In this document: positions 1 through 64,000 of the stretch, one piece after another | Numbering within the stretch: position 1 is the first letter of the stretch | How the letters are laid out: each line of letters begins with the position of its first letter | From: Catalinimonas niigatensis | GTDB lineage: Bacteria; Bacteroidota; Bacteroidia; Cytophagales; Cyclobacteriaceae | Length of the DNA: 64,000 bases | Direction: 5' to 3' | NCBI RefSeq assembly: GCF_030506285.1 | Contig: NZ_CP119422.1 | Coordinates: 1,798,001-1,862,000, forward strand | Made by a program: the position numbers and the translations under genes | The notes under the pieces: model-generated | Databases searched by the model: none | Told to the model about the DNA's origin: nothing | What the model saw: the letters and a program-made list of their open reading frames with translations, nothing else

Positions 1-496
1 GGTATTTTTTATTGACCTTAATTTCATATTGAGGAATGCCACCATAAAAAACTCCCTCACGAATGTCTAAAGCAGGTTTTTTCTGTTTAATATCATAGAG
101 CAGACTGTACGCTTTCAGGTTGGCTTTGGGCACAATATAATTATTAGAGAAAAAAGCCATAATGGATATTCCAACTACAAAAAAGAATAAAGGCTTTACG
201 GTACGCGTCAATGAAATCCCTGCCCCTTTGATAGCAGTAAGCTCAAAATGTTCTCCCATATTGCCAAAAGTCATCAAAGAGGATAGAAGGACAGCAAGAG
301 GTAGAGCCACTGGTGTCATGTTGATACTGAAGTACATGATGAGCTCAGAAAAAACATCCATTCCCAGATCTTTTCCCACAAAGTCATCAAAGTACTTAAG
401 CATATATTGTGTCAACAATATAAACACCACCACTACGAAGGTCAACAGGAACGGACCTATAAATGATGATATGACAAATTTATCCAGTTTCTTCAT
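1..496 (-). CDS. LptF/LptG-family permease (YjgP/YjgQ), 3' part missing
   Basis: The reverse strand is open from an ATG at 494-496 to the window edge, about 165 residues. The N-terminus MKKLDKFVISSFIGPFLLTF is followed by a hydrophobic segment (about residues 10-32), a second around 60-80 and a third around 100-120, with the family-like stretch MTPVALPLAVLLSSLMTFG between them. This is the usual start of the YjgP/YjgQ permeases, which form the inner-membrane part of the Lpt machine that extracts lipopolysaccharide for transport to the outer membrane. LptF and LptG cannot be told apart from this half. The C-terminal jellyroll and last membrane helices lie outside the window. Confidence 0.85.
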   Translation of the reverse strand, partial: MKKLDKFVISSFIGPFLLTFVVVVFILLTQYMLKYFDDFVGKDLGMDVFSELIMYFSINMTPVALPLAVLLSSLMTFGNMGEHFELTAIKGAGISLTRTVKPLFFFVVGISIMAFFSNNYIVPKANLKAYSLLYDIKQKKPALDIREGVFYGGIPQYEIKVNKKY

Positions 497-582
497 TCTT
501 ATCCTCTAACGCAATAAGGCGCATAAATATTCATTTATGGTAAGATTAGAAAAAAAAGATGGAATATAGAGCTTGTCAAAAA

Positions 583-993
583 TCACCCCCCTACAATTTC
601 TTTTAAGCTATCTGTTAAATGCTGCCAGATTTCGTGTAGTTCTTCGGAGTCTTCAGAGGTAGCAGTATCGGTGATTCTCATGAATACTGTACCGGTAAGT
701 TCATTAGAATCCAGGTCTATTTCAATAAATGGAGAATCAGAATCACCATTTACTGCTGTTGTTGCTTCCAATTGATCTAAAAATTCAAATTTAATGTATT
801 TGTTTAAGCGCTGGGAAGCAATGCGGGCTTTGTGTTGCTCTTCATCCCAAAAAAAGATCAAAATTTTATCGTCATTGACAATCACATCGTCGGCAAACCA
901 TTGCGCTAAACCTCCAGGCGTATTTAAATAAGGATAAAGCATTTTTTGCGATGCCTTAAACTCAAATTCAGCCGTAAAATGGTTATTTTCCAT
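583..993 (-). CDS. START-like domain protein (SRPBCC fold)
   Basis: A 136-residue soluble protein without signal peptide. Its pattern (FTAEFEFKAS near the start, GLAQWFADDV at about 28-37, a Trp-Asp-Glu strand, and an EELHEIWQHLTDSLKEIVGG C-terminal helix) matches the small START-like proteins of Bacteroidota, which resemble AHA1/SRPBCC domains and probably bind a hydrophobic ligand or partner. The actual ligand is unknown. It is transcribed in the same direction as the LptF/G-type gene 87 bases downstream, and divergently from the tRNA-Met promoter. Confidence 0.7.
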   Translation of the reverse strand: MENNHFTAEFEFKASQKMLYPYLNTPGGLAQWFADDVIVNDDKILIFFWDEEQHKARIASQRLNKYIKFEFLDQLEATTAVNGDSDSPFIEIDLDSNELTGTVFMRITDTATSEDSEELHEIWQHLTDSLKEIVGG

Positions 994-1109
994 ATACTAT
1001 ACGGTTTTTTGGCTTGCCTTGTGCAATCCGCTTTACTGCAATGTATAATTATTTTATCAGACCAACAACCAAAATTCTTCCATGCTTCAAATTTTTATCC
1101 TTAAGAAAC

Positions 1110-1139
1110 TTGTTCTTAAAATGTAAGTTTGTAATTTTG
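1110..1139 (+). promoter_or_regulatory. Bacteroidota housekeeping promoter of tRNA-Met
   Basis: TTG at 1110-1112 is separated by exactly 19 bases from TAATTTTG at 1132-1139, a full match to the Bacteroidota -33/-7 consensus (TTG-N19-TAnnTTTG). Transcription would begin near 1146, about 36 bases before the mature tRNA 5' end. This is the clearest promoter in the window. Confidence 0.7.
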
Positions 1140-1181
1140 CAACTCATTTCGCAGCAGCTGAAATTAAAGCCACTATTTCAT

Positions 1182-1255
1182 GGCGAGGTAGCTCAGATGG
1201 TTAGAGCGCAGGATTCATAACCCTGAGGTCGGCAGTTCGATTCTGCTCCTCGCTA
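1182..1255 (+). tRNA. tRNA-Met (CAT)
   Basis: A 74-base cloverleaf can be drawn: acceptor stem 1182-1188 with 1248-1254 (first pair G-T), D arm 1191-1207, anticodon arm 1209-1225 with loop TTCATAA (anticodon CAT at 1216-1218), five-base variable loop, and T arm GGCAG-TTCGATT-CTGCT. The discriminator base is A1255 and CCA is not encoded. The top of the anticodon stem is an A-C mismatch. The loop resembles the elongator methionine tRNA; a CAT anticodon could also belong to the lysidine-modified Ile tRNA, which I judge less likely. Confidence 0.93.
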
Positions 1256-1256
1256 C

Positions 1257-1292
1257 AAAAACCGCTTGTATAGCATATAAGCGGTTTTTTAT
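1257..1292 (+). terminator. Intrinsic terminator after tRNA-Met
   Basis: The arms AAAAACCGCTT (1257-1267) and AAGCGGTTTTT (1279-1289) form a strong hairpin with an 11-base loop, ending in a run of T, directly after the tRNA. Confidence 0.85.
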
Positions 1293-1407
1293 TGCCCATA
1301 CTTCTGATTTTCAAACATTTTTTTATTCTCATAATCATTCTCAACTTCCTTTTCCTTTGTTTTTTTGCCCGACAAAATGTGCTTAACTTTCAGTAAATTG
1401 ATACACT

Positions 1408-2619
1408 ATGTCAGCAATAAAAGTCAACTTTAAAAACTCTCAGGGGCAACAACTTTCAGCACGCCTGGAGAAACCAGCAAATGCCCACCCTAAAGCATTT
1501 GCCATTTTTGCTCATTGCTTTACTTGCAATAAGAACCTGACAGCAATTGCGAATATTAGTCGGGCTCTGACTCAGACAGGTTTTGCTGTACTTCGGTTTG
1601 ACTTTACAGGTCTAGGAGAAAGTGAAGGAGATTTTGCCAATACTAATTTTTCCTCAAACATAGAAGACTTACAAGCTGCCGCAGATTTCTTGCAGGAAGA
1701 ATATGAAGCTCCTAAACTTCTGATAGGACACTCATTAGGAGGTGCAGCAGTGCTTATAGCCAGTTTACGTATAAGTTCGGTGGAGGCAATAGTTACCATC
1801 GGTGCTCCCTCCGACCCTGAGCATGTTATGCGTCTTTTCACAGAAGATTTAGGTGCTATTGAAAGAGAAGGGAAAGCTGAAGTAAATATTAGTGGCCGGT
1901 CTTTTATGATCAAAAAACAATTGATTGATGACCTCAAACAGGCAGATGAAAACCATGATTTTCATAAAATTAAGAAGCCACTGCTTATTATGCACTCCCC
2001 TTTTGATCAAGTAGTGGATATTGAAAATGCTGCTATCATTTATAGGCAGGCTTTGCATCCCAAGTCATTTGTCTCTTTAGATCAGGCGGATCACCTACTT
2101 AGCCATAAAGAAGACTCCCTGTATGCCGGAAATATTATTGCCAGTTGGGTAAGCCGTTATATTAAAATGCATGAACCTTCTCACCTTACTACAGATAAGC
2201 AGGTAGTGACACGTACACAGGAAACATTTACTACCGAAGTGATGACCGACGAGCATGCACTGATTGCTGACGAACCTCTGGATGTAGGAGGTAATGATCT
2301 TGGACCATCACCTTATGAGTTATTATCTGCCAGCCTGGGAGCCTGTACTGGTATGACTTTAAGGATGTATGCCGATCGCAAAAAATGGCCTCTTAAGGAA
2401 GTAAGAGTGCATCTTCAACATCAAAAAATTCATGCTAATGATTGTGAAACTTGTGAAGAAGGCTCTCAGAAAATAGATAAGATTGAAAGAGTGATCGAGA
2501 TTGAGGGCGATCTAAGCATTGAGCAAAAGGAAAGATTATTAGAGATTGCAAATAAATGCCCCGTTCACAATACATTCAATAATCCTGTTGAGATCATGAC
2601 TAAACTTAGAGAAAGCTAA
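1408..2619 (+). CDS. Bifunctional alpha/beta hydrolase-OsmC family protein
   Basis: A 403-residue fusion. Residues 1-255 are an alpha/beta hydrolase with nucleophile elbow GHSLGG (Ser109); Asp200 and His229 are placed as the rest of the triad. Residues 265-403 are an OsmC/Ohr-type domain with two cysteines, Cys313 (SLGACTGM) and Cys384 (NKCPVHN), in the positions of the peroxidatic and resolving cysteines. The same fusion is common in Bacteroidota. It may hydrolyse an ester or thioester and detoxify a peroxide, but the substrate is not known. The protein has no signal peptide. Its stop codon abuts the stop codon of the convergent helicase gene with no gap. Confidence 0.88.
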   Translation: MSAIKVNFKNSQGQQLSARLEKPANAHPKAFAIFAHCFTCNKNLTAIANISRALTQTGFAVLRFDFTGLGESEGDFANTNFSSNIEDLQAAADFLQEEYEAPKLLIGHSLGGAAVLIASLRISSVEAIVTIGAPSDPEHVMRLFTEDLGAIEREGKAEVNISGRSFMIKKQLIDDLKQADENHDFHKIKKPLLIMHSPFDQVVDIENAAIIYRQALHPKSFVSLDQADHLLSHKEDSLYAGNIIASWVSRYIKMHEPSHLTTDKQVVTRTQETFTTEVMTDEHALIADEPLDVGGNDLGPSPYELLSASLGACTGMTLRMYADRKKWPLKEVRVHLQHQKIHANDCETCEEGSQKIDKIERVIEIEGDLSIEQKERLLEIANKCPVHNTFNNPVEIMTKLRES

Positions 2620-3843
2620 TTAATTACCTTCTCTTTTGTTCTGGCTTCTTTTCTTTCCTTTTCGATAATTATTAGTCTTTCCTCCCCGGGGCGGGTTGAG
2701 ATTGTAGGCAGGCCCTTCTCCTATGTACTCCGGGAGTTTTGCTTTAACAATTTCTTTTTCTAAAAACTTTTCAATCTGGCTGAATGAGCGTTGCTCTTTA
2801 GGACCTACAAAAGTAAAAGCTGCCCCTTTTTTGTCAGCGCGAGCGGTTCTACCTACTCTATGAACATAATCCTCCGCATCATTGGGTACATCATAATTGA
2901 TGATGAGTTCTATGCCTTCCACATCAATTCCTCTCGATAAAATATCAGTAGCGACTAATACCTGAAGTTGCTTATTTCTGAATTTTCGCATGATATCTTC
3001 ACGCTCACTTTGTTCCAGATCAGAATGGATAGCAGCAATATTATAGTCTAGCCCATCCAATGCTTTGCTGATCTCTTTCACAGTTGTTTTACGTGCACAA
3101 AATACAATTAAAGACCCTATCTTTTTTGCTTTTAGCAGGTGCTCCAAGAGAGGTAATTTCTGGCTATCATACAATATAAATGCAGCTTGCAATATACCAG
3201 AGGCAGTTTTGGATATAGCAATGCTAATCTCCTCAGGCTCCAGTTGTATGTTTTTAGCCATTTGCCTGATTTTAGGAGGCATAGTAGCTGAAAACATAAG
3301 TGACTGTTTTTTCTTGGGAAGATAACTGGCGATACGCATGATATCTTCATAAAATCCCATGTCTAGCATCCGGTCCGCCTCATCCAAAATAAAGTGCCTG
3401 AGATGATCCAGCTTAACATATCCTAGATTGAGGTGCGACATGAGTTTACCCGGAGTAGCAATAATAATATCAGTTCCCTGCTTTAAAGCTGATTTCTGGC
3501 GGTCAAATGTAGCACCATCGCTTCCACCATAGATCGTAATCGAGCTTACTGAAGTAAAGTAGGAAAAACCTTCAAGTTGCTGATCTATCTGCAAAGCCAG
3601 CTCTCTGGTAGGTACTATGATCAATGTACTGATATTATCAGACTTATTGTGGGATAGGTCATTCAAGATAGGTAAAAGATAAGCAGCCGTTTTACCTGTA
3701 CCTGTCTGTGCGCAGGCGATTACATCTTTACCTTCTAAAATTGGTGGTATAGCTTGTTGCTGAACAGGTGTCGGCTCATCAAAGCCCATTGCGCTGATTC
3801 CTTCCTGTAGTTCGGGATGAAAATTAAAATCTTTAAAAGTCAA
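2620..3843 (-). CDS. DEAD-box ATP-dependent RNA helicase (RhlE-like)
   Basis: A 407-residue helicase with all the usual motifs in order: Q motif GFDEPTPVQ near residue 20, Walker A AQTGTGKT at 45-52, PTREL at 78-82, TPGK at 130-133, DEAD at 154-157, SAT at 185-187, and in the second RecA-like domain a SRGIDV segment and HRVGRTAR. The C-terminal tail is short and basic (KGKKRSQNKR), fitting RNA binding. Proteins of this type unwind RNA during ribosome assembly or mRNA decay. It most resembles the RhlE group, but the subgroup is not certain from reading alone. Confidence 0.93.
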   Translation of the reverse strand: MTFKDFNFHPELQEGISAMGFDEPTPVQQQAIPPILEGKDVIACAQTGTGKTAAYLLPILNDLSHNKSDNISTLIIVPTRELALQIDQQLEGFSYFTSVSSITIYGGSDGATFDRQKSALKQGTDIIIATPGKLMSHLNLGYVKLDHLRHFILDEADRMLDMGFYEDIMRIASYLPKKKQSLMFSATMPPKIRQMAKNIQLEPEEISIAISKTASGILQAAFILYDSQKLPLLEHLLKAKKIGSLIVFCARKTTVKEISKALDGLDYNIAAIHSDLEQSEREDIMRKFRNKQLQVLVATDILSRGIDVEGIELIINYDVPNDAEDYVHRVGRTARADKKGAAFTFVGPKEQRSFSQIEKFLEKEIVKAKLPEYIGEGPAYNLNPPRGGKTNNYRKGKKRSQNKREGN

Positions 3844-3978
3844 CTTCTCAGTTTAATTAAGTTTTTCGGTTATTATGCAGCAAATATATAAAAAAAAAAA
3901 CGGCTATTTCTGCCATATGGAAGCAGAAACAACCGTGTTCTGGTATTTTATGTACTCTAGGTACTCTTTTGTCTTAGC

Positions 3979-4425
3979 TTATTGTAATTCTCTCTCTTGC
4001 GCTACCTTTAGTAATTTTCCTATAATCACTTCCGTAGGTACTTCCCGTGCCCTATCTTCAGCAATTACCTGAATAAAATCATCCACAAACTCCTTTTTTA
4101 ATCCTAATGTAATGGCAAACCGTTTACATATTTCTTTTTCTTTTTCATGTACTTCACCGTCTATTAACATCATACATACCAAGTGATGCAAGTGATCAAA
4201 GCGTTCTCTGTCGGTCACTGGTGGCTCATATTCAAAGGCCCCCGGATTATCTTGGATACGCTTTACCTCTTCTTCCGAAATATTGTATCGCTGTGCCATA
4301 GAAAGTAAATAATCTACTTCCAAGCCATCAAATGAACCATCAGATGCAGCCACTGCAAGTAGGTTACTAAGATGTCCCTTGGCTCTTTTTTTCTTTTTGC
4401 CTGTCAGAAGTTCTAGGATACTCAT
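3979..4425 (-). CDS. TerB-like helical protein
   Basis: A 148-residue cytoplasmic protein with two copies of an acidic helical pattern: AVAASDGSFDGLEVDYLLSM at about 26-45 and MLIDGEVHEKEKEICKRF at about 87-104. Paired xxDGxxxxxE segments of this kind are typical of TerB/TerB-like domains, first linked to tellurite resistance and thought to bind metal at the membrane surface. No other ter genes are nearby, so a role in tellurite resistance is not implied. A good -7 promoter element and an 18-bp palindrome lie just upstream. Confidence 0.7.
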   Translation of the reverse strand: MSILELLTGKKKKRAKGHLSNLLAVAASDGSFDGLEVDYLLSMAQRYNISEEEVKRIQDNPGAFEYEPPVTDRERFDHLHHLVCMMLIDGEVHEKEKEICKRFAITLGLKKEFVDDFIQVIAEDRAREVPTEVIIGKLLKVAQERELQ

Positions 4426-4462
4426 TAGATAATATTTAGTAAAAATATAACTATTTTTATTT

Positions 4463-4470
4463 CAAAGATA
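4463..4470 (-). promoter_or_regulatory. -7 element of the terB-like gene
   Basis: On the reverse strand the bases read TATCTTTG, a full match to TAnnTTTG, placing the transcript start near 4456 and leaving a leader of about 30 bases. There is no clear TTG at the -33 position, which suggests that an activator may be needed. Confidence 0.45.
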
Positions 4471-4496
4471 GCGAAATAAGAATAAAACCATAATAA

Positions 4497-4514
4497 ATAT
4501 CCTTTAAAGGATAT
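4497..4514. promoter_or_regulatory. Perfect 18-bp palindrome, possible operator
   Basis: ATATCCTTTAAAGGATAT is identical to its reverse complement. It sits just upstream of the -33 position of the terB-like promoter, where an activator would bind. No regulator can be named. Confidence 0.4.
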
Positions 4515-5005
4515 GAAAATGTTAAATAACGTTCATCGTAGAGGTATTAATAAACAAAATAGTGAAGCTTTGTCCTCACTCATTACAAGGACAATCCATA
4601 TACTTTACTATGGTTTACAGTTTTATAGTTTGTATTTAAACAAAGCAACAGGTTTTTTCTTAGCAAGAGTCTAATAAATTCAACACTTTCTTACGCAGGA
4701 ATGATAATTATAAAGGTAGAGCCTTTGCTAGCAGGCTTCTAAGTGTGTTTGATATACTATAATACTGTTGCACAATTTTTCTATTCAAAGACGTACCCTG
4801 TGCAATGCTAAATGATTGTTGTTTTAAACATTCCATTCATTAATTTATTCATCTACTATTCTCAATTTAATCATTTCAGCCAAGCTAGAATATGGACGAT
4901 TACGACCACAGATCATACAAGAAAAAATAAATACACAATTATACTCCAGTGAGTAAATAATCTTGACCATTAACCATTTCTAACTTTTATCAGGCCTATT
5001 TTTTC

Positions 5006-5053
5006 CCGAACTTCGAGTGTTCGGATTAGAATGGAATTATATTAATACATTTG
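5006..5053 (+). promoter_or_regulatory. Inverted repeat and promoter candidate for ffh
   Basis: CCGAAC (5006-5011) and GTTCGG (5019-5024) form a perfect 6-bp inverted repeat around a 7-base centre. TACATTTG at 5046-5053 matches the -7 consensus, but no TTG lies 19-20 bases upstream. A second, weaker element (TGATTTTG at 5076-5083) is also possible, so the actual start is not settled. Confidence 0.3.
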
Positions 5054-5188
5054 CAATTACTCCATTTAATATGTATGATTTTGCGCACCTTTACGCTTTT
5101 TGTATGCATATAAGATCTCGAGTTTGAAATTTTTCTATGCATTTAAGAATGCTTATTTTCGTAGCTTTTATTAAAGAAGAAAAAGATT

Positions 5189-6514
5189 ATGTTTGATAGT
5201 TTAAGTACAAGATTAGATAGAGCTTTTAAGACCCTGAAAGGTCAAGGGTCAATTACCGAAGTTAATGTTGCAACTACGGTAAAAGAAATACGTCGCGCCT
5301 TAATAGATGCTGACGTCAACTTTAAAGTAGCCAAAGAAGTCACTGACTCAATTAAAGAAAAAGCCTTTGGCCGCAAGGTGCTTATTTCTGTGTCTCCGGG
5401 TCAGTTGCTTACTAAAATTGTAGAAGAGGAGCTCACAGATTTGATGGGAGGAACGCAAAGTGGCATCAATTTAAGTGGCGACCCTGCTGTTATTTTGATT
5501 TCAGGTTTGCAAGGTTCAGGTAAAACTACTTTTTCAGGAAAGCTGGCACATTTTCTAAAAAAACAGAACAAAGAAGTTTTACTTACAGCTTGTGATGTAT
5601 ACCGACCCGCAGCGATTGACCAGCTAAAAGTTCTGGGAGAACAGGTAGGCGTTGAAGTATTTGCCGACAAAGAAAATAAGAATCCTCTTGAGATTGCTAA
5701 ACAAGCCATTACTTATGCAAAGCAGCATAGCAAGAAAATTGTCATTGTAGATACAGCCGGCCGATTGGCTATTGACGAAGCGATGATGAATGAAATTTCA
5801 TTACTTAAGCAATCGCTTAACCCTTCAGAAACGCTTTTTGTGGTAGATGCAATGACAGGACAAGATGCTGTCAATACGGCAAGAGCTTTTGATGAACGGA
5901 TTGATTTTGACGGAGTTGTACTAACCAAACTTGATGGTGATACCAGAGGGGGTGCTGCACTTTCTATTAAAAAAGTAGTTGAGAAACCTATCAAGTTTGT
6001 GAGCAATGGCGAGAAAATGGAAGCTATTGACATTTTTTATCCTGAACGGATGGCTCGCCGTATTCTGGATATGGGGGATGTGACCACGCTGGTAGAAAAA
6101 GCCCAGGAAGCATTTGATCAGGAGGAAGCAGAACGTCTGAATAAGAAAATCAGAAAAAATCAGTTTGATTTTGATGATTTCTTATCTCAGTTGCAGCAAA
6201 TAAAAAAGATGGGAAACATCAAGGATTTATTGGGAATGCTTCCGGGAATGAATAAGGCACTCAAAAATATTGATATTGATGATAACTCCTTCAAACCTAT
6301 AGAAGCAATTATCCGCTCTATGACGCCCGAAGAAAGAGGTACTCCTGTCGTCATTAACGGTAGCCGAAAAAAGCGCATTGCCAACGGAAGCGGTACTTCT
6401 GTACAAGAAGTAAACAACCTGCTCAAACAGTTTGAAGAAATGCGCAAGATGATGAAGAAAATGAATAAAATGGGTAGCAAAAAAGGCTTAGCCAATATGA
6501 ATCCATTTGCGTAG
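5189..6514 (+). CDS. ffh: Signal recognition particle protein Ffh (SRP54 GTPase)
   Basis: A 441-residue protein with the three SRP54 parts: the helical N domain (about 1-90), the GTPase G domain with GLQGSGKT at 106-113, DTAGR at 188-192 and TKLDGD near 246, and a methionine-rich M domain ending in repeated MxxMMKKM segments that bind signal sequences and 4.5S RNA. With FtsY it delivers ribosomes making membrane proteins to the Sec translocon. Length and motif order are normal. The gene stands alone, with a terminator just downstream. Confidence 0.97.
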   Translation: MFDSLSTRLDRAFKTLKGQGSITEVNVATTVKEIRRALIDADVNFKVAKEVTDSIKEKAFGRKVLISVSPGQLLTKIVEEELTDLMGGTQSGINLSGDPAVILISGLQGSGKTTFSGKLAHFLKKQNKEVLLTACDVYRPAAIDQLKVLGEQVGVEVFADKENKNPLEIAKQAITYAKQHSKKIVIVDTAGRLAIDEAMMNEISLLKQSLNPSETLFVVDAMTGQDAVNTARAFDERIDFDGVVLTKLDGDTRGGAALSIKKVVEKPIKFVSNGEKMEAIDIFYPERMARRILDMGDVTTLVEKAQEAFDQEEAERLNKKIRKNQFDFDDFLSQLQQIKKMGNIKDLLGMLPGMNKALKNIDIDDNSFKPIEAIIRSMTPEERGTPVVINGSRKKRIANGSGTSVQEVNNLLKQFEEMRKMMKKMNKMGSKKGLANMNPFA

Positions 6515-6540
6515 CGTTGTCTTGGGAAATCGGTAAATAA

Positions 6541-6571
6541 AAAAGAGCAGCGTTAAACTGCTCTTTTTTTA
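6541..6571. terminator. Terminator between ffh and the convergent pdhB gene
   Basis: AAAAGAGCAG (6541-6550) and CTGCTCTTTT (6558-6567) form a 10-bp hairpin with a 7-base loop, followed by a T run on the plus strand and preceded by an A run, so it can work for both converging genes. Confidence 0.85.
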
Positions 6572-6589
6572 TTGTCAACATATAAAATC

Positions 6590-7573
6590 TTAAGAAATGT
6601 ACATCACATCTTTACAAGCCTGCACTGTCTTTTTGGCATTAGGCAGTATTTCCTCGATTAAGGTAGGTGCATAAGGAAGAGGGACGTCCCAATTATTAAT
6701 TCTGCGAATAGGTGCATCCAGATAATCAAATGCATGACGTTGTATGTGATAAGTAATCTCAGAAGAGATTGCTGCCAGTGGCCAGGCTTCTTCAACGATG
6801 ACTAACCGATTGGTTTTCTTTACTGAATCTACTACTGTCTGATAATCAATGGGACGAATAGTTCGCAGGTCTATCACTTCCGCTGACACATCATCTTTTG
6901 CCAATTCATCAGCAGCCTCGAAAGCTACTTTCATCATTTTACCAAAAGATACAATAGTTACATCTGTACCACTCCGCACTACTTCTGCCTCACCAATAGG
7001 AAGTAAAAATTCATTATCTTCAGGAACATCTCCTTTATCTCCATACATAAGTTCAGACTCCATAAAGATCACCGGATCATTGTCTCTTATGGAGGACTTT
7101 AACAAGCCTTTAGCCTGCATTGGATTACTAGGCACTACTACTTTTAAACCTGGAGTGTTAGCATACCAACTATCAAAGTTCTGAGAGTGTTGAGAGCTTA
7201 GCTGGCCAGCATTACCAGTTGGCCCACGAAAAACAATGGGTATTGGCAGTTGACCGCCCGACATAGACATCATTTTAGCTGCCCCATTGATAATCTGATC
7301 AATGGCTACCAGTGAAAAGTTAAAAGTCATGAATTCAATAATAGGCCTCAACCCATTCATTGCAGCCCCTATGCCGATTCCTGTAAAACCCAGTTCTGCA
7401 ATAGGAGTATCAATGATACGTTTAGCACCAAATTCATCTAGCATACCCTGGCTTGCTTTGTATGCACCATTGTATTCAGCCACTTCTTCGCCCATTAGGA
7501 ATACGTTTTCGTCTCTACGCATTTCTTCAGACATGGCCTCTTGAATGGCCTCTCTAAATTGTATTTCTCTCAT
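6590..7573 (-). CDS. pdhB: Pyruvate dehydrogenase E1 component, beta subunit
   Basis: A 327-residue protein with the transketolase-like pyrimidine-binding domain (LMGEEVAEYNGAYKASQGML near residues 26-45, the RIIDTPIAELGFTGIGIGAA segment near 52-71) and the C-terminal transketolase domain (VIDLRTIRPID, VEEAWPLAAISSEI). Together with an alpha subunit (not in this window) it decarboxylates pyruvate using thiamine diphosphate and passes the acetyl group to E2. Related branched-chain E1 beta subunits look similar, but the sequence is closest to the pyruvate type found in Bacteroidota. It has its own promoter and ends facing ffh. Confidence 0.92.
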   Translation of the reverse strand: MREIQFREAIQEAMSEEMRRDENVFLMGEEVAEYNGAYKASQGMLDEFGAKRIIDTPIAELGFTGIGIGAAMNGLRPIIEFMTFNFSLVAIDQIINGAAKMMSMSGGQLPIPIVFRGPTGNAGQLSSQHSQNFDSWYANTPGLKVVVPSNPMQAKGLLKSSIRDNDPVIFMESELMYGDKGDVPEDNEFLLPIGEAEVVRSGTDVTIVSFGKMMKVAFEAADELAKDDVSAEVIDLRTIRPIDYQTVVDSVKKTNRLVIVEEAWPLAAISSEITYHIQRHAFDYLDAPIRRINNWDVPLPYAPTLIEEILPNAKKTVQACKDVMYIS

Positions 7574-7599
7574 GCTTAATGCTTAATTGAATAATGAGG

Positions 7600-7630
7600 T
7601 AAAATTAGTATTTCAGCTACTAATTAACAA
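7600..7630 (-). promoter_or_regulatory. Promoter of pdhB
   Basis: On the reverse strand TTG (7628-7630) is followed after 20 bases by TAATTTTA (7600-7607), one base away from TAnnTTTG. Transcription would start near 7593, leaving a 20-base leader. Confidence 0.45.
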
Positions 7631-7661
7631 AATAACAGGAAAGTTGATCAAAGGGATAATA

Positions 7662-7696
7662 ATAAAAAAAGCCTTCCCGATCCAGGAAGGCTTTAT
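7662..7696 (-). terminator. Terminator of the OmpA/TPR lipoprotein gene
   Basis: AAAGCCTTCC (7668-7677) and GGAAGGCTTT (7685-7694) form a 10-bp hairpin with a 7-base loop. On the reverse strand it ends in a T run, 38 bases past the stop codon at 7732. Confidence 0.85.
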
Positions 7697-7731
7697 ACTT
7701 TATAAAAACATCACCAAATCTTAAACATGCA

Positions 7732-9540
7732 CTATTGAAGTGCTTGTCTAAATTGCTCAGATTCGTCGTAGTTACTAAACTCAAGGTCAGTGACTGCTCT
7801 TTCTCTAAGCTCAGAATTAGCGCTTACAGCATTACTTAAAGCCTCATAAATAGCGCTTTCATTTTGTAATCTGGCGTTTGCAATAGCAATACCATAGCTA
7901 GCAAGTCCAAAATCACTTTCCATATTAAGAGCCTCTTCAAAGCTGGTAATTGCATTCTCATAATTCTCAGTCAATATTTGAGCTAAGCCCAGATTGAATA
8001 AGTTTTCAGGAGTTTCAGTAGCATTTGATAAGGAAGAGACAGCCTGGTCATAATCCGCAGTCATAATTTCTACCGCTCCTTTAATAGCACTAATAGAGGC
8101 ACCTGATTCCTGCATAGAAGGCTGCATGCCAGAAGCACTGGTAATTTCATCCATTGCTTTTTCTTTATTGCCTTGTAAAGCATAGATAATAGCAAGGTTT
8201 CCATGTGCCTCAGCGTTATCATTCATACGCGCAGCAGTCTCCAAATGAGTCTGAGCCTGCCCCAGGTAATCTTCCATTTGAGAACCACTAGCTTCCATTG
8301 CCTGCTGTAGGTAAACAGCGCCTAAGTTGTTATGAGCCACCCAACTGTTATGTAACTCAATGGCTTTCTCATAAATGGCTGCTTTTTCGTCCAATGAAGG
8401 AGTTAGAGTAGCTCCGTATAGAAGTTCTTGCTCTGAAAGTGTATCAGATTTAACGCCATCATTAGATACCTGCTTAGATAAAACAGATAGTTGAGATTCC
8501 GTTTTCTTTTCTTTTACTGTCAATACTTCTGTTTTGGCAGCTCTCAAGTCAGGATATACTTCTCTGAACACCTCACGGTAAGTAGACAGTTGATGCATCT
8601 GATCTTCTTTTTCTTCAAAAGAACCAGAACCGTCAATGATGCTATAATATTCTTGCTTCTCTGATTGTGATAAGCCATCATATCCTTGCAGTGCTTCTCT
8701 CAAACCGCTCCAATCTTCTACCACAGGCTTAAGGATGAAGTTGATTTCATCAGCAGCATCGGAATAATCATAGCGATCCATCTGTGTTTTGTAATACTCT
8801 TCGATACGTGCAGCACGCTCTTGAGAAAGATTCTGGTTTACTCTTTCAGAACCTTCAGGAGAGTGAGTACCCGTAATGGTTACTGAACGGGTCACGTTCT
8901 TTTCGGCGATAAAGTTTCTAAATCTTTCGCCGCGGTCGCTACGTACTTCAGCAGGTCTTAGATAAGAGCTTCCCTGGGCAAAATAGAACTCAACGTAAGT
9001 TGGCTCTAGTTCTTCAGCAGTATTGTAACCATGATCAGCATATAAAACGCCCACTCCGGAAGGAACTTGTACCAACTGAGAAGTAGTGATAAGCCCTTCA
9101 GCTACTTGCATCTCGGGAGTTTCAGCGGTTTTGTCCGGACGGTTAGGGTCAGAAGCTACCCCTTGTACCATGAGGTATCCGTCATCCATAGCCGGACCAT
9201 CGTAAGCAAAAGAAAAAGACTCTGATTTGCTAGGCTGTTGTTCTGCTCCATTAGGAAAATCTTCAGCGCGGAATTCAATGCTTCCTACTTCAACGCTATC
9301 TTCGCCATACTTATAGAAAGTGTTGAGAGTATATACTTTCTCTTTCTTCAGCATTTTGACTGGAAGTAAAGCTGACATCTCAAAATCCACTTGATCACCG
9401 TGAACTTCCAAAGGAGATGGTTCTACAGTTAGTTCTTGATCTTCAGCCATCTTAACCATCTTTTTAAGGGAGTTACACCCTGAAAAAGCGACCAAGCCAA
9501 GAAGTATAAAAGTAAATAGTAAATTTTTCACTCGATTCAT
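7732..9540 (-). CDS. Lipoprotein with OmpA-like domain and TPR repeats
   Basis: A 602-residue predicted lipoprotein: the signal peptide ends in the lipobox LVAFSGC, with Cys22 as the lipidation site. The middle part (about 185-260) resembles an OmpA C-terminal peptidoglycan-binding domain, with the ITGTHSPEGSERVNQNLSQE segment corresponding to the usual GHTDxxG...NxxLSxxRA motif. From about residue 375 to the end there are TPR-like helical repeats (NLAIIYALQGNKEKAMDEI, NLGLAQILTENYENAITSFE). It is probably an envelope scaffold linking the outer membrane to peptidoglycan. The partner is unknown. It has its own promoter and terminator. Confidence 0.8.
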   Translation of the reverse strand: MNRVKNLLFTFILLGLVAFSGCNSLKKMVKMAEDQELTVEPSPLEVHGDQVDFEMSALLPVKMLKKEKVYTLNTFYKYGEDSVEVGSIEFRAEDFPNGAEQQPSKSESFSFAYDGPAMDDGYLMVQGVASDPNRPDKTAETPEMQVAEGLITTSQLVQVPSGVGVLYADHGYNTAEELEPTYVEFYFAQGSSYLRPAEVRSDRGERFRNFIAEKNVTRSVTITGTHSPEGSERVNQNLSQERAARIEEYYKTQMDRYDYSDAADEINFILKPVVEDWSGLREALQGYDGLSQSEKQEYYSIIDGSGSFEEKEDQMHQLSTYREVFREVYPDLRAAKTEVLTVKEKKTESQLSVLSKQVSNDGVKSDTLSEQELLYGATLTPSLDEKAAIYEKAIELHNSWVAHNNLGAVYLQQAMEASGSQMEDYLGQAQTHLETAARMNDNAEAHGNLAIIYALQGNKEKAMDEITSASGMQPSMQESGASISAIKGAVEIMTADYDQAVSSLSNATETPENLFNLGLAQILTENYENAITSFEEALNMESDFGLASYGIAIANARLQNESAIYEALSNAVSANSELRERAVTDLEFSNYDESEQFRQALQ

Positions 9541-9569
9541 AATTTAAAAGTTTGGTTTAGTTGGTGATG

Positions 9570-9600
9570 CGAAATTATCAGGTTATTACCAATATTGCAA
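9570..9600 (-). promoter_or_regulatory. Promoter of the OmpA/TPR lipoprotein gene
   Basis: On the reverse strand TTG (9598-9600) and TAATTTCG (9570-9577) are 20 bases apart, one mismatch from the Bacteroidota consensus, placing the start about 22 bases before the ATG. Confidence 0.4.
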
Positions 9601-9678
9601 TTTTGACGAAAAAATAGTTATTTTTGGTAATAATTGAACAAAAAGAGAACATTTTTGTTTTTCTTTTATTGATTGTAT

Positions 9679-9894
9679 ATGAGAAAGATACAGTATTTTT
9701 TTGAAGAACAAGCATTTGGCGTTTGTACCCGTCTTGGAGACATTCTTAATATTTCTACCTCGAGCATCCGTTTGTTTTTTATCTATGCCTCTTTCCTTAC
9801 TTTTGGCTCTCCCGTATTGATTTATATGGGACTTGCCTTTATTATAAATCTAAGAAGGCACTTAAGGAGGCAATATAACCAAATATGGAACTAA
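9679..9894 (+). CDS. PspC-like small membrane protein
   Basis: A 71-residue protein starting at ATG 9679; a TTG two codons earlier is also open, but ATG is preferred. It shows the PspC core: FGVCTRLGDIL, then STSSIRLFFIY leading into a hydrophobic segment (about 30-55) and a basic tail (LRRHLRRQYNQIW). PspC proteins are inner-membrane components of the phage-shock envelope-stress response; isolated short copies are common in Bacteroidota with no defined role. Its last four bases overlap the 3' end of the convergent glycosyltransferase gene. Confidence 0.75.
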   Translation: MRKIQYFFEEQAFGVCTRLGDILNISTSSIRLFFIYASFLTFGSPVLIYMGLAFIINLRRHLRRQYNQIWN

Positions 9895-10907
9895 AACTTA
9901 AGCTGGCTAAAATACTTTCTTTTCATCACATATCTGTCGATCACCAGTAGTCCGGAATACACCGTATCCTTTACTTCCCCGGGCTTTAACTTTCTGCTGA
10001 TCTGACGTTTCTCTTTCCAACGTCTCAAGTTAATAAGAAAATGAAAATTTGCCAGTACTACTGCCCGGGCATCTTTTATTTTTCCATCCCACAAGAATTT
10101 CAGAGCAGCGAGCAAATCTATCAAAATTTTAAGAGGGACCTTCCACCAAATTGTAGCCGTAGAAGCATTCTTATATAACATCCCTGTACTATTTCTAAAG
10201 TTAAGATAGGTTTTCTTAGGATTTGTGACTGGCATCGTTCCTCCTCCTACATGATATACAGTACTTGCAGGATGAAAAAAAATCTGATAACCTGCCCCAT
10301 TGATTCTCCAGCACAGATCAATTTCTTCCATATGGGCATGAAAAATAGAATCAAACCCACCTAATTGTCTATAAATCTTAGTTTTTACAAAAAAACAAGC
10401 GCCTGTTACCCAAAAAACCTTACATATGTCATCATACTGCCCATAATCCTTTTCTAGGATATCAAATATTCGCCCGCGACAGAAGGGATAGCCTATCATA
10501 TCAATAAATCCTCCCGCAGCTCCTGCATGTTCATAACTATCTTTCTGATGATATGCCCTGATTTTGGGCTGGCATGCCGCAATATTATCATCCGTTTCCA
10601 TGAACTCAATGATCGGATTAATCCAGTTCTCAGTTACCTCTACATCGGAGTTCAGAAGAATACTATATTTGTTGTCTATCAGCTTCAATGCTTCATCATA
10701 ACCTCTGGCAAAACCGTAATTTTCTTGAAAAGCCATGATCTCCACCTGAGGATAATTCTCTCTAAGGAAAGCAAGCGAGTCATCGGTAGAGCCATTATCA
10801 GCAACGATGATCCGATGTCCTGTACTGTGATTAACAACTGAAGGTAAAAATTGCTTCAAAAAATGAAGCCCATTATAATTTAATATAATAACCGCAACTT
10901 GTTCCAT
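9891..10907 (-). CDS. Family 2 glycosyltransferase (rhamnosyltransferase-like)
   Basis: A 338-residue GT-A fold enzyme. It shows VIILNYNG at the N-terminus, the nucleotide-sugar segment IIVADNGSTDDS near residues 33-44, a DxD equivalent in LLNSDVEV near 84-91, and the acceptor-side segment HAHMEEIDLCWR near 190. A hydrophobic stretch near 265-275 may touch the membrane. It probably adds a sugar to a cell-surface polysaccharide or lipid; donor and acceptor are not known. Its start codon overlaps the last base of the YbaB gene, so the two are co-transcribed. Confidence 0.87.
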   Translation of the reverse strand: MEQVAVIILNYNGLHFLKQFLPSVVNHSTGHRIIVADNGSTDDSLAFLRENYPQVEIMAFQENYGFARGYDEALKLIDNKYSILLNSDVEVTENWINPIIEFMETDDNIAACQPKIRAYHQKDSYEHAGAAGGFIDMIGYPFCRGRIFDILEKDYGQYDDICKVFWVTGACFFVKTKIYRQLGGFDSIFHAHMEEIDLCWRINGAGYQIFFHPASTVYHVGGGTMPVTNPKKTYLNFRNSTGMLYKNASTATIWWKVPLKILIDLLAALKFLWDGKIKDARAVVLANFHFLINLRRWKEKRQISRKLKPGEVKDTVYSGLLVIDRYVMKRKYFSQLKF

Positions 10908-11239
10908 TAAGCCATATTCCCAAAGTCAAATCCGGGTATATTAGGCATAAAGCCTTCGGTAGACTTTTTCATTTCCTCTTTGGCCTTGGCATCTACTTCT
11001 GTTAAAGCTTTATTGACAGCCGCTACTACTAAATCCTGGATAATTTCTTTGTCTTCAGGTTTGATAATATCATTGTCTATTTCTATATCTATGAGTTGTT
11101 TTTTGCCATTGACAGTTGCCTTTACCATCCCAGCACCCGCTTCTGCTGTAGCGGTAATTTCCTCCAGCTTGCCTTGCGCTTCTTTCATCTTCTCCTGTAC
11201 CTCTCTCACTTTTTCCATCATTTTATTTATGTCAAACAT
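10907..11239 (-). CDS. YbaB/EbfC-family nucleoid-associated protein
   Basis: A 110-residue protein with the family pattern: N-terminal helix rich in Met, Lys and Glu (MMEKVREVQEKMKEAQGKL), the core AGAGMVKATVNGKKQLIDIEI, and DLVVAAVNKALTEVDAKAKEEM, ending in a Met/Pro/Gly-rich tail. YbaB/EbfC dimers bind DNA without strict sequence preference and help organise the nucleoid. In many bacteria the gene follows dnaX and precedes recR; here it is followed by a glycosyltransferase instead. Confidence 0.93.
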   Translation of the reverse strand: MFDINKMMEKVREVQEKMKEAQGKLEEITATAEAGAGMVKATVNGKKQLIDIEIDNDIIKPEDKEIIQDLVVAAVNKALTEVDAKAKEEMKKSTEGFMPNIPGFDFGNMA

Positions 11240-11317
11240 AAGCTTATTGATTAATGGTTAAAAAATTCTGTATAAATATAGCGTTTATTCAACGCAATAC
11301 ACAGCATGCTTGTTTAC

Positions 11318-13036
11318 TTATGGCCTGGAAGTGAGTAGGGTAAATTTTCCGGATTTTCTAAATGAATTCCCTAATTCATCCACTACATCCAAGACATAGA
11401 GATAAGTGCCTTGCGGAGCTATTTTTCCCCGATAACTTCCATCCCAGCCTGTGCCAACTTCGGTGGTAGAGAAAAGCAACTCTCCCCAGCGGTTAAAAAT
11501 CTGGAACTGTACTGATTGCAGAAGATTTGCCTTATACTCAAAGCTATCATTCAGTCCGTCTCCATTGGGTGTAAAAGCATTGGGAAAAAGTACTGTGGCT
11601 TGACGAGGTATCAATATACATGCTTCTTCACTAAGCTCTGACTCATTGCCACATGCATCACGATAAGAGAGTTCATAACAATAGCGAATATCTGTCATGA
11701 GTTCCTGAGGATCAATATAGCTTAGGCCAGACGATGAGGATATTTGTAACGAATCATACAACTGGCTGTTTCCTCCATCTTCTGAGCGATAAATATAGTA
11801 AATAGTAGCTTCAGCAACAGATGGCCAGGTAAGGGCAGCACTGATACTTTGCAAGTTTACATTCAAACTCTGCGGAGCGGAGGAAATGCTGTTGGAAATG
11901 GCGGTAATGGTCTCCGTGGAGGATATACTGACTGCTCCGCTGGTTTCGGCTATAATGTTATAGCTATATTCCTCCTGGCATTCTACGTCCGTATCTATAT
12001 ATTCGGTTGCCGAAAGCGCAGTAATTGGATTGACATTTCTGGTGAGCTGGTATTCAGTAAATCCTTCACTTTGCCATGTAATTCGGTTTTGCAGGTCCTC
12101 AGGGTTAGCCTGCAAGGCAATGCTACAGACAGTATTTGAAGGAATATTTTCGGCAGGATTACATAAATTCACTGCTACCACCCGGAAACAATAAAAGTTT
12201 TCCTGGGTATCAAAATCAGGATCATCCAGGGTAAATACAGAAGATGCTGGAGGTAAGTCTACTACTACCTCAAAATTATTACTTCCATTCTCCGATGCTT
12301 CTAACTGATAGGGGATATTGGGCGGAAGCTCATCATAAGCTATTTCAAAGCTTTGGATTCCATCTACTCTAACCAAGTCTATATCCACTCTGGCAAACAT
12401 ATCTCCATCAAAAGTAGTCACCAGGGTATCTTTGGGATTGCAACTTTGCAAAGCGCCATCAAATAATCCTTCTACAGAAATAATGTAATTTCCCTGATTT
12501 GCATATTGGTAAATGATGTGATCATTTGTGGAAGTAGACAAGGTATCTATTTGTCCTTCACCATTTTTGATAATCAATGCGTCATAATAATCCTCCTCAC
12601 TAAAATCTACATAAACAGCATTGTTGATACAGTTATATGCGTTGAATTGCGGAGCAAGAGGTTCCATGACTTCTATAGTAATGGTATCTATAGGATCATT
12701 TTGATTACCAATTACCTGAAGTATTTTATAAGTACCTGGTGTAGTGTAAGTATATGTTGCGCTTGCAGCAGTTTGTTCAGGATCAACTTCTATTGTACTT
12801 TCATCGCCATCCCAATTCATATTCCAGACAATAGGCACCTGAGTTGGGGCGAAGGGAGAAGTATTTTCTGCAGTCACTTGCAATGGCGCACATCCTTTCA
12901 CTACATTCACTTCAAAGCGACCTTTAGGACTTGTTATTTGTCCATGGGCTGTGAATGCCTGGCAACAACAAAGCATGAAAAGGCTTAAGAATATACGTAT
13001 TTGCAATGCAGTGATCGTTTGGCTTCGTTTTGTCAT
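11318..13036 (-). CDS. Secreted PKD/fibronectin-like protein with type B type IX sorting domain
   Basis: A 572-residue exported protein. A signal peptide (hydrophobic ALQIRIFLSLFMLCCCQAF) is followed by a PKD-like domain (about 40-125; the ATYTYTTPGTYKILQV strand is typical), then fibronectin/Ig-like domains (about 230-465), and a C-terminal gliding-motility-associated sorting domain starting at LFPNAFTPNGDGLNDSF and containing FNRWGELLFST and PQGTYLYVLDV. Such proteins cross the outer membrane through the type IX system. The ligand or adhesive role is unknown. It is followed 22 bases upstream (on this strand) by hisS and may be transcribed with it. Confidence 0.88.
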   Translation of the reverse strand: MTKRSQTITALQIRIFLSLFMLCCCQAFTAHGQITSPKGRFEVNVVKGCAPLQVTAENTSPFAPTQVPIVWNMNWDGDESTIEVDPEQTAASATYTYTTPGTYKILQVIGNQNDPIDTITIEVMEPLAPQFNAYNCINNAVYVDFSEEDYYDALIIKNGEGQIDTLSTSTNDHIIYQYANQGNYIISVEGLFDGALQSCNPKDTLVTTFDGDMFARVDIDLVRVDGIQSFEIAYDELPPNIPYQLEASENGSNNFEVVVDLPPASSVFTLDDPDFDTQENFYCFRVVAVNLCNPAENIPSNTVCSIALQANPEDLQNRITWQSEGFTEYQLTRNVNPITALSATEYIDTDVECQEEYSYNIIAETSGAVSISSTETITAISNSISSAPQSLNVNLQSISAALTWPSVAEATIYYIYRSEDGGNSQLYDSLQISSSSGLSYIDPQELMTDIRYCYELSYRDACGNESELSEEACILIPRQATVLFPNAFTPNGDGLNDSFEYKANLLQSVQFQIFNRWGELLFSTTEVGTGWDGSYRGKIAPQGTYLYVLDVVDELGNSFRKSGKFTLLTSRP

Positions 13037-13058
13037 ATAAAACGCAACGGGCGCTGCT

Positions 13059-14432
13059 TCATTGTTGAAGTCTGTGGATTATCTCTTCCAGGCCTAGCAA
13101 TTCCTGCTCGCCGCTTTTGAGGTTCTTTAAACCGTAAGCCTGTTTTTGCAGCTCTTCAGTGCCTATCACCAGCGTATAAGGTATGCCTTTCTTATCAGCG
13201 TAAGCAAACTGTTTTTTGAGTTTTACCTGATCCGGGTAGATCTCGGCGCTAATTCCCACCTTCCGCAATTTGCTCAATAGGGAGAGAGCATGTTTTTCGG
13301 TTTCTTCATCAAAACTAATCAGCAAAATCTGGGTGGTATCCATGCTTTCTTCCGGAAATAAACCCAGTTCTTCCATCACATCATAAATCCGGTCTACACC
13401 GAAAGAAATACCGACTCCCGACATATCGGGCATGCCAAATACGCCGGTCAGGTCATCGTACCGTCCTCCGCCGCTGATGCTGCTACTCAGAGATACGTTG
13501 TTGGCTTTGACTTCAAATATGGCGCCTGTATAATAGGATAAGCCCCTGGCCAGCGTGATATCAAATTCAAGAGAAGCTGCCTCAGAACCCATCAAAGATA
13601 CCCGCTGCATCACTTCTTCTATCTCCACTACACCTTGCTGCCCGGTAGGAGAGTCTTTCATCATAGCCCGTATCGCTTCCAAACGTTCAGAATTATTACC
13701 TTCCAGTTTAAAAATAGGCATCAGTTTATCAATGGCCTGCTGCTCAAAACCTCGTTCCTGCAATTCGGCAATCACCTTGTCTTGTCCGATTTTATCCAGC
13801 TTGTCAATAGCTATCAGCAAATCATTTTCTTTGCCCTGTGCTCCTACTGCTTCCACAATGCCTGCCAGTATCTTCCGGTTATTGATTTTGATGCTGATGT
13901 CTTTCACACCCAAACGCTCAAAAACCTCCTCTATCATCAATACAATTTCTGCCTCACAGGTGAGGGAATCAGTACCTACCACATCGGCATCGCATTGGTA
14001 AAATTCACGATAGCGTCCTTTCTGCGGACGGTCTGCCCGCCAGACTGGTTGTATTTGAAAGCGACGGAAAGGAAAAGTAATCTCACCCTGGTTCATTACC
14101 ACATAACGAGCGAATGGAACCGTAAGGTCATAGCGGAGACCTTTTTCAGCAATCTTAGGTAACATCGCCACATGTCCGGATTGATAATCAGCGGCCTCTA
14201 TTTTTGAGAGAAAATCTCCTGAGTTCAAAATTTTGAAAAGCAACTGATCCCCTTCATCGCCATATTTTCCGGTGAGTACCGAAAGGTTTTCCATGCTGGG
14301 AGTTTCCAACTGCTGATAGCCATACTTCCGATATACTTCGCGGATGTGATTAAAGATAAAATTACGTTTGGCCATTTCAGCCGGACCAAAGTCCCGTGTT
14401 CCTTTGGGGATGCTGGGTTTTTGTTTACTCAT
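13059..14432 (-). CDS. hisS: Histidyl-tRNA synthetase
   Basis: A 457-residue class II synthetase starting MSKQKPSIPKGTRDFGP; I chose the ATG at 14430-14432 rather than one further upstream because PKGTRDFGP is the normal start region. Motif 2 and the histidine-specific segments are present (RPQKGRYREFYQCDAD, LARGLSYYTG, SGGGRYDDLTGVFG), and the C-terminal anticodon-binding domain covers about 365-457. It charges tRNA-His. Its start overlaps the 3' end of the Ig-repeat gene by eight bases, an unusual pairing for hisS. Confidence 0.96.
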   Translation of the reverse strand: MSKQKPSIPKGTRDFGPAEMAKRNFIFNHIREVYRKYGYQQLETPSMENLSVLTGKYGDEGDQLLFKILNSGDFLSKIEAADYQSGHVAMLPKIAEKGLRYDLTVPFARYVVMNQGEITFPFRRFQIQPVWRADRPQKGRYREFYQCDADVVGTDSLTCEAEIVLMIEEVFERLGVKDISIKINNRKILAGIVEAVGAQGKENDLLIAIDKLDKIGQDKVIAELQERGFEQQAIDKLMPIFKLEGNNSERLEAIRAMMKDSPTGQQGVVEIEEVMQRVSLMGSEAASLEFDITLARGLSYYTGAIFEVKANNVSLSSSISGGGRYDDLTGVFGMPDMSGVGISFGVDRIYDVMEELGLFPEESMDTTQILLISFDEETEKHALSLLSKLRKVGISAEIYPDQVKLKKQFAYADKKGIPYTLVIGTEELQKQAYGLKNLKSGEQELLGLEEIIHRLQQ

Positions 14433-16623
14433 TGATAACTGATGATTTTTCAGGATTGGGGTTAAAATCTTTAAAAGTATCCTGAATATTTTTGTCCGTA
14501 GGTTTTTTAGGGTTTTCCCAACTGGCATCCAACTCCAGTGAAGTAACATCTTTAAGACTGATCAAAATGATGAGTTTTTTCAGGTCTTCATTATATTCAC
14601 CGCTTCTTCTGCTGTTGGACAAAGCATATTTACCGGCAAACACATTGCCCTGGGTTTCCAGCTCAGTCAGCTTTTGACTGATATAACTTAGTTTTTCAAA
14701 CACGCTACTAGGATCTTTACCAATCACATTGCTGGCTTCCAAACTACCAAGCGTCATAGAAGCGGTTCCTCCAATACCACTGACCAACTTCTGGCTATCC
14801 TGATCTCCGTTAAGCGCTACCGGAGAAATACCCGTAATTGCTCCCAATGAAGCGGTCGTTACAGCTCTGTGTTTCTTGGTTTTTCTTGCTTTCTTATAGT
14901 CTTTTTGCAATTCTTTCTGTTTTTCCCTCAACTGCTCCATCAGGTTCCAGATTCTTACCAGTCCGGTCCGGTACTGGCTGTAGAGTAAGCGGTCTTTCTC
15001 TACCAGGTCTTCTGCATCTTCTACAGTGACTGAAATCGTTCGCTGAGAGCGCTGATTGGTATGGTCTACTACAAAGAAAGTGATATCATAGGTGTCTTTC
15101 ATACCGGGCTCTACAAAAAAGTCATAGCCGGGGCTCCAGATAAATTCCCATTGGGTCATATCATTTTTGATCAAAGCGCCTTTGGGTATACGGTTGGTCT
15201 CAGCGACGAAGTCAAAGCTTGATATATCCTGGTCACCATTGGGATCAGAAAGATAAAATTTAAGGTTCAGGGCTTCATCCTCCCGTATGCTAAATTCATT
15301 TTCATTAGGTACCATAGAGATTTGTGGTGGATAGTCCTGTTGTGTAACAGCGATACGTATCTTACCTTTTGTCTGGGCTTTGTAAGGCTGGTCTTCCACA
15401 ACAAACTCCAGTTCAAGGGGTTCATTCTGAAGGCGGTTGTACTGACCGTAAGAAGGCTTCCAGTTTAATTCCCCTTGTCCCGACAGAGTCATACCCTGTG
15501 GCATCTGCGCCAGCAAAGGCTTGAAGACCAGCGGATCATTGTCAGGATCTGTAATGGCATTTGTATTGCTTAACTGGTATGCATTCTGCACATTATATTG
15601 TACATAAAATGTCTTCAGGTCGTCAATCTCCGGTGGGCGATTGGTATGGTATACGGACAAGTCTACCTGTTTGCGGTCACTCTCTCCGGCGGAGTTTTTC
15701 ACTTCAAAGATCACCTGCACGGTTCGAGTTTCTTCCAGCCTGTCTACCAGATCGAAAGAGGGGGTCCAGTAAAAGTTACCCTGCTCATCAAAAATAATCC
15801 CTACATCTTCTGAAGAACCTTTCAACATATTGAAGATATATTCTTTATCTTTTCCTCCCTGAGCACTCAGCTGGAATGTCAGCGTATTTCCCTCACTTAC
15901 TATATTCCATCCTTTTCTGTTGGGCAAAATAAGTTGAAGTTCAGGAGCTTTTGCAGTGGGTTGTGGAGATGGTGGCGCAGCGGCTACTTCAAGCTCTCCG
16001 GGAATCTTATCACCGTATTTCTGATCAACCGCCATGAACTCTATAGCCAAGGGTTCCTTTTGTAAGGATTCATATTGTGCTTCTGTTGGTTCCCAGGAAA
16101 ACTCTCCTTCCTCATTTAGTACCATGCCTTCCGGAGCTGTACCAGGAATGAGCTCAAAGGTAAATTCTCCTTCATTTACAGTAAGTTTATAGGTGCTCAC
16201 TTCTCTCTGCTTGACATAAAAAGGTTTGATATTAAAAAAAGCAGGTAACCTTGTCTGGTGTTTTACAATAAACTCTACTTGCCGGGTGCTTACCTGGCCT
16301 CCTTCATTGGTAACCTCAAAAAGGATAGGAAAAGTCTTACTTCTTTCGCTAGGGCTCACCAGGCCAAAATCAGGGTTCCAGCGAAAAAACCCATCTTTGT
16401 TGAGCTGAAAGTTAAGAGCAGCATCATTGGTAGCAGAGAATTGATAATTTTTACTCAAGCCGCCACTAGCACCCAGCTTAAACTCCAACGTCTCACCTTC
16501 TTTTACCTCATTCCACTTTTGACCTTCCGGAAATTCTATGCTGATCTCTCCTTCTTCCTGTGCCTGTAGGCTCACGACTACAAAAAGAAATAGAAAAGAA
16601 GCAATCAAATATTGTTTATTCAT
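14425..16623 (-). CDS. Large secreted protein with Ig-like (He_PIG) repeats
   Basis: A 732-residue protein with a signal peptide (MNKQYLIASFLFLFVVVSLQAQ). At least four Ig-like units of about 100 residues alternate along residues 23-430, each holding a phrase such as FFRWNPDFGLV, EFSWEPTEAQYESLQKEPL, FYWTPSFDLV or ELNWKPSYGQYNRLQNEPL, typical of putative-Ig/cadherin-like repeats. A cadherin-like unit follows (about 430-540), then a charged coiled coil (LMEQLREKQKELQKDYKKAR) and a C-terminal segment without a recognisable sorting domain. It is probably periplasmic or surface-located and structural; the function is unknown. The gene overlaps hisS and is transcribed with it. Confidence 0.75.
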   Translation of the reverse strand: MNKQYLIASFLFLFVVVSLQAQEEGEISIEFPEGQKWNEVKEGETLEFKLGASGGLSKNYQFSATNDAALNFQLNKDGFFRWNPDFGLVSPSERSKTFPILFEVTNEGGQVSTRQVEFIVKHQTRLPAFFNIKPFYVKQREVSTYKLTVNEGEFTFELIPGTAPEGMVLNEEGEFSWEPTEAQYESLQKEPLAIEFMAVDQKYGDKIPGELEVAAAPPSPQPTAKAPELQLILPNRKGWNIVSEGNTLTFQLSAQGGKDKEYIFNMLKGSSEDVGIIFDEQGNFYWTPSFDLVDRLEETRTVQVIFEVKNSAGESDRKQVDLSVYHTNRPPEIDDLKTFYVQYNVQNAYQLSNTNAITDPDNDPLVFKPLLAQMPQGMTLSGQGELNWKPSYGQYNRLQNEPLELEFVVEDQPYKAQTKGKIRIAVTQQDYPPQISMVPNENEFSIREDEALNLKFYLSDPNGDQDISSFDFVAETNRIPKGALIKNDMTQWEFIWSPGYDFFVEPGMKDTYDITFFVVDHTNQRSQRTISVTVEDAEDLVEKDRLLYSQYRTGLVRIWNLMEQLREKQKELQKDYKKARKTKKHRAVTTASLGAITGISPVALNGDQDSQKLVSGIGGTASMTLGSLEASNVIGKDPSSVFEKLSYISQKLTELETQGNVFAGKYALSNSRRSGEYNEDLKKLIILISLKDVTSLELDASWENPKKPTDKNIQDTFKDFNPNPEKSSVINE

Positions 16624-17167
16624 ACATTAAAAATATTTTACGCTGTGGATTGGTTCCGTTGAAATCAAAACTCAAGCTAGGTAAAGCAAATATTGGACAC
16701 AAATATGATAAAACAAACTTCCTCCTAATCAGAACTTTTACTTTTCTCAGCATCTCTTTTCCTGAACGAAGTCCCTTAGGTATTATTTTGAGTGCATTTT
16801 AGCAAACATTAACAGAAGAACTTGAATAATTTAATTTTACAATATTTTCACCTCTATTCATATCTTGCGAGGGTGAAGTCTCATAGCTTTACTTTGGATT
16901 GATTGGGATTCTGCGTGGGAAAATCAATCTGCGCGAAGGAGATATGCTTATGTATTTTGATGCAAAAACCAAATCTATCAGAATGAATCAGTCCTCTATT
17001 CAATCAAGTAAAAAGCCTTAGCCTACTTATTATCTATATGATGTAGGCTCCGTTCCCGAATATTCCACGAATTATTAACGCATATCTTTTTTAAAGTAGT
17101 GAAATTATTCTAAATTTGCACCTCATTTTGCAAAGCAGAAACAGTAGAAACTTAAGTATATAAAGCC
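16624..17167. other. 544-base intergenic stretch
   Basis: No convincing gene. The plus strand is open from about 16883 to 17021 (tail reading GDMLMYFDAKTKSIRMNQSS), but it is short and unrecognised. A good promoter for the small basic protein lies at 17111-17118. Confidence 0.5.
17111..17118 (+). promoter_or_regulatory. -7 element for the small basic protein
   Basis: TAAATTTG matches TAnnTTTG fully; the -33 position is T-rich (TTTT at 17088-17091) without the G. The start would be near 17125, about 43 bases before the ATG. Confidence 0.5.
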
Positions 17168-17479
17168 ATGGGTGTTACCAGACTTAAAAGAAAAGGATTA
17201 AGAAATAAGGCAAAAGCTAAGACCAGACAGGATAATATAAAAAAGCTGACGAAGCAGCCTCCTATCAAGCAAGTAGATATAGAAGCTATCAAAGCTGAAT
17301 TTGAGAAAAAAGGCGGCAGCAAAAAAGCTGAAAAACCAAAAGCTGAGGCCACCAAAGAAGAAGCTCCTGTAAAGAAAGACGCTGCTAAAGATATCGCTGA
17401 AGCTGATGGTACTGCTGAAAAGAAAGCACCTGCTAAAGCTCAGGTAAAAGATACTGAAACAGATAAGAAAGAAGAATAG
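17168..17479 (+). CDS. Small, very basic lysine/alanine-rich protein, function unknown
   Basis: A 103-residue protein. The first 60 residues look folded and conserved in style (MGVTRLKRKGLRNKAKAKTR, then IKQVDIEAIKAEFEKK), while the rest is a low-complexity Lys/Ala/Glu tail. The strongly basic N-terminus suggests nucleic-acid or ribosome binding. I recall short Bacteroidota proteins beginning MGVTRLKRK, but I cannot name a function. It has its own promoter and terminator, like a highly expressed single gene. Confidence 0.75.
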   Translation: MGVTRLKRKGLRNKAKAKTRQDNIKKLTKQPPIKQVDIEAIKAEFEKKGGSKKAEKPKAEATKEEAPVKKDAAKDIAEADGTAEKKAPAKAQVKDTETDKKEE

Positions 17480-17500
17480 CGTTTCTCACGTCATTTCCAG

Positions 17501-17535
17501 AAGGCATGCCTCACAAGGTTTGCCTTTTTTGTTTT
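17501..17535 (+). terminator. Terminator after the small basic protein
   Basis: AAGGCA (17501-17506) can pair with TGCCTT (17521-17526) and inner bases CCT/AGG extend the stem; a run of T follows, 20 bases after the stop codon. Confidence 0.6.
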
Positions 17536-17564
17536 TGTCATTTATCGTAGTGAAGAGCCATTTA

Positions 17565-18059
17565 CTATTTCTTTCCCAATTCTATGGCTTCCATCCCCTT
17601 GACTTTTCCGCTTTGCAACTCAAAACGGAGCATGGTACGAACTTTCTGAAATCCATGTTTGCCGGCTGCCCCCGGGTTTAAGCAAAGCATCCCTCTTCTC
17701 TCCTGATCTCTAAGCACCTTCAGAATATGAGAATGTCCGCACACAAAAATGTCTGGCTGACGCCCTGACAAAACCTTTCTCACTCTGGAATTATAGCGTG
17801 GTGGATAACCGCCAATATGGGTCATCCAGATACTAAGTCCTTCTACTTCAAACCATAAATCTTCGGGATAAGTACTCCTAACAGCCTCACCATCAATATT
17901 GCCGTACACCGCCCTCAAAGGCTTAATTTCCTGTATTCTTTCTACCAGAGAAAAATCACCGATATCACCTGCATGCCACACTTCATCTGCCATCTCACAG
18001 TATGATAATATAGTTTCGTCTATATAACTATGCGTATCAGAGAACAGTAAAATTTTCAT
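17565..18059 (-). CDS. YfcE-like metallophosphoesterase
   Basis: A 164-residue calcineurin-like phosphoesterase. The metal-binding motifs are present in order: DTHSY at residues 8-12, GDIGD at about 32-36, GNIDG at about 54-58, a His in WMTHIGG and GHSHI near 110. YfcE-type enzymes hydrolyse phosphodiesters with Mn or Mg; the physiological substrate is rarely known. Its start lies five bases from the end of the MBL-fold gene, so they form an operon. Confidence 0.88.
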   Translation of the reverse strand: MKILLFSDTHSYIDETILSYCEMADEVWHAGDIGDFSLVERIQEIKPLRAVYGNIDGEAVRSTYPEDLWFEVEGLSIWMTHIGGYPPRYNSRVRKVLSGRQPDIFVCGHSHILKVLRDQERRGMLCLNPGAAGKHGFQKVRTMLRFELQSGKVKGMEAIELGKK

Positions 18060-18063
18060 ACGT

Positions 18064-18966
18064 TCAAACCTCTCCTCTTTCCTGTTTCTTTTTCCAGTAA
18101 CGCATAAGGCCGGAAACGCTCATATAGGAAGGATTGGCCGCTTCGTACTGTTTGATTGCATCCTCTTCTATTCCCATTTCTTTCAGTTGCTTGGCTACAA
18201 ATGCTTTAAACTCAGGTACGGTCTCTTCAGGGCTTTGCCCAAGCTCCATTTTAACCTTGATCCAGTTGCTCCATTCCATCAGCCGTATTTCCAATTCATC
18301 CAGATGCCAGTCTATATCTTCTACTTTGCCGAAATGCGTAAGGTACAAGGCTTTAGGCTTAAGCTCACGCATTTTTTTAATGGAATCTAACCAATCCTCT
18401 ATATTGATATCAGGTGGTGGACAAGGGGGCTCTACCAGTTGATCTTCAGGATGTACCCTCACTCCTGCCACATCTCCGGTAAAGACCACATCTTTAAACT
18501 GCCAGGCAATATGATGCACTGCATGTCCCGGAGTGTGCCAAGCTTTGAAAGTAGCATCTCCTAATTTTATTACTTCCCCATGTTCAACTGATATAACCTG
18601 TTCATCAGGAATGGGCTGCATATCTCCCCACAAGCGCTCCATGTCATCCTGATAAATTCTTTTGGCAGAATTCCACAATTTTTCAGGCTGCGCCAGATGC
18701 TTCGCTCCAAAAGGATGGACATAAATCTTAGCGCCTTGCTCCGCAAAAGCCCAGGCAGCTCCAGCATGGTCAAAATGGATGTGGGTAAGCAGCACATGCT
18801 GAATATCCGCAGGTGCATATCCGGCATTTTTGATCTGGTCTGTCAAACGGGAATAAGTAGTGTAAGGACCGCTTTCAATCAGTACGGGACCCTCAGAAGT
18901 TTCTACAAGAAAAGCAGCAATGGCCCGGTCAATACCTAAAAAATTGAGGTCTAAGGTGGTGATCAT
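18064..18966 (-). CDS. MBL-fold metallo-hydrolase
   Basis: A 300-residue metallo-beta-lactamase-fold protein with the zinc motif THIHFDHAG near residues 61-69, WHTPGHAVHH near 143-152, FTGDVAG near 160 and a C-terminal His in YLTHFG. These give the two-metal site of hydrolases in this superfamily, such as glyoxalase II-like enzymes. The C-terminal 80 residues are helical and charged. The substrate cannot be read from the sequence. It is co-transcribed with the phosphoesterase downstream. Confidence 0.87.
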   Translation of the reverse strand: MITTLDLNFLGIDRAIAAFLVETSEGPVLIESGPYTTYSRLTDQIKNAGYAPADIQHVLLTHIHFDHAGAAWAFAEQGAKIYVHPFGAKHLAQPEKLWNSAKRIYQDDMERLWGDMQPIPDEQVISVEHGEVIKLGDATFKAWHTPGHAVHHIAWQFKDVVFTGDVAGVRVHPEDQLVEPPCPPPDINIEDWLDSIKKMRELKPKALYLTHFGKVEDIDWHLDELEIRLMEWSNWIKVKMELGQSPEETVPEFKAFVAKQLKEMGIEEDAIKQYEAANPSYMSVSGLMRYWKKKQERGEV

Positions 18967-19027
18967 GGAAAAAGGTTAGTTAGGCTAAAAATGAGAATTT
19001 ATCATTTTCCTGTAGCAATCACAAATG

Positions 19028-19783
19028 TTAAATATATCCTGAGACTTGATAAGCAAGCATTCCCATCCATTCTTTAATCATAATCTCCCAATTGCCAATG
19101 GCTCCCGAAGCGGGAATAAAAAGCACATCGGGAGTATATTCATTTTTGTTGCTTCTCATATCTACACTAAAAGGATCAACCGAAAGTCCTACTTTTTCAA
19201 AACAGGCCCTGGCCCTATGCATATGAAAAGCGGAGGTGATGAGCAGATATTTTTGTGATGGATATTTTTCTTTTAGAATTTCTGCACTAAACAGGGCATT
19301 TTCATGGGTATTTCTGGAAGAAGATTCTATCAGAATATCCTGTTGAGGTATCTGGCTGAGTAATAGTATGTTTTTGAGTAATACCGCCTCAGGAATACTG
19401 TCTTTCAGGATTTTTCCTGTTCCCCCACTGATAAGTATCTTTTCAATTTTTCCTTCACGATACAACTGTATGGCATGCAAAATCCTGTCAGCAGCACCGG
19501 TTACGTGCACCCTGTCACGCGGTTCTTTATCTGAGGTGATTCCTCCTAACACAATCCCCACATTGTAGTCAGGTAACTTACTAATTAATGTTGGAGGTAC
19601 CTCCCACCAAAGCATAAGCGCGTTGCTCAGAAAAAGATTGGTAAATAGTAACAATAGTATAAGGCCAGTCAGCAAAAAAAAGCGTCTGTATTTTTTATAA
19701 AACCAGCTTAACAAAAATGCCAGCACAATCAAGGTCACTGGCATTAACAGAAAATAAAGCGTTTTAGATAGAATAAAGAACAT
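19028..19783 (-). CDS. YdcF/ElyC-family (DUF218) membrane protein
   Basis: A 251-residue protein with two N-terminal membrane segments (about 5-25 and 33-55) and a DUF218 domain: GIVLGGIT near residue 76, AIQLYREGKIEKILISGGTG near 103-122, SSRNTHENALFSAEIL near 155, and the LITSAFHMHRARACFEKVG segment near 181-199. Relatives such as ElyC act in envelope biogenesis and SanA in envelope permeability; the biochemical reaction is not established. A possible short membrane-peptide frame lies just upstream on the same strand. Confidence 0.85.
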   Translation of the reverse strand: MFFILSKTLYFLLMPVTLIVLAFLLSWFYKKYRRFFLLTGLILLLLFTNLFLSNALMLWWEVPPTLISKLPDYNVGIVLGGITSDKEPRDRVHVTGAADRILHAIQLYREGKIEKILISGGTGKILKDSIPEAVLLKNILLLSQIPQQDILIESSSRNTHENALFSAEILKEKYPSQKYLLITSAFHMHRARACFEKVGLSVDPFSVDMRSNKNEYTPDVLFIPASGAIGNWEIMIKEWMGMLAYQVSGYI

Positions 19784-19801
19784 AAAGCTATGGCTACAAC
19801 A

Positions 19802-19885
19802 TCAACGAAAGAAAAGCCAAAGAATAAGAAAAACGGCTACAAATACAACGATAGCAATGAGGTCTTTGTGTAGCCTGAATTTCAA
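19802..19885 (-). CDS. Possible small single-membrane-span peptide
   Basis: The reverse strand reads, from a TTG at 19883-19885, a 27-residue peptide: basic KFRLHKD followed by an uninterrupted hydrophobic run (LIAIVVFVAVFLILWLFF), then Arg and stop TGA. The frame stays open further upstream but has no ATG. The stop lies 18 bases before the YdcF-like start codon. The charge-then-hydrophobic pattern is like a real small membrane protein, but with no clear start it may be chance. Confidence 0.3.
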   Translation of the reverse strand: MKFRLHKDLIAIVVFVAVFLILWLFFR

Positions 19886-19989
19886 CTTTCTTGTCGTTAT
19901 GATGTAGATAACTTTTGTAAGATAAGAATTACAAAGATTTAAGAAAGCACGATTATAAAAACTATAACAAACAGAACTATAACACTGAA

Positions 19990-21915
19990 TTATATCTTAC
20001 CTTCAAAAACAGATTCGTTTCCGACATTGTCTTTGACCACTAATTTATAATCTCCTTTCAATTCTGCTTTATCATCCTGAGGGTCAGACCAGATTACATT
20101 CCATTTATAATCATACTTCATCAGCACCCACTTATCATTAACGTACACATCGTAGCTCTTAATCCCTGACATCTGGTCTTCAATCTTAAATTTGATCTGA
20201 CGGGAATTGACATTAACAGGTGTAATGACCGGAGCGATGGTATCGGCAGCCAATACATAATCTCCAAAAGAACGGGTATCAAAAGAGATGGTATTGCCAT
20301 TCCATTCCCCTCCCTCATAGCCTAGATCTCCTGAATTTGAAATTTTGTAAACGTTCATCTTTTGTTTGGGGCCGGGAGGCATCATTCTGGGTTTTAGCTT
20401 TACATTGATACTGCTTTTTAGGGGCGTATGATCTTCATGAATGCTGAAAATCTCACGATCGGCCTCCACTTTATAATGAGTGGTCAGATAAAGGGTATCA
20501 AAGAGTGATGATTTGGAAAAGTAAACATCCATTTCCGGTTGATAGAAGCTAAATGCATTATAAGCAGGCACTTTCATCTTAATGGGCAACTTTTGCGTCT
20601 TGCCGCATAAGTCTACAGAGTCGGGCGTTCCCTGGCGTAAATCCCACAAGTAAACCGCCACATCGTTGACAACATAAGCGGGCGGTGCTTCATAATCCAT
20701 CCGGCTGGCGAAAAATTTAGCCAGCTTTCTTTGATATATACCTTCAGGATCTTTTTCTACCGGCACATACAGTTGAAGTACATTACCCCGTATGTGATAG
20801 TTTTTGTCATTATAAGGTTTTCCAAAATATTGTACTTTAAAGTTGCTCTCCGGCTCGGGTTTATTCCCTTTCATGGATATCCTCAGACTACTGCTATTGC
20901 CGTAATGGTCAATGAGTTTTATATCTACCTGATGTTGCTTATCATCATTGATCATAAGCTTACCCTGGCTGTTAGTAGTCTTGTACAATGGTAAGGCATT
21001 CCCCTCGTCTACATATAGTTTATAAAAAGTACGATCCTGTCTATAACGTTCTTCATAGTTGGTAAATACATGGATATTTCTGGCGTATGAGAAAGCCAGC
21101 TTATCCGTTAGGTAACTGAATTGTGGTTCTCCGTCAAATGACATTTCGGTGGAGGTAACGCCGTATACATTACGTACACCATCAGCACGATCAAAGGCGG
21201 CAATCTCGACACCTACCTCTCCCTGAACGCGGATATTTTCACTTACTTCATAACGATTGCCATTACTTTGTACTGGAAATTCAAACCTGCCAAACTGACC
21301 ATTGATGCGAGCATCTTTATCTAGGGTTACCAGAGCTACTTTACGTACATAAGGCGCTACATTGTCTATAATTTCACTAAAATTATATTGCAAAGGGTCC
21401 ATAGGAACCTGGTTGGCATCACGGATTTCAAAGTGCAGATGAGGTCCTCCTGATGATCCTGAATTCCCTGCTTTACCAATTACTTCTCCTCTTTTTATTG
21501 TAAAATCTGCTTTGTCGGGAAAAAGCTCTATATCAAAAGACTTCATCTTGTACTGAGCTTCTCTTACATATTGAGCAATCTGCTCATTGAATTCGTCCAT
21601 GTGGGCATAGACGGTAGTAGTGCCATTGGGATGTTGCAGATACAAGGCGTTTCCATATCCTCCCCAGGAGATTTTAATTCTGCTGATATAACCAGCAGCA
21701 GCGGCATGAACCGGAGCCCCTACTACTCCTCCTACTTTGATGTCCAGGCCGGCATGCATATGAGAGCTGCGTAGTTCACAAAAATTTCCTGAAAGATAAT
21801 TTCGTTGCCCGGGATTAATCGGAAAAACGAAGTAATCATCTTCCAGTTTGGTGGATACAAAAACAGTTGAGATTAACAGTAAAGCAAGTAGTAAAGTAAG
21901 TCTATTTAATTTCAC
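19990..21915 (-). CDS. M23-family (LytM) metallopeptidase, secreted
   Basis: A 641-residue exported protein with a signal peptide (about 1-21). The LytM domain covers about 35-185 and has the zinc and catalytic residues in place: His54 and Asp58 in SSHMHAGLD, His105 in VYAHMDE, and His159-x-His161 in GPHLHFEI. The remaining 450 residues are beta-rich and unassigned, containing Ig-like strands. M23 enzymes cut peptide cross-links of peptidoglycan, so it probably takes part in wall remodelling. The start overlaps the end of the FAH-family gene by 14 bases. Confidence 0.92.
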   Translation of the reverse strand: MKLNRLTLLLALLLISTVFVSTKLEDDYFVFPINPGQRNYLSGNFCELRSSHMHAGLDIKVGGVVGAPVHAAAAGYISRIKISWGGYGNALYLQHPNGTTTVYAHMDEFNEQIAQYVREAQYKMKSFDIELFPDKADFTIKRGEVIGKAGNSGSSGGPHLHFEIRDANQVPMDPLQYNFSEIIDNVAPYVRKVALVTLDKDARINGQFGRFEFPVQSNGNRYEVSENIRVQGEVGVEIAAFDRADGVRNVYGVTSTEMSFDGEPQFSYLTDKLAFSYARNIHVFTNYEERYRQDRTFYKLYVDEGNALPLYKTTNSQGKLMINDDKQHQVDIKLIDHYGNSSSLRISMKGNKPEPESNFKVQYFGKPYNDKNYHIRGNVLQLYVPVEKDPEGIYQRKLAKFFASRMDYEAPPAYVVNDVAVYLWDLRQGTPDSVDLCGKTQKLPIKMKVPAYNAFSFYQPEMDVYFSKSSLFDTLYLTTHYKVEADREIFSIHEDHTPLKSSINVKLKPRMMPPGPKQKMNVYKISNSGDLGYEGGEWNGNTISFDTRSFGDYVLAADTIAPVITPVNVNSRQIKFKIEDQMSGIKSYDVYVNDKWVLMKYDYKWNVIWSDPQDDKAELKGDYKLVVKDNVGNESVFEGKI

Positions 21916-22510
21916 ACTCCAACATTTTTTGATTCTCTATGAAAGCGGTTAAGATATTCCCTTTTTGAACGGCGCCCACTCCTTTGGGAGTTCCGGTAAA
22001 GATGATATCTCCTTTTTTTAGCGTAATAAACTGAGAAAGATAGCTGATTAGGTAATCAAATTTAAACAACATCATCCTGGTATTCCCTTCTTGTCTTACT
22101 TCACCGTCAAGTTGTAAACTAAAGTTAAGGTTTTGTAGATCAAACTGATCTTTAGGCACAAATTCTGATACAGGTGCAGAGCCATTAAATCCCTTGGCCA
22201 ATAACCAGGGAAGGCCTTTTTCTTTCAATCTTTGTTGCAAATCCCGAGCCGTAAAGTCTATGCCTACACCAATTTCGTTGTAATATTTGTGTGCAAATTT
22301 CTCCTGTATGTACTTTCCACCTTTTGCAATTTTTAGCAGGATTTCTACTTCAAAATGAATGTCTTTAGAAAATTCAGGATAATAAAAAGGTTCATTATTT
22401 TCCAGCAAAGCAGTATCCGGTTTCATAAACACCACCGGTTCTCCGGGATTCTCATTATTCAATTCTTTAATATGCTCGGCATAGTTACGGCCAATGGCAA
22501 GTATTTTCAT
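21902..22510 (-). CDS. Fumarylacetoacetate hydrolase (FAH) family protein
   Basis: A 202-residue short FAH-family enzyme. Recognisable parts are IGRNYAEHIKELNN at the start, EPVVFMKPDTAL near 24-35, the metal-binding HFEVEILLKI near 52-61, GIDFTARDLQ near 88 and the FTGTPKGVGAV segment near 171-181. Members cleave or hydrate 2-oxo acids such as acylpyruvates or decarboxylate oxaloacetate; the small single-domain form fits acylpyruvase or oxaloacetate tautomerase. The exact substrate is uncertain. It overlaps the M23 gene. Confidence 0.88.
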   Translation of the reverse strand: MKILAIGRNYAEHIKELNNENPGEPVVFMKPDTALLENNEPFYYPEFSKDIHFEVEILLKIAKGGKYIQEKFAHKYYNEIGVGIDFTARDLQQRLKEKGLPWLLAKGFNGSAPVSEFVPKDQFDLQNLNFSLQLDGEVRQEGNTRMMLFKFDYLISYLSQFITLKKGDIIFTGTPKGVGAVQKGNILTAFIENQKMLECEIK

Positions 22511-22912
22511 TTTTTTTAAAATTATATCAGTGAATAGTAAAATGGTTTAATATACTTGAGGGTATCGCCATTATCTTTGAAATATTAAATTATCAAAATA
22601 GCTTTTTTACCTTTGGGTTTACCAAAAAAAATCTCTCTATAATATAAAATTTTAGCTTCGTGTCAATGGATGAAATTCAATATTTAAAACATCATGAAAT
22701 AGATAAAAGCCTTTAGGGTGTAGGTATTCATCATACATGTAATGTTCGCTTGCATTTTTAAATTAGAAACTCTCAACACGTACCCACATCTGCCCGCATT
22801 CCAAATATCCGCCCAAATTTTCTACCAGAAGCAAAGAAAAAGCCCATAACAACAGGTATAAATTGGCTTTTAACAAATGGAATACTAATATGCGAAAAAT
22901 CAAGATTCTGGC
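22511..22912. other. 402-base intergenic stretch between divergent genes
   Basis: It separates the FAH-family gene (reverse) from the GH15 gene (forward). It is AT-rich with no coding frame I can support, no tRNA and no clear terminator; promoters for both genes should lie here but none matches the consensus well. Confidence 0.45.
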
Positions 22913-24697
22913 ATGAATAAACATACTTACGAATTTGGTGTGATAGGAAACTGCGCTTTTCTGGCACTTGTCCACAAAAATACCAATATCAACTGGCTAT
23001 GCTGGCCCCGCTTCGACAGCAGCTTTGTTTTTGGAGGCCTGCTGGATGATGAAAAAGGGGGGGAATTCAGTATTCTTCCTTCTTCCGATTCATTTACCTC
23101 TCATCAGTACTATATTGAAAATACCAATGTTCTTTGTACTGAAATAGAAAATGAAGATGGTAAATACCGAGTCACTGACTTTGCCCCACGTTTCTTTCAG
23201 TATGATCGTTACTTTAAACCACTCATGCTGATTCGTAAGATTGAACCTCTTTCCGGTACACCCAGAATCAGAGTAAAATGTGATCCGGTAGGCGATTATG
23301 GAAGCTTCAAACCCTCCATGAACCAGGCCAGCAACCATATTAAATTCCTGGGATTGGGAAGTGAGATCCGGCTTACTACCAATATCTCTCTGACCTATAT
23401 ACTGGAAGAACAGCACTTTGTACTTAATGATACCCGTTATCTGGTACTTACTTATGGTGCTCCTTTGGAGGCTCCGGTAGATAGTACTTCAGAAATTTTT
23501 CGGCAAAAAACGGTCAGCTACTGGCAACACTGGGTCAAGAGTACCAGTATCAGTGGCTTCTATCAACAGCAGGTGATCCGTTCGGCATTGGTGCTCAAGA
23601 TTCATCAGTTTGAAGATACGGGTGGCATTATTGCTTCTACTACTACCGGCCTGCCAGAAGCACCGGGCAGTGGACGCAACTGGGATTATCGCTATTGCTG
23701 GCTGCGCGATACCTATTATACCCTGACAGCCTTTAACCATATCGGTCACTTTGAGGAATTGGAAAGGTATTTCTACTATATCGCCAATATTTCTGCCAGC
23801 CAGAAAAGCCGTTATCAGCCTTTGTATTCTATCAGCGGTAGTGACCAACTGGTGGAAAAAATCATGGATTTGAAAGGATATCTGGGCAACCAGCCTGTGA
23901 GGGTAGGTAACCAGGCTTATGAGCATATCCAGAATGACGTGTATGGGCAGGTACTTTTGTCTTTGCTCCCACTTTATGTTGACCATCGTTTTATCAACGA
24001 CGAGCGGACCGGATCACAGAATCTGGTCTACGATGTGCTGCAAAAGATAGAGGATGTGATGTACGAACCTGATGCCGGCTTGTGGGAATTTCGTGATCTA
24101 AGCCAGTATCACTGCTATACTTATCTCTTTCATTGGGCAGGAAGCTCTGCCGCACTCAAAATTGCCCGACGACTCAAAGATTACAAACTAGAACAAAAAG
24201 CGCTTCATCTAAAGCAGGCTGCAGTTGAAAAAATTGAAGAATGTTATGATGCACAAAGAGGTGTATATACCCAGGCTATTGGCACCAAGAATCTGGATGC
24301 CAGTACTTTACAACTGATTATGATGAATTATCTGGATGGTAATTCTGATCGCGCCAAGAACCATCTGAAGAGTTTGGAAAAAGAATTGAGGTCAGAAGAT
24401 GGACTTTTCTATCGCTACCTTCACATGGATGATTTTGGGATGCCTGAAACCACTTTCCTCATTTGTGCCTTCTGGTATGTAGAAGCACTGGCTTGTGTAG
24501 GCCGGGTAGATGAAGCTGCCAGAACCTTCGAGAACATTATGCAATACAGCAACCACTTGGGCCTTTTCAGTGAGGATGTGGATGCGGCTACCGGTAGCCA
24601 GTGGGGTAACTTCCCCCAGGCCTATAGCCACGTAGGACTTGTCAATGCTGCTTACCGCATTGCAACCAAGCTGGATGCGCCGGAATTTTTGGAGTAA
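22913..24697 (+). CDS. Glycoside hydrolase family 15 protein (glucoamylase/trehalase-like)
   Basis: A 594-residue cytoplasmic enzyme without signal peptide. The N-terminal beta domain (about 1-210, starting with GVIGNCAFLALV and INWLCWPRFDSSFVFGGLLD) and the C-terminal (alpha/alpha)6 barrel with the hallmark RNWDYRYCWLRDTYYT near 258-273 are typical of GH15. Members hydrolyse alpha-glucosidic bonds; several bacterial cytoplasmic GH15 enzymes are trehalases. An OtsA-OtsB fusion lies 3 kb away, so trehalose turnover is a reasonable but unproven role. The 3' end is followed by an imperfect purine-rich hairpin. Confidence 0.9.
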   Translation: MNKHTYEFGVIGNCAFLALVHKNTNINWLCWPRFDSSFVFGGLLDDEKGGEFSILPSSDSFTSHQYYIENTNVLCTEIENEDGKYRVTDFAPRFFQYDRYFKPLMLIRKIEPLSGTPRIRVKCDPVGDYGSFKPSMNQASNHIKFLGLGSEIRLTTNISLTYILEEQHFVLNDTRYLVLTYGAPLEAPVDSTSEIFRQKTVSYWQHWVKSTSISGFYQQQVIRSALVLKIHQFEDTGGIIASTTTGLPEAPGSGRNWDYRYCWLRDTYYTLTAFNHIGHFEELERYFYYIANISASQKSRYQPLYSISGSDQLVEKIMDLKGYLGNQPVRVGNQAYEHIQNDVYGQVLLSLLPLYVDHRFINDERTGSQNLVYDVLQKIEDVMYEPDAGLWEFRDLSQYHCYTYLFHWAGSSAALKIARRLKDYKLEQKALHLKQAAVEKIEECYDAQRGVYTQAIGTKNLDASTLQLIMMNYLDGNSDRAKNHLKSLEKELRSEDGLFYRYLHMDDFGMPETTFLICAFWYVEALACVGRVDEAARTFENIMQYSNHLGLFSEDVDAATGSQWGNFPQAYSHVGLVNAAYRIATKLDAPEFLE

Positions 24698-24714
24698 ATC
24701 TAACGGAAACTAAA

Positions 24715-24763
24715 AGTAGGGAGGTAGAAGAAAACATTCATTTTCAATTCTGAACCTCCCACT
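24715..24763. repeat. Purine-rich imperfect hairpin after the GH15 gene
   Basis: AGTAGGGAGGT (24715-24725) pairs with ACCTCCCACT (24754-24763) with one bulged base. It has no T run and resembles the hairpin after the argD-like gene at 44077-44118, so it may be a dispersed REP-like element rather than a plain terminator. Confidence 0.4.
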
Positions 24764-24807
24764 CTACTACTCATGTGGCAGACTAGCAACCCAAAGAAGT
24801 AATACTG

Positions 24808-25113
24808 CTACTTTGATGGAGCTTTCACCTTCTCTTCAACAAGTTCTATGTTGATAGAACTTTCTATGTTTAGGAGCAGTCCTTCCCGATTAGCATAATT
24901 GATGATCTTTTTTAAGGAATTATTCACGCTTTTCAGGTCTTCAATTCTTTTTTCTGAATGAGATACATCTCCGTCTGAATTTTCCTGGATACTCAGTATT
25001 TTCAAGCTGTGATGCCTGATTTTGCTGCTAATCAGATCACAAAGAATATCATTTGCCTCATGGGGCATGAACTCACCTTCAATCAATTTAAGACTATGCG
25101 TACTTTCCATCAT
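24808..25113 (-). CDS. Hypothetical helical protein downstream of icd
   Basis: A 101-residue soluble protein that I do not recognise. It is acidic overall, with helical segments (FMPHEANDILCDLISSKIRH near 15-34, EKRIEDLKSVNNSLKKIINY near 54-73) and no membrane segment. It starts 33 bases after the isocitrate dehydrogenase stop codon on the same strand, so it is probably co-transcribed with that gene. It may be a small regulator or stability partner, but nothing in the sequence shows this. Confidence 0.6.
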   Translation of the reverse strand: MMESTHSLKLIEGEFMPHEANDILCDLISSKIRHHSLKILSIQENSDGDVSHSEKRIEDLKSVNNSLKKIINYANREGLLLNIESSINIELVEEKVKAPSK

Positions 25114-25145
25114 TTGGTTATTTTACTGTGATATAATTTGATTTC

Positions 25146-26582
25146 TTATTGTCCCTGACCTACTGAGAATCCCTGTTTTCCATCAAAACAGTAGAGATTT
25201 TCAGTTTTGATGGTGTCAATTCCACTTTCAAGGGCAGCCGAGAGTATATGGATGACCTCCTGTTTCTCAATGGCACTTCCCTTTTCCATCAGGTAGCGGC
25301 AGCGCCAGTGATCAGTATAAAAAGTTTCCTCAAAACCCTCGGGCCAAACTTTGATCCCCCGATTAGTAATCATCGTCAGCTTAGTGTTCTTAGTATTCAG
25401 TTTTTGTAACTTTTCAGCCAGTTCATCAGGATTTTCCCCTTTCCAATCCACAAAAACATCTACCCCAATCAACTCTTTCTGAGCAGCACGTCCTCTTACA
25501 TATTTTGGGAGTTGCAATACCTGTCCATGTTTGTAGTTGACCGGCTTTAACGTTACTGGCTTCTGTTCCAGATTTGCAATGACTGCTTCGGCAAACTGTC
25601 TGGTACCCACTTTCTCTTTGCTCACCCCTTCTTTGAAAATATCTGAAGTATGAATACCCTCTTCTATTGTTTTAAGCCAGGCATTCTGCACTTTTTCGGC
25701 AATCTCATTCTGACCAATATGGTTAAGCATCATGATCGCTCCTTGCAGCAGTCCCGAAGGATTGGCCTCATTTTTTCCTTCCAAAGGAGGGGCTGAGCCA
25801 TGAATCGCTTCAAACATGGCGCATTCCTCCCCTATATTCGCTGATCCGGCCATGCCTACTGATCCGGCAATTTGGGCAGCAATATCTGATAGTACATCAC
25901 CATATAGATTGGGCATCACCAACACATCAAAGATTTCAGGTGTATCGGCCAGTCTGGCGGCACCGATATCTATGATCCAATGATCGTTTTGTATGTCTGG
26001 ATATTCGCTGGCAATTTCATTAAAAACCTGATGAAAAAGCCCGTCCGTTTGCTTCATGATATTGTCTTTGGTGAAGCAGCTCACTTTCTTTCTTCCATAC
26101 TGTCGGGTATATTCAAAAGCATAACGCACTATTTTTTCACAACCCGGGCGGCTGATCAGTTTTAGGCACTGCATTACTTCGTCCGTCTGCTGATGTTCAA
26201 TACCTGCATACAGGTCTTCTTCGTTTTCCCGCACAATGACCAGATCCATATCAGGATGCTTGGTCCGTACAAATGGATGCAAACTCTGGCAGGGTCTTAC
26301 GTTAGAGTAGAGTCCTAAAAACTTTCGGGTAGTGACGTTCAGGCTTTTGTAACCTCCTCCCTGAGGAGTGGTGATCGGGGCTTTGAGGAAGACCTTGTTT
26401 TTTCTGATGGTGTCCCAGGAGGCTTTGGATATACCTGAACTGTGCCCAGCCAGATATACTCTTTCACCCACCTCAATTTCTTCAACCTTAATTTTTGCAC
26501 CAGCAGCCAAAATAACTTCCAGTGTGGCGTCCATGATTTCAGGACCGATTCCGTCGCCTTTTGCTACAGTAATAGTTTTCAT
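25146..26582 (-). CDS. icd: NADP-dependent isocitrate dehydrogenase (Thermus-type)
   Basis: A 478-residue enzyme of the isocitrate/isopropylmalate dehydrogenase family. The substrate-binding loop shows SNVRPCQSLHPF near 93-104 and IVRENEEDLYAGIEH near 116-130; the metal site appears in NLYGDVLSDIAAQIAGSVG and the cofactor region in FEAIHGSAPPLEGKNEANPSG. A C-terminal extension of about 140 residues (from about 335) is typical of the Thermus-like type and absent in the E. coli type. It converts isocitrate to 2-oxoglutarate in the TCA cycle. It is divergent from a LysR regulator 91 bases away, a classic arrangement for control by that regulator. Confidence 0.92.
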   Translation of the reverse strand: MKTITVAKGDGIGPEIMDATLEVILAAGAKIKVEEIEVGERVYLAGHSSGISKASWDTIRKNKVFLKAPITTPQGGGYKSLNVTTRKFLGLYSNVRPCQSLHPFVRTKHPDMDLVIVRENEEDLYAGIEHQQTDEVMQCLKLISRPGCEKIVRYAFEYTRQYGRKKVSCFTKDNIMKQTDGLFHQVFNEIASEYPDIQNDHWIIDIGAARLADTPEIFDVLVMPNLYGDVLSDIAAQIAGSVGMAGSANIGEECAMFEAIHGSAPPLEGKNEANPSGLLQGAIMMLNHIGQNEIAEKVQNAWLKTIEEGIHTSDIFKEGVSKEKVGTRQFAEAVIANLEQKPVTLKPVNYKHGQVLQLPKYVRGRAAQKELIGVDVFVDWKGENPDELAEKLQKLNTKNTKLTMITNRGIKVWPEGFEETFYTDHWRCRYLMEKGSAIEKQEVIHILSAALESGIDTIKTENLYCFDGKQGFSVGQGQ

Positions 26583-26607
26583 TTATTTATGTTTTGTTAT
26601 GCATGAG

Positions 26608-26615
26608 CAAATGTA
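26608..26615 (-). promoter_or_regulatory. -7 element of icd
   Basis: The reverse strand reads TACATTTG, a full match, with the start about 19 bases before the ATG. No TTG lies at -33, consistent with activation by the divergent LysR protein. Confidence 0.45.
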
Positions 26616-26641
26616 AAACGATGAATCCATATATTTTTATT

Positions 26642-26649
26642 TATATTTG
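26642..26649 (+). promoter_or_regulatory. -7 element of the LysR gene
   Basis: TATATTTG at 26642-26649 matches TAnnTTTG, about 18 bases upstream of the predicted transcript-to-ATG interval. The -33 position has no TTG. The space between this and the icd element is only 26 bases, so one bound regulator could affect both. Confidence 0.4.
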
Positions 26650-26673
26650 TAATGATTTACATAAAAAATATTT

Positions 26674-27597
26674 ATGAACTATACTTTGCATCAACTAATG
26701 GTGTTTTTGAAAATCACTCAGACCAAAAGCATCACCAAGGCTGCCGGAGAACTTCATCTCACACAACCAGCAGTATCTATTCAGCTAAAAAACTTTCAGG
26801 ATCAGTTTGACATTCCGCTTACTGAAGTCATTGGCAGAAAGCTTTACGTCACGGAGTTTGGTCATGAAGTAGCGCGCTCAGCAGAGAAAATCCTCAATGA
26901 AGTACATGCCATCACCTACAAAACCCTGGCACACAAGGGGCAGCTGACGGGAAAATTGAAAATATCCATTGTATCAACCGCAAAATATGTGATGCCCTAT
27001 TTCCTGACTGATTTTATGCATGAGCATCCTGGCATTGACTTACTGATGGATGTAACCAACAAGGCAAAGGTAATTGAGAGCCTAGAAAACAATGAAGTGG
27101 ATTTCTCCCTCGTGTCAGTATTGCCCGAAAAATTGCAAATAGAAAACGTAGAGTTAATGCAAAACAGATTGTATCTGGTGGGGAATGGCGAGAGAAAATT
27201 TGAAAAAACAGTATATGACAATCACATTTTTGAAGAGCTACCGCTCATCTATAGAGAGAACGGCTCCGGAACCCGCTATACTATGGAAAAGTTTATTGCT
27301 CAAAACAACATCCCGGTAAGAAAAAAAATGGAGTTGACTTCCAATGAAGCAGTAAAACAGGCAGTAATTGCGGGCTTAGGGTATTCTATTATGCCTCTGA
27401 TTGGCATCAAAAATGAACTAAACCTTAGTAGCCTGCAAATTATCCCCGTGAAAGGGTTTCCTATCAAATCTGTCTGGAATTTAATTTGGTTAAAAAACAA
27501 AAACTTCTCACCGGTAGCGATGGCTTATTTGACCAGCATCAAGCAGGAAAAAAGCAATATCATCCGTGAGAAGTTCAGTTGGTTTGACAGCTTTTAA
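26674..27597 (+). CDS. LysR-family transcriptional regulator
   Basis: A 307-residue regulator: winged helix-turn-helix at residues 1-60 (LHQLMVFLKITQTKSITKAA, LHLTQPAVSIQLKNFQ) and a LysR substrate-binding domain from about 90 to 295 (LKISIVSTAKYVMPYFLTDF; RENGSGTRYTMEKF). Such proteins bind a small metabolite and activate a divergent gene, here most likely icd. The overall form resembles the CysB/CbbR-like group. Its stop codon is seven bases from the convergent otsAB stop. Confidence 0.92.
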   Translation: MNYTLHQLMVFLKITQTKSITKAAGELHLTQPAVSIQLKNFQDQFDIPLTEVIGRKLYVTEFGHEVARSAEKILNEVHAITYKTLAHKGQLTGKLKISIVSTAKYVMPYFLTDFMHEHPGIDLLMDVTNKAKVIESLENNEVDFSLVSVLPEKLQIENVELMQNRLYLVGNGERKFEKTVYDNHIFEELPLIYRENGSGTRYTMEKFIAQNNIPVRKKMELTSNEAVKQAVIAGLGYSIMPLIGIKNELNLSSLQIIPVKGFPIKSVWNLIWLKNKNFSPVAMAYLTSIKQEKSNIIREKFSWFDSF

Positions 27598-27604
27598 AAA
27601 GTTG

Positions 27605-29785
27605 TCAATAGGCCAGCAATGCTTTGAGTATTCCTCTTACATCCTGAAAAGTATTGACACTGAAGCGGGCAGCAGAAGTTTTGCTACCTACTTTAATGGT
27701 ATAAGCATCTTTGGGCATGGCTTTGAAGGTATCTTCATCGGTAAAATCATCGCCTATCGCCATCACAAAATCATGTTCGTACTGATTAATCCATTGCGTA
27801 GCGGTACGTCCTTTATTCACTTCACGGTCTTTGATCTCCACCACCATATCTCCTTCCAACACCTGCAGGTTACTGTTGGACGATAGATATTTGAGATGGC
27901 TGGTCAGCTCTCGGGTACGCAGTTCACCCAGCCCGGTCTCTACTTTTCTGTAGTGCCATACCAGGGAGTAGTCTTTTTCCTCAATAAAAGAACCAGGAGT
28001 ACGATTGACATAAAGCTCCAGTACCGGAAAGATTTCTTTCTTCCAGTTATTTTTCATCGCCGTGATGGTACGCCAGTCTTTTTTATGCTCCCGCATCCAC
28101 ACCCCATGCTCAGCAATGATATCTACCTGCTGGTCACCTAACCATTCCTGCAAAGTATCTTTGTCTCTGCCACTGATAATGATCACCTTATTTTTTTCTT
28201 CCTTAGTAAGTTTTTTAATGATCCCCCTTAATTCATCGTCAGGCTTGGCATCTTTAGGATCAGGATGAAAACCGGTAAGTGTACCATCATAATCCAGGAA
28301 AATCAGACGATGATCCGATTTAGAGTAAGTCATCAGCATTTTTTCCAATGAGAGATCGTCCAGCTTACGTGTCTGCATGCCTCCCTGAGCTTTCTTTATG
28401 TTGTTGAGGCTGGTCATAAAGAGGTTCACCCAGTGTGTTATATTATAGCGTTTCAGAGAGTTCTGCATGTTGGTGTTATGCATGATCTGCTCCGACTCCG
28501 GCATAGTTAATGCCCTGTGAATGGCTTCTACGATCTGATCTATGTCATTGGGATTGATCAGAATCGCATCTGAAAGCTCTTTAGAAGCACCGCACATCTC
28601 GCTCAGAATCAGCACTCCTTTTTTATTAATTTTGCTGGCAATAAATTCTTTGCAGACCAGATTCATCCCATCCCGCATAGGAGTAACCAAAGCCACATCG
28701 GCCATACGGTAGAAGGCAGAAAGCTCTTCCAGAGGAAAAGAGCGGTAAAAAAAGTGGATAGGCGTCCAGTTAATTTTGCCAAAGCGTCCGTTGATACTTC
28801 CTACCAGTCTGTCTACCTCCTCCTTTAACTCTTTGTATTTCCCTACCTGATCCCGTGAAGGAACTACCACCATGATCAATGAAATCTTATTTCGGTACTG
28901 GGGATAGCGTTCAAAAAACAGTTCAAAAGCCTTAAGGCGCTGGGGAATTCCTTTGGAATAATCCAGACGGTCAATGGCCAGTATAAGCTTCTGATCTCCC
29001 AGAGAAATGCGGTAATGCACTTCACGCTCCAGGGCTTCAGGTGAGGCGGCAGCTTCCGCATATTTATCATAATCAATTCCCATAGGAAAAGAATCTACCA
29101 TCACCGTACGGTTGCCTACTACAATTTGTCCCTGTGTATTGCTCAGGCCCGCCAAACGACTCACTGAACTAAGGAAGTGGCGCATATCGTCGTAGGTATG
29201 GAAGCCGATCAGGTCAGAGCCGAGCACGCCGTTAAGCAGTTCTCTCCGCCAGGGAATCAATCTAAAAATCTCATACGATGGAAAAGGAATATGCAAAAAG
29301 AAACCGATACTCGCTTCAGGATAGCGTTCTCTCAGCATCCCGGGTACCAGCATAAGCTGATAATCGTGAATCCACAAAGTATCGTCCGGATCACATTTTT
29401 TGGCGATTTCATCAGCAAACTTTCGGTTTACCCGCTTATAAGCTTCCCAAAGCTTGGGATCATAAATAGCATACTGAATAAAATAGTGAAAATTTGGCCA
29501 GAGAGTTTCGTTACTGAAACCTTCATAAAAATCTTTGATGTCATCTTCGGTCAGAAAAACCGGGACCATGCTTTCCTTGGCAATCGCCTCAGTGATTTCA
29601 GCTTTTTCATCCTTGCGGTTGGACACCAGGCCTGGCCATCCAATCCAAAGATTATTTCCCTCTTTATAAATGGAACCCAGGCCAGTAGCCAGGCCTCCGG
29701 CACTGGTATGGTATTCTAACTGCTTTTTGGCATTTCGCTGGATTTTGACGGGCAGGCGATTAGAGACAATAATGGTTTTTGCCAT
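27605..29785 (-). CDS. Bifunctional trehalose-6-phosphate synthase/phosphatase
   Basis: A 726-residue fusion of OtsA and OtsB. The GT20 synthase (about 1-465) has VSNRLP at the start, WIHDYQLMLVPGMLRE near 140-155, the RLDYSKGIPQRL nucleotide-sugar segment near 265-276 and RDGMNLVCKEF near 365. The HAD-type phosphatase (about 490-726) has DYDGTLTG, the SGRD segment and GDDFTDEDTF. The protein makes trehalose from UDP-glucose and glucose-6-phosphate in two steps, for osmotic or desiccation protection. The nearby GH15 enzyme could degrade the product. Confidence 0.95.
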   Translation of the reverse strand: MAKTIIVSNRLPVKIQRNAKKQLEYHTSAGGLATGLGSIYKEGNNLWIGWPGLVSNRKDEKAEITEAIAKESMVPVFLTEDDIKDFYEGFSNETLWPNFHYFIQYAIYDPKLWEAYKRVNRKFADEIAKKCDPDDTLWIHDYQLMLVPGMLRERYPEASIGFFLHIPFPSYEIFRLIPWRRELLNGVLGSDLIGFHTYDDMRHFLSSVSRLAGLSNTQGQIVVGNRTVMVDSFPMGIDYDKYAEAAASPEALEREVHYRISLGDQKLILAIDRLDYSKGIPQRLKAFELFFERYPQYRNKISLIMVVVPSRDQVGKYKELKEEVDRLVGSINGRFGKINWTPIHFFYRSFPLEELSAFYRMADVALVTPMRDGMNLVCKEFIASKINKKGVLILSEMCGASKELSDAILINPNDIDQIVEAIHRALTMPESEQIMHNTNMQNSLKRYNITHWVNLFMTSLNNIKKAQGGMQTRKLDDLSLEKMLMTYSKSDHRLIFLDYDGTLTGFHPDPKDAKPDDELRGIIKKLTKEEKNKVIIISGRDKDTLQEWLGDQQVDIIAEHGVWMREHKKDWRTITAMKNNWKKEIFPVLELYVNRTPGSFIEEKDYSLVWHYRKVETGLGELRTRELTSHLKYLSSNSNLQVLEGDMVVEIKDREVNKGRTATQWINQYEHDFVMAIGDDFTDEDTFKAMPKDAYTIKVGSKTSAARFSVNTFQDVRGILKALLAY

Positions 29786-29901
29786 GGGTTATAGGTTGTT
29801 TGGTCGGTTGTATATAAAAATTTCCCTTTCAAAGTAGCTATCTATGATTGAAATCAACTAAAAATAAATGGCGATGTCTTGCTAACGTTTGGTAGAATGG
29901 A

Positions 29902-30711
29902 TCAACGCTTATACTTAAAACTCCTCAACCTGATTTCTGTTAATTTTCTTTTGGTATCCAACGGAAAATCTCCCCGCATCATCCAGTCATAGTATGCAGG
30001 TTCTGCCTGCAATACATCCAAGATAGGGCGATTCTTAAATTTACCAAAATTAAATACCTCTACTCCCTGTTCATTAAAAATAAAACGCCCGGCCAGGTCT
30101 ACCATTTTGGTACTTGATATGTCATGCAATGACTGTACGTCTTCTTTAACGGTTCCTAACTGATTGCCCTGGGCATCTAAAACAGGTTGGCCCATGTATT
30201 TATCAATCTGGGCAAAAAGCACCTCCATGCATGCACGCGTATCTGCTTCAGCACTATGCGCATCTTCTAAGGATTTTTTACAATAAAATTCATAAGCAGC
30301 AGAAAGGGTACGCTTTTCCATCAGGTGGAAAATTTTTTGCGAATCCACCAGCTTTCGGTTGCTCACGTCAAAATCAATATTCTCCCGAAGAAATTCCTCT
30401 ACCAGCATGGGTACGTCAAAACGGATGATGTTGAAACCCGAAAGATCACAGCCTTCCAGAAATTTGAGCAGCCCTTTGGCTTCTGCTTTGAAGGGAGGCA
30501 GCTCCTTTACGTCTTCGTCGTATATACCATGTATCAGGCTGGACTCCGGAGGGATGGGCATCTGGGGATTGACCCGAATGTTCTTTTCCTTTTTTTCTCC
30601 GTTGGGCATCATTTTGATGATGTGAACCTCAATGATACGGTCATTAGAAACATTGACACCCGTTGTTTCCAGATCAAAAAAGGCAAGAGGATTCTTTAAC
30701 TTTAAATTCAT
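29902..30711 (-). CDS. 3'-5' exonuclease, DnaQ-like (DEDDh)
   Basis: A 269-residue protein with a DnaQ-type exonuclease domain at about 8-175: Exo I FFDLETTG with Asp13 and Glu15, Exo II SGFNIIRFDVPML near 93-105, and Exo III AHSAEADTRA near 150-159. The C-terminal 90 residues carry a further small domain with VEVFNFGKFKNRPILDV, seen in many Bacteroidota exonucleases. It may proofread or process DNA or RNA 3' ends. It lies 31 bases after mpl on the same strand. Confidence 0.87.
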   Translation of the reverse strand: MNLKLKNPLAFFDLETTGVNVSNDRIIEVHIIKMMPNGEKKEKNIRVNPQMPIPPESSLIHGIYDEDVKELPPFKAEAKGLLKFLEGCDLSGFNIIRFDVPMLVEEFLRENIDFDVSNRKLVDSQKIFHLMEKRTLSAAYEFYCKKSLEDAHSAEADTRACMEVLFAQIDKYMGQPVLDAQGNQLGTVKEDVQSLHDISSTKMVDLAGRFIFNEQGVEVFNFGKFKNRPILDVLQAEPAYYDWMMRGDFPLDTKRKLTEIRLRSFKYKR

Positions 30712-30742
30712 TATGCTAATTATGCTAACGCTCTCTACGAAC

Positions 30743-32122
30743 TTATTGATTATTCTCTACAATAGATTTTCCGAAGGCATCCAGATCAATTCCTCCGTAA
30801 TTGCCTGAACTCATCAGAAGCAGGTTGCTGTTTTTCCATTGCTGGCCCACCAAAAATTCTTTGAGACTTTTACTGTCAGTAAATATTTTCAGGTCCCTTC
30901 TATTAAAAGCTTCTTGTATCAACTCATCGGTCAGAGGCTCCAGTTTCTTATGACGTGACACTTCAGGATTGTGGTATACCACCCCAATGTCAGCATCATT
31001 GAGTGTATCCTGATACTGACTGATAAAATCTTTGTTCAGGCTGCTAAAAGTATGCAGTTCCATACAGGCGATAAGCTGACGCTGAGGATACTGCTGTTTG
31101 ACCGCCTTGGTAGTCGCCAGCAATTTAGAAGGCGCATGGGCAAAATCTTTGAAAACTGCGGTATTACCATTTTTGGCTACCAGTTCCAGCCGTTTGCTTG
31201 CTCCGCCAAAAGAAGGAATTGCCTGGTAAAAGTCTTTGGTTAATACCCCAATACGCGTACACACCTCTAAGGCTCCGCTGATGTTCTGCATATTATGGTA
31301 ACCAAAAAGCTGTATCTTCACTTCTCCCTCATCTGTTTTCAGATAAGTAACTCCATCTTTGACCACGTGAGGATGGGCCTTGTATTCTATCCTATTGACA
31401 TCCACCCTCTCTTTTCTGCCAATCACCGTGGCCAGGTCATCTTCTTCACAATAAATCAGGGTTCCTCCTTTGGGTGAAGCATCAGCAAATAATTCAAATT
31501 GCCTCACATAATCATCCAATGTGGGAAATACATTAAAGTGATCCCATGCAATACCGCTAATCAGGCCTATATGATGCTGGTATTTCAGGCATTTAGGAGA
31601 AGGATCTAAGGGTGAAGTCAGGTACTCATCTCCCTCAATCACAATGATAGGCGAATCCGTCAGTTTGACAAGTCCCTCTACCGTCGCAGTTTTGGCACCT
31701 AGTACATAGTCAAAATCACGTCCTATACTCTGCAATACATGCAGTATCATGGATGTAATGGTGGTTTTGCCGTGGCTTCCGGCAATGACGATGCGTTGTT
31801 TATCTTTGCTTTGCTCGTAAATATATTCCGGATAAGAATATACTTTCAGTCCTAACTCTTTTGCCCTTTTCAGTTCAGGATTATCAGCCCGGGCATGCAT
31901 ACCCAGAAGGATAGCATCTATATCTTTGGTGATCTTTTCGGGAAACCAACCAAACTGCTCAGGCAGCAGCCCGTGGGCAGCCAGCGAAGATTTTGCCGGG
32001 TCGTATATTTCGTCGTCAGATCCACTTACGTGCATACCTTGTTTGGTCAGATGTAGTGCCAAGTCATGCATGACACTGCCGCCTATGGCTATAAAGTGTA
32101 CCCGGGAAATGTTGTTTTGCAT
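30743..32122 (-). CDS. mpl: UDP-N-acetylmuramate:L-alanyl-gamma-D-glutamyl-meso-DAP ligase
   Basis: A 459-residue Mur-ligase family enzyme. The N-terminal domain has HFIAIGGSVMHDLALHL near 9-25, the ATP site GSHGKTT is at 115-121, and the central domain has IEGDEYLTSP and the SGIAWDHFNVFPT segment; the C-terminal domain has FKDFAHAPSKL near 325. Mpl re-attaches recycled murein tripeptide to UDP-MurNAc; the GGSVMHDLA stretch in place of the MurC GIGGxGMS favours Mpl over MurC. The exonuclease gene follows. Confidence 0.93.
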   Translation of the reverse strand: MQNNISRVHFIAIGGSVMHDLALHLTKQGMHVSGSDDEIYDPAKSSLAAHGLLPEQFGWFPEKITKDIDAILLGMHARADNPELKRAKELGLKVYSYPEYIYEQSKDKQRIVIAGSHGKTTITSMILHVLQSIGRDFDYVLGAKTATVEGLVKLTDSPIIVIEGDEYLTSPLDPSPKCLKYQHHIGLISGIAWDHFNVFPTLDDYVRQFELFADASPKGGTLIYCEEDDLATVIGRKERVDVNRIEYKAHPHVVKDGVTYLKTDEGEVKIQLFGYHNMQNISGALEVCTRIGVLTKDFYQAIPSFGGASKRLELVAKNGNTAVFKDFAHAPSKLLATTKAVKQQYPQRQLIACMELHTFSSLNKDFISQYQDTLNDADIGVVYHNPEVSRHKKLEPLTDELIQEAFNRRDLKIFTDSKSLKEFLVGQQWKNSNLLLMSSGNYGGIDLDAFGKSIVENNQ

Positions 32123-32397
32123 AAAATTTTGATTGATTAAACCTCCTCAAACTCCAGTTTACTGTTTCAAAATTAAGACAAAAACCCTTAGCGACAAACC
32201 CTATATATCTTATAGCCTCTCAGATTTCCCTATATCGGCAGCATTGAGGCAAGAAATGAAGAACTTTGCTGAATGAATGCTAAATTTTTAGTAAAATAGA
32301 AAAAATCTTTCAGCCTTCACGATAAGTTATTTTACTTTGTCTTATCAGCGATGGTTAGAGGTGAAAATAGCTGGCTCAATTTTTTAAAAATAATGAT

Positions 32398-33324
32398 ATG
32401 TACCATTTAAAGAGAATTTTGGTTTGTGTTGACCTGACTGCCATGGATGAAGAGGTAATTCGCTACGCCTCAGAAGTCTCCGAAATTATGGAGGCAGATA
32501 CAGTCTATTTTTTGCATGTAGCGAAAGACCTGAACCTGCCGGAAGATATTGCAAAGAACTACAAAGATATGCTTGCTCCGGTAGATGAAACGATCAAACA
32601 TGAGGTACGGGAAACTGTCAGGAAGTATTTTCCCGAACAAGCCGGGACAAAAACGCACATAGATGTGCTGGAAGGTAAGCCCACTGATCTTGTGATTAAA
32701 TATGCAAAGCGAAAAGATGTTGACCTGATTGTGATAGGTAAACATAGAGGTAAGGAAAAACCTAAAATTCAATTTGACAAGGTAGTGGAGCTTAGTCACT
32801 GTTCGGTATTGTATGTACCTAATGGCGCTGAGATCAAGATTGGAAATATAGTGTTGGCTATGGATTTCTCTGAATACAGCAAACTAGCCTTAGAGCAGGC
32901 ACTCCATATCAAGGAAAAGAGAAGTGCCGTAAATATTTACGGACTACATGTCTATAATGTACCTAGTGGATATCATACCACCGGAAAAAGCTATGAGGAA
33001 TTTGCCAGTATTATGAAGGGACATGCGGAGAAAGATGCTCAGAAATTTTTTAAAAAACATAAATTAGATATTGAAAATGCTGCCTGCGAAATGCATTATG
33101 CTTTAACCGATGATGATAGAATTGATGATGAGCTCAACGATTTTGCTATAGAGAAAAAAGCAGGTATGGTCATGATTGGCTCACAAGGTCGTACACCAGC
33201 GGCAGCTTTTCTACTGGGTAGTGTAGCTGAACATATTCTCCACTACGATAATAACATACCCGTATTCGTTGTCAAGAAGAAAAATGAAAACATGAGTTTC
33301 TTGCAGGCTTTGCTGAAGATTTAG
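32398..33324 (+). CDS. Tandem universal stress protein
   Basis: A 308-residue protein made of two Usp domains (about 1-142 and 146-294). The first has ILVCVDLTAMDEE and GKHRG near residue 118; the second has IVLAMDFSEYSKLA and the ATP-binding GSQGRTPAAAFLLGSVAEH segment near 262-280. Bacterial tandem Usp proteins are stress-responsive and many bind ATP. It lies 71 bases before mrpA on the same strand, so it may be part of the antiporter operon and signal or modulate ion or pH stress. Confidence 0.9.
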   Translation: MYHLKRILVCVDLTAMDEEVIRYASEVSEIMEADTVYFLHVAKDLNLPEDIAKNYKDMLAPVDETIKHEVRETVRKYFPEQAGTKTHIDVLEGKPTDLVIKYAKRKDVDLIVIGKHRGKEKPKIQFDKVVELSHCSVLYVPNGAEIKIGNIVLAMDFSEYSKLALEQALHIKEKRSAVNIYGLHVYNVPSGYHTTGKSYEEFASIMKGHAEKDAQKFFKKHKLDIENAACEMHYALTDDDRIDDELNDFAIEKKAGMVMIGSQGRTPAAAFLLGSVAEHILHYDNNIPVFVVKKKNENMSFLQALLKI

Positions 33325-33395
33325 CCATTTCATAAACATCTTATGGGTGCTACTGTTGAGATGTGGACACGTAGCATGCCTTATTTTTTTAGCTT

Positions 33396-35711
33396 ATGCT
33401 CTTAGCGGTACTTAGCGGTTATTTACTTGCTTTATTTTGTGCTATTTTTTACCGCCGCTCACCAAAACTGATTGGTTATCTGGTGACAGTGGCTGTTGCT
33501 GCTTTGTGTGCCTACTTCTTTTCTTTCTGGGGCGAAATTGATTTCCAAAATGCACAGAGTTTTACTTACCTCTGGGTACCCTCTCTGGGGGTAGATCTGG
33601 TATTTTATCTGGATGGATTAAGTCTTTTTTTTTCTCTGTTAATCACTTTTTTTGGGGTACTTATCCTTCTTTATAGTATAGGATATATGAAGGGAGAAGA
33701 GCATGCAAACCGTTTTTTTGCTTTCATGCTTATCTTTATGGCTTCCATGTTGGGCCTGGTACTTTCCGGCAACCTTATTCAGTTATATATCTTCTGGGAG
33801 CTTACCAGTATCAGCTCTTTTCTGCTGATTGGTTACAAAAGTGAAAAAGATGAAGCCCGGCAATCCGCTTTACAGGCTTTATTGGTAACCGCAGGAGGAG
33901 GATTAGCGCTCCTGACAGCTTTCATACTGATCAGCATGTCGGCAGAAAGCTTTACGATGGCAGAAGTACTCAATACTAACCTTCATGAGAGTCCGTATCT
34001 GACAGCGATCATCATTCTTGTGTTTCTGGCCAGTTTTACCAAATCTGCTCAGTTTCCTTTTCATTTCTGGTTGCCCAATGCGATGGCTGCCCCCACACCG
34101 GTAAGTGCTTATCTGCATTCGGCCACGATGGTAAAAGCAGGAGTTTTTCTCTTATTTCGCTTTCAACCCATGCTCTCTGATGCACCTGTCTGGCCGGTTA
34201 CCCTGATGCTTGTGGGGTGTATCACCATGCTTATAGGAGCAGTGCTTGCTATTGTACAGACCGACCTTAAATGCATGCTGGCTTATATTACCATAAGTTC
34301 TCTGGGTCTTATGGTCATGTCCATTGGTGAAGGTAGTGAAACAGCACTTAAAGCAGCCTTGGTATATCTGCTGGCTCATGCTTTTTATAAAGCTACTTTG
34401 TTCTTTGTTGCTGGAAATATTGATCATGCAACAGGGACTAAAGATATCCGAAAGCTGAGTGGCCTGGCTCCTAAAATGCCTTATACAACAGCTGCCGCTG
34501 TACTTGCCTGCATTTCTATGGCTGGAATACCTCCTGCTTTGGGATTTATAGGAAAGGAAAAACTCTATGAAAGCACTTTGCACGCCTCATTGCCGGCTCT
34601 ACCCTGGCTGCTGACTGGTGCAGCCTTTATAAGTAGTGTATTGTATGTTGTGATTGCTTTAATGATAGGTTATGGTTTATTTTTCTCTTCCTCTGAACCG
34701 GATACTCCCAAGCCACCCCATACCGCACCCTTTCCTATGTGGATTGGTCCTTTACTGCTGGGCATAGGAGGTGTAGCCTTTGGGCTAGTCAATGAGGGAC
34801 TCAACAAAAATCTATTGCAACCAGCCATTCAGGAGATCATAGGAAAAGAAAGCGAACTCTCTCTGGGGCTCTGGCATGGCTTCAATCTGGTGTTATTGCT
34901 GAGCATATGTACGCTGGCTGTAGGATGGCTGATTTACCTGTACCGGCATACATTGATAAAGTTGTTATCCTTTACACATAAAGCGTATACGCTAAGTCCC
35001 GAAGCACTTTACTTTCGTGCACTGGATGGGCTGGACTGGTGGGCAACACGACAAACTAAGCTACTACAAAATGGATATCTGCGCAATTACATCGCTACCA
35101 TAGTTCTATTTTTCTCGGGATTGGTCGCCTATCTCTACTTTAGTTATCAGTTATATCCTGAAAAAATACCTGATCTTGCTCCTATTACCCCTTCTCGCAT
35201 ATACGAGTTCATTCCCATTGTTCTGATTTTAATAGGAGTAATTAATATTTACCGTACCAATTCTCGCCTGATCATGCTGGTATCTACCAGCATGCTAGGC
35301 TTTGGAGTAGCCACCATTTTTATATTTTTCAGTGCCCCTGATGTTTCCATGACTCAATTTTTAGTAGAGACCGTCACTTTACTCTTCTTTATGCTGATCA
35401 TACATCGTCTGCCAAAAAACCGCCTGTTCAACAACAATCCACGTCGTCTGTTCCATATAGGCATTGCTGCTGCCTTCGGATGCATGATGACCCTGATACT
35501 GCTGAGTGTAGAAAGTGTAGATATTGCCTCAAAGTTCAAGGAGTACTACTTAGAAAACAGTGTAGAAATAGGCAAAGGACACAATGTAGTTAATGTGATT
35601 CTGATAGATTTCCGGGCTTTGGATACACTCGGAGAGATTGTAGTGCTTTGCATCACAGCCCTGGGGATTACTGCTCTCAATCATCTCAACCTGAAACAAC
35701 AAGAAAAATGA
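33396..35711 (+). CDS. mrpA: Na+/H+ antiporter subunit A (MrpA/MnhA)
   Basis: A 771-residue multi-span protein. Residues up to about 490 match the NuoL/antiporter fold (SFLLIGYKSEKDEARQSALQ, FLASFTKSAQFPFHFWLPNA, the HSATMVKAGVFLLFR segment). The C-terminal part has the MbhD-like segment SAPDVSMTQFLVETVTLLFF near residues 648-667, as in Mrp A subunits. It is the largest subunit of the complex that expels Na+ in exchange for H+. The stop codon overlaps the mrpB start as ATGA. Confidence 0.95.
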   Translation: MLLAVLSGYLLALFCAIFYRRSPKLIGYLVTVAVAALCAYFFSFWGEIDFQNAQSFTYLWVPSLGVDLVFYLDGLSLFFSLLITFFGVLILLYSIGYMKGEEHANRFFAFMLIFMASMLGLVLSGNLIQLYIFWELTSISSFLLIGYKSEKDEARQSALQALLVTAGGGLALLTAFILISMSAESFTMAEVLNTNLHESPYLTAIIILVFLASFTKSAQFPFHFWLPNAMAAPTPVSAYLHSATMVKAGVFLLFRFQPMLSDAPVWPVTLMLVGCITMLIGAVLAIVQTDLKCMLAYITISSLGLMVMSIGEGSETALKAALVYLLAHAFYKATLFFVAGNIDHATGTKDIRKLSGLAPKMPYTTAAAVLACISMAGIPPALGFIGKEKLYESTLHASLPALPWLLTGAAFISSVLYVVIALMIGYGLFFSSSEPDTPKPPHTAPFPMWIGPLLLGIGGVAFGLVNEGLNKNLLQPAIQEIIGKESELSLGLWHGFNLVLLLSICTLAVGWLIYLYRHTLIKLLSFTHKAYTLSPEALYFRALDGLDWWATRQTKLLQNGYLRNYIATIVLFFSGLVAYLYFSYQLYPEKIPDLAPITPSRIYEFIPIVLILIGVINIYRTNSRLIMLVSTSMLGFGVATIFIFFSAPDVSMTQFLVETVTLLFFMLIIHRLPKNRLFNNNPRRLFHIGIAAAFGCMMTLILLSVESVDIASKFKEYYLENSVEIGKGHNVVNVILIDFRALDTLGEIVVLCITALGITALNHLNLKQQEK

Positions 35712-36118
35712 GGAGTATTATCCTTGCCACAGCCATACGGCTACTTATTCCGGTATTTCTTTTGTTTTCTGTTTATCTGTTTTTTCGGGGACACGATGAA
35801 CCGGGTGGAGGGTTTATTGCTGCCTTGGTCACTTCCATAGGCTTTCTTTTTCATATGATAGCTTTGAGTAAGAAAGAAACTATGAAATTGTACGGAGTTA
35901 GTACTTATGCACTGATGGGCTTAGGGCTTGGCGCTGTTTTGCTGAGTGCTGTACTGCCTCTTCTCTTGGGTTATAATCTGTTGGAAGCGCAGTGGTTAAA
36001 CTTTGAGTTGCCCTTTATTGGTAAACTGGGAACCCCTATTCTTTTTGATTTGGGAGTCTACCTGTTGGTATTGGGCGTGATATTAACAATTGCTTTTACA
36101 CTTTTTGAAGATGAATAA
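35708..36118 (+). CDS. mrpB: Na+/H+ antiporter subunit B
   Basis: A 136-residue protein starting at ATG 35708, in an ATGA overlap with mrpA; a longer upstream frame exists but lies inside mrpA. The MnhB hallmark FRGHDEPGGGFIAALV (residues about 23-38) is followed by four hydrophobic segments. It is a membrane subunit of the Mrp complex and needs the other subunits to work. The stop overlaps the mrpC start by one base. Confidence 0.93.
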   Translation: MRSIILATAIRLLIPVFLLFSVYLFFRGHDEPGGGFIAALVTSIGFLFHMIALSKKETMKLYGVSTYALMGLGLGAVLLSAVLPLLLGYNLLEAQWLNFELPFIGKLGTPILFDLGVYLLVLGVILTIAFTLFEDE

Positions 36119-36477
36119 TGGAAATCATACTACCCGTCATTACCGGATTTTTATACGCAGTAGGGCTTTTTTTTATGATGCACCGCAGCTTTATCAAACT
36201 CATCATCGGCATCATTATTTTTGCCCATGCCAGCAATCTTTTTCTTTTTGTGGCAAGTGATATTGCCAGGAATGCAGTACCTTTTATTGATCCTCAGGTG
36301 GAAGCCAGCTTTGGAGAAATGGCTGATCCACTTCCTCAAGCTATGATTTTAACAGCCATTGTCATTGGATTAGGCATACAAGCCTTTGCTATTGTATTGC
36401 TCAAACGGGTTTACTATGTAGTAGAAACAAGTGACCTGGATGCGCTCAACAAAACTGATCAACTAACCCATGACTAA
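36118..36477 (+). CDS. mrpC: Na+/H+ antiporter subunit C (NuoK-like)
   Basis: A 119-residue protein with three membrane segments, related to NuoK: a short first helix, then FIKLIIGIIIFAHASNLFLF near 25-44, and LPQAMILTAIVIGLGIQAFA near 72-91, the usual MnhC/NuoK signature with PQAxxLTAIVI. It starts at the last base of the mrpB stop codon and overlaps mrpD by eight bases. Confidence 0.93.
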   Translation: MEIILPVITGFLYAVGLFFMMHRSFIKLIIGIIIFAHASNLFLFVASDIARNAVPFIDPQVEASFGEMADPLPQAMILTAIVIGLGIQAFAIVLLKRVYYVVETSDLDALNKTDQLTHD

Positions 36478-38002
36478 TGTCCTGATCACCATACCTCTGC
36501 TTATTCCTTTAATCACTGCACTTGGCAGTTTATTCTTCTGGAAGCGTGATTATGCCCAAAAAATACTTTACCTACTTGGTTCTTCCCTGACATTAGCCGG
36601 AAGTGTGTGTCTGCTATGGATTACCCATCAGGAAGGCATTGTTAGTATGCATATAGGTAATTTTCAGCCTCCTTTTGCCATTACTTTGGTGAGCGATCTT
36701 TTTAGCGCATTAATGATAGTGGCAACTGCAATTTTAGGTTTCCTGATCTTTTTCTACGCAGAAGCTGACCGAAGTATTACCAATAATCATGTGCGATATG
36801 CTTTTTACCCGGCGCTCATGTTTATGTTATTGGGCATCATGGGATCATTCCTCACCGCTGATATTTTCAATCTTTATGTTTGGTTTGAAGTCATGCTGGT
36901 AGGTTCTTTTGCCCTGCTCACCCTGGGTGGAGAAAGAGAGCAATTAGAGGGTTCTATCAAATATGTTACCATCAATTTTATTGCTTCGGCTATTCTGCTG
37001 GCAGGTATTGGTGTGCTGTATGGTATCTCCGGAAGTACCAATATGGCTGACCTCTCTATTTTCTTTCGGGAAGAAAATGAATCGCCCTTGGTTTATATAG
37101 CCGCTATATTTTTTCTACTTAGTTTCGGGATCAAATCCGCTATTTTCCCCCTTTTCTTTTGGCTGCCTGCTACCTATCACACACCACCTGTAGCTGTCAG
37201 CGCCATCATAGCTGGCCTGCTCACCAAAGTAGGCGTATATGCGCTGATCCGAACGTTCACCATCATCATTCCCATTGAGACTGCTTTTTTTCAGAATTTG
37301 ATGCTTACCATCGCTGCGCTTACCATGCTGGTGGGGGTGTTGGGTGCAGTAGCACAGTTTGACTTCCGAAAGTTGCTGGCCTTTCATATCATTAGCCAGA
37401 TCGGATATATGGTCATGGGACTGGCGATTTATACCCCGCTGGCTGTTGCAGGCGCAATCTTTTTCATTCTTCATAATATCCTGGTCAAAACCAATTTGTT
37501 TTTTATCAGTGGAATAGTTTATAACAAAGAGGGTACTTTCTCTTTGAAGAAATTGGGTGGTTATTACAAAAAACATCCATTCATCTCATTGCTCTTTTTT
37601 ATTTCAGCCTTTTCGTTAGCTGGCATACCCCCGCTTTCAGGCTTTTGGGGTAAATATTATCTGGCCCGTGCCGGATTGGATGCAGAACAATACATTGTAG
37701 TGGCAGTTTCTCTTGTAACTGGCTTGCTTACTTTATTTTCTATGGCAAAGATCTGGCGTTATGTATTCTGGCGGCAAAAACCTCAGACAGATGAAATTCT
37801 CGCGGATGCAAAGTACAACGAAAAGCAATCTATCACAGGTATGTTGTTTTCATCAGTAGCATTGTCTTTTCTTGTCATTTGCCTAAGCCTTTTCCCTGAG
37901 CCACTGGTGCAGTTGACTCAGCGTGCTGCTGACCAACTTTTTCAGCGAGACGCATATATAGAGGCTGTATTAAATATCAATACCGAACATGAAATGGATT
38001 AG
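36470..38002 (+). CDS. mrpD: Na+/H+ antiporter subunit D (NuoN-like)
   Basis: A 510-residue, about 14-span protein of the NuoL/M/N family. The characteristic segments are FNLYVWFEVMLVGSFALL near 137-154, LSFGIKSAIFPLFFWLPATY near 220-239, HTPPVAVSAIIAGLLTKVG and FSLAGIPPLSGFWGKYYL near 382-399. It forms the second antiporter-like channel of the Mrp complex. It overlaps mrpC by eight bases and mrpE by 14, consistent with translational coupling. Confidence 0.95.
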   Translation: MTNVLITIPLLIPLITALGSLFFWKRDYAQKILYLLGSSLTLAGSVCLLWITHQEGIVSMHIGNFQPPFAITLVSDLFSALMIVATAILGFLIFFYAEADRSITNNHVRYAFYPALMFMLLGIMGSFLTADIFNLYVWFEVMLVGSFALLTLGGEREQLEGSIKYVTINFIASAILLAGIGVLYGISGSTNMADLSIFFREENESPLVYIAAIFFLLSFGIKSAIFPLFFWLPATYHTPPVAVSAIIAGLLTKVGVYALIRTFTIIIPIETAFFQNLMLTIAALTMLVGVLGAVAQFDFRKLLAFHIISQIGYMVMGLAIYTPLAVAGAIFFILHNILVKTNLFFISGIVYNKEGTFSLKKLGGYYKKHPFISLLFFISAFSLAGIPPLSGFWGKYYLARAGLDAEQYIVVAVSLVTGLLTLFSMAKIWRYVFWRQKPQTDEILADAKYNEKQSITGMLFSSVALSFLVICLSLFPEPLVQLTQRAADQLFQRDAYIEAVLNINTEHEMD

Positions 38003-38483
38003 CTTATTGCATCTTATTGTTCCCACTATCGGTACTACCCTTAGTATAGGCAAAGAAAGCATAAATGAAAAAGCTTTCTTGAGCATAGTGCTCTATACTG
38101 CATTCTTCATCGCCTTCTGGTTAATGACCTGGTTTTTTTACCGTCGGTATTTTTATAAAATACCTGCCGTTTTTCTACTTGTAGGTTTTTTCATCAAAGA
38201 ACTCATTAAAGCCAATCTTAAAATTGCACATGATGTGATTGCAGTACACACCTTCCTACAACCGGCAGTAGTAGCTTTGCCACTGGATGTTAAAACAGAT
38301 TTAGAGATCATGATGCTTGCCAATATCATCACCCTTACTCCCGGGACATTAAGCTTAAAGTTATCTGAGGATCGCAAAACGCTTTATGTACATACCCTTT
38401 ATCTGGATAAAGGAAGTATAGAGATCTTTAAACGAAACCTTAAACAAGGATTTGAGAAAAAAATACTAGCTGTCACATCATGA
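37989..38483 (+). CDS. mrpE: Na+/H+ antiporter subunit E
   Basis: A 164-residue protein with two or three N-terminal membrane segments and a soluble C-terminal domain. The segment FIKELIKANLKIAHDV (about 63-78) and the LANIITLTPGTLSLKLSEDR segment (about 111-130) are typical of MnhE. Its last bases overlap the mrpF start as ATGA. Confidence 0.92.
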   Translation: MKWISLLHLIVPTIGTTLSIGKESINEKAFLSIVLYTAFFIAFWLMTWFFYRRYFYKIPAVFLLVGFFIKELIKANLKIAHDVIAVHTFLQPAVVALPLDVKTDLEIMMLANIITLTPGTLSLKLSEDRKTLYVHTLYLDKGSIEIFKRNLKQGFEKKILAVTS

Positions 38484-38746
38484 ATATTTTTGCCTTCAGT
38501 CTCTACGTCGCTATCTGGGGTCTATCGCTTTCTTCTATACTGATAGCCATTCGTTTCATCAAAGGTCCTACCCTGCCTGATCGTATTCTGGCACTCGACC
38601 TGATGTCTGCCAATCTGATTGGCATTATCATCACCTACGCTACTATCAATCAAAATACCATATTGATGGATGTAGCCATCATTCTATCTTTAATTGCCTT
38701 TCTGGGTACTATGTCATTTGCCTACTATCTCATTCACAAAATATAG
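38480..38746 (+). CDS. mrpF: Na+/H+ antiporter subunit F
   Basis: An 88-residue protein with three membrane helices. The signature IRFIKGPTLPDRILALDLMS at about 24-43 identifies MnhF/MrpF. It begins in an ATGA overlap with mrpE and ends three bases before mrpG. Confidence 0.92.
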   Translation: MNIFAFSLYVAIWGLSLSSILIAIRFIKGPTLPDRILALDLMSANLIGIIITYATINQNTILMDVAIILSLIAFLGTMSFAYYLIHKI

Positions 38747-38749
38747 CGT

Positions 38750-39121
38750 ATGCTTCAGTCAATCATTCAAGTTAGCAGTGCTGTCTTCATCCTTATCGGT
38801 ACCGGTTTTATGTTGGTGGCTTCTATTGGCATATTACGTTTTCCGGATTTTTACATACGCATGTCAGCCATTACCAAAGCTACCAGTCTTGGACTAGGTT
38901 TTATTCTGGGTGGCGCTGCTATCTACTTCAATACATTGGAGGTCATCTTAAAAGCCGGAGCCATCTTATTCTTTATTGTGCTCACTTCTCCTATTTCGGC
39001 TTATATCATTGCCAAAGCAGCCAGCCTGATCAAGGTTCCCTTTTGGGAGAAAACAAATTTGCATGAATATGAGGCAGGTAAAGACACCCCTGATGGGTCC
39101 AAAAAATCCAAACCAAATTAG
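38750..39121 (+). CDS. mrpG: Na+/H+ antiporter subunit G
   Basis: A 123-residue protein with three membrane segments. The segment RFPDFYIRMSAITKATSLGL near 29-48 is the MnhG signature, and the last 25 residues are charged and cytoplasmic. It closes the complete A-G operon (group 1 order), which exports Na+ and holds internal pH near neutral, as expected in a marine or alkaline setting. Confidence 0.92.
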   Translation: MLQSIIQVSSAVFILIGTGFMLVASIGILRFPDFYIRMSAITKATSLGLGFILGGAAIYFNTLEVILKAGAILFFIVLTSPISAYIIAKAASLIKVPFWEKTNLHEYEAGKDTPDGSKKSKPN

Positions 39122-39211
39122 GAAAACCCTCTGTAAGGATGCGGTTGAAGAATAGTCTGATTTAGGCAGAAAACTTAAGCTGCATATCTTACTTCTGTTC
39201 TTAAAATTATG

Positions 39212-39219
39212 TATGTTTG
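39212..39219 (+). promoter_or_regulatory. -7 element candidate for dnaB
   Basis: TATGTTTG matches TAnnTTTG. The -33 position is a weak TTAC, and the leader to the ATG at 39403 would be about 175 bases, so a closer start is also possible. Confidence 0.3.
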
Positions 39220-39402
39220 CCACCCTTTTTTGGGTAGGTATGAAACCAACATTCATAGGAAAAATTTTTATGTAATGAGTGTCAGCAACTTAACTCAAAA
39301 ATCAAGGGATAAGACAAAAAGCGTTGTGAGCAAGGCTTAAAATTTTGTAAATTCAATTTCGCTTCAAAACCAAAACACACCAAGACAACCCTAACCATAG
39401 CT

Positions 39403-42060
39403 ATGAGCAGCGATAATCCAGGAAGCAGAGCGACCGGCGGCCCGGCGAGTAACCAAAAATTTAGAAGAAACCGGATTGAAGGCTATCTCAATAAAAGCGG
39501 GGTTAATTCGGCTATGGGTAAACTTCCTCCGCAGGCAACTGATTTGGAAGAGGCCGTATTAGGCGCACTAATGCTGGAAAAAGAAGCTTTGACTACAGTT
39601 ATTGATATTTTACAGGCAGATAGTTTTTACAAAGACAGTCACAAAGAAATATATAAGGCTATCCTTCAACTGTTTGACAATTCTGAGCCTATAGACATTC
39701 TTACAGTCACTAATCAACTTAGAAAATTAGGTACACTGGAATTTGCCGGAGGTGCTTTTTATGTGAGCGGTCTCACACAAAAGGTAAACTCCGCAGCCAA
39801 CGTAGAGTTTCATGCCCGTATCGTCTCTGAAATGGCCATCAAAAGAGAGCTGATCACCATTGCTTCAGAGATTGAGCACGAAGCCTATGAGGATACTACC
39901 GATACATTCAACTTACTAGATAAAGTAGAGCAAAGAATCTTCAGTGTTTCCGAATCCAATATTCGTAAAAACTATGCGGATATGCGCTCCATCATGCGCG
40001 ATGCCATCACCGAACTGGAAGCCAAGAAGCATCGCAAAGATGGGCTTACCGGCATCGCTACCGGATTTACTGCATTGGACAGGGTAACCTCCGGCTGGCA
40101 AAAGTCCGATCTGGTGATTATTGCGGCCCGACCTGGTATGGGTAAGTGCTTGGGCAAAGGCACCAAAGTTTTGATGTACGACGGCACATTAAAGAAAGTG
40201 GAAGATGTCATTCAAGGAGACCTGCTGATGGGTGATGACTCATCTCCCAGAAAAGTACTTTCTATTGCACGTGGCAGAGAAAGAATGTACTGGATACGTC
40301 AGAATAAAGGAATAGACTATCGCGTGAATGAAAGCCACATTTTATCTCTCAAACGTAGCCGTAATGAATCCATATATCAAAAGGGCGACATCCTCAACAT
40401 TTCCGTCAAAGATTATCTGCAAAAAAGTGATAAGTTCAAGTCAAACTACAAAGGCTATAAAGTAGCAGTAGAGTTTGATGAAAAACCCCTTGCCCTTGAT
40501 CCTTATTTTTTAGGTCTGTGGCTGGGAGACGGCGACACAAATAGCCCCCGTATCACTTCCGCCGACCCTGAAGTAGTAGAGAGTTTGAAAGACTATACAT
40601 TGGTCCTACAGGATGAAGGCAAGTCAGCATTTGTAAGTTCTTATGATTACCCTAACAGATGTACTCAATATGCTATTACTAAAGGGCAGAGAGGTGGACA
40701 GCATGTCTTTTCTATTAAGCAAGAACTGCGTGATTTGAATGTATTAGGTAATAAGCACATCCCTCATGACTACCTTAGCAATGCTACAGAAAAACGCCTG
40801 GAATTACTTGCCGGACTGATTGATAGTGACGGTCATTACCTTGAACAGTCAAACGGGTACGAAATCACACAAAGCCGACAGCAACTTGCCCATCAAATTA
40901 AATTTTTGTGTGACTCCCTGGGTTTCCGTACTTCCATACGAAAGAAAAGGGCTTCAATCAGTACGAATGGCTACGAAACGGAAGTTTATCGTGTACGGAT
41001 TTATGGAAATGTGTCCACCATACCTGTACGAATCAAACGTAAGAAAGCACAACCTTGGAGGAGCAAGATAGATTGGCAGGTGACTGGAATTCAGGTTGAA
41101 TATGATCAGGTAGATGATTATTACGGCTTTGAAATTGATGGTAATCGCCTCTTCTTGTTAGAAGATATGACCGTGACTCATAATACTGCCTTTGTACTCT
41201 CTGCCCTGCGTAATGCAGCGGTAGATTTTGGCCATGCCGTGGCGATCTTTTCTCTGGAGATGTCATCCATTCAGCTGGTCAATCGTTTGATCTCTGCTGA
41301 GGCCCAACTGGAAAGTGAGAAGATCAAAAAAGGAAACCTGGCTGACTTTGAGTGGGAACAGCTGTATCACAAAACCGCCAACCTCACTGAAGCACCGATT
41401 TATATTGACGATACCCCTGCCCTCTCCATACGCGAGCTACGCTCCAAATGCCGACGCCTCAAAGCACAGCATAACATTGAGCTGATCATCGTAGACTATT
41501 TGCAGCTGATGTCGGGCGACAGCAGCAAAGGAAATATGGGTAACCGTGAACAGGAAATTGCTTCTATCTCACGCGCCATGAAAAACATTGCGAAGGAACT
41601 GAATGTGCCGGTACTGGCGCTCTCCCAGCTCAGTCGTGCGGTAGAAACTCGTGGGGGTGATAAACGTCCCCAACTTTCTGACCTCAGGGAATCAGGTTCT
41701 ATTGAGCAGGACGCAGATATGGTGATGTTTCTGTACCGACCTGACTATTATGGGATTACCGAGGATGAAGATAACCAGCCTGTGCAAGGTACCGGTGAGG
41801 TCATCATTGCCAAACACCGTAATGGTGCGCTGGATACCGTACGCCTCAAGTTCATCGGAAAGTTCACCAAATTTACTGATCTGGATGACTCTTCTTTTGA
41901 TGGCAATACCTATGGAAAGAACCTGGTGAGTGCAGGACCTTCAGAGTCTTTTAATGATCCTAACATCATCACTTTTGCCAGTAAGGCCAATAATCGTTTT
42001 AACTCACCATCCGGGGGTACCAGCAGGTCGGAAGATCCTGATGAGGAAGCACCTTTCTAA
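39403..42060 (+). CDS. dnaB: Replicative DNA helicase DnaB with in-frame intein
   Basis: An 885-residue precursor. The extein adds up to 539 residues: the N-terminal DnaB domain (PPQATDLEEAVLGALMLEKE near 43-62), the RecA-type core beginning at about 205 and interrupted in the Walker A loop, Walker B IIVDYLQLM, and SQLSRAVETRGGDKRPQLSD with ESGSIEQDAD near the end. The intein lies between Lys248 and Thr595; excision rebuilds GMGKT, so the helicase can bind ATP only after splicing. DnaB unwinds DNA at the replication fork and is essential. The extra 40 N-terminal residues are Gly/Arg/Asn-rich. Confidence 0.96.
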   Translation: MSSDNPGSRATGGPASNQKFRRNRIEGYLNKSGVNSAMGKLPPQATDLEEAVLGALMLEKEALTTVIDILQADSFYKDSHKEIYKAILQLFDNSEPIDILTVTNQLRKLGTLEFAGGAFYVSGLTQKVNSAANVEFHARIVSEMAIKRELITIASEIEHEAYEDTTDTFNLLDKVEQRIFSVSESNIRKNYADMRSIMRDAITELEAKKHRKDGLTGIATGFTALDRVTSGWQKSDLVIIAARPGMGKCLGKGTKVLMYDGTLKKVEDVIQGDLLMGDDSSPRKVLSIARGRERMYWIRQNKGIDYRVNESHILSLKRSRNESIYQKGDILNISVKDYLQKSDKFKSNYKGYKVAVEFDEKPLALDPYFLGLWLGDGDTNSPRITSADPEVVESLKDYTLVLQDEGKSAFVSSYDYPNRCTQYAITKGQRGGQHVFSIKQELRDLNVLGNKHIPHDYLSNATEKRLELLAGLIDSDGHYLEQSNGYEITQSRQQLAHQIKFLCDSLGFRTSIRKKRASISTNGYETEVYRVRIYGNVSTIPVRIKRKKAQPWRSKIDWQVTGIQVEYDQVDDYYGFEIDGNRLFLLEDMTVTHNTAFVLSALRNAAVDFGHAVAIFSLEMSSIQLVNRLISAEAQLESEKIKKGNLADFEWEQLYHKTANLTEAPIYIDDTPALSIRELRSKCRRLKAQHNIELIIVDYLQLMSGDSSKGNMGNREQEIASISRAMKNIAKELNVPVLALSQLSRAVETRGGDKRPQLSDLRESGSIEQDADMVMFLYRPDYYGITEDEDNQPVQGTGEVIIAKHRNGALDTVRLKFIGKFTKFTDLDDSSFDGNTYGKNLVSAGPSESFNDPNIITFASKANNRFNSPSGGTSRSEDPDEEAPF
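40147..41184 (+). mobile_element. Intein with LAGLIDADG endonuclease domain in the DnaB P-loop
   Basis: The insert is 346 residues (249-594 of the precursor). It starts with Cys249 (CLGKGTKVLMYDGTLKKVED, block A), has block B as VNESHILSL with His312, two LAGLIDADG motifs (LGLWLGDGD at 370-378 and LAGLIDSDG at 469-477), and ends in YYGFEIDGNRLFLLEDM followed by TVTHN with His593 and Asn594. The next residue is Thr595. All residues needed for splicing are present, and both endonuclease motifs keep an acidic residue, so homing may still be active. No stop or frameshift is seen. Confidence 0.93.
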
Positions 42061-42123
42061 AAAGCTTTGCACTTATTTGTCCATCAGCCTGGCTGATTTT
42101 GTCTAATTTAAAGCATAAAGACT

Positions 42124-42768
42124 ATGAGCATGTCCATCGCAGATATGCGGAAGGATTATTCCCGACAGTCTCTGGAAGTACATGATGTATTGCAGAATCC
42201 TGTCCTGCAGTTTAAGAAGTGGTTTGATGAGGCTACGCAGGCTCAGCTTCCAGAGGCCAATGCCATGCACCTGTCTACTGTCTCTTCCGATGGGAAACCC
42301 GTAGGGAGAATTGTATTGCTCAAAGGCATTGAGCAGGAGACTTTTGTATTTTATACCAACTACGAGAGCCGCAAAGGAAAAGAGCTTTTACATACGCCCT
42401 GGGCAGCTCTCACTTTCTTTTGGATAGAACTGGAAAGGCAGGTGAGGATTGAAGGAGAAGTAAGCAAAGTGTCCCCTGAGAAGTCTACCGAATATTTTCA
42501 CAGCAGACCCAGGGGCAGCCAGATCGGTGCCTGGGTATCTCCGCAAAGTGAAACCATACCGGATCGTACATTTCTTGAAAAGCGACAGGAAGAACTCACT
42601 CAGCAGTTTGATGGCCGGGAAATTCCTCGTCCCGAGCATTGGGGAGGCTTTGCCATACGCCCCCAAAGCATAGAGTTCTGGCAGGGCAGGCCCAGTCGTT
42701 TGCATGACCGTATTCGCTATACCAAAACTGCCGGGACAGACTGGGTCATAGAAAGACTAGCACCTTGA
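42124..42768 (+). CDS. pdxH: Pyridoxamine 5'-phosphate oxidase
   Basis: A 214-residue FMN-dependent oxidase. Typical segments are MRKDYSRQSL near 8-17, NAMHLSTVSSDGKPVGRIVL near 45-64, FVFYTNYESRKGKEL near 75-89 and, at the C-terminus, WGGFAIRPQSIEFWQGRPSR then LHDRIRY. It makes pyridoxal 5'-phosphate from the pyridoxamine or pyridoxine phosphate. The next gene encodes a PLP-dependent enzyme, 53 bases downstream. Length is normal. Confidence 0.95.
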   Translation: MSMSIADMRKDYSRQSLEVHDVLQNPVLQFKKWFDEATQAQLPEANAMHLSTVSSDGKPVGRIVLLKGIEQETFVFYTNYESRKGKELLHTPWAALTFFWIELERQVRIEGEVSKVSPEKSTEYFHSRPRGSQIGAWVSPQSETIPDRTFLEKRQEELTQQFDGREIPRPEHWGGFAIRPQSIEFWQGRPSRLHDRIRYTKTAGTDWVIERLAP

Positions 42769-42821
42769 CAGAATTATTGGTAAATTCGCATTTATTTTTT
42801 GATCAATAAATTTTTACAAAT

Positions 42822-44030
42822 ATGCAATCCTCTCAGACGGACACCCATACTTCCAGCCAACTCAAAGACCTGGACGAAGCTTTTTATCTTAAAGTTTTCA
42901 AGAGATACCCCCTTATCCTATCCCATGGAAAAGGTGCCAGGGTCTGGGATACAGAAGGCAAAGAATACATAGATGCCTTGGCAGGAATCGCTGTAAATGG
43001 TGTGGGGCACTGCCATCCCAAAGTAGTAAAAGCCGTACAGGAGCAGGTGGCTAAGCTGATGCATATCTCTAACCTCTTCATCAGTGAACCTCAGATGCAA
43101 CTGGCGCAAAAACTGGTAGAACTCTCCGGACTGGACAGGGTTTTCTTTACCAATTCCGGTGCTGAATCCAACGAACTGGCTATCAAAATGGCCCGCAAGT
43201 ACGGACATACCCACGGACGTGGAGGCGAAATCATTACGATGGATGGCTGCTTTCATGGGCGTACCCTGGCGACCATTGCTGCCGGAAGGCCCAAGTACCA
43301 GAAAGGCTTTGAGCCCATTCCCGCCGGGTTCAAACTCATCCCATTCAATGACCTGGAAGCGGTGAAAGCGGCGGTGACTGACCAGACGGCTGCCATCATG
43401 GTGGAGCCTATACAGGGAGAAGGAGGAATTCATCCGGCAGACCTGTCTTTTCTTAAGGGCTTACGTCAGCTTTGTGATGAGAAAAACATAGTACTCATCT
43501 TTGACGAGATTCAGTGTGGCATGGCCCGTACCGGCGACTTCTTTGCTTTTCAGGGCTATGGCGTAACGCCTGATATCCTGTCATTGGCTAAGTCACTGGG
43601 AGGAGGGTTCCCCATCGGTGCCCTGCTGGCCAATGAAAAAACAGCCTCCGCCCTGGACTTCGGAGACCACGGCACCACCTTTGGAGGAAATCCGCTGGGC
43701 TGTGCCGCTGCGCTGGCTACCATTGAAGCCATAGAAGAAGAAAATCTACTGGAAGCCGCCCATACCCACGGCAGCAAGATCATGGAACGCCTGCGTGCGG
43801 AAGCTCAGCAAGAGACCGCCATCAAAGATGTACGCGGCAAAGGTTTGATGATCGGTATTGAACTGGACATTCCCTCCCGTCCGGTGGTGATGAAGATGAT
43901 GGAAAAAGGCGTCATTGCCAATGCCATCGGAGACAATATCGTCAGATTGGTGCCTCCCCTCACCATCAGCATGGATGAGCTGAATACGGTGGTGGATGTG
44001 CTGCTGGAATGTATTGCTGAGTGTAAGTGA
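42822..44030 (+). CDS. Acetylornithine-type class III aminotransferase
   Basis: A 402-residue class III PLP enzyme. FFTNSGAESNELAIKMARKY near 108-127 binds the cofactor phosphate, Asp228 (FDEIQCGMARTG) holds the pyridine ring, and Lys257 (ILSLAKSLGGGFPIGALL) forms the Schiff base. This pattern is that of acetylornithine/succinyl-diaminopimelate aminotransferases (ArgD). In Bacteroidota close relatives also include lysine and ornithine transaminases, so the exact substrate is not certain; no other arginine genes are nearby. Confidence 0.88.
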   Translation: MQSSQTDTHTSSQLKDLDEAFYLKVFKRYPLILSHGKGARVWDTEGKEYIDALAGIAVNGVGHCHPKVVKAVQEQVAKLMHISNLFISEPQMQLAQKLVELSGLDRVFFTNSGAESNELAIKMARKYGHTHGRGGEIITMDGCFHGRTLATIAAGRPKYQKGFEPIPAGFKLIPFNDLEAVKAAVTDQTAAIMVEPIQGEGGIHPADLSFLKGLRQLCDEKNIVLIFDEIQCGMARTGDFFAFQGYGVTPDILSLAKSLGGGFPIGALLANEKTASALDFGDHGTTFGGNPLGCAAALATIEAIEEENLLEAAHTHGSKIMERLRAEAQQETAIKDVRGKGLMIGIELDIPSRPVVMKMMEKGVIANAIGDNIVRLVPPLTISMDELNTVVDVLLECIAECK

Positions 44031-44076
44031 GCTTTTGAAGATGTATAGGCTGGAAGTAGGGAGTGGTCCCCACCGG

Positions 44077-44118
44077 GATGGAAGTTAGAAGTTTAACTTC
44101 AAACTTCCCACTTCCATC
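44077..44118. repeat. REP-like hairpin after the argD-like gene
   Basis: An 18-base arm at 44077-44094 (GATGGAAGTTAGAAGTTT) pairs with 44101-44118 at 16 of 18 positions around a 6-base loop. There is no T run after it. Further GGAAGT/ACTTCC units surround it, and a similar purine-rich hairpin follows the GH15 gene. Confidence 0.5.
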
Positions 44119-44125
44119 TTCCCAC

Positions 44126-44776
44126 TCAAAAAACCTTCTTACTCGGCACTTTCATACCCAGTGCTTCCATGAGTTGTGGACTATCTTTGAGGGCTAACCT
44201 GGCAATGGTACGGAATTCTTTCATCCACTCGTTTAACTCTTTCATCACTTCATTGCGTTTTTGGGTAGCTTCTTCGGCCTCTCCTTTCATTTGCAGGCGG
44301 CGATTGCGAACCGCGATGAGTGCCTCTACACTGGCCTGGTTCTGGGCAAGCTCTTCCTGAGACAACTGATAATTAGCCAAAACATCGGCATGCTGGATCG
44401 CCTTGCTATAGAAATAACTGGCCTGTAGTTGCCAGGCATCTTTCTTTTTGGAGATACTTTTGATACGAAACTTAGCCAGCGTAACTTCATCTTCACGGAA
44501 AGCGAGTCTAACCGTATCCACGTGATTTTTAAACCTCTTCACAGCCTCTTTCTCCTGAACATTCAGTTGGCTGGCTACCTCCTGCTTTTCCCCGTAGATA
44601 TCATGCTTACTATTGTGGAGCATCATCGCTTTATTGACCAAAGTATTACCCTCCTGCATACGCTTTAAGGTAAGTCCGTATTTGTTCAGTTTTTCCTGTA
44701 CGCTGGGTATTTCCATCGCATTATGAATCGCACTTTGAGCGGAACCCAATTTTTTGGATAATGAATAATCAGGCAT
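44126..44776 (-). CDS. Hypothetical coiled-coil protein
   Basis: A 216-residue, strongly charged, almost fully helical protein with no membrane segment or signal peptide. Coiled-coil stretches cover about 60-110 and 130-200 (QASVEALIAVRNRRLQMKGE then EAEEATQKRNEVMKELNEWM). I do not recognise a family with known function; similar helical proteins occur in Bacteroidota. It stands alone and converges with the argD-like gene across the purine-rich hairpin. Confidence 0.6.
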   Translation of the reverse strand: MPDYSLSKKLGSAQSAIHNAMEIPSVQEKLNKYGLTLKRMQEGNTLVNKAMMLHNSKHDIYGEKQEVASQLNVQEKEAVKRFKNHVDTVRLAFREDEVTLAKFRIKSISKKKDAWQLQASYFYSKAIQHADVLANYQLSQEELAQNQASVEALIAVRNRRLQMKGEAEEATQKRNEVMKELNEWMKEFRTIARLALKDSPQLMEALGMKVPSKKVF

Positions 44777-44936
44777 GATAAACGGGTGTTAATGGGACAA
44801 TATATGCAAGATAAGCAAGACTTTACATCATATACCCGGGCAAAAAGCGGAAGATATTACCGGGTAATTTCAAAAGAATAAATGCAAAAAAAACCTTTTT
44901 CAGGCCATATATCAGCCACATTGTCATTGATGCATG

Positions 44937-45146
44937 AACAACAAGTTGCTTGCTAGTCTTAAAACTTACAGCGACATTACTGCTCACTTACAACACACAC
45001 ACAAAACCTACAGCTACCACACTGTTGAGTCGCTTAAGCGTGGCAAAACTTCAGGTTTAATTACTGTTGAGTCGCTAAACACACCCATTTCCTGACGCTT
45101 TGTCACTGTTTAGCTCCTTGAAGGTCATCAAACTTCAGTTTTGTAT
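44937..45146. repeat. Five decayed 42-bp tandem repeats
   Basis: Similar sequences start at 44937, 44979, 45021, 45063 and 45105, exactly 42 bases apart. The last four begin ACTG (three begin ACTGTT). Units 45021 and 45063 share ACTGTTGAGTCGCT. Units 44937, 45021 and 45105 share an AAACTT block near base 25-31, while 44979 and 45063 share a CACAC block, so the real period may be 84 bases. 42 is a multiple of three, which would fit a relic of a coding repeat. Confidence 0.6.
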
Positions 45147-45188
45147 AGCTATAAGCCCTGCATCAGAGGTAAAAAACAACAAACACCT

Positions 45189-45279
45189 CATTGCGACCAG
45201 GCAAACGGTTTTAAAAATCCGGTATACGTCATTGCGACCGAGCACGTCTATTGCGAGGCTACAAGCCGTGGCAATCTCC
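45189..45279. repeat. CATTGCGA-type REP-like repeat cluster
   Basis: CATTGCGACC occurs at 45189-45198 and 45230-45239 and TATTGCGAGG at 45249-45258, followed by GCAATCTCC at 45271-45279, which could pair with the ATTGC core. Intergenic repeats built on CATTGCGAGG...GCAATCTC are known in several phyla. Confidence 0.5.
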
Positions 45280-45380
45280 AACTTTTTTGCAAAAAATGAG
45301 GAGACTCAAGACATGGAACGTTATGGAATGATCTGAGTGATGTATATGACGAAGAAAATCATAACAACCACACCTGTATA

Positions 45381-45944
45381 TCACCTTCTTCTTTCCATTT
45401 GTATCACCCTTTCTCTTCTACGCTGCCCTACTGATTTTCTGAATTTATTCAAATCATGAAGGTTTAATAAATCATTTCTAACCGCTCCTTCTAAAGTTTG
45501 TCTCAAATCTGATATCTCACGATAATAGTCTTTTCCAAGTATTATAAGTGTATTGTCATCAGTTTCATCTATCCTTCTTGATATATTAAAAAACAATTCA
45601 TCAAGTTTCTCCATGTGTACTACTGTTCTATCATTAATCCACATGCTATAAGAAAGAGCTACAAATAGGTTATGCTGATATTCATAAAACTTATCCTTAC
45701 CATAAGCAAAAATTAAGTGATATGCTCTAGCATTCTCGTCAAGAACAGAACTTTTCATTCCCGCAATTTGGGTTTCAATAAAATGATAAGCTTCAAGCCT
45801 CTTGTCCAAGATCTTCTTAAAATACTCATGCCTATAGTCTTGGTCTTTAAGCTTAATGGAAACTATTGCTGACACTATTGCAGATAGTATACCAGCTATG
45901 ACAGTACTTGTCAAAAGTAAATTCAATGATTCAGGACTTAACAT
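45381..45944 (-). CDS. Hypothetical membrane-anchored helical protein A
   Basis: A 187-residue protein that I do not recognise. One membrane segment lies near the N-terminus (about 8-30, LLLTSTVIAGILSAIVSAIV), followed by a basic/acidic helical cytoplasmic part (DYRHEYFKKILDKRLEAYHF at about 36-55) and a very basic tail (QRRRERVIQMERRR). The layout (membrane anchor then long helices) matches the neighbour protein B, 34 bases upstream on the same strand. No catalytic motif is visible. Confidence 0.6.
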   Translation of the reverse strand: MLSPESLNLLLTSTVIAGILSAIVSAIVSIKLKDQDYRHEYFKKILDKRLEAYHFIETQIAGMKSSVLDENARAYHLIFAYGKDKFYEYQHNLFVALSYSMWINDRTVVHMEKLDELFFNISRRIDETDDNTLIILGKDYYREISDLRQTLEGAVRNDLLNLHDLNKFRKSVGQRRRERVIQMERRR

Positions 45945-45978
45945 TTTTCTATTACAGTAAACCTAAAGAGATAAAATT

Positions 45979-46686
45979 TTAAAAATAACTTCTAATAGCT
46001 CTATAAAAAGGAAACTTATGTTTATTTAAATCTTTCAAACATTGTATGGTGTCATTATGCCAATTCATTTGCTCAACAACTTTTGCAATTTCATCCATAG
46101 TATCAGGCGACCTCTTTTTATGAATATTATCAATTTGAATTCTTAGCCGATTAGCTCTATCCAATATTTTAGTTAGCGTATCTTTTACTTTGATAGCTTC
46201 TTCCCTCTCTGTAAGACCTTCAAAAAAAACATCAGAGCTAAACTCAACTGAAGATTTATATTGATTTACCAGAATGATCACTTTTGAAGCAATTCCATGA
46301 GGATTAGATTCTGCTGTAATCATTTCATGATTAAGTGTATGAAAAACTAAATCTATGATATTACGAAGTTCCTTATATGCCTCATACTTGAGATTAAATT
46401 CAAATCTTTTTTGATTATTAATTTCAGTTACAAAAAATTGAAATACACCAAAACCTAAACCTAAAAAAGTAACAATTAAAGTTAGTCGCTTCTCATTATC
46501 TTCAATAACGTTTAATTCAATAAACAAATAAGTCAACGCCATCATTGCAATAAAAAAAACTAGAGGTAGTATATAAGACTTCATGATAAATTTTAAAGTA
46601 GAGTTCATGTGGCTGTCCATCTTTTCAGCCAATACCACTTTGGTTTTGTTCTGTTTTTCTATAAGCCATAAGCTAGCAAAAAGCAT
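45979..46686 (-). CDS. Hypothetical membrane-anchored helical protein B
   Basis: A 235-residue protein that I do not recognise. Two clear membrane segments (about 38-56 and 67-85) are followed by a helical soluble domain (NNQKRFEFNLKYEAYKELRN near 90-109, then KDTLTKILDRANRLRIQIDN). The true start may be later (MDSHMNSTLKF). The post-membrane pattern, with Arg-x-Glu, Lys and Ala-Tyr spacing, resembles protein A, so the pair may be distant paralogues or partners. Codon usage is AT-rich. Possible roles include stress or phage defence, but no domain proves it. Confidence 0.58.
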   Translation of the reverse strand: MLFASLWLIEKQNKTKVVLAEKMDSHMNSTLKFIMKSYILPLVFFIAMMALTYLFIELNVIEDNEKRLTLIVTFLGLGFGVFQFFVTEINNQKRFEFNLKYEAYKELRNIIDLVFHTLNHEMITAESNPHGIASKVIILVNQYKSSVEFSSDVFFEGLTEREEAIKVKDTLTKILDRANRLRIQIDNIHKKRSPDTMDEIAKVVEQMNWHNDTIQCLKDLNKHKFPFYRAIRSYF

Positions 46687-46729
46687 GAAATTATACTCAC
46701 TCTAACATAAGTTTTGGCTTCTTAGCAAA

Positions 46730-46747
46730 TTGTGGTGATCAGGTATT
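46730..46747. repeat. Left copy of an 18-bp direct repeat
   Basis: TTGTGGTGATCAGGTATT here and TTGTGGTGATCAGGCATT at 47889-47906 differ at one base. They bracket the Rpn remnant, a REP-like repeat and the nucleotidyltransferase pair. Confidence 0.55.
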
Positions 46748-46963
46748 TCCTTAATTCCAGAAGAGATGAAAGCATACGAAGAAAGTCTGAAAACCTATAG
46801 AGATAATTACAGTGTGATTGAAACTGCTAAAAAAGAAGGAAAGCAGGAAGGGAAAAACGAGGGAATGATTGATGTTGCAAGAGAAATGAAAAAGGATGGT
46901 CATCCAATTAAACTGATTGCTAAGTATACCAGGTTGAGCAAAGAACAGATAGAAAAACTTTAA
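46739..46963 (+). pseudogene. C-terminal remnant of an Rpn/PD-(D/E)XK family nuclease-transposase
   Basis: The frame starts after a TGA at 46736-46738 and encodes only the tail: PEEMKAYEESLKTYRD, then EGKQEGKNEGMIDVAREMK and the final ARYT-like helix (KYTRLSKEQIEKL). This charged EGKxEG tail is typical of the C-terminus of Rpn-type (PDDEXK_2) proteins. The nuclease domain is missing, so it is a truncated gene. No 5' part was found nearby. Confidence 0.7.
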
Positions 46964-46978
46964 GTCCACCATAGTCAT

Positions 46979-47024
46979 GCCTGACCGTGTCGTTCCGTAG
47001 CTTGTGGCCGTCGGGAATCTTTAT
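46979..47024. repeat. REP-like repeat, copy 1
   Basis: GCCTGACCGTGTCGTTCCGTA and CCGTCGGGAATCTTTA parts are shared with the longer element at 51259-51430 (CCTGACCGGGTCATTCCGTA; CCGTCGGGAATCTTTA). Confidence 0.55.
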
Positions 47025-47133
47025 CATAAGCGGACAAGTAACAAACTCCAAAAAGCCCCACCTTTCTTAGCTGCGGCACATATGCCACTAAACGAATAAA
47101 GAAATCATTATCATTGCACGAGGAAGTAATGAT

Positions 47134-47652
47134 ATGGAAATACATTTTGATACAAGAGGTAATTTAAAGCCATACGAGAAGATAGAACTTAGCCTGGATA
47201 GATTCAAAAAGCATTTTGTAGATGATTTTGCTAAAGAGTATCAAAGGCGAACAGAAATCTTCGGCAACTATTGGGGTTTTATTGAAGCATTTGAGCAGGA
47301 AGTGACGAAAGATTTTGTCCAATGGATTGATGGAAGTTTTGTTACCAAGAAGTCAGTTCCCCGAGATATTGATTTTGTGACACTGATAGATTATCAAACT
47401 TATGAAAGACATCAAACAATTATAGAAAACAAATTCCGAAGGCAAGCAGCAAAAAATGCATTCGGATTCGTAGATGCTTACGTTGTTAAAATGTACCCTG
47501 TTGGCCATTCACAACGTTGGGTTAGTGAATACGATTTGGTATATTGGAGAAGATGGTTTAGTGAAACTCGAATGAACAGGATGAAAAAGAAATATGGAAA
47601 GGGGTTCATTGAAATTAGATTCGGTAATGCTAATGTGATAAGCGATGAGTGA
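47134..47652 (+). CDS. Nucleotidyltransferase-like protein (DUF6932-like), possible toxin
   Basis: A 172-residue soluble protein. Residues 63-85 (QWIDGSFVTK then PRDIDFVTLID) give the polymerase-beta-type pattern G-S-x9-D-x-D: Gly67-Ser68, Asp78 and Asp80. A third acidic residue of a full active site is not obvious. This resembles the DUF6932 group I recall as nucleotidyltransferase-like; minimal nucleotidyltransferases act as toxins or antitoxins in several toxin-antitoxin types. It overlaps the next gene by eight bases, so the two are translated together. No signal peptide. Function is inferred from motif and layout only. Confidence 0.6.
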   Translation: MEIHFDTRGNLKPYEKIELSLDRFKKHFVDDFAKEYQRRTEIFGNYWGFIEAFEQEVTKDFVQWIDGSFVTKKSVPRDIDFVTLIDYQTYERHQTIIENKFRRQAAKNAFGFVDAYVVKMYPVGHSQRWVSEYDLVYWRRWFSETRMNRMKKKYGKGFIEIRFGNANVISDE

Positions 47653-47863
47653 TTTACAGATAGACGAAAAAACAGCTCGTATATCCGATATTTTAGAACA
47701 AATCGAGCGATTGAATCAAATGGTTGATTTTCATAAGAATGAATCGGGTGAAGAGAGTATGATGCGTCAGTATGAAGATATGCGTAATGAGTTCCTCAGA
47801 GAATTAGAAACATTACTTTCCAGCTTTAAAATTAACGTACAGATTAAAGATATAGCTGTTTGA
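47645..47863 (+). CDS. Small helical protein paired with the nucleotidyltransferase
   Basis: A 72-residue, acidic, helical protein (KTARISDILEQIERLNQMVD near 9-28; MRQYEDMRNEFLRELETLLS near 40-59), likely to form a coiled coil. Its start lies inside the end of the preceding gene (8-base overlap). Size and position fit an antitoxin or a regulator of the nucleotidyltransferase. I do not recognise a family. Confidence 0.6.
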   Translation: MSDLQIDEKTARISDILEQIERLNQMVDFHKNESGEESMMRQYEDMRNEFLRELETLLSSFKINVQIKDIAV

Positions 47864-48211
47864 ACCGCAATTCAGACTTTACCATGACTTGTGGTGATCA
47901 GGCATTCAACATCGGGACTGCAAGTTGATCACTTGCACGCTATTCCAGAAAAATCAGCTCCAGCAGTTCCTTACCTCCTGCATAACAAGCATCCAATGAA
48001 CATGATGAGGTGGCCAGCGAAGAGGTGCAGTGAGCAGGCTCAATCGGATACCTCCATTATCTAACAGAGCGTTAGCACCAGAAAAGGACCAATCTTCAGG
48101 TAAAGACTTGCCTCAAAGCATTAATTTTTAATGAAGAATGGAAGGCGAAATTTTTAAAATGCCATAAACAATTTCTATCTTAAACTTTCACCGATCAACA
48201 ACCTGACAAGC
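47864..48211. other. 348-base intergenic stretch with the right direct repeat
   Basis: It holds the second copy of the 18-bp repeat (47889-47906) and an inverted pair GTGATCA/TTGATCAC within it. No gene was supported. Confidence 0.5.
47889..47906. repeat. Right copy of the 18-bp direct repeat
   Basis: TTGTGGTGATCAGGCATT, 17 of 18 bases the same as 46730-46747, in the same orientation 1,159 bases away. Confidence 0.55.
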
Positions 48212-49162
48212 ATGCCTAACACACTTATCAACTCAACTAAAATGGCCATTTTGGCCTTTTTACTTTTCTTTGCCGTATCAGCCATGGCGCAGGACGGCAC
48301 CATCTATCCACTTGAAGCTCCTGCTGAGCCAAAAGCCATTCCGCTTGGCACGGGCGGTGTTGAGGACCAGCCCGCCCCCGAGACCTGGTTCCGCCAGTGG
48401 GGCGACCCTATGGCGCGGAACATCTCCACGGCAACCCTCACTCCCTTTCTGCCTGAACCCGGCAAGGCGAATGGCACGGCCGTGATCGTAGCGCCCGGTG
48501 GCGGTTTCAGGTGGCTCTCCATGGGCAACGAGGGCTGGGAAGTTGCAGAGGCCCTTAGGAAGCAGGGAATTGCTGCCTTTGTACTCAAGTACCGCCTCCA
48601 CCCGACTCCGGAATCGCTCGACGAGTTTACGGCATGGATGAATCGTCCCCGCCCGGCACCTACTGCCTCTGCCGACACGGCACAAAGTGAAACACCGCCG
48701 AGTCCGCCGCAGCGGGACCTGTCTGACCAGCTCGAGGACGCCGAAGCCGCTTACGCCATGATCCTAGATCGGGCCGAGGAGTGGGGTGTCGATACTGACC
48801 GAATAGGTATGATTGGCTTCTCAGCTGGCGCCGGCCTCACGATGCACTCAACACTCAACTCCCAGACCATGAAACTGGCCTTCATCGGTCCGATCTATGG
48901 CGGTATGGGCCCGGTGGAAGTGCCGGAAGATGCTCCGCCCATGTTCAATGTGATCGCCACCGATGATTTTCTCTTCCGCGGTCAGTTCGGGGTCATTGAT
49001 TCCTGGTATCAAGCAGGTATACCGGTGGAGTTTCACCTTTACCAAAACGGCGGACACGGATTTGGCCTCGGCAATCCCGACCGCACCAGCAATCGCTGGT
49101 TTGATGCCTTCGTACACTGGCTGGAAGTCAACGACTTTCTCACGCCTATGGCCGGTAAGTGA
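48212..49162 (+). CDS. Secreted alpha/beta hydrolase (esterase), GC-rich
   Basis: A 316-residue exported esterase with a signal peptide (MAILAFLLFFAVSAMAQ near 11-27). The oxyanion region is APGGGFRWLSMGNEGWEVAE near 94-113, the nucleophile elbow is GFSAGAG near 200, a likely acid residue lies in VIATDDF, and the His is in NGGHGFGLG near 285. The form is that of acetyl-xylan-type or BD-FAE-like esterases that release acyl groups from plant or algal sugars. The coding part is far richer in GC than its neighbours (38 of 60 bases in 48421-48480, against 19 of 60 in 47161-47220), a sign of recent transfer. Confidence 0.85.
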   Translation: MPNTLINSTKMAILAFLLFFAVSAMAQDGTIYPLEAPAEPKAIPLGTGGVEDQPAPETWFRQWGDPMARNISTATLTPFLPEPGKANGTAVIVAPGGGFRWLSMGNEGWEVAEALRKQGIAAFVLKYRLHPTPESLDEFTAWMNRPRPAPTASADTAQSETPPSPPQRDLSDQLEDAEAAYAMILDRAEEWGVDTDRIGMIGFSAGAGLTMHSTLNSQTMKLAFIGPIYGGMGPVEVPEDAPPMFNVIATDDFLFRGQFGVIDSWYQAGIPVEFHLYQNGGHGFGLGNPDRTSNRWFDAFVHWLEVNDFLTPMAGK

Positions 49163-49574
49163 TCAGACGGTCTTTTATTGAACACCACATCTACAGCTTG
49201 CCAAAAGCTTTACATGGTTAAATATCTATGTAAGCAAATATCTATTTCCATGAAGCGTATAACCTTAATCATACTCTGGGAAGAAAGGACTTAGTTGAAA
49301 AGTATACAAATGGCAAAAAGATAAAGTTGGTGTGGGCTGCAATAAAAAATGACTGCGCAACAACATGAGACAGACAGGGTTTCAGAGCGTGTAGGTGCTC
49401 TCACCGGATTATCCTGCTTATTGATATGAATAGCTTACGCCCTACTTTTTTCCCAAACCATTAGCAGTCATCGGATGGCTCAGGGAGCATGTTTGGTATA
49501 CACCTATAGTGGAACGTAACCTTAATAGGAGGTATCCGTATATCTCATAATTTTTTCACCAATACTGATATGAG
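49163..49574. other. 412-base intergenic stretch
   Basis: No gene was supported. A 44-codon open stretch (about 49238-49369) ending KLVWAAIKNDCATT could be the tail of a lost gene. No repeats or terminator stand out. Confidence 0.4.
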
Positions 49575-50354
49575 ATGATTCAAAAAGAATTTGCAAATCA
49601 TGCCAAGAAATTGCTCATGGAAGATCAAAATGTGATTGGACTAGCCGTTGGTGGCTCATGGCTTTCTGATGAACTGGATGAGTTCTCAGATCTTGATCTA
49701 ATCTTAGTGACGAAAGAGAAAATCTCTGATAAAAAATCTGAGATGCTTGGTTATGCAAATCGTATAGGAAAACTGTTAACTGGTTTTACCGGAGAACATG
49801 TTGGTGAACCCAGAGTTTTAATTTGCCTCTACGATAACCCACTACTGCATGTCGACATAAAATTCCTCACTCTTGATGAATTAGCTACCAGGGTTGAAGA
49901 TCCCCATATACTTTTTGATCGGGATAATCAGTTGTTACAGGCGTTTCAAAAATCTGAAGCCATGTTTCCATATCCTGATTATCAATGGATAGAAGATAGG
50001 TTCTGGATTTGGATTCATTATACACTTTTAAAAGTTGGACGTGGAGAATACATGGAAGCCATTGATTTTTTTGGCTTTATGAGAATGGTAGTTCTCGGCC
50101 CCTTACTTCACATAAAGAATGGAAATTTACTACGCGCCGTGAGAAAGGTGGAAACCACTCTAAAGACAGAAGACTTGAATAACATAAAGTTAACCCTTCC
50201 CTATTATGACAGGCAATCCATATTAGCTGCACTCAAAAACGCTATTGATCTTTACAAGAGTTTAAGAACTGAGCTCTTTGACCATAAAATTGATTTAAAA
50301 GAAGAGACTGAAGAAAAAGTCATGAACTACTTGACTAAAATCAAGAATGCCTAA
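49575..50354 (+). CDS. Nucleotidyltransferase-domain protein
   Basis: A 259-residue soluble protein. The N-terminal domain has the classic Gly-Ser motif and Asp pair in LAVGGSWLSDELDEFSDLDL (residues about 24-43; Asp39 and Asp41), and a further acidic residue in LHVDIKFL near 93 completes the usual triad. The C-terminal half is helical (about 130-255). The form resembles aminoglycoside- or streptogramin-type adenylyltransferases and similar enzymes of unknown substrate; an antibiotic role is possible but not shown. It lies alone in the accessory island. Confidence 0.75.
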   Translation: MIQKEFANHAKKLLMEDQNVIGLAVGGSWLSDELDEFSDLDLILVTKEKISDKKSEMLGYANRIGKLLTGFTGEHVGEPRVLICLYDNPLLHVDIKFLTLDELATRVEDPHILFDRDNQLLQAFQKSEAMFPYPDYQWIEDRFWIWIHYTLLKVGRGEYMEAIDFFGFMRMVVLGPLLHIKNGNLLRAVRKVETTLKTEDLNNIKLTLPYYDRQSILAALKNAIDLYKSLRTELFDHKIDLKEETEEKVMNYLTKIKNA

Positions 50355-50549
50355 TTAGACTAATGAGTCATACGGCTAACAGTCAATAAGCTCAAAGAGC
50401 AATCTTAGGTACTTTCAGTTTGAGTGCAGAAAAAATAACTTAAGACCAGATGTGTTCACTGAGTTTATTGGAGTTATTAGCAGTCAGGCTATGAGACGAC
50501 AGGAAGACATCGAGAACATTGATTGACGAACAAAATAAATCAGCAAAAA

Positions 50550-51014
50550 ATGGTAACGACAACAATTACAGAAACAAATTGGTATCCTGAAAAAAGGTTG
50601 GTTGTAACGCATATCAGTGGGGATATTGAGAAAGACGACATTGAACAGTGGGAAAAATCCTTCAAAAAAGCATTAGAACAAATTGAAGACAATACAACCT
50701 TCAAAATCTTTGTCAATATGTATGGATTTAAGGCAGTGAATATTGACGCACATAAGAGGTTCAGAGGGGTTATTCCTTTGACACTTGCTGACTATGGTTG
50801 GAAGGTAGGTTATGTGGACTTGTTTGAAGAAGAAGCCAAAACAATGACGTATAAACATACAAAAGGAATCAAATGTGTTGGAGCAGCACATGCACATCAG
50901 GACAAAACCAAAATGGACTTGTATGAGACAAGGTTCAGCAGCGAGCGAGAACATTTTTTCTTTGACCCGACACAAGCAAGTCAATGGATAGAGCATTTGG
51001 AAATAGCAGAATGA
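50550..51014 (+). CDS. Hypothetical protein, SpoIIAA-like (STAS) features
   Basis: A 154-residue protein from ATG 50550 (an earlier TTG at 50523 is also open). The alternating strand-helix layout, with RLVVTHISGDIEKDDIEQWE near 15-34, FKIFVNMYGFKAVNIDAHKR near 52-71 and YVDLFEEEAKTM near 90, resembles the small SpoIIAA-like STAS proteins. I cannot confirm this without a search. The gene lies after the nucleotidyltransferase with 195 bases between, so a shared transcript is uncertain. Confidence 0.5.
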   Translation: MVTTTITETNWYPEKRLVVTHISGDIEKDDIEQWEKSFKKALEQIEDNTTFKIFVNMYGFKAVNIDAHKRFRGVIPLTLADYGWKVGYVDLFEEEAKTMTYKHTKGIKCVGAAHAHQDKTKMDLYETRFSSEREHFFFDPTQASQWIEHLEIAE

Positions 51015-51466
51015 CAGCCTAACTCCCTTACAAAAGTACACACACAATGCCTGACATAACATGGGCGACAAAATTCCAGATAATTCCGCTTTACCCATCT
51101 CTTCTGTGCACCAATAATCAAGTGAATATGATTGAACATCATGCGTCATGCATATACTCACAGTCCCTTGTATTTGTAAAATAACAGAGACTTGCTACTA
51201 CACTAGCATATATTCTGATTTGTATGAACAAAAGAAATAAAAACAGGGATTAAGCCAATCCTGACCGGGTCATTCCGTAAAGCAGCTGCGGCGCAATGGA
51301 GCCGAAGTAGGTAGCACGGAGATGCCCCGTCGGGAATCTTTACCACTCAGTGGTGGCCATGTAGCAAGTCGTCAGCTTACCTTCTGCATGGTAAAGCCCT
51401 CCAGGCCGGAACGCCTACGGCATGACACTGAATATTTCATATAACTTCGGTCTTCTGGACTCAAAA
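51015..51466. other. 452-base intergenic stretch at the right end of the island
   Basis: It contains the second REP-like element (51259-51430). No gene was supported. Confidence 0.5.
51259..51430. repeat. REP-like repeat, copy 2, with inverted ends
   Basis: CCTGACCGGGTCATTCCGTA at the left and CGGAACGCCTACGGCATGAC at the right are near inverted copies (GTCATTCCGTA against GTCATGCCGTAGGCGTTCCG), enclosing CCGTCGGGAATCTTTAC and GGTAAAGCCCTCC. Part of it matches 46979-47024. It lies between the island and the mla genes. Confidence 0.6.
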
Positions 51467-52462
51467 TTAATTCTGTTCTTCAATGGTGTCGTCTTCCTGC
51501 TGATCATCATTGCTTCTGCCTCCACCAAACAGATTCAGTATCCAACTGTTATTTACCTTTTCGGCTGTTCTGTCAATACCTTCTGAAGTTTGCTTTACCT
51601 GATTGATGGTTTCGTTGATATCTCTGGCAAAGGCGGTATCGGTGAGTACTTTATCCAATGCCCCTTCGTCATTCTTAAGTTTTTCACTGAATTCAAGGAT
51701 ATTCTGAGCTACATCGGTAGAAAGTGAGCCTGTTTTGGCGAGTGAGTCTATAATCATCTCCACTTTCATGGCAGTTTCCCGGTCTGCCATGAGTTTACCC
51801 AATGCCCCCTCCCCATTGCGGGTACGTGCAGCAAGCTCATCCACGTTCTGCAAAATATTCTGGATATTATTGCTTGCCATTTCAAAGGAGTTAAAAATAC
51901 TTTCCACCTGTTCTACATTGGAGGTATCTGCTACCAGATTACCTAAAACTCCCTTTCCTTCTTCAATTCTGCTACTGATTTTCTCAATGTTGCTGGCGAT
52001 CTGCATGGCACTTTGGCTGGTTTTGTTCAGATTGTCCATGATGTCTTCTATGCTGGAAGGCCTGGCTGTCTGCAACTGATCGCCATCGCTTATACTACCA
52101 GCCTGTTGTGATCCCGAAGAGATGGTAACAATCTTATTGCCCATAAGGCCAGCCGTAGAAATAGTGGCTACTGCGTCGGATTTGATAAACTGACTGGCTT
52201 CTTTATTAAGCACCAAAGTTGTCTGTACTGCCGAATCACTTTTGAGTGTTATTCCTTCAACGGTGCCAATGTTGATACCTGAAAACTGCACCTGGCTTCC
52301 TACCTGTAAGCCTTCTACTGTATTGAATACTGCCTGTACCCGAACATTAGATCCGAACATGTTTTGACGCGCACCGATAAAGAAGATAGCCGCTACAAAT
52401 AACAGTAGCCCAAGGATTACAAAAAATCCCAGCTTGATATTATTTCTTTTGCTTTCATCCAT
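51467..52462 (-). CDS. MlaD/MCE-family lipid-binding protein
   Basis: A 331-residue protein with one N-terminal membrane segment (about 9-28) and an MCE domain at about 40-120 (VRVQAVFNTVEGLQVGSQVQ, FSGINIGTVEGI). A long helical, coiled-coil part follows (SQSAMQIASNIEKISSRIEE, with repeats around EGxGALGKLMADxE), then a short acidic end. MCE proteins form rings that carry phospholipids between the membranes. With the ATPase and permease upstream it forms a minimal Mla-type ABC transporter. The downstream end faces the island. Confidence 0.9.
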   Translation of the reverse strand: MDESKRNNIKLGFFVILGLLLFVAAIFFIGARQNMFGSNVRVQAVFNTVEGLQVGSQVQFSGINIGTVEGITLKSDSAVQTTLVLNKEASQFIKSDAVATISTAGLMGNKIVTISSGSQQAGSISDGDQLQTARPSSIEDIMDNLNKTSQSAMQIASNIEKISSRIEEGKGVLGNLVADTSNVEQVESIFNSFEMASNNIQNILQNVDELAARTRNGEGALGKLMADRETAMKVEMIIDSLAKTGSLSTDVAQNILEFSEKLKNDEGALDKVLTDTAFARDINETINQVKQTSEGIDRTAEKVNNSWILNLFGGGRSNDDQQEDDTIEEQN

Positions 52463-52480
52463 AGCTTCTAAAATTTAATA

Positions 52481-53260
52481 TTATTGAAAAAATGCGCGTA
52501 TCCACTCATCCTCTGAATTCGCTAACTCTTGAAAGGAGCCTTGTACACCCAATGTTTTGTCTCTGATAATAAAGACATTATCCGCTGTCATTTCAGCACT
52601 GGCCATATCGTGCGTTACGATGACAGAAGTAATGTTATAACGGTCACGCATATCCAGTAATAACTGGCTGATCTCTTTGGAAGTAACAGGATCAAGCCCG
52701 GTAGTCGGCTCATCATACAACATAATCTCCGGTCTTAAAATAAGGGTTCGGGCCAAAGCAATGCGTTTTTTCATCCCCCCCGATAATTCGGAAGGCATTT
52801 TGTTGATGGAATCTTTCAAACCTACGCTCTCAAGGCCTTCTACTACCAATGCTTCCATCTCATCTTCTGGTTTAGGCTCTAGCTGCCTCTCTAACGGGAA
52901 GCGCATGTTTTCTCTTACGGTCATAGAATCGTACAAGGCCCCGCCCTGAAAAAGATAACCTACTTTTCTTCTTAGCTCAACCAGTTCTTCTTCATTGATT
53001 CTTCCCAGATCGTAACCCAGCACATTCAATTCTCCACCATCCGGCCTATGCAGCCCCACCATGCTTTTGATCAGTACGGACTTACCGGTACCCGACTTAC
53101 CAAGCACCACCATATTTTCTCCTTTGTACAGGTCAAAATTGACATCTTTCAATACCTCCACACCACCAAAGCTCTTCCGAAAGCTTCTCGCTTTAGCCAG
53201 TACCTCTCCTTTTGAGCTTTTGCTTTCATTTCTTTTTGTATGTACTTCAGCACGATCCAT
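52481..53260 (-). CDS. ABC transporter ATPase (MlaF-like)
   Basis: A 259-residue ABC ATPase with Walker A VLGKSGTGKSVLIKS near 53-67, signature MPSELSGGMKKRIALARTL near 155-173, Walker B IMLYDEPTTGLDP near 180-192 and the switch His in IVTHDM. The pattern, with LFQGGALYDSMTVRENMRFP for the Q-loop region, is that of the Mla lipid-transport ATPases. It lies between the permease (3 bases upstream) and the MCE gene (18 bases downstream), all co-transcribed. Confidence 0.93.
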   Translation of the reverse strand: MDRAEVHTKRNESKSSKGEVLAKARSFRKSFGGVEVLKDVNFDLYKGENMVVLGKSGTGKSVLIKSMVGLHRPDGGELNVLGYDLGRINEEELVELRRKVGYLFQGGALYDSMTVRENMRFPLERQLEPKPEDEMEALVVEGLESVGLKDSINKMPSELSGGMKKRIALARTLILRPEIMLYDEPTTGLDPVTSKEISQLLLDMRDRYNITSVIVTHDMASAEMTADNVFIIRDKTLGVQGSFQELANSEDEWIRAFFQ

Positions 53261-53263
53261 AAG

Positions 53264-54094
53264 TCAGATAAAAAATTGAGTGATCTGAACAGCAATCAGA
53301 TCAATTAAAAACACCAACAGGGAGGCTACCACTACTGCAGAGTTGGCAGACATGCCTACACCTACTGTGCCTTTACTGGTCGTGTATCCCTTATAGCAAC
53401 CTACCAAAGCGATGGCAAACCCAAAGAAAAAGGATTTGATCGTGGCAGGTACAATATCTGCGAAGCTGATCGCACCAATACTTTCTATAAAGAAAAGTTC
53501 TATGGAAATATTTCCTTCAATATTTGCCCCCAGAAAAGAACCTATTAAACCCACAAAGTCAGCATAGAAAACCAATACCGGTAAAGCTAAAGTCATGGCC
53601 AATACGCGAGTGACCACGATGTATTTGAAGGGATTGGTGCCAGACACAGCCATGGCATCAATTTGCTCCGTTACCTTCATAGAACCTAACTCAGCACCAA
53701 TACCTGAGCCTACTTTGCCAGCGCAGATCATGCCGGTAATCACCGGTCCGATTTCTCTGATGATGGCCACCGATACCATTGCCGGAATGTAGGACTCAGC
53801 ACCAAATTCAATCAGGGTGGGCCGGGTTTGCAGGGTAAAGACAATACCCATAATAAAACTGGAAACACCTACCAAAAGCAAAGATCCATAGCCCAGACGA
53901 TAGGCCTGGTTCAGGATTTCTTTCAGCTCATAAGGCTTTTTGAATAACTCTTTGAAAAAATTTGCGGCAAATTGAAAAAGTCCGGAGGAAGTAAGCAGTA
54001 TATTTTCTATACCTTCAGGCAAATACTTCAGCTTATCTATCTTCTTTTCTTTATTGTCAGTCGCCGCAGAAGGGTCATCTTTTACACGACTCAT
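53264..54094 (-). CDS. MlaE-family ABC permease
   Basis: A 276-residue membrane protein of the MlaE/YrbE family with about five membrane segments. Typical segments are FIMGIVFTLQTRPTLIEFGA near 81-100, the EIGPVITGMICAGKVGSGIGAE region near 114-135 (only part quoted here as EIGPVITGMICAGKVGSGIG), and the end VVVASLLVFLIDLIAVQITQ. It forms the membrane channel for phospholipid transfer with the MCE protein and the ATPase that follow. The first gene of a three-gene operon. Confidence 0.93.
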   Translation of the reverse strand: MSRVKDDPSAATDNKEKKIDKLKYLPEGIENILLTSSGLFQFAANFFKELFKKPYELKEILNQAYRLGYGSLLLVGVSSFIMGIVFTLQTRPTLIEFGAESYIPAMVSVAIIREIGPVITGMICAGKVGSGIGAELGSMKVTEQIDAMAVSGTNPFKYIVVTRVLAMTLALPVLVFYADFVGLIGSFLGANIEGNISIELFFIESIGAISFADIVPATIKSFFFGFAIALVGCYKGYTTSKGTVGVGMSANSAVVVASLLVFLIDLIAVQITQFFI

Positions 54095-54186
54095 GTATCT
54101 CTGTTTAAAAAATGGCTCAGTGCAAATTGAATAATCCGTACTTATTATATAATCAATATCAAAAGAAATGGTTTAATATTTCTGCG

Positions 54187-55551
54187 CTAGGTTAACAAAG
54201 GTAACATCAGAGAGGCAAGGCTTAGCACGAGAAAAAAGCCAAACATATCGGTTACTGTGGTCAGTATGGGGCTGGAAGCCAGGGCTGGGTCCATGCCTAC
54301 TTTCTTTAAAAACAAAGGGATGGCTCCTCCCAGGCTTACGGCTACCAAAGTATTGATGGCTAGTGCCCCTCCGGTTACCAGTCCAAGATAAGGGTTGCCT
54401 TTCCATATCCAGGCAGCCATTCCTATGAGCAGGCCAAGAATCAACCCGTTGATAATTCCTACCGAGAGTTCCTGCCAGACTACCCGCAAAATTTCATTGG
54501 GCTTAAGCACATTTAATGATAACTCACGCATACTTACTGCTACCGCCTGGTTGCCAGAGCAGCCACTCATATCTGAGATGATAGGAAGAAAGACTGCCAA
54601 AGCAATTACTGAGCTAAGCGTATCCTGGTATATAGCAATGACACTAGCGGCAATGATATTCAATAATATGTTTACGCTTAACCAGGAAAGCCTGCGTCTT
54701 GATCGTAAAAAAACGGGCATACTTCTCAGTTCCTCACCTCCTACAATACCGCGCGTACGCATCAGTTCTGCATCACTACGGTCGGCAGCGGCTTCCAGCA
54801 CATCTTTTCTTAAGGCTACTCCCACCAGACGCTGCTGGTAATCTACTACCGGTACCCCGACAAAATCATGTTCTTCAAAAAATTCCAGTAGCTGATCCAG
54901 TTTCTGATCTACCGTCACTGACAAAATACTCTTGATCATGATCTTACGGATGGGAGTATGTGGAGGGGAAAGCAGCAAATCTCTGAGTCTTAGCACCCCA
55001 ATCAGCCTTCCTTTTCCGGATTTGACATAGACATATTGTACATTATAATCAGAGTACTCTTCAGCATGTTGGTTCATGTTTTCTACCACATCCGCTACGG
55101 TTTCTGATTCTGGAAAGACCAAAAATTCTGTAATCATCAGCCCCCCAGCAGTATCATCTGCATAACGAGCCAGTCTGCGCACTTCTTCTGCTTCTTCGGG
55201 GCTCATCTTGGCCAGGATAGCCTCAGCATCTTCCTTCTCCAGGCTACTGATCAAATCCGCCTGATCATTACTCCACATTTCCTGAATAATGGTAGCTGCT
55301 TTCTCTGCCGACAGTTTTTCCAGCAGTTCAGTAGCCTGTGAATCAGGAATTTCTTCAAAAAGATAGGCAGAATAATCGGGTGAGAGCAGGTTGAGCAAGC
55401 GCAGTTGGTCATCTTTATCCAGATGCGACATGGCATGGACAAGCTCTGCAGCACTGATTTTTTCTATATGCTCTTCTAACAGTTGCTGGTCTCCCAGTTC
55501 AATAATTTCCCTAAGTTTTTCCCAGCGAGAGGGGGTATCAGTTGACTCCAT
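54187..55551 (-). CDS. mgtE: Magnesium transporter MgtE
   Basis: A 454-residue protein starting at ATG 55549-55551 (MESTDTPSRWEK); the frame extends further but that part is not typical. The MgtE N domain (about 20-120) has the acidic helices (LEEHIEKISAAELVHAMSHL), then a CBS pair (about 130-250), and five membrane segments from about 280, with AVFLPIISDMSGCSGNQAVA and the SLGGAIPLFLKKVGMDPALA segment near the end. It is a Mg2+-gated channel. It is not closely spaced with its neighbours (92 and 75 bases). Confidence 0.94.
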   Translation of the reverse strand: MESTDTPSRWEKLREIIELGDQQLLEEHIEKISAAELVHAMSHLDKDDQLRLLNLLSPDYSAYLFEEIPDSQATELLEKLSAEKAATIIQEMWSNDQADLISSLEKEDAEAILAKMSPEEAEEVRRLARYADDTAGGLMITEFLVFPESETVADVVENMNQHAEEYSDYNVQYVYVKSGKGRLIGVLRLRDLLLSPPHTPIRKIMIKSILSVTVDQKLDQLLEFFEEHDFVGVPVVDYQQRLVGVALRKDVLEAAADRSDAELMRTRGIVGGEELRSMPVFLRSRRRLSWLSVNILLNIIAASVIAIYQDTLSSVIALAVFLPIISDMSGCSGNQAVAVSMRELSLNVLKPNEILRVVWQELSVGIINGLILGLLIGMAAWIWKGNPYLGLVTGGALAINTLVAVSLGGAIPLFLKKVGMDPALASSPILTTVTDMFGFFLVLSLASLMLPLLT

Positions 55552-55626
55552 AGCAAAAGAAAAGGCTTGGTTTAAATTTCGCAAATATACCAAGCCCAGG
55601 AGCAATAAAAAGTAATGGGAGAATAA

Positions 55627-55941
55627 TTACCTTTGGAGATGGCGAACCATAAACTCCATTGGCATCAGGCCATAGATTTTTCCGATCATCAAAAACATGG
55701 CAAAACCCATACAGTTGCGGGCAAATTCAAAATTAATGCTTACAAAGGTATAGTCAAAATACCATTTGAATAAGGCAAAGATCAGACTAAAACCAATTGT
55801 ACCTACCAATGCGGCCAGTACATAAAAACTAATAAGATATTTGGGTTGCCACCTACCTCCCAGCCTGATAAAAAGATATACTGCTAAGTACTGAATGAAA
55901 AGTACAACAATTGCCAATATGAAGAAGTCTAAATCTGCCAC
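55627..55941 (-). CDS. Hypothetical three-span membrane protein
   Basis: A 104-residue protein with three or so hydrophobic segments (about 5-26, 35-60 and 75-93). I do not recognise it. No signal peptide or motif is visible; the C-terminus is MEFMVRHLQR. It lies 75 bases upstream of mgtE on the same strand and may be transcribed with it. Confidence 0.65.
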   Translation of the reverse strand: MADLDFFILAIVVLFIQYLAVYLFIRLGGRWQPKYLISFYVLAALVGTIGFSLIFALFKWYFDYTFVSINFEFARNCMGFAMFLMIGKIYGLMPMEFMVRHLQR

Positions 55942-56127
55942 TGTGATTATAAATATGATTTCTTTGCAGAAGAACGTAAAATTCAGGAAAAAAAATTCAA
56001 ATTTATGCCATCAAATATTACAAATAAAGATATTGAAATTTAAGCCATATTTTTTGATTTCTGCAAGAGCTGGCCTGATAATATTGTTAATTTTGGCCTT
56101 TTAGTCAATCTTTGAATTTGTCCATTT

Positions 56128-57300
56128 ATGTGGTTCTGGATATTTGGGGCGTGCTGGGTGATCTGTATCTTGTATCAATGTGCTATTTACTATTACGGTC
56201 ATAGGCTTGTGAATACGCATACTGATCCGGAATCACCCTATACCCTCAAAAACAAAAGTTTGCCTGAGCCGGTATCGGTGATTGTTTGTGCCCACAATGA
56301 AAAAGAAAACCTGATGCGATTGCTGCCCAGGCTTTATGCGCAAAACTTCAAAAGATTTGAAATTGTTATTGTCAATGACCGCTCTACAGATGGTACAATA
56401 GACTTTCTGCTTGAAGAGCAAAATCAACATCCAAATTTAAAGGTGGTTTGGGTTCGCTCTCGTCCGCAGCATATCAAAGGGAAAAAATATGCTTTGACGC
56501 TAGGCATACGCGCAGCCAGCCATGACAAACTCTTACTCACCGATGCAGACTGCCTGCCTGATACTAACGACTGGATCAGAGGAATGAGTGCCACACTGGA
56601 TAGTGCCGCACTGGATATGTTGGATCATACAGCAAATACTCTAAAGAATGAAGAAAAGACTTTTGCATTGGGCTATTCACCCTATGAAAAACAAAGAGGC
56701 TTACTAAATGCCTTTATCCGCTACGAAACTTTGCATACTGCTGCACTTTATTTCTCGGCGGCTTTGGCTGGCAAGCCTTATATGGGGGTAGGTAGAAACC
56801 TGGCTTACCGTAAATCTTTCTTTATGCAAAAAAAAGGTTTTCACAGATACCTTAGCGTGATGGGCGGAGATGATGATCTCTTTGTCAACGAGCACGCTAC
56901 AAGCAGCAATGTTGCCATCAGCATGGACACACGAACACAAGTTCATTCCAAACCTAAAACTTCACTGAAAGAATATTACCGGCAGAAGAAACGACATCTA
57001 GGTGTGGGTAAGTATTACAAGGAATTTGACAAAAAATGGCTGGGGGCTTTTTCATTTTCTCACATCCTTTTCTGGATGGGATTTATAGTCCTTATTTTGG
57101 CAGGAACTGAACCTTACTTTGTGATATCAGGTTTGTTAACCAGAGGGTTTATGCAGTTTCTTTTCCTGAAAACTGCCGGTCGTAAGTTAAATGATCCTAT
57201 TAATTTAGCACTTCTACCAATATTAGATTTTTTGTACGTTATTTACTATATAGTTCTAGGGATAAGCGCTGTTTCCTCAAATAATACCAGATGGAGTTAA
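56128..57300 (+). CDS. Membrane family 2 glycosyltransferase
   Basis: A 390-residue enzyme with an N-terminal membrane segment (about 3-21), a GT-A domain (VSVIVCAHNEKENLMRLLPR near 49-68, IVIVNDRSTDG near 77-87, DADCLPD near 139-145 and a QxxRW-like QKKRHLG near 287) and two or three C-terminal membrane helices (about 313-385). It probably transfers a sugar to a lipid or polysaccharide at the membrane. It overlaps the following sigma factor gene by ten bases, so they are co-transcribed. Confidence 0.87.
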   Translation: MWFWIFGACWVICILYQCAIYYYGHRLVNTHTDPESPYTLKNKSLPEPVSVIVCAHNEKENLMRLLPRLYAQNFKRFEIVIVNDRSTDGTIDFLLEEQNQHPNLKVVWVRSRPQHIKGKKYALTLGIRAASHDKLLLTDADCLPDTNDWIRGMSATLDSAALDMLDHTANTLKNEEKTFALGYSPYEKQRGLLNAFIRYETLHTAALYFSAALAGKPYMGVGRNLAYRKSFFMQKKGFHRYLSVMGGDDDLFVNEHATSSNVAISMDTRTQVHSKPKTSLKEYYRQKKRHLGVGKYYKEFDKKWLGAFSFSHILFWMGFIVLILAGTEPYFVISGLLTRGFMQFLFLKTAGRKLNDPINLALLPILDFLYVIYYIVLGISAVSSNNTRWS

Positions 57301-57899
57301 AAAAACAATTTTCTAAAAAAGCCTTAGAAGATTTTCGACTTATAGATGAAGCGACCGAAAACCAAGATCAGCAGGCTTATGCAGAGTTGATGCGGCGGTA
57401 TAAAAAACCAGTGTATCATATGATCTTGAAAATGGTGCGCAATGTTGATGATGCTGAAGATTTGACTATTGAAGCTTTTGCCAAGGCTTTTCGCAGCCTT
57501 CACAGGTTTAAGAAAGACTATACTTTCAGTACCTGGCTGTTTCGTATTGCTACCAACAATACCATTGACTTTATCCGAAAGAAGAAACTGGAAACGCTCA
57601 GCCTCAACACTTCATTTAAGGATGATAATGGTGATGCCGTTAATATTGATGTAGAAGACAACAACCTTGATCCTCAGGAGGAAGCCATCAAAGCCCAAAA
57701 GAAGGAACTGGTTCGCGTATTTGTGACCAAACTTCCTTCCAAGTACCAAAGACTGGTGAAGCTTCGTTACTTTCAGGAATATTCGTATGACGAAATTGCC
57801 AAAGAACTGGATGCCCCTCTGGGTACCGTTAAAGCACAGCTCCACCGAGCCCGGGAGTTGATGTACGATCTGGTGAAGAACAAGAAAGAGCATATGTAA
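57291..57899 (+). CDS. ECF-type RNA polymerase sigma factor
   Basis: A 202-residue sigma factor of the sigma-70 family. Region 2 covers about 28-100 (DAEDLTIEAFAKAFRSLHRF, STWLFRIATNNTIDFIRKK) and region 4 about 140-195 (LPSKYQRLVKLRYFQEYSYD, EIAKELDAPLGTVKAQLHRA). No anti-sigma factor gene follows. It starts within the end of the glycosyltransferase gene (10-base overlap). Its targets are unknown; a coupling to envelope sugar synthesis is suggested only by position. Confidence 0.93.
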   Translation: MELKKQFSKKALEDFRLIDEATENQDQQAYAELMRRYKKPVYHMILKMVRNVDDAEDLTIEAFAKAFRSLHRFKKDYTFSTWLFRIATNNTIDFIRKKKLETLSLNTSFKDDNGDAVNIDVEDNNLDPQEEAIKAQKKELVRVFVTKLPSKYQRLVKLRYFQEYSYDEIAKELDAPLGTVKAQLHRARELMYDLVKNKKEHM

Positions 57900-57971
57900 A
57901 CATATTTTTTTCCGGGTTAGTGAGTATTCTTCTCTTTCCTTACCTTCAAAGCAATTTTAAATGCTACAATT

Positions 57972-59558
57972 ATGAAAAGATGGTTCCTGGGAATCGGAGC
58001 TATGCTTATGCTTTTTTTGCTAAGCACCTTTTACTGGGCATATTCCAACATCAGAGACAGGCATCCCGAGTTTCAACTGAACCTTAAAGTACAAGCATCC
58101 AACTCAGCTACTCATCTCAAAATAGGCTTTGCCGCTCTGCCTATCACTCCCAAAATTATTGATCGCTGGACTGATTCTAATGAAGATGGCCGTTATCAGC
58201 AGGTAGATGGAGATACTTATACCGATCAGAATGGTAACGGTAAGTTTGATGCTATCTGGATGGCAGGTTTTCATCAATCACGCCCGGCACAGGGAATACA
58301 CGATGATCTTTGGGCCAGAACAATGGTTATTGACGATGGTAACACTGTCATTTCCATAACCTCTCTGGATGCCATTGGCTTTGGACATGATGATGTGTTG
58401 GATGTTAGATCCCGTATTGCTTCTAAAGCCCCTGTTACTTTTCCAATCATCAGCAGCACCCACACCCACGAAGCTCCTGACCTTCAGGGTATATGGGGAC
58501 CTAGTACCTATACCAGCGGCGTGGACACCGCTTACATGGAATATGTAAAGCAGCAAGCCTCCCTTTCCGTCATACAGGCTTATGAAAAGCGGGAAGATGC
58601 TTTTTTGAAAATTGCGCAGGACCGATCTTCTGCCATTCCTTTGGTCACTGATTCCCGTAAGCCTCACGTTTTAGATCCAGGCATCAGGGTGATGCAAGCC
58701 CTTACATTAGATTCATCGCAAACTTTGGGTACGCTGGTAAGCTGGGGTAATCATCCTGAAACTTTATGGAGCAAAAATTTACAGATTACTTCTGACTTTC
58801 CTCATTATCTGAGGGAAGGGGTTGAAAAAGGTATTTATGCACAAGACAGCCTGCAAACTCCCGGAGTCGGTGGCATCTGTGTCTTCATCAATGGAGCTAT
58901 TGGTGGCCTGATGACTACAGATCCGGAGTGGCCGATCCATGATCCCTGGAAGGACACAACTTATCTGGCTCCAAGCTTTGAAAAAGCCGAATCGCAGGGC
59001 AAGCAACTAGCTCAGATTGCGCTGCAAGCGCTACAAGACTCTTCTTTGCAGCTTTCGGCAGATGAAGCAAAAATCAAACTGTTGGCCCATTCTTTTGAAA
59101 TTCCACTTCATAATACCAATTTCCGCCTTGCCTCCGTCATTGGTCTTTTGGATCGCGGACACAGCGGATGGATGAAGATAAGAACAGAAGTAGCCGCGAT
59201 GCAAATCGGTCCAATTAGCTTGATCTGCATTCCCGGTGAAATTTATCCGGAAATCATCAATGGTGGTGTGGAAGCGCCAACGGGACAAGACTTTACCATT
59301 TCTCCTATTGAAACTCCTTCTTTACGTTCGCTAATGCCCGGTGACTATCAATTTGTATTGGGCTTGGCCAACGATCAGATTGGATACATTATACCTAAGA
59401 GTGAGTGGGACGAAAAACCTCCTTACATCTATGGTGCAGAAAAATCTCCTTATGGTGAAGTGAATTCCGTTGGGCCTGAGACTGCGCCTATCATTTATCG
59501 TGAGTTAAAATCATTGTTAGAAGAGTTATCTCAAGAAAAAATCAGCCATGTTCACTGA
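57972..59558 (+). CDS. Neutral/alkaline ceramidase-like secreted protein
   Basis: A 528-residue protein with an N-terminal signal or anchor segment (about 4-24). IGFAALPITPKIIDRWTDSN near 50-69, the DDLWARTMVIDDG segment near 111-123 and SSTHTHEAPD near 164-173 match the neutral/alkaline non-lysosomal ceramidase fold; the two His in THTH would bind zinc. The usual Ser-Gly-Pro after THTH is Glu-Ala-Pro here. The substrate may be a sphingolipid-like amide, which fits the sphingolipids of many Bacteroidota, but other esters or amides are possible. The last 11 bases overlap rsmG. Confidence 0.8.
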   Translation: MKRWFLGIGAMLMLFLLSTFYWAYSNIRDRHPEFQLNLKVQASNSATHLKIGFAALPITPKIIDRWTDSNEDGRYQQVDGDTYTDQNGNGKFDAIWMAGFHQSRPAQGIHDDLWARTMVIDDGNTVISITSLDAIGFGHDDVLDVRSRIASKAPVTFPIISSTHTHEAPDLQGIWGPSTYTSGVDTAYMEYVKQQASLSVIQAYEKREDAFLKIAQDRSSAIPLVTDSRKPHVLDPGIRVMQALTLDSSQTLGTLVSWGNHPETLWSKNLQITSDFPHYLREGVEKGIYAQDSLQTPGVGGICVFINGAIGGLMTTDPEWPIHDPWKDTTYLAPSFEKAESQGKQLAQIALQALQDSSLQLSADEAKIKLLAHSFEIPLHNTNFRLASVIGLLDRGHSGWMKIRTEVAAMQIGPISLICIPGEIYPEIINGGVEAPTGQDFTISPIETPSLRSLMPGDYQFVLGLANDQIGYIIPKSEWDEKPPYIYGAEKSPYGEVNSVGPETAPIIYRELKSLLEELSQEKISHVH

Positions 59559-60198
59559 TACTACTGTTCAAGAAGAATTTTCAAAAATAGCTACCTACTT
59601 TCCCCAGCTCTCCGACCAGCAACTAGAGCAGTTGGAGGCTTTATACGCTGTGTATAATGAATGGAATGCAAAAATCAACGTCATCTCCCGAAAGGACATT
59701 GCGCATATTTATCTTCACCATGTGCTACATTCATTGGCTATTGCCAAAGTAACTCCGATAAATCCCGGTACTGATATTCTGGACATTGGCACCGGAGGAG
59801 GTTTTCCAGGCATTCCTCTGGCCATTATGTTTCCCAAGACTCAGTTTTATCTGGTAGATTCTATAGGCAAAAAGATCAAAGTTGTACTGGCAATAGCAGA
59901 AGCTTTAAAGCTTAAAAATGTTCGTGCAGATCACCTTCGGGCAGAGCAGGTGAAAGGCAGATTTGATTTTGTAGTTTCCAGAGCGGTAGCTCCTCTGAAA
60001 ACATTGCACCAATGGTCCAGACAAAAGGTAAAAGCCAAATCACAGCATGATTTGTACAACGGACTCATTTGTCTCAAAGGCGGTAACCTGGATCAGGAAC
60101 TCAATGAATTGGAGTTAAATTACGCCCTCTATCCTATTGAGGACTACTTTAAGGAAGATTATTTTAAAGAGAAATCAGTGCTTTATGTGCCTTTGTAA
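59548..60198 (+). CDS. rsmG: 16S rRNA (guanine527-N7)-methyltransferase
   Basis: A 216-residue methyltransferase. The SAM site is DILDIGTGGGFPGIPLAIMF near 73-92, with YNEWNAKINVISRKDIAHIY near 32-51 before it and the VVSRAVAPLKTLHQW segment near 143-157. It methylates G527 in the 530 loop of 16S rRNA. The start overlaps the ceramidase-like gene by 11 bases. Confidence 0.95.
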   Translation: MFTDTTVQEEFSKIATYFPQLSDQQLEQLEALYAVYNEWNAKINVISRKDIAHIYLHHVLHSLAIAKVTPINPGTDILDIGTGGGFPGIPLAIMFPKTQFYLVDSIGKKIKVVLAIAEALKLKNVRADHLRAEQVKGRFDFVVSRAVAPLKTLHQWSRQKVKAKSQHDLYNGLICLKGGNLDQELNELELNYALYPIEDYFKEDYFKEKSVLYVPL

Positions 60199-60291
60199 AA
60201 GCCTGCGGGTTTAATACTCTTAGCTTTTTGCTCAACCACAACTGTAGGGTCTTCAATTGAACTTACCTTCACTGTTAGTACTGCTCAGGAT

Positions 60292-60321
60292 ATAAAAAAA
60301 CCGTTGATGTGCTCAACGGTT
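60292..60321 (-). terminator. Terminator of the secreted GATase-like gene
   Basis: ACCGTTGA (60300-60307) and TCAACGGT (60313-60320) form an 8-bp hairpin with a 5-base loop. On the reverse strand a run of seven T follows, eight bases after the stop codon of the gene at 60329. Confidence 0.8.
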
Positions 60322-60328
60322 GACAAGA

Positions 60329-61591
60329 TCAAGTCTTTTGTTTTTTCTTTTTTGCAGCAGGAAAAAGAATATTGTTGAGGATTAACCTATACCCAGGTGA
60401 ATTGGGATAGAGATTAAGGTCTGTCGGCTCTTCTCCTACTCTGTGTTGATAATCCTCGGGATCATGTCCCCCATAAAATGTCCAGAAACCTTTGCCGAAA
60501 ACACCGTGAATGTATTTTGCTTCTCCGGCCGCTTTATTCTCTCCCAGCACCACTACATCGGGGCGAATCAATGATTTGTTGAAAGCGGTAGTTTGTCCCA
60601 TAAAGCCTTTGACCACCCGGTTATGGTTTTGGGTAAGCATCGTTGGAATAGGGTCCCACTTGGCAGAAAACTCAAAGAGGTTGAAATAGTCATTTTCTTG
60701 GGTCAGCCCACGTGTACGAAGATCTACATCTATGTTTGAGAACTCGTATTCATAAGGGTTACGTACAAGTTTGAAATCCTGAAAAGCAAAGGTATTGCTA
60801 TAATCAAGCTTTTCCTGTGCGTTGGGATCGGCACGATCCCCATCATACATGGATTCTATAATATCTAAACCATCAGCAGCCAAGGCGATATCATAAGTAT
60901 CTGTAGCTGAGCACATCGCAAACATGAAACCACCCCCTGACACAAAGTTTCTGATTTTCTTTACAACAGCCAATTTGAGTTCAGATACTTTCTCTAGTCC
61001 ATGTTCACGGGCAGTTTCTTCATATTTTCTTTGTCTTTCAATATACCAGGGAGTATTACGATATATCCTGTAAAATTTCCCGTACTGTCCGGTAAAATCT
61101 TCATGGTGCAAGTGCAGCCAATCATATTCTGGCAACTTATCATACATGACATCATCGTCAAAAATAACATCGTAAGGAATTTCTGCGTAGGTAAGCGCTA
61201 GCGTAACAGCATCATCCCAAGGCTGCTTACTTTTAGGCGAATACACTGCGATTTTGGGATGTTTTTCCAGCTTCATCAAGTCTTTGTTAGAAGCCGGACT
61301 GGCGATTGTACTAATGATCTGATTATATTGTGCATCAGAGATGACTTCATAGCTAACTCCCCGAATTACGCATTCGTTCTCAAGTTTTTGCGAATATTCA
61401 ACAGCAAAACTGCCTCCCCGGTAATTCAGGAGCCAATCTACTGTCCCTTGATTCTCTAATATCCAATATGCTATTCCATAGGCTTTCAAATGGTTGGATT
61501 GTACTTGATCCATAGGCATCAATAAATGTGAAGCCTGCAACTGGAACGACCACAAACCCACAACAAAAGAAAGTAATATGTATTTTAGCAT
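60329..61591 (-). CDS. Secreted conserved Bacteroidota protein, often labelled asparagine synthetase B
   Basis: A 420-residue protein with a signal peptide (about 1-20, LSFVVGLWSFQLQAS). Typical parts are HLLMPMDQVQSNHLKAYGIA near 22-41, IAVYSPKSKQPWDDAVTLAL near 113-132, the LHLHHEDFTGQYGKF segment near 155-169, and GGGFMFAMCSATDTYDIALA near 218-237. The last resembles a type 1 glutamine amidotransferase nucleophile region (GGFMFAMCS). I see no ATP-binding synthetase domain, so the usual label is doubtful. It is likely an envelope enzyme of unknown reaction. A terminator follows. Confidence 0.75.
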   Translation of the reverse strand: MLKYILLSFVVGLWSFQLQASHLLMPMDQVQSNHLKAYGIAYWILENQGTVDWLLNYRGGSFAVEYSQKLENECVIRGVSYEVISDAQYNQIISTIASPASNKDLMKLEKHPKIAVYSPKSKQPWDDAVTLALTYAEIPYDVIFDDDVMYDKLPEYDWLHLHHEDFTGQYGKFYRIYRNTPWYIERQRKYEETAREHGLEKVSELKLAVVKKIRNFVSGGGFMFAMCSATDTYDIALAADGLDIIESMYDGDRADPNAQEKLDYSNTFAFQDFKLVRNPYEYEFSNIDVDLRTRGLTQENDYFNLFEFSAKWDPIPTMLTQNHNRVVKGFMGQTTAFNKSLIRPDVVVLGENKAAGEAKYIHGVFGKGFWTFYGGHDPEDYQHRVGEEPTDLNLYPNSPGYRLILNNILFPAAKKKKQKT

Positions 61592-61761
61592 AACAATATG
61601 GTTCCTTGTTTATATTAAAATGGCTAAATGATTAATTTATTGCCAAAAAAATTAGTTATCAAATCAAGACTGGCTATTATTGAAACTACTAAAAAATTCC
61701 GAGCTTTATAAGTTTACTACTCTATCCTTCTGTCAATTGTTTTACCTGTGTAGGTTAATCC

Positions 61762-63000
61762 ATGAATATACTCAATAACATAGAAGAAAGCCTGAAATCA
61801 ATTAGGGATAATTTGTTGCGTACCACCCTGACTGCTCTGATCATTGCCATAGGAATTACCGCCTTGGTTGGTATCCTTACTGCCATTGACGGTATACAGG
61901 CGTCGGTAGATGATAGCTTTGCAGGTTTGGGGGTGAATACATTTTCTATAGATGAAAAAAGAGGAAGCGGTCGTCGTCAGCAGGGAAGATCAGAAAAAAA
62001 TTATCCTCCTATCCGCTTTAGTGATGTAAGAGAATTCAAGAAACGTTATGATTATCCATCAAAAATTTCTGTGAATACACAAATCACCGGCAATGCAGAA
62101 GTAAACCGTGGTTCAAAAAAAACAAATCCTAATATCCGCCTTTACGGAACTGATGAAAGCTATATAATAACTGAAGGATATAATCTGGAGTATGGGCGTA
62201 ATTTCAGCAGTTTTGATCTGGAGAAAGGGCTAAATGTAGCCATTATAGGCTACGATACATATGAAACTCTTTTTGGTACCAACGAAGATCCTATTGATAA
62301 AGAAATTTCTTTGTACGGAAATATTTTTAAAGTAATTGGTATCATGGAAAAGATGGGCTCTGTGGGTGGAGGTGGCAATGCTGACCGTAAAATACTAGTT
62401 CCTCTCTCCAAAGGAAGACAATTGGGTGCCAATCAGGAATTGGATTACCGGATTGATGTGCTGGTCAGCAACTCAGGTAACCTGGATGCTGCTATGGGCG
62501 AAGCTACCAGTCTGATGCGGGCTATCCGCCAGGACCCTATCGGAGCTGATCTGTCTTTTGAAATTCAGGAGAAAAAATCGTTGAGCGAACAATTGGGTGA
62601 AATTACCGGCTACCTGAGAATCGGAGGATTTTCCATTGGCCTAATCACTTTGCTGGGTGCATCGGTAGCTTTGATGAATATTATGATGGTATCAGTAACG
62701 GAACGCACCCGCGAAATAGGAATCAGGAAAGCAATGGGAGCAACTCCTCAGCGCATCAGGCAGCAGTTTTTGATTGAAGCCATTGTCATCTGCCAGATCG
62801 GGGGACTAGCCGGCGTACTCATGGGCATTGGGATTGGGAATGTTGTAGCTAGCTTTATGGATGTGGGGCGTTTTCTTGTACCCTGGGTTTGGATCATTTC
62901 TGCTCTCTTCATTTGCGTAGGTGTAGGCTTATTTTCCGGATACTATCCTGCTTTCAAAGCTTCCCGTTTAGATCCAATAGAATCTTTGCGCTACGAATAG
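61762..63000 (+). CDS. MacB/FtsX-type ABC transporter permease
   Basis: A 412-residue membrane protein: one membrane segment near residues 20-42, a periplasmic domain of about 230 residues (MacB-type, holding [17 protein letters not shown] and [14 protein letters not shown]), and three C-terminal helices. [20 protein letters not shown] near 313-332 and [17 protein letters not shown] at the end are hallmarks of this permease family. It probably exports or extracts lipids or lipoproteins, or works as a mechanotransmitter. The ATPase is not next to it. Its stop codon abuts that of the convergent gene. Confidence 0.9.
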
Positions 63001-64000
63001 TTAATTCGGATCACGCAGGTACACATACACCTGCCCTTTGTAATTATCATTGTTATAGTAAATCGTATAATAATAAACTCCCGGTGAGATACCTTCGGCA
63101 TGCCATTCAAAATTAACATCCGAGGAAGTGAAAACCTTTTTACCCCAACGGTTGAAAATGTCTATTCTCTGAAAAATGTTAGCACAATTTCCAAAGGGCA
63201 AGTCACATTCTCCTTCTGGATTATTACAAAAACGTAAAAAGAAAAAATCTCCCTGCTGATCTCCATTCGGCGTAATGGCATTTCTTGGCTGATAGGCTTC
63301 CAGATTCAGCGCTTCATCGGTTATCTGCAAGATGATGCTGACTGTATCATTTTTAATATTAAAACACTTGCTATCTTCAGCCACAAAAAATAATTCTACG
63401 AATGAATCTCTATTCGTCTGGCCTACCGTTTCGCATCCTGGCAACCAGTTGAAACGCGAGCCTACAGTTCCTCTACCCCTTGCTGGAAAAAAGTTGAAGT
63501 TGACTACTTCAGTATCTAGCTGCGTGCCATTAAAGACTACTCTTGACAATCTAAGGGTAATGATATCATTATCTACATCATTACTGATCACATCAAATGA
63601 TACAGGACGATTGACCATAGCGACTATGGTATCTCCGCTTTCAAAATTTCTTACAAATAGTTCAGGAGCTTCATTCAGCGGAGGCAGCACATTGACTGTG
63701 ACTTTGAGGCTATCCATTGAAGGAACACCGCATGCACTATTATCTCTGGCAAGGAAAGTAATCACAAATTTACTTTTTTCAGCGAGGTCAATCACATTGC
63801 AGGAGAGTCTCCAGCTAAATGGACTTTCTACGCTCTTGATTCCCTGATTTCCAGGGAAGTACATGTTGTAATCATTCAATTCAAATCCATCCCCTACTGC
63901 ATTTAGTACAATAAAATCATCGTCAAAGTCTTCTGCCAACACATCAAAAGCAAGGGTTTCGTCAATACGAATGCTCACTTCTCTTTCATCCAGGCCCTGA
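63001..64000 (-). CDS. Type-B-sorted secreted protein, N-terminus outside the window
   Basis: The reverse frame is open through the right edge of the window, so only the C-terminal 332 residues are seen. Two or three Ig/cadherin-like strands units (FDVLAEDFDDDFIVLNAVGD, VSFDVISNDVDNDIITLRLS) are followed by a gliding-motility-associated type B sorting domain: PRNAITPNGDQQGDFFFLRF, FQRIDIFNRWGKKVFTSSDV and SPGVYYYTIYY. It is exported through the type IX system. Compare the complete protein at 11318-13036. A GTG near 63978 is not the real start. Confidence 0.85.
   Translation of the reverse strand, partial: QGLDEREVSIRIDETLAFDVLAEDFDDDFIVLNAVGDGFELNDYNMYFPGNQGIKSVESPFSWRLSCNVIDLAEKSKFVITFLARDNSACGVPSMDSLKVTVNVLPPLNEAPELFVRNFESGDTIVAMVNRPVSFDVISNDVDNDIITLRLSRVVFNGTQLDTEVVNFNFFPARGRGTVGSRFNWLPGCETVGQTNRDSFVELFFVAEDSKCFNIKNDTVSIILQITDEALNLEAYQPRNAITPNGDQQGDFFFLRFCNNPEGECDLPFGNCANIFQRIDIFNRWGKKVFTSSDVNFEWHAEGISPGVYYYTIYYNNDNYKGQVYVYLRDPN

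Follow-up and report, generated by a model that had tools for sequence, protein, structure and literature searches.

Two adjacent genes of Catalinimonas niigatensis, here called A and B, are best explained as unrelated accessory cargo of a defense hot spot, in which B encodes a membrane-acting anti-phage protein; we put the probability of this reading at roughly 55%. Both genes lie within a stretch of 64,000 nucleotides (positions 1,798,001 to 1,862,000 of contig NZ_CP119422.1), the whole of which is referred to below as the window.

Genes A and B are adjacent and have no detectable homology

Gene A (46686..45979, minus strand) is an ORF of 235 amino acids with two membrane helices followed by a helical part, and gene B (45944..45381, minus strand) is an ORF of 187 amino acids in which one N-terminal membrane helix leads into a helical bundle. 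A first-pass annotation of this DNA had described them as two adjacent, codirectional, AT-rich genes, both with N-terminal membrane segments, and our measurements confirmed that description. In the ORF list, gene A is upstream of gene B on the same strand with a gap of 34 bp. By hydropathy, A has two membrane segments (window starts at residues 38 and 68) and B has one (window start at residue 10), and the G+C content is 0.29 for A and 0.33 for B versus 0.41 for the whole window. Positive charges are found just after the last membrane segment in both proteins, which probably places the long helical part in the cytosol. In this predicted orientation, the N-terminal helices of A and B would sit in the inner membrane and the all-helical domain of each would probably face the cytosol. 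The short gap between the genes also makes it likely that they are transcribed together at this locus. Two relatives of A begin near its residue 27, so translation of A probably starts internally, at M27 (near 46608). A Pfam match of A to RseC_MucC (5.8e-4, below the curated cutoff) was dismissed as membrane-composition noise because it covered the two membrane segments only.

It had also been proposed that the two proteins share a motif layout and might form a two-part membrane system. The motifs do exist, with KYEAY at residues 100 to 104 of A and RLEAY at residues 49 to 53 of B, but KYEAY is absent from the two relatives of A (L050 and L051) when these are aligned with it. Within the B family, the A-Y part of the motif is common among the 13 members aligned, unlike R49, which is invariant. 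The remote-homology comparison of A and B was negative: the best BLASTP E value was 0.44, and a profile-profile comparison of 13 B-family proteins with 3 A-family proteins gave a probability of 0.05%, so that neither method detected homology. As judged from the sequences, the likeness between A and B appears to be one of superficial layout only.

If A and B were a dedicated two-component membrane system, either toxin-antitoxin-like or a two-subunit channel, this would agree with their common strand, the 34-bp gap, and the similar membrane-plus-helix layout. However, A has no detectable homology to B, and when the fetched loci were searched with profiles at permissive settings, only this window held both genes, out of 16 B loci and 3 A loci. 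Contig ends cut one side of B in two of these loci (L022 and L023), so 14 of the 16 B loci could be fully assessed for A. Given the lack of both detectable homology and co-occurrence elsewhere, we reject the two-part system and consider it highly improbable. A and B instead appear to be two unrelated genes that form no conserved or obligate pair. Since no pairing was found elsewhere, they are, by the reasoning of the first-pass annotation itself, chance neighbors inside a defense spot.

A variable site between argD and an MlaD-type gene

The argD-MlaD spot varies in content, and at least one of the two congeners examined has defense genes there. Synteny with these congeners places it at 44031..51466, between argD (42822-44030) and an MlaD-type gene (51467-52462), both named by eye. 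In one congener (G002), the spot is nearly empty and argD directly adjoins the mlaD-type gene. In the other (G001), a neighboring helical gene is kept, and the spot contains an IS transposase (by eye), a Lamassu system, and an MNT gene, after which comes the same MlaD-type gene. The Lamassu matches are LmuA (1.5e-40), LmuC/MC3 (9.3e-41; Pfam), and LmuB (1.1e-116), followed by a Polbeta nucleotidyltransferase. We observed in the stretches from this congener (L033 37-4255; L044 17752-18388) that the system is of the LmuACB arrangement and that the MNT nucleotidyltransferase has an HEPN-like partner (by eye).

The first-pass annotation had placed A and B in an island with a nuclease relic and nucleotidyltransferases, and these elements are present in the window. 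The relic ORF (46766..46963, plus strand; 65 amino acids) has no curated match, and a relative with 74% identity is present in this genome; we take the ORF to be the truncated tail of a nuclease-transposase-like protein. The first nucleotidyltransferase-like gene (47134..47652, plus strand) matches DUF6932 with an E value of 1.7e-28 and the PADLOC candidate PDC-M63A with an E value of 2.4e-16. Its end is overlapped by an ORF of 72 amino acids (47645..47863, plus strand) that has no curated match and could be its partner in a toxin-antitoxin-like or defense pair. The second is a Polbeta/Adenyl_transf-like protein of 259 amino acids (49575-50354) with matches below the curated cutoffs. We also observed for this protein a weak match to streptomycin adenylyltransferase-type models, again below the cutoffs. 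On the other side of argD, the replicative helicase gene dnaB (by eye; 39403-42060) carries an intein-like insert (40146-41180) of about 345 amino acids, which comes after GMGK and ends in VHN. This insert is missing from both congeners.

An unnamed family of B proteins in bacteria and phages

B represents an unnamed, sparsely distributed family that is carried by bacterial defense islands and by phages or prophages. Besides the genome of the window itself, we found two clear relatives in 395 Bacteroidia genomes and five in a profile search of 241 genomes of the order; five came from the genome collection, and more came from viral contigs. Repeats were merged (L005 with L052, L006 with L022, and L026 with L053; L054 and L055 are nearly the same), and weak matches (L007-L011; E values of 0.0017-0.005) were left out of the counts. 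This left 16 loci including the window, 12 of which are cellular. Three residues of B (K43, R49, and W102) are identical in all 13 aligned members. No model of the family was found in Pfam, PHROGs, NCBIfam, or PADLOC as searched, and B itself had no convincing match to PHROGs. Searches of plasmid records and phage records gave no match.

Defense-type genes near B in bacteria

A defense-type match was found within about 6 kb of B at 6 of the 12 cellular loci. In the window, this match is PDC-M63A. At L046, an Abi_alpha gene (4.3e-24) lies 6 bp downstream of B with SIR2_2 nearby, and at L047 B is near Fic and SLFN_AlbA_2. Abi_alpha (2.3e-20) and AAA_15 are both near B at L048, an AAA_15 that is 49% identical to the L048 protein is near B at L049, and a type IIG methyltransferase is near B at L025. 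L024, with DUF2806 (2e-39) and a subthreshold Abi_alpha match, was not counted among the six. At the five other cellular loci (L021, L022, L023, L045, and L052), there was no defense-type match among what was looked at. L045 to L049, among which are the majority of the clearest contexts, derive from a single genus, though their surroundings differ. One-by-one scans covered 16 selected proteins from the loci of bacterial B and A relatives, and 100 were scanned in aggregate. These 100 neighbor proteins matched 310 PADLOC models versus 71 for 128 control proteins, an aggregate count that cannot be read per locus and is inflated by generic ATPase and methyltransferase models, and whose control is weak, with defense-like genes in the control stretches as well.

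The recurring neighbor of B is Abi_alpha (PF14337). Of the four Abi_alpha copies above the cutoff in seven genomes, two are no more than 3 kb from B. The expected number within 5 kb is about 0.007, and the probability of two or more is about 2e-5, uncorrected for the post hoc choice of this family. B is a different protein beside Abi_alpha, with no match to PF14337 in B or in the seven other members scanned. Abi-alpha of an Enterococcus prophage is described, in passages of its report, as aborting infection via premature lysis, and a fall in the proton motive force is given there as one hypothesis of its authors (PMC6356687). We found no publication in literature searches under the identifiers PF14337 and DUF6932.

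Relatives of gene A

Gene A, too, is probably an accessory gene and independent of B. Beyond its own genome, there was no relative of A in the first 59 related genomes and none that was convincing in 395 Bacteroidia genomes, and the 241 genomes of the order yielded two, at loci L042 and L043 (L050 and L051 are the wider stretches). In L051, the relative sits in a type I restriction operon with an hsdS-like gene on one side and an hsdR-like gene on the other; the methyltransferase of the operon matches MTase_I (4.9e-167), and HsdS and HsdR were named by eye. A putAbiC gene is also nearby. Like A, putAbiC (PF16872) has two membrane helices followed by a helical part, but A has no PF16872 match. 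The relative in L050 has housekeeping neighbors. Weaker matches (L012-L020 and L059-L061) were dropped; at L012, L015, L018, L019, and L059-L061 the ORFs are unrelated to A by eye. The ORFs at these seven loci include acetyltransferase-like and ABC ATPase-like ones.

Co-occurrence with defense genes, which had been suggested as a check on the pair, is divided: it holds for six cellular B loci and for the A relative in L051 but not for five B loci or for L050. The earlier suggestion of a phage defense function survives as to the setting, which both synteny and the neighborhoods of relatives support, but not as to the two-part system, for which there is neither detectable homology nor co-occurrence elsewhere.

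We asked whether A and B might be selfish or decaying cargo in a spot prone to recombination, with no role in defense. Cargo of this kind does decay: the last 34 residues of A are found as a degenerate remnant in the same genome at 3,494,792 (L035 9368-10296), and another relic (46766-46963) lies next door to the pair in the window. The remnant of A is flanked by genes that we take to be HTH-like and RelE-like. However, both ORFs in the window are intact, B is conserved across large distances together with its three invariant residues (K43, R49, and W102), and Abi_alpha and AAA_15 recur beside it. We therefore regard cargo without a defense role as unlikely and favor defense cargo.

B in phage packaging clusters

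B is found in the packaging cluster of three phage lineages. In L054 and L057, B is followed by the terminase small subunit, the terminase large subunit, and the portal, and in L056 B is encoded on the opposite strand, with the terminase large subunit on one side and the portal on the other. An accessory gene inserted among phage structural genes is a description true of these three relatives and not of the window copy. Phage morons are often found on the opposite strand. Prophage superinfection-exclusion proteins of the SieA and Sie2009 type are, like the B relatives, small membrane proteins in temperate phages. These positions, including the one on the opposite strand, raise the possibility that B belongs first of all to phages, as a moron that serves in superinfection exclusion by a resident prophage or as a phage-specific packaging or lysis accessory, and that lost prophages left the bacterial copies behind. 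However, most bacterial copies, including that in the window, have no evident phage genes around them, and several adjoin Abi or restriction genes. A primary role in phages is conceivable, but we doubt it, and we continue to prefer an anti-phage role for B in the bacterial defense spot.

Two further observations concern the viral loci. Upstream of the B relative in L054 is a phage gene (1246-1974) for a membrane-helix protein with a similar motif after the membrane segment, and this protein has no profile match to A. L053, from the viral collection, carries genes that we take, by eye, to be relaxase-like and methylase-like, and so it may be a mobile element of another kind; its relaxase-like ORF had no PHROG match.

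Predicted structures and comparison with Csx28

The model of B, made from a 7-row alignment, has a pLDDT of 82.1 and a pTM of 0.68 and consists of one helix from residue 4 to residue 61, a short hairpin, and a helical bundle. From this model, B can confidently be predicted to consist of a single long helix running from the membrane into the cytosol and a helical bundle. The single-sequence model of A (pLDDT, 59.5) is readable only as helical and is too poor for a comparison of the A and B folds. Foldseek gave no match at an E value of 0.001 or better, and nothing stood out for A in a second-look aligner.

With the second-look aligner, the third match of the B model was PbuCsx28 (8gi1_A; Z score of 10.2, root mean square deviation of 4.8, and 134 of 144 residues), which tied with unrelated bundles and falls under the aligner's warning that a Z score below about 13 may reflect a common helical-bundle arrangement. 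Csx28 is described in passages of three papers as a membrane accessory protein or pore of type VI-B2 CRISPR-Cas13b (PMC12669027, PMC8209922, PMC10808066). Like B, it is small and combines a membrane helix with a helical domain. The two have no sequence match, though they may be distantly related, and the Z score is within the range expected for unrelated helical bundles. Identity over the structural alignment is 10%, and a search of the B profile against all PDB chain sequences returned no Csx28 up to an E value of 10. We noticed no Cas13b-like gene beside B, by eye, in the ORF lists of the loci examined. An HEPN-like R-x(4-6)-H motif has been attributed to Csx28. Such strings occur in 4 of 13 B members at differing positions, and we rejected B as an HEPN nuclease because the R-x4-H string of the window protein is not conserved among the 13 members. 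A bolder proposal, which we consider quite improbable, is that B founds unnamed single-membrane-helix, Csx28-like pore effectors without CRISPR that occur in phages and defense islands and that, in some islands, are paired with depolarization-triggering Abi_alpha, AAA_15, or SIR2.

A possible role for B at the membrane

We infer that B is probably a membrane-anchored anti-phage protein of the abortive or exclusion type. It would act at the membrane during phage infection, either as a stand-alone protein or in association with Abi_alpha. B may first assemble, by a putative oligomerization, and would then perturb the membrane or block phage entry.

The argD-mlaD spot is a simple place in the genus for finding more defense genes. 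B recurs beside Abi_alpha, and the discoverers of Abi_alpha left its route to early lysis open, as far as those passages of their report go (PMC6356687). If our reading is right, B marks an unmodelled family of small membrane proteins that moves between phages and bacterial defense islands.
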